This document shows positions 1 to 27,234 of a DNA stretch of 27,234 nucleotides, one piece after another (the first letter of the stretch is position 1; each line of letters begins with the position of its first letter). The position numbers and the translations under genes were made by a program. The notes beneath the pieces are model-generated. The model had not been told where the DNA came from, searched no databases, and was given only the letters and a program-made list of their open reading frames with translations. Location: the IMG/VR virus record IMGVR_UViG_3300044675_002459, positions 1 to 27,234 of that record, one strand, 5' to 3'. Origin of the DNA: a virus.

Positions 1-5
1 AACAT
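1..5 (-). CDS. Start of the next tail gene, cut by the window edge
   Basis: On the minus strand the stop codon of the 1877-aa wedge protein (TAA, 7-5) overlaps an ATG at 5-3 in a TAATG arrangement. The same overlap joins gp6 to the 1877-aa protein and the 473-aa protein to gp53 here, so a further gene of the cluster probably starts at this point. Only ATG and two bases are visible, so no product can be named. In T4 the gene after 6 and 7 is gene 8, another wedge subunit; that is inference from position only. The start codon lies inside the 3' arm of an 18-bp inverted repeat. Confidence 0.4.
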
Positions 6-74
6 TAGAGCTTACTTTTAATAATTTGCGGATTCTCTTTGAATTGCAACTCATTTAAAGTAAGCTCTAATGTT
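1..74 (-). repeat. 18-bp perfect inverted repeat over a stop/start junction
   Basis: Bases 1-18 and 57-74 are exact reverse complements, separated by 38 nt. In the minus-strand mRNA this makes an 18-bp stem whose 3' arm contains the UAAUG that ends the 1877-aa gene and starts the next one. The 5' arm lies in codons near the C-terminus (ETLELTL region). The outer end coincides with the window edge, so the stem may continue outside. It could act in translational coupling, or be an artefact if the window edge is a contig end. Confidence 0.8.
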
Positions 75-3000
75 TCGTTAGTAGGGAATGAACCGTAGTT
101 ACCGATCCTGAATGCCCAATCTTCATAGAAATCTACGAAGCCGCCTTGAGAAATAATACTAGCCTTGGCCAATTTACTAATTGTATTTCTAGTACCTTTT
201 TCTTTAATGTAGCCTTGATAGAATTTATACTGGCTTGTCGCATTAGTAAAAATGTTATCAAGATAACTTCTCGGACTGTAACCAACAAGGTGTTGTGCAA
301 GACTTTGTTGAGTCGCATCAAAATTATCAATATCAAGACTATAAAAATCTTCGAACTGACCAATTTTATAATCAAAGTTAGGAAGAAGTTCTGCTACAGG
401 TTTTTCTCCTAGTACAGACCATTCGTTGAAATTAAATTCAGCTGCACCTAAAACTTTTGAAATTGCAGAATAATAATTGCCCGCATAGAATACTACATCA
501 CCTGTAGAATAATCTGTAAATTTTTCCCATGTAGAAATCTGTGCTTCATCGTAGATAAAGCCAGGACTAAACATATCGCCGTTCCAACCACCAGTGATAA
601 AGCCTATTAACTTAATTCTACGTTGCTTATATCCAGTCTCTGGTTCGTAGATCACATCATTGAACAAAGTAGAATTATTCAATACCAGGGTATGTTCTTT
701 TTGTACTAGATTTAATCTTGCAAAAAAGATTCCGTCAGTGGTATTCACTGTTTTAATTGTGAAAACGTTTTCGTCTCTTGAAGTAGAAATAGACTTATTA
801 GAAAGTACAGTACCGTCTGCTTTTAAAACACTGTAGTCGTAGAATGCATTGGTTAATCCGTCAACTACTGCGGTTGTATCTTCAAATTTAACACCGTTTG
901 CAAAAGGACTTAAAGTAATTACACTGCCAACTGACCACTTTTGTGTAGTCCAGTATAGCATTTCTTTGGAGCTAAATGTCCAATCTAAAATTTCTGTAAG
1001 GTCTTTATTATACTCGTCAAAAACAAATCCTTGACTTTCAAGCCACTTACTGTAACCTAATAAAACTGCATGAATATCTTCAGGGTTCTCATACTCGATA
1101 CCGTAAGGAATTTCTGTAACTGTTGAACCAAATTTAGAAGGACGACGAACTGATACTCCGCCTATAACTGGCAGTGCCGGAAGCGGTTGGAATTTAGAAG
1201 AGTCAAACGTTGAGCCAGAATTGTGACCCATCTTTACTCGATAGAAGCCGCCTAAATATCTAACTACTTGACCTTGTTTGTAATATCTATAACCAGAATT
1301 TGTACTGACTGAAGTAGTATCAAGACCTGTCATAGGATTTGCACTAGAAGCTGCCCAATCTACATATGCTTCTGATTTTCCGCCTACTGTAATTGCAGGA
1401 TCAGTTGCTGTGAAATTTGGCATCAGGCAATTGAAATAAGGATTCTTTGTATCATATCCTCTGATAGAATAACCCTTTTCTGTTCGTTGAACAATAACTC
1501 CACTGATTCCTAAACTCTTAACTGGACTACTTTTGTCTAAAAATATCTCATGATCTTCGTTAACTAATGCAACGCCAGTGCTAACACTGTTAGGACTTAC
1601 ACTGTCTACAATAACTTTAAATTTTTCTTTATTAACAAATCCGCCTAATTTATGGCTTAGTTTAAAAGAAATAAAATTCAATTCAGATTTAAGTTCAGAT
1701 AGATACTTTCTATTTTTTTGTTTGCCTGCTTCAATTAAAAACACACTGTATCCAGCAGCAAGGGTGTCTTGATCGTTAATAACATCTTGATATAATTTAA
1801 GAATATCAAAGCTAACGAATTCTTTATTTTCACCGTAACCGTATTGTCCCGCAAGATTTTTTGTTATTCTACTAGTGTCGAACAACATAGCTGCATAGCT
1901 AGCTGGTTGTGCTAAAGCCATTAAAATTTGTACTGCAAAAGGATATAGGGCACTTCTTCTCCAAGCAGCTTCAACTGGAGCAATATCTCCAAATTTCCAA
2001 TTATCAGTTGTGCTAAGATAATCTAGTCCGGTAGCAATATTAGCCGATGCCGGGTCTAAAAGATTTCCGTTGTCGTCAACAGGCAATATTCTAGACAATC
2101 CTGTTCTAATGTATTTTGCATTAACAGTGAAATTGTTAGGTTCTCTAATAAACCCTTTTTCAATGTCTTCCCATAAAATAGTGTTGCCTCTAGTATATGG
2201 TGCAGGTCCATATGCATCGACCCACCATTCAGGCATAATAGGAAAGCCTAACATTTCCCAAGGGTGAGTATGTGGACGATCTGTATCAAAGAAATATTTG
2301 TAGATACCTCTCCAGTTGCCAGGAAGTGGCAATTTAGTAACTAAATCTTTTCCTGTTTTATAGTTCCAAGTTTTTCTATCTTCAGTAGCAGTAGTGTTAA
2401 AGGAATAATTAAATCCGTAGAACGCATCCCACTTTAAAAATTCTCTGGAAAGAATATCATTAACTTCTTTAAGGTTATATTTGTTAGTTCTAAACGCACC
2501 CGGAAGAATACTATTGATATCTAGCAATTCAGGATTGTAATTAATCTTAATGTTATTGAAGACTCTTTTTTCAAATTCTAAAATTATGTCGTCTCGGTAG
2601 TCATCAAATGCCAGCATAATACTGCCGTCATGTCCTTGAATAACATTCCTTGCTTCTCCTGCAAACGTATCATCAAGATAAATCTTAGGTTCAAATTTAG
2701 GATATAGACCTAACTTAGTAGGTGTAGGCGGTACGTAGCAGCCTTTAGTACTAGGATAATCATTAACAGTAATAATGTCTCCTTTGACTAAATCAATTTT
2801 AATATTAACTGACGAATCAAATAGATCAAATTCATATTCAGACCCGTGAACTAGCTGTACTATATTGCCAGCAGTGTCTGTTCTGTACACTATAACAGAA
2901 CGTAAAGATAATTCAGTTAGATTAAATGTTGACACTACTGAATAATTTTTATTTCTGCTGTCAGTTACAGGATACGATCTAGAAACTAAATCAGTACCGT

Positions 3001-5638
3001 AAGCAACCATATCAGTTAGTGCATAAGGAAAAGATACTTCTTTATTCACATTCATATTGTATAATGCAATATCTAATGCTTTTGCAGAAGTGTAATTACC
3101 TTTAAGTTTTGTAATTTGATCAATCAACCCTAATTTAAATTGATTGTAATGTTGTGCAACCGTTCTTGTTGCAGACAACAAATTGTATTTGTCGTTAGCA
3201 ATAAAATATGCAGCAAATGCGAGAGGGTTTTTATTGCAGATTAGTCTAGTGCCGTAACTAGGTAATTGATCAATATCTCTAATGTTGCTAGTTCCCGGGA
3301 AGCTTCCAACAAAGTTAGGATGCCTGTCAATCATAGTCTTAACGTGATCAGACAACTCGGAAAGAGTAAATTGAGAAATAGGGCCGTTCAACGGATTATT
3401 TGTAAATCCTAAAGAAGTTTCGTATGCACCGGTTAGACTAGGTTTTCCAGTGCCTTTAACTTTAAGAAGTACTCTGTCTCCAACGGTTACTGGATTTTTA
3501 AAAACTACAAAATATCTTCTGCCAGATGCATATAATGTATACTCATCTAATAAAACTTTTTTATCTTCGTTGACAAATACTTCTACTTCAATATTTTGAT
3601 AACCGGCATTTTCAACCGCAGTAATTTCTAATTCAGTAATTACAGAGTCTGCAACGGTATATTGAATAATAGGAATTTGATATCCAGCAGACTCTGTCCA
3701 CACATTGATATAAACGGAGTCGTTTCTATTAACGTTTCTTTTTATAAAGCCGTTAGACACAGGAACTGAGTAAGAATTGTTGCCGTCAACAACAAAATTA
3801 ACATCAGTCATGAAATAGTTTTCAAACAAATAATATGCTTGATTAGAAATATTTTTGTATTTTAAAGGAAATCCTAATACAGAATCTGCAACGCCTGTGC
3901 CGATGCTATAACCAAAAATCTTAGATCCTAAGAAAATTTCTTTATAAACTGGGTCACTATATGCAACACCATTATTATCGTAGATCTCAAATCGAGGTGC
4001 TTGATTTAAAGCAGTTTTTTGCTGACTTGATACCCAGTTAGTTCCGTTGAACCACCAGTTTTCACCACGCTTAACAGTACCTTTAGTAATAACAACTGAG
4101 TCACCTGCCTGCGGAGTAACATCAGGTTCTTCGTCTAAACTGATTCTAAATTTTTCTCCAATTTTTACAAAGTTAACAATATAAGTTTTATTATTAACAA
4201 AGTTGTCATTGTCAGCAGTAAAGATTACTCGATCACCTTGACCAACTTCTTCTCCGTCGATGTAATATCCAACTGAGCCTTCTACTGTAGAAAATACATC
4301 AGTAGTAATAGTATCAATGAACTGAACATTCTTTTTAACAAAACTGCCAAAGTTATGAAGTTGCATGTCAGCTTCAAATTCAACAATAGGTCGTTTTGCT
4401 CTATCGCTAAATGGTAGCAGTACTGGTACTCCGTTGAGTTTTGCACTCAATCGGATAACATCCTCGTGGAACCAGCGATTGTAACGACTCCATGGGTTTT
4501 TATCTTTACTAGCCTTGTTGATGGTGATATATTCAGGTACTAGAGGAAGATTAATAGATTGATCAAATGCATATTTGTCAAAGCTTTCGCTATCAAACCT
4601 TTCATCAAAAACAGTAGCAAAGCGTTCCGGTGCAATTAGAGAATCAAATTCAACTAACTTAATTTCAGAACCCACACCTTCAACAACAAATTCTTTATCT
4701 TTGTATGTTTCAGGAGATACTTGACCAACAAAGTTAATTTTCATTCCGTTAGTGAATTCAACTCCAGAGAAAGACTTATAATTTTTCTTTCCTAAAATTT
4801 CTTTCTCTACATCAATGAAGCTGTTTTCTTCAATATCTTTGATGATGAACTCTCCGCCATTGAGAATTTCTGTTTCTGAAACATAGTAAAGAACTTTAGG
4901 AGTTGTGTGATCAATAGTTAATGTTATTTCACCTTCAGAAATACCGTTATTAGTAGTAGCCCTGTAAGGAGCTTCTTTCCCAGTAATTCTAGAAGTCTTA
5001 ATCCAGAATGTACTTAGACTCTTAACATTGAATTTATAAGTAACTCCCCTGTACAAAGTAATTTGAGGAGCAGGAGTAAGTCCATCAGGGGTGAAAACAA
5101 AATTAAAACCGTCAGCAGTGTCAGTTACATTGTATGTGCTAACTACTTCTCGTTGTTGATTTGATATTGAGATTGAATTAGGACCTGCAGGAATCCAATA
5201 GTATTTTTCAAAGTTAACAAATTTGTCCCAGTCAATGTGTGGGTCGTATGAATAAAACTGCGGGTCAAAAAGTCTATCAAGTCTCGAAGTATTTGCACCT
5301 TCATAGTCAAGTTGGTTGATTAAATCATCATATGCTGTAGATTTAATAATTTTTAAAATATCATTAGTAACTACTAGTGCAGGTTCTAATTGATAATCTT
5401 GTCTAGTTTTAAGATTAGACTCAATATAATAATCCTTGCTTGGATCATATGTTGGAGTAATTTTACTGCCGACCCATCCGTCAAGTCTCTTTAATTGAGG
5501 TGGTTGTATTAATTGGTCAATAGTACCTGCTAAGAACTTGCTGTTCTTATCTGTCCTGAACAGCACCGGTAATAGGTTAACACTTTTTCTAGTGCTCGGT
5601 GTGTTCTTGTCTTCCACCTGATTCAATTCATCAGACAT
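5..5638 (-). CDS. Very large baseplate-wedge-type structural protein (gp7 position)
   Basis: This 1877-residue protein is the last complete gene of the leftward tail cluster. Its ATG overlaps the gp6 stop (TAATG at 5640-5636), so the two are probably translationally coupled. Position directly after gp6 matches T4 gene 7, a wedge protein of about 1030 residues, but this one is nearly twice as long and I do not see clear T4 gp7 sequence. Visible features are an N-terminal region rich in aromatic and Asp residues (LFDPQFYSYDPHIDWDKF, about residues 125-142) and a Trp/Pro-rich stretch around residues 1120-1150 (HPWEMLGFPIMPEWW). There is no signal peptide or membrane segment. It is probably a virion protein at the baseplate periphery. 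The gp7 identity is inference from gene order; that it is structural is much firmer. Confidence 0.65.
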   Translation of the reverse strand: MSDELNQVEDKNTPSTRKSVNLLPVLFRTDKNSKFLAGTIDQLIQPPQLKRLDGWVGSKITPTYDPSKDYYIESNLKTRQDYQLEPALVVTNDILKIIKSTAYDDLINQLDYEGANTSRLDRLFDPQFYSYDPHIDWDKFVNFEKYYWIPAGPNSISISNQQREVVSTYNVTDTADGFNFVFTPDGLTPAPQITLYRGVTYKFNVKSLSTFWIKTSRITGKEAPYRATTNNGISEGEITLTIDHTTPKVLYYVSETEILNGGEFIIKDIEENSFIDVEKEILGKKNYKSFSGVEFTNGMKINFVGQVSPETYKDKEFVVEGVGSEIKLVEFDSLIAPERFATVFDERFDSESFDKYAFDQSINLPLVPEYITINKASKDKNPWSRYNRWFHEDVIRLSAKLNGVPVLLPFSDRAKRPIVEFEADMQLHNFGSFVKKNVQFIDTITTDVFSTVEGSVGYYIDGEEVGQGDRVIFTADNDNFVNNKTYIVNFVKIGEKFRISLDEEPDVTPQAGDSVVITKGTVKRGENWWFNGTNWVSSQQKTALNQAPRFEIYDNNGVAYSDPVYKEIFLGSKIFGYSIGTGVADSVLGFPLKYKNISNQAYYLFENYFMTDVNFVVDGNNSYSVPVSNGFIKRNVNRNDSVYINVWTESAGYQIPIIQYTVADSVITELEITAVENAGYQNIEVEVFVNEDKKVLLDEYTLYASGRRYFVVFKNPVTVGDRVLLKVKGTGKPSLTGAYETSLGFTNNPLNGPISQFTLSELSDHVKTMIDRHPNFVGSFPGTSNIRDIDQLPSYGTRLICNKNPLAFAAYFIANDKYNLLSATRTVAQHYNQFKLGLIDQITKLKGNYTSAKALDIALYNMNVNKEVSFPYALTDMVAYGTDLVSRSYPVTDSRNKNYSVVSTFNLTELSLRSVIVYRTDTAGNIVQLVHGSEYEFDLFDSSVNIKIDLVKGDIITVNDYPSTKGCYVPPTPTKLGLYPKFEPKIYLDDTFAGEARNVIQGHDGSIMLAFDDYRDDIILEFEKRVFNNIKINYNPELLDINSILPGAFRTNKYNLKEVNDILSREFLKWDAFYGFNYSFNTTATEDRKTWNYKTGKDLVTKLPLPGNWRGIYKYFFDTDRPHTHPWEMLGFPIMPEWWVDAYGPAPYTRGNTILWEDIEKGFIREPNNFTVNAKYIRTGLSRILPVDDNGNLLDPASANIATGLDYLSTTDNWKFGDIAPVEAAWRRSALYPFAVQILMALAQPASYAAMLFDTSRITKNLAGQYGYGENKEFVSFDILKLYQDVINDQDTLAAGYSVFLIEAGKQKNRKYLSELKSELNFISFKLSHKLGGFVNKEKFKVIVDSVSPNSVSTGVALVNEDHEIFLDKSSPVKSLGISGVIVQRTEKGYSIRGYDTKNPYFNCLMPNFTATDPAITVGGKSEAYVDWAASSANPMTGLDTTSVSTNSGYRYYKQGQVVRYLGGFYRVKMGHNSGSTFDSSKFQPLPALPVIGGVSVRRPSKFGSTVTEIPYGIEYENPEDIHAVLLGYSKWLESQGFVFDEYNKDLTEILDWTFSSKEMLYWTTQKWSVGSVITLSPFANGVKFEDTTAVVDGLTNAFYDYSVLKADGTVLSNKSISTSRDENVFTIKTVNTTDGIFFARLNLVQKEHTLVLNNSTLFNDVIYEPETGYKQRRIKLIGFITGGWNGDMFSPGFIYDEAQISTWEKFTDYSTGDVVFYAGNYYSAISKVLGAAEFNFNEWSVLGEKPVAELLPNFDYKIGQFEDFYSLDIDNFDATQQSLAQHLVGYSPRSYLDNIFTNATSQYKFYQGYIKEKGTRNTISKLAKASIISQGGFVDFYEDWAFRIGNYGSFPTNETLELTLNELQFKENPQIIKSKL

Positions 5639-8600
5639 TAATATACTCCTAATGTACTATTGATAATAGTTGCTGTTGTTTTAATTTGATTTGCAGTAAT
5701 AGCGTCAATAATCTCAATGTTACTTACGCCGGCACCGTTAATAAAAATTTCGTTGTTTTGGCAGGCAATTTCGTACAGACTACCAAATGGCACATCTGCT
5801 TTTGGAACAATAATAAAGTTAGTGATATCAGGAGACATCATGTTCATGATGTATGTTGACAACTCACTAAAGTAGAATGTTTGTCCAAACTCCCAATTTT
5901 CTAATGCAAAGAACTGTTCAATGCCCGCAAGTATTCTAGATTTTAATTCATTTTCTGTTGTACTTCTTGTGCTATTTCTAACTGCTTTAAATGTTGCCTG
6001 AAGATTTCTATCTGCCTGTGTTCCAAACAATACTTTATATTTTACTGGTTGGTAAATTAACTGATCGCTAATAGCTTTAATAGGCTCTAATGTGCTGCTA
6101 TAGTTTTCTTCAAGCTCAGAACTAGTAGGCGGAAGTGGCTCGCTACCCGATTCTGAAGTTAACCAATTTCTATAAGTTGTGTCGTATGTTTGTGTAAGCA
6201 CAAAAATATCAATCAAGTTAGTTTTACTTGGGTCTAATCTACGGTCGTCGCCACTATTGTGTCTATACTGGAACTTTAATCCTGTTCTTCCAGGCCTTGC
6301 AAAGTAGTTAGGTTGTAATACATATGAGCTTTCTGCTGACTCTGAATAGTGTTTAATAACGTTAATTGATTTGTCGTAGAAATAAAATAACTGCCCTTCA
6401 ACTTTTGCCGATTGCGGAACATCTTCTTCTGTAGGGTAAGCAAGAATTTCTGCATTAGTAACAATTGAATATGTTAAGTCATTATCTGCATATCTAAAAT
6501 AGACAAACTTATCTTTAAATCCAGTTTGAGGACTTAATGAAGCAGGTGCTACAATGTCAGTAAAGGCATCTGGGTTTTCAATTTGATTGTCTTCATATTC
6601 GTCTAAGAAAGATACTTGAATTTTTTTAGGTTCAATATATCCATCTGCTTCAACAATGTTACCGTCAATTTGCCAGCCATAATCTATACCGAGCGGCAAT
6701 GTAGAATACTGTGTTTCAGAGAAAGAAATACTCACTACCGAAGTTAATGTATTATAGCCTGAACCTGAATTTACCACAATGATACGATCCACTGATCCAT
6801 TTTTTAACACAGGATAAAACTCTCCAGAACTGCTACCAGTGATAGTAACTTGAGGAGTAGAAACGTAACCCTTACCTCGATTAATAATGTTAAATCCAGT
6901 AACGCTACCGTTAGTACCAGTTGACGTTAATGAAATAATAGCATTTCCATAATTAACAGGAGACGGATTGGTTCCAAGGATCTTAATTTGATCTTTCACA
7001 AGAGTATTTTTTGTGAAGTCATAATTCTTTGTTGTAGAATCAAAGAAGAACGAGGTGTCTCGTTCGCTTTCAAAAATATAGTCTGTGATTCTATATTTTA
7101 CTTCATATCCTATTCCAGTCCAAGTAAATGCAAATAACCAGCTAGCATCTTTATTAGTGTTTGAAGAATCTTTTTGGTATAGGATAGTAAAAGGATTTGT
7201 CAAGTCTAGGTCAGTGTCGTTAATCACATACCACGAACGAGTGTCTTCTGCAAAACTTAGACCAAAATTTCTCTTGGCTAACGAAAGATTAACAATATCA
7301 GTTTGTAATGAATAACTGAACACACTGTCAAACGGAGGAATAATTTCTCTTGCAATAGCATTTGAAGGAATGTTCTGAGTAACAATAACAGGTCCAGTAC
7401 CGTCAGGTAAATTTCCTTGGCCGCCGTAAGATCCATCACCGATAATCAAGGATGTCTTAACCCATTTAAAATCTTTAGTAGTTGAATCACTTACTGTTGT
7501 CAAGTTTCCGTTTGGCAAAAAGTATTGTCCTTGTGGCGGAACAAACTTAACAAGAGCACCGGGCTCTAAATAACTTAGATTGCTAGCGGCAAAAATACCT
7601 GTTTGCAAAGCAACACCAGTTAGTCCATCTTTGAAATATCCCGTAGATTGATTAGTACTTTTGGTAGACTGATTCCATACTGCCGGAGGGTCTGACACTG
7701 CTGGACGCGGCCAGTAGTTCAGGTAAAAATTATTCATACTTGCAGATTCAGCAATAGGAATAATTTTGTTAATCACCGCTGCATAAATTTCGTTTTTGTT
7801 AGAGTAAGAAAACTCTAATGTCAGTGTCTTATCTTCTTGGTATAACGCACCGTCTTCACCAAATATATTAGTTCCGGAATATTTTCCACTAACATCACTT
7901 AGCTCGTAATACTTAGAAATTCCGCTAGAAATTCTATTAACGCTTTTAATCTTAACAATATCTGCACCAGCAGTTAATGGTGCAATGTTGTAATCTTCAG
8001 CGGTGATCATTCTATTTTGAGTATAGAAAGACTGTGGTGCTTTTAATTTAATGTTAGCATCTGACTCAGAACTCTCACTGTTATTAACAGTGTATTGTAA
8101 GCTGAATGTTAAAGATAGTTGTTGCTTTTGTCCTATTTTGTTAAAATAAGGTAAAGAAATTTGAACTCCGTTAATCTGCTCAGGCTTAACAGAATACTTT
8201 AATCCGTTGCTCTGTCTATAAAACAATACAAACTGACCCTTAGGCAAATTTCCAAACAGACCGTCTGCAAAGTTTAAATCAACTTGATCGTTTTCTCGAG
8301 TAGTAACTGCAAAAATATTTCTTTCTTGATTGCTCAAGCTGTTGTATATTACGTTATTTCCAGTTAAGGCTTGGACTTTAGACCAGTTTGTGTCATAGTT
8401 TCCGTCAGCATCAAGCTGCCATAACCACACATCGTTGTCATTAATGTCGCTGGCGTTAATGCCAACAATTTCATTTGGCACAGGTGCATCAACACCAAAT
8501 GAAGCTAAGTTTAATGTACCTTGACGAAAGTGTGCAAAGAAACCGGTATTAGCACTTGCACTGCCTTTACTATCGTTTCTAAAAATAAAACTAAACTGAT

Positions 8601-9297
8601 CAGCCGGCTTAGGTACTGACTCGTAGATGTGTGTCTTTCCAGTAAATTCGCAGCTGGTGATTTCAAAAGGCATCGAAATGCCGCCAATTGTTTTGTTAAA
8701 TCCGAACACAGGAACATCAGAATTTGCAGTGTTTAACTTGTATTGTTCTGTAGGGATGCCGTTGATTGTCTTTTTGTCATACGGCTTGCCAAATGTAACA
8801 GAGCCGGGCATAGCACTGTTAATGATAGTGACAAACTGCTGGTACCAGTTAGTGTTGCTAACATCGTTCCAGGAAATAACTGTGTTTGCTAAATTGCTAC
8901 CGTTAGCATCAAATACGTTATCAGTAGTAGATATTGCTGTTAATTTTAAAAATCCATTGGCAGGAGTATTACGCTTGGCATTGTAGTTAATCAACTGTGC
9001 TAGACGCAAAATGCTGTCACGACGTTGTGCTGTTTCTAAAAAGTTCTCACGTGCATTAAGGTCAACACGGAAACTTAAATTCTGTCCAAGGTAAGCAATA
9101 AGATCGATTAGTGCAACATATTCACTAGATTCAATATAGTCGTTAAAATCTTCTGGGTACTTTTCGCGGAGATAAGAAATCATTGTCCTACGAAGAGTTT
9201 CAAAGTCGTAAGATTTAAAATCAGAATTCTTAAAAGATTGATATACCTTTTTCCAATCTTCTGCGACCAGTAGTTTTGAATTTGTTGACGGGATCAT
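5638..9297 (-). CDS. gp6: Baseplate wedge protein gp6 (enlarged)
   Basis: This 1219-aa protein is the gp6 wedge subunit, which in T4 dimerises to form the inner ring of the baseplate around the hub. The N-terminus (about residues 30-105: YDFETLRRTMISYL, then YVALIDLIAYLGQNL and RRDSILRLAQLINY) follows the T4 gp6 pattern. The later FYTQNRMITAEDYN segment (about 425) matches the family's baseplate-J-like core, and residues about 1080-1170 resemble T4 gp6's C-terminal core. T4 gp6 has 660 residues; most of the extra length lies between about 440 and 1060. That insert holds two short repeats of an N-x-G-x-GY type (near 6840-6910 and 6725-6800), which resemble small beta modules. The start is ATG, 24 nt downstream of an AATAAATA late-promoter-like box. 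It ends in a TAATG overlap with the next gene. Confidence 0.88.
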   Translation of the reverse strand: MIPSTNSKLLVAEDWKKVYQSFKNSDFKSYDFETLRRTMISYLREKYPEDFNDYIESSEYVALIDLIAYLGQNLSFRVDLNARENFLETAQRRDSILRLAQLINYNAKRNTPANGFLKLTAISTTDNVFDANGSNLANTVISWNDVSNTNWYQQFVTIINSAMPGSVTFGKPYDKKTINGIPTEQYKLNTANSDVPVFGFNKTIGGISMPFEITSCEFTGKTHIYESVPKPADQFSFIFRNDSKGSASANTGFFAHFRQGTLNLASFGVDAPVPNEIVGINASDINDNDVWLWQLDADGNYDTNWSKVQALTGNNVIYNSLSNQERNIFAVTTRENDQVDLNFADGLFGNLPKGQFVLFYRQSNGLKYSVKPEQINGVQISLPYFNKIGQKQQLSLTFSLQYTVNNSESSESDANIKLKAPQSFYTQNRMITAEDYNIAPLTAGADIVKIKSVNRISSGISKYYELSDVSGKYSGTNIFGEDGALYQEDKTLTLEFSYSNKNEIYAAVINKIIPIAESASMNNFYLNYWPRPAVSDPPAVWNQSTKSTNQSTGYFKDGLTGVALQTGIFAASNLSYLEPGALVKFVPPQGQYFLPNGNLTTVSDSTTKDFKWVKTSLIIGDGSYGGQGNLPDGTGPVIVTQNIPSNAIAREIIPPFDSVFSYSLQTDIVNLSLAKRNFGLSFAEDTRSWYVINDTDLDLTNPFTILYQKDSSNTNKDASWLFAFTWTGIGYEVKYRITDYIFESERDTSFFFDSTTKNYDFTKNTLVKDQIKILGTNPSPVNYGNAIISLTSTGTNGSVTGFNIINRGKGYVSTPQVTITGSSSGEFYPVLKNGSVDRIIVVNSGSGYNTLTSVVSISFSETQYSTLPLGIDYGWQIDGNIVEADGYIEPKKIQVSFLDEYEDNQIENPDAFTDIVAPASLSPQTGFKDKFVYFRYADNDLTYSIVTNAEILAYPTEEDVPQSAKVEGQLFYFYDKSINVIKHYSESAESSYVLQPNYFARPGRTGLKFQYRHNSGDDRRLDPSKTNLIDIFVLTQTYDTTYRNWLTSESGSEPLPPTSSELEENYSSTLEPIKAISDQLIYQPVKYKVLFGTQADRNLQATFKAVRNSTRSTTENELKSRILAGIEQFFALENWEFGQTFYFSELSTYIMNMMSPDITNFIIVPKADVPFGSLYEIACQNNEIFINGAGVSNIEIIDAITANQIKTTATIINSTLGVY
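6725..6910 (-). repeat. Tandem protein repeat (N-x-G-x-GY modules) within gp6
   Basis: Two adjacent segments of the gp6 insert are similar: GSVTGFNIINRGKGYVSTP followed by QVTI, and GSVDRIIVVNSGSGYNTLT followed by SVVSI. They share G-[ST]-V, alternating hydrophobics, N-x-G-x-GY and a final V-x-I strand. They look like two small beta modules in tandem, a design often seen in decorating parts of virion proteins. Confidence 0.6.
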
Positions 9298-9321
9298 AAA
9301 CCGAGTTACCTTAATATTGCA

Positions 9322-9329
9322 TATTTATT
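9322..9329 (-). promoter_or_regulatory. T4-type late promoter variant upstream of gp6
   Basis: Read on the minus strand this is AATAAATA, one base from the T4 late consensus TATAAATA. It ends 24 nt before the gp6 ATG, which leaves room for a short leader. It follows the gp25 stop and a weak hairpin with a U run, so gp6 and the genes after it may have their own late transcription start. No -35 element is needed by gp55-type promoters. Confidence 0.5.
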
Positions 9330-9330
9330 G

Positions 9331-9354
9331 GAAAAATAAACCACGTAGTTTATT
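9331..9354 (-). terminator. Weak hairpin plus U run after gp25
   Basis: On the minus strand AATAAAC pairs with GTTTATT (7 bp, loop TACGTG), and the second arm runs into a U-rich TTTATTTTTC tract. The stem has only one G-C pair, so termination would be inefficient at best. The stem overlaps the gp25 stop codon. It may only lower read-through into gp6 or protect the mRNA end. Confidence 0.3.
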
Positions 9355-9787
9355 ACCCAGCCAAGCCAACACGCTTATCAAAAGATAAAATCATGCCGTC
9401 ACTTACATCAGTACCTTTATAAGATAATGTAACTTCTAATAAAAATCCGTAATCTTGTTCAATAATGTTTACTAGAGTAGGAATTACTCTAGGATCAGAT
9501 GCAAGGATCCTATCAATGTCTGCAGATATTTGTTGCTTGACATTAGGTGTTAGCGGCTCGTATATTAGATCCCAGACTACTGAACCAAAATTAGGATTCA
9601 TTAATCGTTCCCCTTTACGAGTGTTGAATTGATTTAAAATATCTTGTTTGATCAATTCATAGTCGTAGAGTTTGACATTAGTAGTTGTATCATCTACTGT
9701 ACTGAACCCTTTATAGAACTGACTAGTTTTAGTAGTAGTTACATTTTTAAGATTTGGAGGAGTTATAACTATATTTTTGTAGGCCAT
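9353..9787 (-). CDS. gp25: Baseplate wedge protein gp25
   Basis: This 144-aa protein belongs to the gp25 / GPW family, a conserved wedge protein of contractile injection systems that helps to couple the baseplate to sheath assembly. Its length is near T4 gp25 (132 aa). The family signature is clear at about residues 54-80: F-x-T-R-K-GER-x-MNPNFG followed by VVWDLIYEPL, with IIEQDYGFLLEVTLSY near 108-123. It lies between gp5 and gp6 in the tail cluster. The ATG has no good Shine-Dalgarno sequence, and an AATAAATA box sits only 5 nt upstream, so the gene is either translated by read-through from gp5 or from a leaderless late transcript. Confidence 0.93.
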   Translation of the reverse strand: MAYKNIVITPPNLKNVTTTKTSQFYKGFSTVDDTTTNVKLYDYELIKQDILNQFNTRKGERLMNPNFGSVVWDLIYEPLTPNVKQQISADIDRILASDPRVIPTLVNIIEQDYGFLLEVTLSYKGTDVSDGMILSFDKRVGLAG

Positions 9788-9792
9788 AACTC

Positions 9793-9800
9793 TATTTATT
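9793..9800 (-). promoter_or_regulatory. Late-promoter-like box directly before gp25
   Basis: The minus strand reads AATAAATA, ending 5 nt before the gp25 ATG. In T4, late transcripts begin about 5-6 nt after this element, which would put the transcript start at or next to the start codon. It may be a leaderless start or a chance match in an AT-rich junction. Confidence 0.3.
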
Positions 9801-9803
9801 CAG

Positions 9804-12080
9804 TTATTTTACCCCAGTTGTTACAGGGTTTCCTGATCCATCAACAATAGGTGTGCCATCACTAGATGTTACAACTTTACCCTGTAGCTGTGCTAAGAAA
9901 CAATTATAAAACCCAGTTTTCTTTGCTTTAATATCAGGTGTGTTAAACCCAACAGCTTTACATGCGGCTGCAAAATAACCCGGATCAGATGGAGACATTT
10001 TAACTCTGTCAAGCAGATACTTAACGCTAACTTCTGCGGCGATTGCTGGATCCATTAGAAGTTTAGGATTGTTAATTAGGTCATGACCTGCTAGTGTGCC
10101 GTATCTGCTGTAGTTGCCTCGGCCTGTAAGCTGAATATAACCTCGGCCAATAAACTTTGCACCATCACCTGCTTCAGTATTACCTAACCCTTTACCTTTA
10201 GCGGTCTGATACCCGTACAAGAATTCAGGTAAACTGTTATTTGGATTTCCAGAATACTGATCAGCAAGTGCTCGATCACCTTTGAATACACTAGGAAAGA
10301 CCTGTAACAATCTATCGGTCTTGTAATTAAAGTTTTCTTCAACTAGTCTCCAACGACATTCACCGCCAGCAATGCCTAGCAATGCCGCCACAGCATATGG
10401 ACTTGTTAGACCAAATTTTGCACAGGCTGCTTTAATTGCTGCAATTCCTGCGGCTGCACCAGAGTCTCTGATATCTTTTGCAAATTCAGGACTGCATGTT
10501 CCCGGAGTAGACTCAGCACCGTTAGCGGGCTGTTGCGTTCCAATATTTGGATTATCAGCTACACCACTACTTGCTCTACTTTGTAGTGTATTATCTGTTG
10601 CTTCGGGACTAAACTGCTTAGGATTGTTGTTTTCATGTTGATCCCACGGCTCGTGAGTAGGAACACGTTGCATAATACTTCTAATAGGACTTGCTTTATA
10701 GAATTGACCATTTTCCCAGCCTGCTGATTTTTGTCTGTTTGGTAATGCATACAAGGGTAAGTCAGGTGGTACAGTGGCTTGACTTGCAGTCTCTGCTGCC
10801 TCTGCGGCTGGACCATTCATATGAATTGCAGTAGCACTTTCATAATAATTTCCGGCGGCACCTACATGGAAACTTGCACCTGTACTTTGACGCATATTCC
10901 CTTCAGAAGCCAAATTCATTGTGCCTTCGGCAGATACTTTAACACTAGCACCGCTAAGAATTTCGTGATTACCGATTATTGTTAATTTAGAATCAGCACC
11001 TATAGTTTCGTCCTTAGTCTTTGAAAATACAATTCTAGTTTCTTCATCAACACTTAAAAAATAGTGGCCGCTAACGTTGGTCTCCATATTCTTTTCGGCA
11101 CGGAAATTGATATTTCTACCAGCTTCGATGTTTACATCTCTATCTGCTCTAAAGTTAAAATCTTGTTCAGTATGGATACTAATTGAGTCTTCGGCGTAGA
11201 TATCAATCTTACCGTTGCTGGTTAATTCTACCCATGCAGAACCTTTACTATTACCAATGTAAATCAGATCCTGACTATTATGCATTAAGATTTGATGTCC
11301 GGTTCTAGTTCTAATCCTTACTAATTCATTCTGTCCGTTTTGATCACCATCATCAAAAACTAGTTGTGTTCCACCTAATCTACTTACTGGTGCAGTAGAA
11401 ATACTTTCATATCCAATGTAGCCTTTCTTTCCATTTGGATCAAGGGGGCCGGGCGTACTGATACCAAATACTGCACTAGGAATTTCTCGGCGAGCACCAC
11501 TAGTCGTAGTGCCTCTAATTGTATCAGTAAGTAATCCCTGGGCCAGCAGTCTATCTGCAAAAGGATGTATAGGTTTTGTATATGTGTCTGGTTTAGGATT
11601 AGAAAGATCTCTACCTTTCTTTAAAAATTCACCTACTGGTACATTTCTAGTGCCGTATTTTCTTTCTTGCTCCGCAGTCATTGCCACTGTTTGACTTGCT
11701 GCAAGTCCGGGAATCATATGATTTTGAAATGCCTCAGGCACGCAGCCTAACCAATAGCCGGAATTTGGATCTCCATCAATGAACATACACATTACTGTGG
11801 TACCAATATCGGGCGGTACAAACCACATACCGTAGCTTTTTTGAACATCATTAAAATCAGCAGAGTTCGTACCTTCGTGTTTGATAGATGTAATGCCGTA
11901 AAAAGGAGTCATGTAACGAACTACCACCGTTTCACTTTGTAATGTAACTTCGCCTTGAGTAGACTTAATCAAAGAGACTTCTAAGCCTCCCATGTATGTA
12001 GGATCAAGATAGTTTGTAATTACTCCTAGCCAAGGCCCAGGATGTGGTAATTTTTGTCTTCTGCGGGTTTGAATACTCAT
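9804..12080 (-). CDS. gp5: Baseplate spike gp5 with C-terminal GH19 muramidase domain
   Basis: This 758-aa protein is a gp5-type central spike that pierces the cell envelope. Residues about 15-125 form the OB-fold region (PGPWLGVITNYLDP, then GMWFVPPDIGTTVMCMFIDG). Residues about 270-410 are short beta repeats of the spike helix type (ISIHTEQDFNFRADRDVNIE and following). A Pro/Gln/Asn-rich linker follows, and residues about 540-735 are a glycoside hydrolase 19 domain: GGECRW with the likely catalytic Glu at 574, EENFNY, and the family motif GRGYIQLTGRGNY at 645-657. T4 gp5 (575 aa) carries a different, GH24-type lysozyme between OB fold and helix, so domain type and order both differ. The ATG is 1 nt after the previous stop codon. 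Peptidoglycan cleavage during infection is the inferred role. Confidence 0.9.
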   Translation of the reverse strand: MSIQTRRRQKLPHPGPWLGVITNYLDPTYMGGLEVSLIKSTQGEVTLQSETVVVRYMTPFYGITSIKHEGTNSADFNDVQKSYGMWFVPPDIGTTVMCMFIDGDPNSGYWLGCVPEAFQNHMIPGLAASQTVAMTAEQERKYGTRNVPVGEFLKKGRDLSNPKPDTYTKPIHPFADRLLAQGLLTDTIRGTTTSGARREIPSAVFGISTPGPLDPNGKKGYIGYESISTAPVSRLGGTQLVFDDGDQNGQNELVRIRTRTGHQILMHNSQDLIYIGNSKGSAWVELTSNGKIDIYAEDSISIHTEQDFNFRADRDVNIEAGRNINFRAEKNMETNVSGHYFLSVDEETRIVFSKTKDETIGADSKLTIIGNHEILSGASVKVSAEGTMNLASEGNMRQSTGASFHVGAAGNYYESATAIHMNGPAAEAAETASQATVPPDLPLYALPNRQKSAGWENGQFYKASPIRSIMQRVPTHEPWDQHENNNPKQFSPEATDNTLQSRASSGVADNPNIGTQQPANGAESTPGTCSPEFAKDIRDSGAAAGIAAIKAACAKFGLTSPYAVAALLGIAGGECRWRLVEENFNYKTDRLLQVFPSVFKGDRALADQYSGNPNNSLPEFLYGYQTAKGKGLGNTEAGDGAKFIGRGYIQLTGRGNYSRYGTLAGHDLINNPKLLMDPAIAAEVSVKYLLDRVKMSPSDPGYFAAACKAVGFNTPDIKAKKTGFYNCFLAQLQGKVVTSSDGTPIVDGSGNPVTTGVK

Positions 12081-12081
12081 A

Positions 12082-15000
12082 TTATGCTTCTTCTATAGGA
12101 GGCAAACCTAACCTTCTTCTTACAATAGGGTCAGTTCCTGCGTACGGTGGGGCGTTCGGATCGTTTAGGCTATTTACAGAGTTGTTCATAAACTTTTCTA
12201 AAGGACTGGCTGATGCTGCTGATAAACTTCCAAACTGTGCAGTAACACTTTTTCCTAAATTCGATAGTTGAGTTACTCCTGATTCAGGATTACCTAACAT
12301 TTTTTGAACTGACGATATTTGACTTTCAACTGATCCAGGAATACCCATTGCTGTAGTAAGGCCGGCTTGTAATGCACCTCTCTGACCTACAACTCCCGAT
12401 ATGCCCTGCTGGATTGAAGAAATTTTACCAGTTATCATGTCTGCTGAAGATTTACCAAGGGCAGATAATGAGCTTAGTGCTGATCCATTTAGACTAGGAA
12501 TACTGCCGGTGCCGCCAAATAATGATGCATTCCTTAATGCTTGATCAACAGGTATGCCATTTGCAATTGCATGATTAATTACTTTAGATCTATCAGCTAC
12601 AGACAGTGTGTCTGAAGTTGCGGGAGTAGGCAATTCTGCAAAAGGTGCAGTTACTTTAGGGGGAATTGCCGGAATATTCTTTAATGAGTCTTTGCCAATG
12701 TTTGCAAGAATAATGCCCTGTTCTTTAACAGAGTTTAAACTAACATTATCAGGTAATTCTTTTACAACAGACTGAAGTTCAGAAATTACTTTACTATCTA
12801 ATTTTCCAGTTAGCCCAGACAACTGCGAAGTGTCAATTCCCAATTTAGCTGCCATTGCACTAGGATTAGTTTCAAATCCTGCAACATTAACTCCAAATAA
12901 TTGTGCGTTTCTTAACGCCTGATCGACTGGGAGTCCTTTATCAATTGCATCTTGCATTACCGCAGATTTCTGTAGCGGCGTTAGGCTACTGCTACCACCA
13001 GAAGTTAAGTTAGCTAATTTTCCTTGAACATTATTAACAAGTCCAGCGGTGTCTCCTAATCCTTTAGTAGAATCTAATAGATTACTAACTCCTGCACCTG
13101 CAGATGCTACAAAACTTTCTGCACCCTTTGCTACTCCATTAACCACTGACGATGCACCGCTTGCTGCTTTATTCAATATACTTGACGCATCCTGTGCCGA
13201 CTGTACGTTTATAAGTCCGTCAATGTTTCCAGGAACTAAAGATTTAAGTTGATTCCCTACTTGGTTAAGTGATGCTGCACCAGCTAAAGGATTTCCATTT
13301 AATATTGCCAATGAATCTACATTGATTGGTATTCCTTTTGACAAAGGATTAATACCTGTTAATGCATCTCCTATGCCCAACCCAGCACCTAGATTACCAA
13401 CTTGATTTAATACATTTGCGGCGGGACCTAATGCACCGGTAACCGTTTTTAATGCTTGATTTCCTGCACCTAGCAAGTTAGCAAATTGTCCAGGCAGTCC
13501 CACTGACGGCAGCCCTTTATCAATCCATCCGGCTAAATTTGCTTCGTTAGGTTTAACACCCGATCGTGCAACATCATTCGGTGCACGATCAATAACTTGC
13601 TGTTCTCCAGGTTTGCTATCTTGTACATCTTTTTGTGCTTTTGTTTCTTTAAGATCAGATCCGTCTGCTATCTGACCACTATACCGCATGATGTTTAATT
13701 TTTGTTTAAAAGCACCGTCTCTTAATGTACTTTGACATTTTAAAACTTGATAAACTCCGCTAAACGGCACCGCTGTTTTGCTAAATTCAGCAAGACCAGT
13801 TTGTTCATTGATATCTATTGGATTTCTAAAATTAATCTTTACCACTACAGGACCGTTATTGAAATTGGCTTCGCCGGTAGTAGTGATTGCCGTATCTTTT
13901 AAACTTGGCAAAAAGTTTCCCATGCCACCGGTTGCAAGATAAAAAGGATCTCCTAAAATCTCAATCTCACCGGTAAGCATATTAACACTTTCTAATATAG
14001 CCTGATGGGCAGCATATGCAATTTGATAATAAGGATTCTGTTGTACTGGCTGACCCCTTGCATTAGTAGATCCAGCTTCGCTCCCCGGAAGGGCAGGTGC
14101 CCTATCATTTTGATCTTTTGGTGCATCCTTGGCACCGTTGTTAGGTGCCTTGACTACTGGATCATTGGATGCACCGGCACCTTGACTGGTATCAGACTTA
14201 TCATTATTACCCATTTTAGGATTAGCAGCCTGGAAGAATAAATTATTAAAATTTAATCTAAAACTTAGAACATCGATGTTTTTACCTGTGTAAAGATAGT
14301 TGTAAACTCTCTTTACATAATTTTTCATAGAAGCTGCATCAAAGTTTGCATTTTGTTGTCCGGGCAATTTAGAATAATGTACACGGTATGGACAAATTAT
14401 ATACTGATATATAAATCGTTGTTGATTAAAAGTAGTATCCATTGGTCCAGGAACAGTATTGATCATTATTTGAAAATAATCAATCATCCCGTCTGACTTC
14501 TTGGCAGCTTCAACGTCTTTTAATATTTGTTCAAAGTATAGACTATCTCGAATTACCGCTTCAATGATTTCGTGTATATTAGAATTTGCAGCAAACTGAA
14601 TTTGATTCTGCTGAGGGTCGTATCGTTTAGGAATTTCTCCTGCATCAGTTCTTCTTGGATCATTATATCCTGAACCTCGGCCACCACTAGACGATGTTAC
14701 TGTAGGACTTTTCTCAATAGGCGGAAATTTGTAAACAGCATTTGATCGAAGTTGTTCATTAATCTTTGCTTTAGAAATTGCAGTATCAGTTGTTTCAATT
14801 TTTAAACTAGATCCTGCAGAAGGCATTGCAGGGAAAAACACTTGATATTCGTCTATAACTTTCGCCGCTTCTGCTGTTTTTTCTTTTGCTGCACGTTCTC
14901 GAGTACTCTTATTAATTCCTTCAAACAAACTTTCAATTACTTCTTTAACAGTGTTTCCACCAAAAGAAATATCTGTATAAATGGTGTTAGGATTTGCAAA

Positions 15001-15771
15001 ACCTGATTCGTTGTAAGGAACTGCACTCACTCTATATTTTGTGCCAGTTTCTGTTACTTCCATTTCAGTGCCAGTTAATTTAATAGGAAAATAACGAGTA
15101 GCATTGATTACTTCTGAATCTGAAACAGGTCCAGGTACATCGTCAGGATAACCAATAAAGTCAAGTTTCATTACATAACAAGCATTGAGATATCCAGTCC
15201 ATCCTGCAGCCAGGGCAGAGACGTGCAGTGCTTCAATGAAGCCGTTAGCACTCATAGGTTCAAATATTTCAAACTTAACTTTGGTAGCAATAGCTGGGCC
15301 AGTTTGTTTGTTAGGTGCTAGTAAAGTTTCTACTTCTAGTCCGTCAATAAAAATATCAAACTTTCCAGGACTAATTTTGTTAAATTCTTGAATTATTTCT
15401 TTAGCACTAAAATCTAGTTTAGTACCTGCTAATTTTTTTTCTGTCCCTAAAAATCTGCCATCTTCTTCAATATTTGTATCTTCAAAGATATCCGTTCGCT
15501 TGGCGGTGATGTCTTCTGAAATTGCTTTAGATCCTTTTCCTTTTGAAGAAGCAATTACATATTTTAATTTTTTATTTCTGTAACCGCTAGGATCTTTTAA
15601 ATTATCAGCAGTTAGTGCAGCCAACGTAAGATTATAAGTAACGTTTCTATATCTGTTTAGAACGTTTTCTGTTTCTCCAGGAGTGTTACTAGCAGTACGA
15701 GCACCAGTAGGAGAAGGCTGAGAAATAGCTTCAGTTTTTGTTTTAAAAACTACAGTAGTAGCTGATGTCAT
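12082..15771 (-). CDS. Large virion structural protein, possible baseplate hub component
   Basis: This 1229-aa protein lies directly upstream of gp5, where a spike partner such as the hub protein gp27 would be expected, but I see no sequence motif that proves it. The N-terminal half (about 1-660) is an ordinary folded domain rich in beta pattern (for example KVKFEIFEPMSANGFIEALH, near 165-185). The second half is Ala/Ser/Gly/Asn-rich and probably extended or helical. It holds two copies of a PVDQALRNAxLFG segment (near residues 950 and 1080) and hydrophobic Gly-rich stretches. The start is ATG, 1 nt after the gp53-like stop codon. It is best described as a baseplate or tail protein of unknown detail. 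Confidence 0.7.
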   Translation of the reverse strand: MTSATTVVFKTKTEAISQPSPTGARTASNTPGETENVLNRYRNVTYNLTLAALTADNLKDPSGYRNKKLKYVIASSKGKGSKAISEDITAKRTDIFEDTNIEEDGRFLGTEKKLAGTKLDFSAKEIIQEFNKISPGKFDIFIDGLEVETLLAPNKQTGPAIATKVKFEIFEPMSANGFIEALHVSALAAGWTGYLNACYVMKLDFIGYPDDVPGPVSDSEVINATRYFPIKLTGTEMEVTETGTKYRVSAVPYNESGFANPNTIYTDISFGGNTVKEVIESLFEGINKSTRERAAKEKTAEAAKVIDEYQVFFPAMPSAGSSLKIETTDTAISKAKINEQLRSNAVYKFPPIEKSPTVTSSSGGRGSGYNDPRRTDAGEIPKRYDPQQNQIQFAANSNIHEIIEAVIRDSLYFEQILKDVEAAKKSDGMIDYFQIMINTVPGPMDTTFNQQRFIYQYIICPYRVHYSKLPGQQNANFDAASMKNYVKRVYNYLYTGKNIDVLSFRLNFNNLFFQAANPKMGNNDKSDTSQGAGASNDPVVKAPNNGAKDAPKDQNDRAPALPGSEAGSTNARGQPVQQNPYYQIAYAAHQAILESVNMLTGEIEILGDPFYLATGGMGNFLPSLKDTAITTTGEANFNNGPVVVKINFRNPIDINEQTGLAEFSKTAVPFSGVYQVLKCQSTLRDGAFKQKLNIMRYSGQIADGSDLKETKAQKDVQDSKPGEQQVIDRAPNDVARSGVKPNEANLAGWIDKGLPSVGLPGQFANLLGAGNQALKTVTGALGPAANVLNQVGNLGAGLGIGDALTGINPLSKGIPINVDSLAILNGNPLAGAASLNQVGNQLKSLVPGNIDGLINVQSAQDASSILNKAASGASSVVNGVAKGAESFVASAGAGVSNLLDSTKGLGDTAGLVNNVQGKLANLTSGGSSSLTPLQKSAVMQDAIDKGLPVDQALRNAQLFGVNVAGFETNPSAMAAKLGIDTSQLSGLTGKLDSKVISELQSVVKELPDNVSLNSVKEQGIILANIGKDSLKNIPAIPPKVTAPFAELPTPATSDTLSVADRSKVINHAIANGIPVDQALRNASLFGGTGSIPSLNGSALSSLSALGKSSADMITGKISSIQQGISGVVGQRGALQAGLTTAMGIPGSVESQISSVQKMLGNPESGVTQLSNLGKSVTAQFGSLSAASASPLEKFMNNSVNSLNDPNAPPYAGTDPIVRRRLGLPPIEEA
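12512..12945 (-). repeat. Repeated PVDQALRNA-LFG segment in the 1229-aa protein
   Basis: The protein encodes DAIDKGLPVDQALRNAQLFG at about 12891-12950 and HAIANGIPVDQALRNASLFG at about 12512-12571. They are about 380 nt apart, with further similarity before them (SAVMQ versus SKVIN). The DNA of the copies has diverged while the protein has been kept, so this is an old duplication held under protein-level selection. Confidence 0.75.
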
Positions 15772-15772
15772 A

Positions 15773-16066
15773 TTACAATCCTAATACAGAATTAATAGTA
15801 GACAATTTAGGCAAGTAAATTTTTTGTCCTGGCATCATATCAAAGACAGGATCTTTGATAACTGATTTATTTCTCACAGCAAATACCCACCAAAGATTAG
15901 CATCACTATACAGATCATATGCTAATAAATCAGGGCGATTAGAATATTGTTGAGTTACTGTAAACAGGATATCATCACTTTGTGCAGGAATATCTCTAAG
16001 ACTTAATAAGTCAAGATAAGACCCAGTAACATTGGTTGTAAAATACGGACTTGTTTTTGAATACAT
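15773..16066 (-). CDS. gp53: Baseplate wedge protein gp53-like
   Basis: This 97-aa protein resembles the gp53 wedge family. The characteristic stretch is YLDLLSLRDIPAQSDDILFT, then QQYSNRPDLLAYDLYSDANL and WWVFAVRNKS, ending in a LysM-like PGQKIYLP motif (about residues 80-87). It is about half the length of T4 gp53 (196 aa), so only the core is present. In T4 gene 53 also lies just before gene 5. The ATG overlaps the stop of the 473-aa gene in TAATG, which suggests coupled translation. gp53 clamps neighbouring wedges together in T4; the same role is inferred here. Confidence 0.65.
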   Translation of the reverse strand: MYSKTSPYFTTNVTGSYLDLLSLRDIPAQSDDILFTVTQQYSNRPDLLAYDLYSDANLWWVFAVRNKSVIKDPVFDMMPGQKIYLPKLSTINSVLGL

Positions 16067-17487
16067 TATAGATATCCTTGGCCTCTAAGGTCTCCTGCAA
16101 TCCAATCGTCAACTGAATAGTCTTGCATTTCTCTTCTACTGTACATAACATTTAATCCAATGTTAAAAGTAGTAATAGAAGGAACTAAACTGTTTTTATA
16201 TTCACCGCCAACAGAAATATAATCTACGTTATCAGGTAGATCAAATTTAAAACTAGAAATTACCACAGGAACATTTCTTAAAACATAATCACCGTATGCT
16301 TCTAATCTGCAGACTGGTGGCGGACTTCCTGCGTTTGAATCTTTGCCCCAACGCATCTTAGTCAAGGACCTTAACAAGTGTACGATGCCCAACCAAACTT
16401 TTCCTTCTTTTTCATTTTGAACTGTAAACTTTGCACTAATTGAAATTTGACCAACTTGGCTACTTTTAAAATAATATTGTGTATAGTTACTGTGAACAGG
16501 GTTCACTGAACCGTACTGTGCTTGATTGTCGTAACTAATTGTAGGAGTGTAGGGAAACAGTATTCCCCCAAAGTCATTTAGAATTTTTCCGGGGCCAGCA
16601 GCCGGGCCTTTAAGATAAGATTGCGGTACTCTCAATATAGCTCTAAGGTCTTTTGTTTCTGCCCAGTCTGCAGAAGCTTTTGTCATCGACCTAGATCGTT
16701 CAGCACCAACTGGAACTCCGCTTCTATTTTCTTTTGCATAAGATTCGTCTGATGAATCAGAAGGTGCATATCTTTCTGATAGATCAAAATCATCAGTTTC
16801 ATTTGAATAATCGTCGCCCGAAAGTAAGAAAGGATCTTCGTTAGGTGTATTGTTAGGATCTGCGTACTTTGCTTCAGTTTCTGCATCTGATTCAGAGTCA
16901 TTTATTAGATCAGGATCTGTTATTTTAATAGTTGCGGTAGGATCTGCTGCATCAGCAAGCAATTCATCGTCTCGAATTTCTTGATCTTCTAAATCACTAA
17001 CTTCTTCGTAGGCAGATTTTGTTTCATCAAATCTAGATTCTGCATCTTTTCTTTCTTCTTCAGCAGCTTGTTTTCCTTCTAGGGCGGCGGCAACTTCGGT
17101 TTGAGATAATTCAGCATCCGCAGCTAATTGTTCTTTTTCTGCGGTTAATTCTTGAATCCTAGCTTCGTTCCTAGCACGTTGTTCTGGAGTTATATCTGTT
17201 CTTTGATTTTGTCTTTCTAGAAATCTAGTAGTACTTTCATTTTGAAAAACTTTGCCGTCGGCACGAGTTTGATTTTGTAGAGAAGTTTCTATTGCTTGTG
17301 AAGACCTAGCCGAAGACTGGCGAGTTTCATTCACTTTGGCTTGTGCATCCTCTGCTAGTGTTTTAGCATAGGCGGTGCCAGTTTTTTGCTGGTCAATTGT
17401 AGGTAATCCATTTGCAGTATTCCAAGCATCAAATTCTGCTTTGGTAACTTCCAATAGTTCACCGGACGGTAGTACTCTCCACGGCAT
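16066..17487 (-). CDS. Tail/baseplate structural protein with N-terminal coiled coil
   Basis: This 473-aa protein is the first gene of the leftward tail cluster. Residues about 40-180 are rich in Glu, Gln, Ala and Arg with heptad character, and so form a predicted coiled coil. Residues about 185-270 are strongly acidic and probably disordered. The conserved part is the C-terminal 180 residues, with GILFPYTPTISYDNQAQYG and a later GKVWLGIVHLLRSLTKMRWG. That PYTP-x-[IV] pattern recalls tail-tube/baseplate junction proteins, so a gp48- or gp54-like role is possible but not shown. The start is supported by AGGAG 8 nt before the ATG. A weak late-promoter-like GTTAAATA lies about 20 nt upstream (17507-17514). 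Confidence 0.7.
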   Translation of the reverse strand: MPWRVLPSGELLEVTKAEFDAWNTANGLPTIDQQKTGTAYAKTLAEDAQAKVNETRQSSARSSQAIETSLQNQTRADGKVFQNESTTRFLERQNQRTDITPEQRARNEARIQELTAEKEQLAADAELSQTEVAAALEGKQAAEEERKDAESRFDETKSAYEEVSDLEDQEIRDDELLADAADPTATIKITDPDLINDSESDAETEAKYADPNNTPNEDPFLLSGDDYSNETDDFDLSERYAPSDSSDESYAKENRSGVPVGAERSRSMTKASADWAETKDLRAILRVPQSYLKGPAAGPGKILNDFGGILFPYTPTISYDNQAQYGSVNPVHSNYTQYYFKSSQVGQISISAKFTVQNEKEGKVWLGIVHLLRSLTKMRWGKDSNAGSPPPVCRLEAYGDYVLRNVPVVISSFKFDLPDNVDYISVGGEYKNSLVPSITTFNIGLNVMYSRREMQDYSVDDWIAGDLRGQGYL

Positions 17488-17506
17488 CGTAATATCTCCT
17501 ATAGTG

Positions 17507-17514
17507 TATTTAAC
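17507..17514 (-). promoter_or_regulatory. Weak late-promoter-like box before the tail cluster
   Basis: The minus strand reads GTTAAATA, two mismatches from TATAAATA, 20 nt upstream of the first tail gene's ATG. The spacing to the start codon is like that at the perfect late promoter of the 22780 gene, so it is the best candidate for the cluster's main promoter. Confidence 0.3.
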
Positions 17515-17516
17515 CC

Positions 17517-17524
17517 AATAAATA
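17517..17524 (+). promoter_or_regulatory. AATAAATA box in the divergent gp55 upstream region
   Basis: The plus strand reads AATAAATA, 71 nt before the gp55 ATG, beside the stronger sigma70-type promoter. It could let gp55 be transcribed late by its own product, or be a chance match. Confidence 0.2.
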
Positions 17525-17541
17525 AAACACCATTTTAATGG

Positions 17542-17571
17542 TTGACTGCGGTGTAGTTAAAATGCTACACT
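17542..17571 (+). promoter_or_regulatory. Sigma70-type promoter for gp55
   Basis: TTGACT (17542-17547) and TACACT (17566-17571) are separated by 18 bp, and AGGAG plus the gp55 ATG follow at a normal distance. A small dyad, CCATT-TT-AATGG, ends at 17541 directly before the -35 box and could be an operator. The promoter fits early or middle transcription by the host polymerase. Confidence 0.65.
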
Positions 17572-17594
17572 TTACAAAAGGAGACAATCAATAG

Positions 17595-18500
17595 ATGTCC
17601 ATAACAATATCACCAACTGGCCGCAAAGTCCGGTACCTTAATAACAAAGATTTATTAGCAGAGATTCACAAGAGTAAGAATACTTTTTCAAGTTTTACCA
17701 GTCCAGAATACAGCCAACATGATTTAATTTTACCTAGTGTTGACAAGATTAATATTCGTACAGCAGCAGAAGCAAAAAGAAATCGTGCTAAACGATTAGG
17801 GATTATTGCATTTACCGAAGCAAGGATCGCAGGAGATAAGAAAATAAAGTTAGCAGAATGCACTCCTGACTACAAAACTATTCCAAAAATAGACTTAGTG
17901 TTTAGAGTAATGACTTTTGATCATATTCCTACTGCACCAGGGCGTAAGAAAACAGTTAAAAGCACAGCAGATGCTCACGACAAGATTAACTTTCCTCCGT
18001 TCCAACACTGGAAATACAACGAGAATGATGAACTAGTGTGTGTAGGAAAAAGTCATTGGAAAGGTCCTGTTGACTCTGGTGCATTTTCAAAAGAGCACGG
18101 TCGTATTACTGAAAATCTAGGTAAGATGTTTATTAAATTAAGCGAGCGATATGCACAAAGATCTAATTGGCGTGGCTATACCTACAACGAAGAGATGCGT
18201 GGACAAGCAATTCTACAGTTATCGCAGATTGGATTACAATTTGACGAGTCTAAATCTGAAAATCCGTTTGCATATTACACTGCCGCAGTAACTAACAGTT
18301 TTACCAGAGTGTTAAACATTGAAAAGAAAATGCAAAATATTCGGGATGATATGTTAGAAGTTAACGGATTAACTCCTAGCTCAACTCGACAATACCGAGA
18401 CGAGTTCGCTGAAGAGACTGCACGCCAAGCAGAGTTGTATAAACATTTTAGACAGCCAAAATCAGAAGAACCGGACATCGAAGAAGAAGAAGGGGCTTGA
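17595..18500 (+). CDS. gp55: Late transcription sigma factor gp55
   Basis: This 301-aa protein is a gp55-type sigma factor, which directs the host RNA polymerase core to TATAAATA late promoters. The N-terminus (VRYLNNKDLLAEI, residues 12-24) matches T4 gp55's YVNNKELLQAI. The sigma region-2-like core at about 174-241 matches T4 well: LGKMFIKLSERYA, NWRGYTYNEEMRGQAILQ, then FDESKSENPFAYYTAAVTNSF. T4 gp55 has only 185 residues. The extra length is mainly an insert at about 45-170 that is Lys/Arg-rich and contains FPPFQHWKYN and VGKSHWKG. The C-terminus ends in an acidic EEPDIEEEEGA and lacks the hydrophobic LDFLYE-type motif with which T4 gp55 binds the sliding clamp. AGGAG stands before the ATG. 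Confidence 0.9.
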   Translation: MSITISPTGRKVRYLNNKDLLAEIHKSKNTFSSFTSPEYSQHDLILPSVDKINIRTAAEAKRNRAKRLGIIAFTEARIAGDKKIKLAECTPDYKTIPKIDLVFRVMTFDHIPTAPGRKKTVKSTADAHDKINFPPFQHWKYNENDELVCVGKSHWKGPVDSGAFSKEHGRITENLGKMFIKLSERYAQRSNWRGYTYNEEMRGQAILQLSQIGLQFDESKSENPFAYYTAAVTNSFTRVLNIEKKMQNIRDDMLEVNGLTPSSTRQYRDEFAEETARQAELYKHFRQPKSEEPDIEEEEGA

Positions 18501-18526
18501 TCTGCATAACAATAACCTGCTATACT
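18497..18526 (+). promoter_or_regulatory. Sigma70-type promoter for gp47
   Basis: TTGATC (18497-18502, overlapping the gp55 stop) and TATACT (18521-18526) are 18 bp apart, the same spacing as at the gp55 promoter. The gp47 Shine-Dalgarno AGGAG (18534-18538) and ATG (18549) follow, so the leader would be very short. Confidence 0.6.
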
Positions 18527-18548
18527 ATCAAGTAGGAGACTCACATTA

Positions 18549-19562
18549 ATGCAGTTATTCAAGAAAGTTGCCTGTTTCACAGACATACATTTCGGACTCA
18601 AGTCCAACAGTGCCACACACAATCAGGATTGTGAAGACTTTGTAGATTGGTTTATTGCAGAAGCTAAGAAAGAAGGGTGCGAAACCTGTATCTTTCTTGG
18701 CGACTGGCATCACAATCGCAACTCTATCAATCTAATTACTTTAGATACTAGTATGAGGTGCCTAGAAAAGCTAGGTGCTGCCTTTGAGCAGTTCTACTGG
18801 TTTCCAGGTAATCACGATCTGTTCTATAAAGACAAGCGTGATATTCATAGCTCGTCATTTGGACGTCACATTCCTGGTGTTACTGTGGTTGAAAAAGTAA
18901 CAACTGTTGGAGACGTTACGTTAGTACCGTGGCTAGTAGGCGATGAATGGAAGACTATTAGTCAAGTTAAAAGCAAATACATGTTTGGGCATTTTGAATT
19001 GCCGTTGTTCTATATGAACGCCATGGTGCAGATGCCTGATCACGGTGAACTTAAAGCCGAACACTTCAAGCATCAAGACTATGTGTTTAGCGGACACTTC
19101 CATAAACGTCAACAACGAGATAAAATTGTCTACATTGGCAATGCATTTCCTCACAATTTCTCAGACACATGGGACGATGATAGAGGAATGATGTTCATGT
19201 CCTGGGGCGGCAAGCCAGAATTTAGACTCTGGCCCGATGCTCCTAAGTTCCGTAGCTTAAAACTCAGCAGGTTGCTTGACGAAAAAGACACCTTGATGAA
19301 GAGTAAAATGTACTTAAAGGTTAATCTTGACATTGATATTAGTTTCGAAGAGGCAAACTTTATCAAAGAAACATTTGTTGCAGAGCACGATATTCGAGAA
19401 ATTAGCCTAATTCAAGACAAAGATAATTTAGATGCAGTAGTCGATGATACTGCTGACTCAAAATTTGAAAGTGTTGATCAAATCGTAACAGAACAACTGG
19501 TCGCAATTGAAAGCGATTCGTTCGATAAAAAAGTTCTACTAGATATCTATAATAATCTATAA
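18549..19562 (+). CDS. gp47: Recombination endonuclease subunit gp47 (SbcD/Mre11 family)
   Basis: This 337-aa protein is the metallophosphoesterase nuclease subunit of the gp46/gp47 complex, which resects DNA ends for recombination-dependent replication and host DNA breakdown. All phosphoesterase motifs are visible: DIH (12-14), GDWHH (51-55), GNHD (87-90), GHFE (147-150) and SGHFHKRQ (181-188). Its length matches T4 gp47 (339 aa). The gene has its own sigma70-type promoter and AGGAG. Its TAA overlaps the gp46 ATG (TAATG), as expected for subunits made in a fixed ratio. Confidence 0.96.
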   Translation: MQLFKKVACFTDIHFGLKSNSATHNQDCEDFVDWFIAEAKKEGCETCIFLGDWHHNRNSINLITLDTSMRCLEKLGAAFEQFYWFPGNHDLFYKDKRDIHSSSFGRHIPGVTVVEKVTTVGDVTLVPWLVGDEWKTISQVKSKYMFGHFELPLFYMNAMVQMPDHGELKAEHFKHQDYVFSGHFHKRQQRDKIVYIGNAFPHNFSDTWDDDRGMMFMSWGGKPEFRLWPDAPKFRSLKLSRLLDEKDTLMKSKMYLKVNLDIDISFEEANFIKETFVAEHDIREISLIQDKDNLDAVVDDTADSKFESVDQIVTEQLVAIESDSFDKKVLLDIYNNL

Positions 19563-21340
19563 TGTTCAAAATTAAAAATATAACTGTAAAGAATTTCTTA
19601 TCCGTAGGAAATCAAACTCAAGCTGTTGATTTTGACAAAGAAGCACTGACACTAGTATTAGGTGAGAACGTTGACTTAGGTGGGGACGATAGCGGATCAC
19701 GCAACGGCACGGGTAAAACTACCATGATTAATGCATTGAGCTACGCATTGTATGGTACTGCATTAACAAACATTAAAAAAGAAAACTTAATTAACAAAAC
19801 TAATGCAAAGCATATGTTAGTTACTGTAGAATTTGATGTTAATAATCAAAGTTTTAGAATTGAACGTGGTCGTAAACCTAACGTACTAAAGTTCTTTGTT
19901 AACAATCAAGAACAAAAGACTAAAGATGACGACGATAGTCAAGGAGATAGTAGAGAAACTCAGAAGGCAATTGAAGAATTGTTAGGTATGAGCCATACTA
20001 TGTTCAAGCACTTAGTTGCTCTTAACACTTATACAGAGCCCTTTTTAAGTATGAAGGCTGCTGATCAACGAGAAGTTATTGAGCAATTACTAGGTATTAC
20101 GTTACTTTCTGAAAAAGCAGAGCGATTAAAGGCCGAAGTTAAAGCTGTCAAAGACTCTATTCAATCAGAAACATATAAAATTGAGGGCATTAAAACTGCA
20201 AACGAAAATGTTCAGAAGAGCATTGACAGTTTAATCATTAAAAGCTCAGCGTGGGGTAACAAATACACTAATGAATTAGAAAGCCTTGGCAAAGCTATCT
20301 TAAATTTAGAAGCTGTAGACATTGAAGCTGAACTAATTGCCCATATAAATTTAAAACTATGGAATGAGAACGATTTAAAGATTCGTAACTTAAACAAACA
20401 ACGGGCTACTTTAGAATCAGCTGTTGGACAAGCACAAAAGACTAGAGACAAATATCTACGTGAAGTTGAATCGTTAGAAAGCAAAACATGCCCGTCGTGT
20501 GAACAAGAGCTACACGATCATAAACACGAAGAAATGGCTGCATCTGCTGTGCAACATCTGTCCGAAGCACAAGCATACTTTGACAAAGTCTCTGGAGATC
20601 TAGAAAAGACATTAGCTGAAATCGGTAGTGGGGATACTCTGCATAAACCCAACACATTCTATGACACCGAAGCAGAAGCACTAGGGCATAAGAACAATTT
20701 AGCAACATTGGAACGTGCATTAGAAGCCAAAGCCGAAGAAACAAATCCTTACGATGAACAAATTGCAGAATTAAAGAAAACTGCGATTCAAGCGATCGAC
20801 TGGACTACTGTTAACGAGCTATCAAAGTTAAAAGATCATCAAGAGTTTTTGTTAAAACTGCTAACAAACAAAGACAGCTTTATTCGTAAAAAGATTATTG
20901 ATCAAAACTTAGCACATTTGAATAAACGACTCAGCTACTATATCAGTAAGATGGGATTGCCACATACTGTTGTGTTTCAGAACGATCTAAATGTGGAAAT
21001 TACACAGCTAGGACAGGACTTAGACTTCGATAATCTCAGTAGAGGTGAACGAAATAGGCTCATCTTGAGCCTAAGCTGGGCGTTCCGTGATGTGTGGGAA
21101 AACTTGTACCAACACATTAATCTGTTATTCATTGACGAATTGATCGATGCAGGTATGGATGCAGCAGGTGTAGAGTCTGGTTTAGCAGTTCTAAAGAAGA
21201 TGGCACGTGAAAGAAGTAAGAATATATACTTGATTTCGCACAAAGATGAGCTGGTAGGACGAGTAAACAACGTCTTAAAAGTTATTAAAGAGAACGGTTT
21301 TACCTCTTACTCAAATAATGTCGACTACGTAGAAGCATAA
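19562..21340 (+). CDS. gp46: Recombination endonuclease ATPase subunit gp46 (SbcC/Rad50 family)
   Basis: This 592-aa protein is the SMC-like ATPase partner of gp47. The Walker A motif NGTGKTT is at about residues 48-54. Two long helical arms flank a zinc hook, CPSC (Cys310 and Cys313). The ABC signature LSRGERNR begins at 492, Walker B is LLFIDE with Asp525/Glu526, and the H-loop lies in LISHKDE. The length is close to T4 gp46 (560 aa). ATP-driven movement of the arms is known in the family to gate the nuclease. It is translationally coupled on both sides through TAATG overlaps, with gp47 before it and a small basic protein after it. Confidence 0.96.
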   Translation: MFKIKNITVKNFLSVGNQTQAVDFDKEALTLVLGENVDLGGDDSGSRNGTGKTTMINALSYALYGTALTNIKKENLINKTNAKHMLVTVEFDVNNQSFRIERGRKPNVLKFFVNNQEQKTKDDDDSQGDSRETQKAIEELLGMSHTMFKHLVALNTYTEPFLSMKAADQREVIEQLLGITLLSEKAERLKAEVKAVKDSIQSETYKIEGIKTANENVQKSIDSLIIKSSAWGNKYTNELESLGKAILNLEAVDIEAELIAHINLKLWNENDLKIRNLNKQRATLESAVGQAQKTRDKYLREVESLESKTCPSCEQELHDHKHEEMAASAVQHLSEAQAYFDKVSGDLEKTLAEIGSGDTLHKPNTFYDTEAEALGHKNNLATLERALEAKAEETNPYDEQIAELKKTAIQAIDWTTVNELSKLKDHQEFLLKLLTNKDSFIRKKIIDQNLAHLNKRLSYYISKMGLPHTVVFQNDLNVEITQLGQDLDFDNLSRGERNRLILSLSWAFRDVWENLYQHINLLFIDELIDAGMDAAGVESGLAVLKKMARERSKNIYLISHKDELVGRVNNVLKVIKENGFTSYSNNVDYVEA

Positions 21341-21642
21341 TGCTAAACAAGTACACAGAACTATACAAGCAGGTTGTAAATGATTTAGTAACCATGCATA
21401 ATGCTAATATGCATTTGCAAAATAAACCTAATCAGACATCTGCATTGAAAGTTAGGCATGCTATTATAGCTTTAGAAAATGATCTAAATCAACTTCGAAA
21501 AGCTGTAATGCAGTTTCAAAGAGACCACAGGGTTTATTTGAAAGGCCAAAGACTTGAGTACAAGGCTTCACTCAAGGCAAAGAAAGAAGCAAAAGCTAAA
21601 AGAAAAGAACTTAAGGAAAAACAAAATGTCAACACAAAATGA
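21340..21642 (+). CDS. Small basic coiled-coil protein, unknown function
   Basis: This 100-aa protein starts in a TAATG overlap with the gp46 stop, so it is probably a real gene of the same operon. Residues 1-70 are helical with heptad-like hydrophobics (VRHAIIALENDLNQLRKAV), and the last 30 residues are nearly all Lys, Glu, Ala and Arg. The basic tail suggests nucleic-acid or acidic-partner contact, but I recognise no family. Its end overlaps the following histone-like gene by 17 nt. Confidence 0.7.
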   Translation: MLNKYTELYKQVVNDLVTMHNANMHLQNKPNQTSALKVRHAIIALENDLNQLRKAVMQFQRDHRVYLKGQRLEYKASLKAKKEAKAKRKELKEKQNVNTK

Positions 21643-21820
21643 ACTACAAGCCGCATTTGATGCATATATGTCAGAAGATGCAAAGTTTACAGCAGGCAAC
21701 AGTGCTGCCGGTACTCGTGCTCGCAAGGCGTTAGCTGAAATGGGCAAGGCTGTTAAGGCTCGCCGCAACGAAATTACTGCTGAAAAGAATGCTCGCAAGG
21801 AAGCTAAGGCAGCAAAGTAA
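21626..21820 (+). CDS. Histone H1-like (Hc1-type) DNA-binding protein
   Basis: I place the start at the ATG at 21626, giving 64 residues (MSTQNELQAAFD onwards), because AAGGA lies 9 nt before it. A longer reading from 21554 would lie inside the previous gene in another frame. The core GNSAAGTRARKALAEM, then AVKARRNEI, matches the pattern of bacterial Hc1/histone H1-like proteins (G-N-x-AAGTRARKAL). The end is Lys/Arg/Ala-rich. Such proteins bind and compact DNA without much sequence preference. Its place behind gp46 suggests a role with replicating or host DNA; the exact role is unknown. Confidence 0.7.
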   Translation: MSTQNELQAAFDAYMSEDAKFTAGNSAAGTRARKALAEMGKAVKARRNEITAEKNARKEAKAAK

Positions 21821-22252
21821 TTGAACAACTGGACTTATCAGAGTACTGAGGTCTCAGAATTGCCTGAAGACTGTATTGGTTTTGTTTATTGCATCACTAA
21901 TACAGTCACAGGTCGCCGTTATATCGGCAAAAAATTAGCAAAATTTAGTAAAACGACCTACAAGACTGTAAAGTTAAAGAACGGCACCAAGAAGAAAAAG
22001 AAGATTAGAAGTAAAATTGACAGCGACTGGCAGGAATACTACGGGTCCAGCGTTGAACTATCTAAAGACATAGACGCTTTAGGCAAAGACAAATTCACCC
22101 GCGAAATATTACATTACTGTAAAAGCAAAGCAGAAACATCTTACGTTGAGGCCCGAGAACAATTCGACCGCAAAGTATTAGAATCCGACGATTACTACAA
22201 TGGACATATCCAAGTCCGTGTACATGGCTCACACATTAAATCCAAACTTTAA
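21821..22252 (+). CDS. GIY-YIG family endonuclease
   Basis: This 143-aa protein carries a GIY-YIG nuclease fold. FVY (21-23) stands for GIY, RRYIGKK holds YIG (34-36), and a likely metal-binding Glu lies near 110 in SYVEAREQF. DWQEYYGSS and YYNG segments are typical of a small phage subfamily. The middle is very Lys-rich (KNGTKKKKKIRSK). The start is TTG directly after the histone-like stop codon, with AAGG 11 nt upstream, so translation is probably coupled. There is no separate DNA-binding domain. It may be a free-standing homing endonuclease or a nuclease against host DNA. A structured non-coding segment follows it. Confidence 0.82.
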   Translation: MNNWTYQSTEVSELPEDCIGFVYCITNTVTGRRYIGKKLAKFSKTTYKTVKLKNGTKKKKKIRSKIDSDWQEYYGSSVELSKDIDALGKDKFTREILHYCKSKAETSYVEAREQFDRKVLESDDYYNGHIQVRVHGSHIKSKL

Positions 22253-22273
22253 GGCAACTTAATTCAGTTATAG

Positions 22274-22548
22274 CTTCCACCGGCTTAATATCGGGTGGCG
22301 AACAGTAGAAACCTGGACTAACATCGCAGGGATCCGAAGTCTTACCGCTGAAGTAAGCACTCAATCAGTATCCTTAACCGGACCACGATCGCAAAATGCC
22401 TGCGGTTTGATTGTTTGAATAGAGTTAAAAATAAGGCCCAAGGATGGAGTAATAACAGAAACTCCACGCTTTACAAATATGATAGTGTATATTTGTAAGC
22501 CGCCGTTGAAATAAGACAGAGCGAGTAGGTATCGGTCAACCGCCTACG
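22274..22548 (+). ncRNA. Candidate structured non-coding RNA
   Basis: No reading frame of useful length exists here, and the segment looks richer in G+C than the AT-rich genes around it. By eye it contains: CCACC/GGTGG (22277-22281 with 22294-22298); CTTAC/GTAAG (22341-22345 with 22353-22357); ATCGCAGG/CCTGCGGT (22323-22330 with 22399-22406, one G-U); ATCCTT/AAGGAT (22370-22375 with 22440-22445), which crosses the previous helix and would form a pseudoknot; TGGAGT/ACTCCA (22445-22450 with 22461-22466); a 12-bp stem with one bulge (22468-22480 with 22489-22500); and GTAGG-CGG/CCG-CCTAC (22525-22547, TCAA loop). I recognise no named RNA family. It could also be a long 3' UTR. Confidence 0.4.
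22468..22500 (+). other. 12-bp hairpin in the non-coding segment
   Basis: The arms 22468-22480 and 22489-22500 pair over 12 bp with a single bulged T and an 8-nt loop. It is the longest stem in the segment and stands beside the TGGAGT/ACTCCA stem. No U run follows it, so it is not a simple terminator. Confidence 0.7.
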
Positions 22549-22555
22549 TTGTTGT

Positions 22556-22581
22556 TTATAGTTAATTATAGACAATTATAG
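22556..22581 (+). repeat. Three TTATAG repeats at exact 10-bp spacing
   Basis: TTATAG occurs at 22556, 22566 and 22576, each followed by a 4-nt spacer (TTAA, ACAA, then TTCT). The 10-bp period is one helical turn, so all copies face the same side of the DNA. This is typical of iterons or of bound-protein arrays. One more TTATAG lies at 22268. Confidence 0.6.
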
Positions 22582-22625
22582 TTCTAACACTATGTGACTG
22601 TGCTACTCAGATAATGCAGTTTTTT

Positions 22626-22647
22626 CTTAGCCCTTGCCTGGGCTAAG
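22626..22647 (+). other. Perfect 8-bp hairpin
   Basis: CTTAGCCC (22626-22633) pairs with GGGCTAAG (22640-22647) around TTGCCT. A run of six T lies before the stem on the plus strand, which is the wrong side for an intrinsic terminator in either direction. It may stop or process upstream transcripts by another route, or protect a 3' end. Confidence 0.6.
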
Positions 22648-22704
22648 TGTGACCGATTAATCTAGATAATATTTAAATGCTACGCATATATCATATAACT
22701 AAAA

Positions 22705-22748
22705 TTGCTTCGAGCGTTAGCGAAGAAGCAAATGAGCGTAAGCTCATT
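22705..22748 (+). other. Two adjacent hairpins abutting the late promoter
   Basis: TTGCTTC/GAAGCAA (22705-22711 with 22725-22731) is followed directly by AATGAGC-GTAA-GCTCATT (22731-22748), a 7-bp stem with a GNRA-type loop. The two share a GAGCGTTAGC/GAGCGTAAGC core. The second stem touches the first base of TATAAATA. They could isolate the late promoter from upstream transcripts, although no U run follows. Confidence 0.6.
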
Positions 22749-22755
22749 ATAAATA
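22748..22755 (+). promoter_or_regulatory. Perfect T4-type late promoter
   Basis: TATAAATA, identical to the T4 late consensus, lies 24 nt before the 22780 ATG. A GGA Shine-Dalgarno core (22770-22772) follows. It should drive both the 22780 and 24182 genes. Confidence 0.8.
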
Positions 22756-22779
22756 CACAACAATATTTCGGAAATACTT

Positions 22780-24168
22780 ATGGACATATCAGCACTGATT
22801 AAAAGGATAGATGGGATTGAAAGCAATCAAAGAGTTAGTGTCTTTGAAAGCCTAGGTCGTGGTGATGCTTACTTTGAAACTTGGGAAAGAGAAATACACC
22901 CAATGCTATGCGAAGTAGCAATGGATCCTGCCCAGGTAAAGCAACTGTTCACGTCGATTGAAAAGAATGCTGGCCGTAGTACTTTAGGCAAAGCAAGTGA
23001 TGCGGTTAAAGGTGCCAAAGATAAAATCAGTGATGTTTGGTTTAATAAGTTTGGGGGTATGCTACAAAGCAGCGGCCCTGTACAGGCATTTGATCAAAAG
23101 TTTGAAGATATTAAATCAAAGATTTCTGCAAAGAATCCAGAGTTAGCAGCTAAGTTAGCCAAATACGGAGAGTTTGCTAAGAACAATCCTAACTTACATA
23201 AGTTCTTGCTGGCCATTGCAGGATCGGCAGCAGCCGCATTGGGCGTTGCTCTTGCAGGCGGTGTTGGTGCAGGTGCTCTTGCTGTAGGTACGGGTGCAGG
23301 TATTGCTACTGGTATTATTAACATTGCTGATCGTTTATTAAAAGGACAGAAAGCCAGTACAGCTATCGGACGTGGTGCAACCGCAGGTATAGTAGCTGGG
23401 TTAACTGCTGGAACATTAGCTAAGATAGGCGGCTGGTTGGCCGGTATGAGAGAACAATCAATACCATTAGGCGACACAGGTATTGAAGAAGTCAGTTACC
23501 GAGCTACTAAAACTTTAAAAAGTTTTGGTATGGAAATGACTGAAATGGTCCAAGGATTTAAAGTTGCTGTTAATCCTGAAGAAGCAAGCGGAGTTCGTGC
23601 AGCAATGAATCTAATCCAGAACGGAGAAGTTGAAGGGTTTAATCAACTTCAAGATATTGCTAGGGTTATACAAAGTAAAGAATATAAAGACGGTATCAAA
23701 GCAACGTTAGATGCAGCTAAACAAGTTGCTTTTAATAATGATAGTCTTCTACAATGGATCAAAGGTGTTACTAAGGTAGCATCAACTGTGGGTGCAGCCG
23801 GTGCTGGCCAAGCAGCAGCAGGAGCAGGGGAAACACCGCCAGCAGCACCTGCACCGGTAGCAGAGTCCTTAAACAGAGCACAACTAAACGAATTGTTTGG
23901 CATCACGGGCAACAAAGTAGATGCTAGCAAGTTAGAAAAAGCGTGGACTAAAGCAGGAAGTCCTACAGACAGCGAAGAAATCAAACAGATTTTAGTCAGT
24001 GCAGGAGTTGATGAGCAATTGGTAGCAACTGCATTTACTGATCTAGGAATTGAAGTTAGTTCTGCAGCCCCTGCAGGCGAAACGGTAAATATACAGGAAT
24101 TGTTAGCACAGATTGCAAAATTAAGTGCTGCTGAACAAAAAGAAATTTTAGCTTACGCCCAAGCGTGA
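22780..24168 (+). CDS. Late virion-type protein with Gly/Ala hydrophobic segment
   Basis: This 462-aa protein is expressed from a perfect late promoter, so it is probably structural. Residues about 142-183 and 195-222 are long Gly/Ala hydrophobic runs (FLLAIAGSAAAALGVALAGG, then later GIVAGLTAGTLAKIGGWLAG) like glycine-zipper membrane segments. The flanking parts are charged and helical. The C-terminus has a Pro/Ala linker near 345-362, then ESLNRAQLNELFG and a final helix (ELLAQIAKLSAAEQKEIL) that resembles a helix in the next gene's product. A protein packed in the head and ejected into the host membrane would fit, but this is inference. No known family is recognised. Confidence 0.7.
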   Translation: MDISALIKRIDGIESNQRVSVFESLGRGDAYFETWEREIHPMLCEVAMDPAQVKQLFTSIEKNAGRSTLGKASDAVKGAKDKISDVWFNKFGGMLQSSGPVQAFDQKFEDIKSKISAKNPELAAKLAKYGEFAKNNPNLHKFLLAIAGSAAAALGVALAGGVGAGALAVGTGAGIATGIINIADRLLKGQKASTAIGRGATAGIVAGLTAGTLAKIGGWLAGMREQSIPLGDTGIEEVSYRATKTLKSFGMEMTEMVQGFKVAVNPEEASGVRAAMNLIQNGEVEGFNQLQDIARVIQSKEYKDGIKATLDAAKQVAFNNDSLLQWIKGVTKVASTVGAAGAGQAAAGAGETPPAAPAPVAESLNRAQLNELFGITGNKVDASKLEKAWTKAGSPTDSEEIKQILVSAGVDEQLVATAFTDLGIEVSSAAPAGETVNIQELLAQIAKLSAAEQKEILAYAQA

Positions 24169-24181
24169 TCAGGAAACACAT

Positions 24182-25180
24182 ATGAAAATTATAGAATTAG
24201 TCGAAACTCGTGAACCTATTGAAGAAGGTCCGATGTTAAACAAGTTAGGATCTATGGCAGGCAATGCAGTAGGAACCGTAGCAAAAGGTGTAGGTGCAGT
24301 AGCAGGCGGCGTAGCAGGTGCATGGGATGCAGCTAAAAAAGGTTTTAAAGCAGGCCGAGCAGGTGTTGCAGCAGCAGGAGATGATCCAGCAGCAGCCACA
24401 GCACCAGCTTCGAATTTAGCAGCCACTGCACCGGCAGCACAGGCTCCTGCAGGACCAGGAGGCGGTGGAGGTGCAACAGCAGCACCAGCAGCAGCAGGTA
24501 AAGCAGCAGGCCCATCCGGTGCTCCGGCTACAGCAGGCGGCACCACTCCAACTGATGCAGGACCAGCAGCAGGCCAAACTTCAACAGCAGCACCAGCAGC
24601 AGCTGGACAACCGGGCGGCAACTTAGATCAACTCAAAGCAACTATTAGCAAATTAGATCCTGCTAGCAAGAAACAACTAGTAACTGATTTACAAAAATCA
24701 ATTGCTTCTACTCCGGCTCAAGAACCAGCCGCTCCAGCAGCAGGCCAAACAGCAGCACCTGCTGAAGAACCTGCGTACGATCCGCAAACAGGAGTTGCTA
24801 ACCCTACTATGATGGCTCAGAATAGTGCAGCAGGTAAAGCGGCAGCACCAAATGGTTTTAATCCAGACACCGGTGAACCTAATCCTGCACCAGACGCAAC
24901 CGCTGCTCCGGCAGCAGGAACAGCACCTGCACCGACAGGTACAACTCCTCCAGCAGGTGGCAAAATGACTGCCGCACAACAAGCCGCTTTAAAAGCTAAA
25001 CTACAAGGCCAGCGTCAAGCAGGTAAAACAACTGCAACACAAACAGGATCTGGATTTAAAGATTACGTAGGTGGAAGTCCAAACTACAGAGGATTTGATG
25101 CCCAAGGAAACGCTATACCGAACAAAGTAATGCGTGAAAGTGTAGAATTCTACAGCAAGTTCTTAGGACAAGTAATTTAA
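24182..25180 (+). CDS. Ala/Pro-rich late protein, possible internal head protein
   Basis: This 332-aa protein follows the 22780 gene by 13 nt, with AGGA 7 nt before its ATG, in one late operon. After a short leader comes PIEEGPML, in which I-E-E before G fits the T4 prohead-protease pattern [IL]-x-E before a small residue. Next is a Gly/Ala helix-like stretch (about 20-60), then about 200 residues of Ala/Pro/Gly low complexity with two Y/N-[DP]-x-TGxxNP units. A helix LDQLKATISKLDPASKKQL lies in the middle. The end is ordered and aromatic (RESVEFYSKFLGQVI). The DNA is richer in GC than its neighbours because of Ala codons. Head-internal status is inferred. It ends convergently, overlapping the next gene by 4 nt. 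Confidence 0.68.
   Translation: MKIIELVETREPIEEGPMLNKLGSMAGNAVGTVAKGVGAVAGGVAGAWDAAKKGFKAGRAGVAAAGDDPAAATAPASNLAATAPAAQAPAGPGGGGGATAAPAAAGKAAGPSGAPATAGGTTPTDAGPAAGQTSTAAPAAAGQPGGNLDQLKATISKLDPASKKQLVTDLQKSIASTPAQEPAAPAAGQTAAPAEEPAYDPQTGVANPTMMAQNSAAGKAAAPNGFNPDTGEPNPAPDATAAPAAGTAPAPTGTTPPAGGKMTAAQQAALKAKLQGQRQAGKTTATQTGSGFKDYVGGSPNYRGFDAQGNAIPNKVMRESVEFYSKFLGQVI
24474..24603 (+). repeat. 22-nt direct repeat in the Ala/Pro-rich gene
   Basis: An identical 22-nt sequence, beginning CAACAGCAGCACC, is at 24474-24495 and 24582-24603. A separate 17-nt identity (CCAGCAGCAGGCCAAAC) is at 24563-24579 and 24734-24750. These low-complexity repeats could slip or recombine and so change the length of the linker. 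Confidence 0.8.
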
Positions 25181-25395
25181 AAGAACGGTAATCTTGTTTT
25201 TTTGGTAGTTTCGAGATTGTCTTTGATAATCCTACCAATAATCTCTAAGTCTTCACTCTCAAGTTCAAAAGCCTCAGATATAGTTATGCTACCACGCATA
25301 AACCACATCATCTGATAGATCTGATTCTTTAAGGCTTTTGCCTCCTTCTCCATCGACTCACTTAGCTTTTGAATTTCTTCTAAGCTAAGAGACAA
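25177..25395 (-). CDS. Small helical protein downstream of gp26
   Basis: This 72-aa protein follows gp26 by 5 nt on the minus strand. It starts with a helix rich in Glu and Lys (LEEIQKLSESMEKEAKALKN), then MMWFMRGSITISEAFELES, and ends in LETTKKTRLPFF. I take the TTG at 25395 as start; an internal ATG at 25353 (residue 15) is an alternative. The pattern recalls small tail-assembly proteins that accompany gp26 in marine T4-like phages, where a gp51-like role (hub assembly) is sometimes assigned. I cannot confirm that from sequence alone. It converges on, and overlaps by 4 nt, the Ala/Pro-rich gene. Confidence 0.7.
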   Translation of the reverse strand: MSLSLEEIQKLSESMEKEAKALKNQIYQMMWFMRGSITISEAFELESEDLEIIGRIIKDNLETTKKTRLPFF

Positions 25396-25400
25396 AAGCC

Positions 25401-26270
25401 TTAACCGAAAAAATTTGATGGATCAAAGTTCAACGGAACTTCAATTTCTTCATCAGTGATTCCAATAGCTCTCATTTCGTCAGTGACTTTGATTTTTAAA
25501 GGTTTGATAGAGTTATGCTCTCTAAGGATATCGATGTGTCCTTTGACTTTATCAAAGATTTCTTTATCCACATTGTCCATAAACTCTTGGATGTGTTTAC
25601 GATCACTAGTTCCACCACCCGAAGATTCGATATTAAAGATAGACTCTGTGATAACTCCTAGAGTCAGCTTGTTAAGTTTAGCAAAACTTTCTTTGAAGAT
25701 CCTAATTTTATCTTCTTCTGCTACGCTTTCGTCATTGACAATTTGAATAATCTTTTGAGTTTCAAAAGTTTGTAGGGCACCCTGTGTCATAGTCTTATAG
25801 GTAATTGGACGAACATGTACAATTAAGTTTTCATTGATAGGTACAATAGGATCCCATGCAATGTTGTGCATTAACTGATCAACGACTACTCTCAAATCTA
25901 ATTCATACTCGTAATCAACGTCAGAACCAAGTTTAATAGGTACACTCATCTTCTCACCATAGGTAGCAATACGAATAGCAATCAACAATACATCCATGTC
26001 GATGTTAGGAACTGCCCATGCATTCTTAATGTTAGGAACACAATGCTGAATTACATCAACAACCGCTTGACCGTTCATCAGTGCGTCTGGAATTTTTAGT
26101 TTTAACTCGTCTTGTGCAGTCATCGAGAACACCGGATACTCACCGTTTTCAGTTTGCTCCAGTGCACCGTTTTCCCAAAACTCTCCGTTGCTGGGCAAGC
26201 GAATATAAATTTTTGGCTGACGCATTTGTGCCATTAATGGGTTTGGGGCAATTTTGTGTGGTGTAACCAT
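25401..26270 (-). CDS. gp26: Baseplate hub protein gp26-like
   Basis: This 289-aa protein resembles the gp26 group of baseplate hub/assembly proteins in T4-type phages. The N-terminal YIRLPSNGEFWENGALE (about 22-38) and then MTAQDELKLKIPDALMNGQA (about 50-69) form the recognisable block, followed by VLLIAIRIATYGEKM (about 94-108). T4 gp26 is shorter (208 aa). The ATG is supported by GGAG 9 nt upstream and by a perfect TATAAATA box at a short distance. The gene lies apart from the main tail cluster and pairs with the 72-aa gene. A role in assembling the central hub is inferred from the family. Confidence 0.7.
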   Translation of the reverse strand: MVTPHKIAPNPLMAQMRQPKIYIRLPSNGEFWENGALEQTENGEYPVFSMTAQDELKLKIPDALMNGQAVVDVIQHCVPNIKNAWAVPNIDMDVLLIAIRIATYGEKMSVPIKLGSDVDYEYELDLRVVVDQLMHNIAWDPIVPINENLIVHVRPITYKTMTQGALQTFETQKIIQIVNDESVAEEDKIRIFKESFAKLNKLTLGVITESIFNIESSGGGTSDRKHIQEFMDNVDKEIFDKVKGHIDILREHNSIKPLKIKVTDEMRAIGITDEEIEVPLNFDPSNFFG

Positions 26271-26283
26271 GTTTCGATTCTCC

Positions 26284-26291
26284 GATAAATA
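26284..26291 (+). promoter_or_regulatory. Late-promoter-like box before the right-edge gene
   Basis: GATAAATA, one mismatch from the late consensus, is 55 nt before the ATG of the 26347 gene. It would make the region a divergent late promoter pair with the minus-strand TATAAATA at 26313-26320. The match is weaker than its partner. Confidence 0.3.
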
Positions 26292-26312
26292 ATCTAGTAA
26301 AACTCTGTGTAT

Positions 26313-26320
26313 TATTTATA
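26313..26320 (-). promoter_or_regulatory. Perfect T4-type late promoter for gp26
   Basis: The minus strand reads TATAAATA, 42 nt before the gp26 ATG, with GGAG at 26283-26280 between. Position and match both support late transcription of gp26 and the 72-aa gene. Confidence 0.75.
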
Positions 26321-26346
26321 TACGCATAGAATCCTGGAAAATAACA

Positions 26347-27234
26347 ATGGCTGACGTAACTGGTAGAATAGGTGATCAAGATGTTGCACTAGATAATGCA
26401 GCCACAGAAGCGACCTTAAAAGATATCCTTGCAGCATTAAAGGGACAACAGTCTGCTTTATCTAAATTAAGCGGAACAGCTGGCCAAGCAGGAGTTAATC
26501 CTCAAGCAATTGCAAACGCAAACAAAGGCATTCAACAAATGGGTGCTGCTGCAACTGCTGGATCTATAGCTGGTAAAGGTCTAAGTATGGCATTTAACGG
26601 CCTATCTAAAGGTGCAATGTTGCTAGGAGGTATCCTTGGAGACATTGTTGCCGGCGGCGTAGAAACTGGTAAGAACTTGATGGACCTTGCGGGCAAGATG
26701 CTCGACGGCGGCGGAAAAGTTAGTGATGTATTTGGAGCATTTAAAGATCTACCATTAGGTATAGGAGCAGTTGCAGGTCTATTTGAAAAACTAATGCAGA
26801 TGCAGCAGGCCGAGTTAGACACTTATAGAGAGTTAACTAAGTCTGGCGTAAATCTAGGTGGAACATTAACTGATGTACGAGCAACTGCCTTAGAAATGGG
26901 CACAACATTAGAAGGCTTTGGAAAACTTGTAAAAGAAAATTCTACACTGTTTTCTCAACTAGGCGGTACTGTTAACGACGGTGCCAAGAATTTTGTAAAC
27001 TTAGCTAAAGACATTCGTAATAGTGATGTTGGAAAAAATTTACGTGCTCTAGGTTATTCTATCGACGACATCAACGGTAGTACTGCAAACTATCTAAAGA
27101 TGACTGGTGGTAGAACTGCTGAAGAAATGAAGAACACTAAAGCATTGGGAGCAGCAGCCGGTGCTTATATGACACAGCTAGATATGCTGGCTAGCATAAC
27201 TGGACAGAGTAGAGAACAACAAGAAAAGGCTTTA
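26347..27234 (+). CDS. Large tape-measure-like virion protein, N-terminal part
   Basis: An open frame of 296 codons runs from this ATG to the right edge without a stop codon, so the gene continues outside. GGA (26336-26338) precedes the ATG. The protein begins MADVTGRIGDQDVALDNAAT, then has Gly/Ala-rich, partly hydrophobic stretches (GAMLLGGILGDIVAGGVETG, about 92-111). It continues with helical segments such as SGVNLGGTLTDVRATALEMG, then TLEGFGKLVKENSTLFSQLG, and ends near YMTQLDMLASITGQSREQQE. Segments of this style are common in long helical tape-measure or internal virion proteins of marine phages. The neighbouring gp26 and small protein would fit a tail function. The precise role is not proven, and T4 gp29 similarity is not evident. 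Confidence 0.65.
   Translation, partial: MADVTGRIGDQDVALDNAATEATLKDILAALKGQQSALSKLSGTAGQAGVNPQAIANANKGIQQMGAAATAGSIAGKGLSMAFNGLSKGAMLLGGILGDIVAGGVETGKNLMDLAGKMLDGGGKVSDVFGAFKDLPLGIGAVAGLFEKLMQMQQAELDTYRELTKSGVNLGGTLTDVRATALEMGTTLEGFGKLVKENSTLFSQLGGTVNDGAKNFVNLAKDIRNSDVGKNLRALGYSIDDINGSTANYLKMTGGRTAEEMKNTKALGAAAGAYMTQLDMLASITGQSREQQEKAL

Follow-up and report, generated by a model that had tools for sequence, protein, structure and literature searches.

The window analyzed here (the whole stretch of DNA, 27,234 nucleotides) almost certainly encodes a real structured phage RNA. This RNA is about 400-460 nt long and pseudoknotted, and it is present in hundreds of phage contigs from metagenomes. 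The conserved element exceeds the model by which Rfam knows it, as the family RF01718 represents only its first third. Further downstream the same 7-mer occurs twice, and the two copies vary from phage to phage while they nearly always match within a phage. In the following, we demonstrate that the element exists, how it folds, where it occurs, and that its twin repeats are identical.

A conserved element behind SegE

The gene content points to a T4-like phage as the source of the DNA. Besides a gp55-like late sigma factor (17595-18500) and baseplate genes, the window encodes a metallophosphatase and a protein of the SMC/RecN type (18549-21340), which occupy the place of gp47 and gp46. The RNA and the two genes upstream of it that are important for the following analysis are:

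19562-21340, + strand: gp46-like SbcC subunit, syntenic upstream gene
21821-22252, + strand: SegE-like GIY-YIG protein (PF19835, phrog_447), upstream neighbor
22272-22735, + strand: whole conserved RNA element, from profile matches downstream of SegE and covariation

A preliminary description of this DNA had reported about 300 nt without a gene that contain a structured RNA. Both claims are borne out, the former by the absence of a long gene between the SegE stop at 22252 and an ORF start at 22780, the latter by covariation and by the Rfam match. With a minimum of 40 aa, only four ORFs reach into the gap, and these are 41-48 aa long. A decayed gene, which had been considered as one outcome that would speak against an RNA, is rejected on the basis of these short frames and the covariation, and the match that was found is to an RNA family, RF01718. 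The RNA starts about 20 nt after the SegE stop; its 5' end lies near 22272, while its 3' end is uncertain within 22672-22755, and the profile match in the window spans 22272-22755. The interval proposed originally, 22253-22560, was too short, as conservation reaches to about 22735. The claim that the region is GC-rich is weak, because the GC content is 0.365-0.45 over the region versus 0.32-0.515 within about 1.5 kb (200-nt windows).

The best 80 of 591 loci with SegE relatives were taken for the comparative analysis. They contain, together with the window, 74 regions of more than 250 nt downstream of SegE (73 loci and the window), and 70 distinct regions remained after the removal of four duplicates. 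An nhmmer profile that was built outward from the window matched 64 of these 70 regions, with nearly full-length model coverage in 48 of the 64 and with matches to the 3' half only in some of the regions, e.g., L067, L024, and L061. A blastn search with the element against 50,697 phage records yielded no match.

The sequence TATAAATA, the T4 late promoter motif, is present at 22749-22756. It precedes the ORF of 462 aa that starts at 22780, for which no match was found in Pfam and PHROG.

Covariation and fold

The alignment of homologues and the search for covarying pairs, proposed in the preliminary description as a check, revealed base-pair covariation. The set comprised 119 dereplicated full-length sequences, which were chosen by an identical 6-mer in both repeats, and the null for coupling consisted of 40 alignments that were simulated along the tree so that each column kept its number of changes. 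The coupling of 20 column pairs was above every null value. Sixteen of them are Watson-Crick pairs (87-100% standard), three are identity pairs, and one is a pyrimidine swap at 22371 and 22383. This non-canonical pair, which adjoins a CC/GG mini-stem, is U-C in most sequences and C-U in the others.

Eleven helices with 59 pairs in total were evaluated as one structure with an alignment (A1) of 32 of the 119 sequences (32 of 83 listed). In this alignment 95.8% of the cells of the structure are paired, compared to 77.3% after shuffling, and 47 of the 59 pairs have changed on both sides, compared to 31.0. The covariation score of the structure is 0.539 versus 0.203, and none of 500 shuffles reached the observed values. 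When the partner was slid by 1-3 columns, 36-46% were paired. As the structure comes from the very family on which it was evaluated, it is biased towards itself, but the gap to the shuffles is still large. The helices are:

22277-22281 with 22294-22298, + strand: P1; 100% paired, 5/5 pairs double-changed
22341-22344 with 22354-22357, + strand: P3; 98.4% paired, 3/4 pairs double-changed
22362-22367 with 22408-22413, + strand: P4; 99.5% paired, 5/6 double-changed, three pairs significant
22387-22392 with 22402-22407, + strand: P5; 99.0% paired, two pairs significant
22446-22448 with 22463-22465, + strand: P6; 92.6% paired
22470-22480 with 22489-22499, + strand: P7; 90.6% paired, 11/11 pairs double-changed
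22482-22488 (P7 loop) with 22587-22593, + strand: pseudoknot PK1; 99.1% paired, 7/7 double-changed
22505-22509 with 22536-22540, + strand: P8; 96.8% paired, 3/5 double-changed
22519-22522 with 22581-22584, + strand: P9; 95.3% paired
22525-22529 with 22543-22547, + strand: P10; core of three pairs 100% paired, one double-changed
22626-22633 with 22640-22647, + strand: hairpin P11 between the repeat copies; 81-100% per position in 119 sequences
22707-22711 with 22725-22729, + strand: 3' hairpin P12; 85.2% paired, pair 22710-22726 significant

PK1 is the top helix by summed covariation, and the strongest single covarying pair is 22519-22584 in P9. Two helices of the fold cross others, namely, the pairing of the P7 loop with 22587-22593 and P8, which runs across P9 and P10. 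The outer pair of P10 is formed in 88%, and one further P10 pair is found in the window only. In A1, P11 is not correctly aligned (19-97% per position), and it was left out of the count of 59 pairs.

The two helices that had been named from the window alone are not supported. The 8-bp helix of 22323-22330 with 22399-22406 has standard pairs in 32-96% per position and clashes with the covarying helix P5, and the 6-bp pseudoknot of 22370-22375 with 22440-22445 has standard pairs in 7-98% per position (up to 119 homologues in both cases). Taken together, they are 66.4% paired compared to 65.4% after shuffling (reached by 25 of 500 shuffles), their covariation score is 0.109 versus 0.101 (reached by 68 of 500), and 31-54% are paired after sliding. 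It is PK1 and not the named pairing that is supported as a pseudoknot. Folding energies of single sequences revealed little of the structure, with z-scores of -0.43 for 22253-22560, which does not exceed chance (32 of 100 shuffles at least as stable), and -1.78 for 22270-22735 (5 of 100 shuffles as stable).

The 5' domain is Rfam family RF01718

A search with the Rfam covariance models had also been suggested, and a permissive cmscan identified the 5' domain:

22272-22416, + strand: RF01718 (Polynucleobacter-1); cmscan 76.1 bits, E 2.2e-16

The score of 76.1 bits compares with a gathering threshold of 37, and the 145 nt at the 5' end match the whole model (positions 1-141 of 141). A gathering-level Rfam scan with fast filters on the whole 27-kb window returned nothing despite this 76-bit match. 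RF01718 was found above the cut-off in 33 of the 42 phage records searched (42 of the 80 SegE loci), and the best relatives reach 121 bits. P1, P3, P4, and P5 correspond to helices of RF01718; they are 98.4-100% paired, and each of them contains double-changed pairs. Beyond the Rfam model the element runs 260-320 nt further and includes two pseudoknots and the twin repeats. The earlier notion of a new phage RNA is supported, with the correction that the first third is already present in Rfam as RF01718. An orphan Rfam family thereby becomes the front third of a much larger and abundant phage RNA.

The Rfam scan did not find RF01718 in L067 and L024, two of the regions with matches to the 3' half only, nor in any of 13 loci of the B and D types, of which L311 ends before the 5' half. 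As matches to the 3' half occur where RF01718 is not found, variants with other 5' halves seem to exist. The B- and D-type relatives (L302-L421 and L541-L628) have kept the 3' module with the twin repeats, and their 5' half is apparently different. The RNA was found in 0 of 4 bacterial genomes and in 0 of 369 genomes of the class of G075, in searches that were run without a positive control.

Scarcely anything was found in the literature under the name Polynucleobacter-1 or the accession RF01718. In the part of the original description that lists the motif, it is placed under Burkholderiales and fresh water/estuary and is marked "y" (probably) for a cis-regulatory function, which is usually assumed there when a motif commonly precedes coding regions (Weinberg et al., 2010; PMC2864571). 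The element described here departs from that assignment in two respects: it is encoded by phages, and it does not generally serve as a leader.

Gene neighborhood

The neighborhood was analyzed with elements that had been found by patterns of the RNA 3' end and not via SegE; these elements carry the same 6-mer in both repeats and have 1 kb or more of upstream sequence. Among the matches listed, 248 of 256 elements have SegE upstream in the same orientation, a further 63 elements having too little flank. In the other eight, a SegE match is absent within 3 kb upstream, and other genes precede the RNA. Among the listed elements with at least 3 kb upstream, gp46 is present within 5 kb in 163 and SegE in 181 of 186. 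The block is largely syntenic, and therefore the adjacency of SegE is part of a larger conserved order, gp55-gp47-gp46-SegE. The connection with the nuclease that had been noticed in the window is thus real as a gene order, but it belongs to a largely syntenic block and has the mentioned exceptions. The RNA is conserved in hundreds of metagenome contigs, mostly behind core genes of replication and recombination, and therefore it is probably important to its phages.

The distance between SegE and the RNA can be as large as 2150 nt, and another gene lies between them in several loci, e.g., L026, L045, and L074. The first downstream ORF of at least 120 aa runs opposite to the RNA in 133 of 235 elements and in the same direction in 102 (among the matches listed). 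The intervening genes and the downstream orientation fit an RNA that is an independent unit behind the operon, and not the leader of the next gene. SegE relatives are encoded in 412 records of the phage collection; in the five such regions that were opened no such RNA was found, and L112-L116 had no HMM match.

Some of the genes around the element merit a brief description. The intervening genes of L045 and L074 contain, as judged by eye, motifs that look like those of SGNH hydrolases, while the protein of L045 had no match in Pfam. In L570 the gene that precedes the RNA in the place of SegE matches PF24608 (PDDEXK_15, putative endonuclease), and the respective genes of L614 and L491 are nuclease-like and resemble that of L570 (by eye).

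Two repeats of identical sequence

The 3' part of the RNA contains two copies of a short repeat:

22605-22615, + strand: repeat copy 1, ACTC followed by AGATAAT; identity with copy 2 across elements
22660-22670, + strand: repeat copy 2, ATCT followed by AGATAAT; identity with copy 1 across elements

The 7-mer has the consensus RNATNAD, or more narrowly RVATNAD, and occurs twice around P11 at a spacing of 47-65 nt, which is continuous and without clear helical phasing. Viral contigs were scanned with four patterns from the RNA 3' end. Copy 1 is entirely free in these patterns, and copy 2 is constrained to ATCT and at letters 3, 4, and 6 of its 7-mer. The matches listed are a lower bound. Among them, 428 elements have both copies, and the copies are identical over all seven letters in 422 and over the first six letters in all 428. 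The six exceptions (L320 and five D-type loci) differ at position 7 only. The remaining 18 of the 446 pattern matches are 11 contigs that end early and seven chance matches. When copy 1 was picked blind by the nearest ACTC, 329 of 339 distinct sequences (among the matches listed) had identical copies, compared to a mean of 43 and a maximum of 62 when the copies were shuffled between elements, or a mean of 98.7 and a maximum of 117 when they were shuffled within groups. Of the ten exceptions, five differ at position 7, and five, all in set C, can be explained by the choice of a second ACTC in the spacer, because an identical copy exists in every complete set-C match.

Further observations are in agreement with this result. 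Both copies are present in 57 loci of the SegE-locus set with nine different 7-mers, in a search that required the same 7-mer, and no mismatch occurred when the copies of this set were listed independently. The three identity pairs above all null values in the 119 sequences are 22609-22664, 22613-22668, and 22615-22670, two of which are partly selected because an identical 6-mer was required for this set. On the tree of the same sequences, preselected for identical first six letters, at least 32, 7, 9, and 12 changes have occurred at the four variable positions, with no difference between the copies. In bacterial genomes, which served as a control, the same pattern had 67 matches, only one of which has the pair, and that one (L272) also matches the profile. 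The identity is retained in the divergent locus L034, which contains AGACGAA twice (by eye). The relative downstream of SegE in L035 is very divergent; its repeats read roughly GGCAT plus RTAT, and a further similar stretch is present inside the 5' domain (all by eye).

The sequences around the 7-mers agree to a lower degree. In A1 GTGA(C) precedes both copies at a short distance, which is six nt for copy 2 and variable for copy 1. In the 6-mer-selected set the copies agree at position +2 after the 7-mer in 73% and in the letter before the copies in 60%. The fixed differences between the copies (prefix letters 2-4, mostly also +1) are transitions, and thus a single partner strand could pair with both copies by G-U wobble.

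Scans based on pairing would overlook this type of covariation, in which two short sequences apart from each other stay strictly identical, and it offers a direct handle for finding the partner.

Searches for a partner

A complement of the repeat that covaries with it was not found inside the RNA (119-sequence alignment). An internal, fixed U-rich stretch can form wobble pairs with many of the repeats, but there is no covariation. Across the window and the SegE loci, most of which span 3-6 kb, the complement of the 7-mer had no common place, and none was found at conserved places in five phage genomes. In these five genomes, apart from the element, there are two aligned places at which a hexamer switches together with the repeat, both inside coding genes that resemble, by eye, a MoxR-type ATPase and a DNA polymerase, and four aligned places with an unchanged hexamer. 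A 12-nt partner common to both copies was also sought, and none of the sites listed (at most eight of the 3-20 found per genome) pairs with both over all 12 positions.

A protein partner encoded next to the RNA was also considered. The normalized mutual information between SegE residues and the repeat is at most 0.17 for repeat positions 1 and 5, and 0.42 and 0.25 for positions 2 and 7 (184 of 207 elements, 6-mer-selected), and the association with positions 2 and 7 may be due to shared descent. A reverse transcriptase domain (RVT_1) was found in none of 42 long phage records with the element, some of which are perhaps incomplete. A literature search for GIY-YIG proteins together with RNA-guided systems or noncoding RNA retrieved nothing evidently related.

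Possible function and alternative explanations

We favor the explanation that the element, encoded just behind the gp55-gp47-gp46-SegE block in a widespread, metagenome-derived group of T4-like phages, is a stand-alone structured RNA of about 400-460 nt that acts in trans and offers the same recognition sequence twice to one partner, and on the basis of the sequence comparisons we give it an even chance. The RNA folds into some twelve helices, with two pseudoknots. Its 7-mers (AYYY-RNAUNAD), which are identical and each follow a GUGA-like motif at a distance of a few nt, would engage the same partner twice. This partner might be either a nucleic acid, which would base-pair with each of the two copies, or a symmetric protein dimer, and the remainder of the RNA would serve as a rigid scaffold to hold both 7-mers in position. 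A nucleic acid is hinted at by the fixed differences between the copies, all of which wobble pairing could tolerate. With a wobble-tolerant partner, however, mismatched intermediates would be expected, and none was found at positions 1-6 in 428 elements (among the matches listed), which hints at something stricter than wobble. A symmetric protein would be compatible with the data as well, as would a partner from outside the phage genome. A more far-reaching version, which we regard as rather unlikely, holds that the twin 7-mers reflect a mechanism that, to our knowledge, is not known for any RNA. Two sites of one RNA would be forced to share a freely changing sequence because one partner must read both exactly, or one copy would be templated from the other, and the RNA would be a new class of phage machine of which Polynucleobacter-1 is a fragment.

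The most serious alternative, in our view somewhat less likely again, is a 3'-UTR element of the gp46-SegE operon that stabilizes, ends, or regulates the upstream messenger and is not a separate RNA. It would account for the location of the RNA about 20 nt after the SegE stop and for the upstream SegE on the same strand in 248 of the 256 listed elements. More generally, nearly every element examined is preceded by a gene of the same orientation, which also fits this role. No outstanding sigma-70-like promoter is present around the RNA in the window (four found versus 4.4 expected), and the synonymous diversity of SegE, about 0.8 along most of the gene, does not clearly drop near the end, with values of 0.38-0.69 in the last four codons only and one other dip to 0.59 at codons 81-90; both are in agreement with a 3'-UTR. 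Yet other genes can intervene between SegE and the RNA, as in L026, L045, and L074, and the distance can reach 2150 nt; eight of the 256 listed elements lack a SegE match in the 3 kb upstream, and the fold is far bigger than a terminator or stabilizer requires. The long regulated UTR of the preliminary description survives in this form, as a possible 3'-UTR role of the SegE operon, while a general role as the leader of the downstream gene is contradicted by the 133 of 235 downstream ORFs (among the matches listed) in opposite orientation.

It is improbable that the sequence functions as DNA, as an origin, a recombination site, or a regulator-binding site with the direct repeats as protein-binding sites. 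Two short, strictly identical direct repeats and the synteny with the recombination genes gp46 and gp47 would be expected for such a site, but the continuous spacing of 47-65 lacks clear helical phasing, only one ACTC/ATCT pair is present in each of five genomes, and Watson-Crick covariation and pseudoknots in the surrounding 400 nt are needed by an RNA only.

A guide or scaffold bound by the SegE nuclease, comparable to the omega RNA of IscB or TnpB, is suggested by the adjacency in 248 of the 256 listed elements. We consider it slightly less probable than a DNA site, as the five opened regions with SegE relatives (from the 412 records) show no such RNA, the RNA also occurs without SegE nearby, and the residues of SegE do not vary together with repeat positions 1 and 5.

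The twin 7-mers might also be cut sites that release a 50-nt hairpin, as in the processing of type III toxin-antitoxin systems. Identical motifs that flank a hairpin and mismatches at position 7 alone would be in accord with this mechanism, but it leaves the large conserved 5' body unexplained, and we regard it as quite unlikely.

Even less can be said for a cis-regulatory leader of the downstream gene. This role is suggested for Polynucleobacter-1 by the "y" (probably) in the 2010 table (Weinberg et al., 2010; PMC2864571), but the first ORF of at least 120 aa is on the opposite strand in the majority of the listed elements, which contradicts it as a general role. The presumed gene-leader role of Polynucleobacter-1 is thus corrected.

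The least probable mechanism among those considered is template jumping, in which an enzyme copies the RNA and the product re-anneals from copy 1 to copy 2. It would account for strict identity without wobble intermediates and for the tolerance at the distal position, but the 42 long records with the element, though some are perhaps incomplete, contain no RVT_1 domain. Telomerase RNA and the template RNAs of DRT2 have two short stretches of one RNA that are identical, a property they share with the element, but no reverse transcriptase was found in the 42 records with the element.

Two further ideas were rejected. A degenerate ribozyme, proposed in the preliminary description, or an intron remnant is without support. 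The permissive Rfam scan contained no intron family among its three matches, and interrupted exons are absent, as a complete SegE ORF is present on one side and genes of either orientation on the other. Ribosomal bypassing was considered because T4 gene 60, like the element, carries short identical sequences on both sides of a hairpin at a distance of about 50 nt. Here, in contrast, the identity extends over 6-7 nt and not over a codon, the spacing is not a multiple of three but is spread over the three frames (59/81/67), and no reading frame is conserved into copy 1 or out of copy 2. The open length has a median of 6-10 codons into copy 1, with at least 20 codons in 56-84 of 207 elements per frame, and a median of 1-10 codons out of copy 2 (207 elements, 6-mer-selected).

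Other large phage RNAs

GOLLD, ROOL, OLE, and HEARO are large structured RNAs of phages and bacteria that are contained in Rfam. The element resembles them in that it is large, consists of many helices, was unannotated, and has a function of which little, or only part, is known; none of them was among the matches of the permissive Rfam scans.

The list of gp46 relatives in the phage collection is headed (50%) by those of two jumbo phages, the Pseudomonas phage PA5oct (L667) and Paride (L666), which have the same order as the window, i.e., sigma-gp47-gp46 ... baseplate hub. The profile of the element has no match in these two phages. Between the respective genes of PA5oct there is a stretch of 1.35 kb (L667:9180-10530) with only tiny annotated ORFs, which is common to eleven records at 99% or more. 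It is preceded by a sigma-70 promoter that matches at 12 of 12 positions (PA5oct 9149-9177), and it possibly encodes another large RNA.
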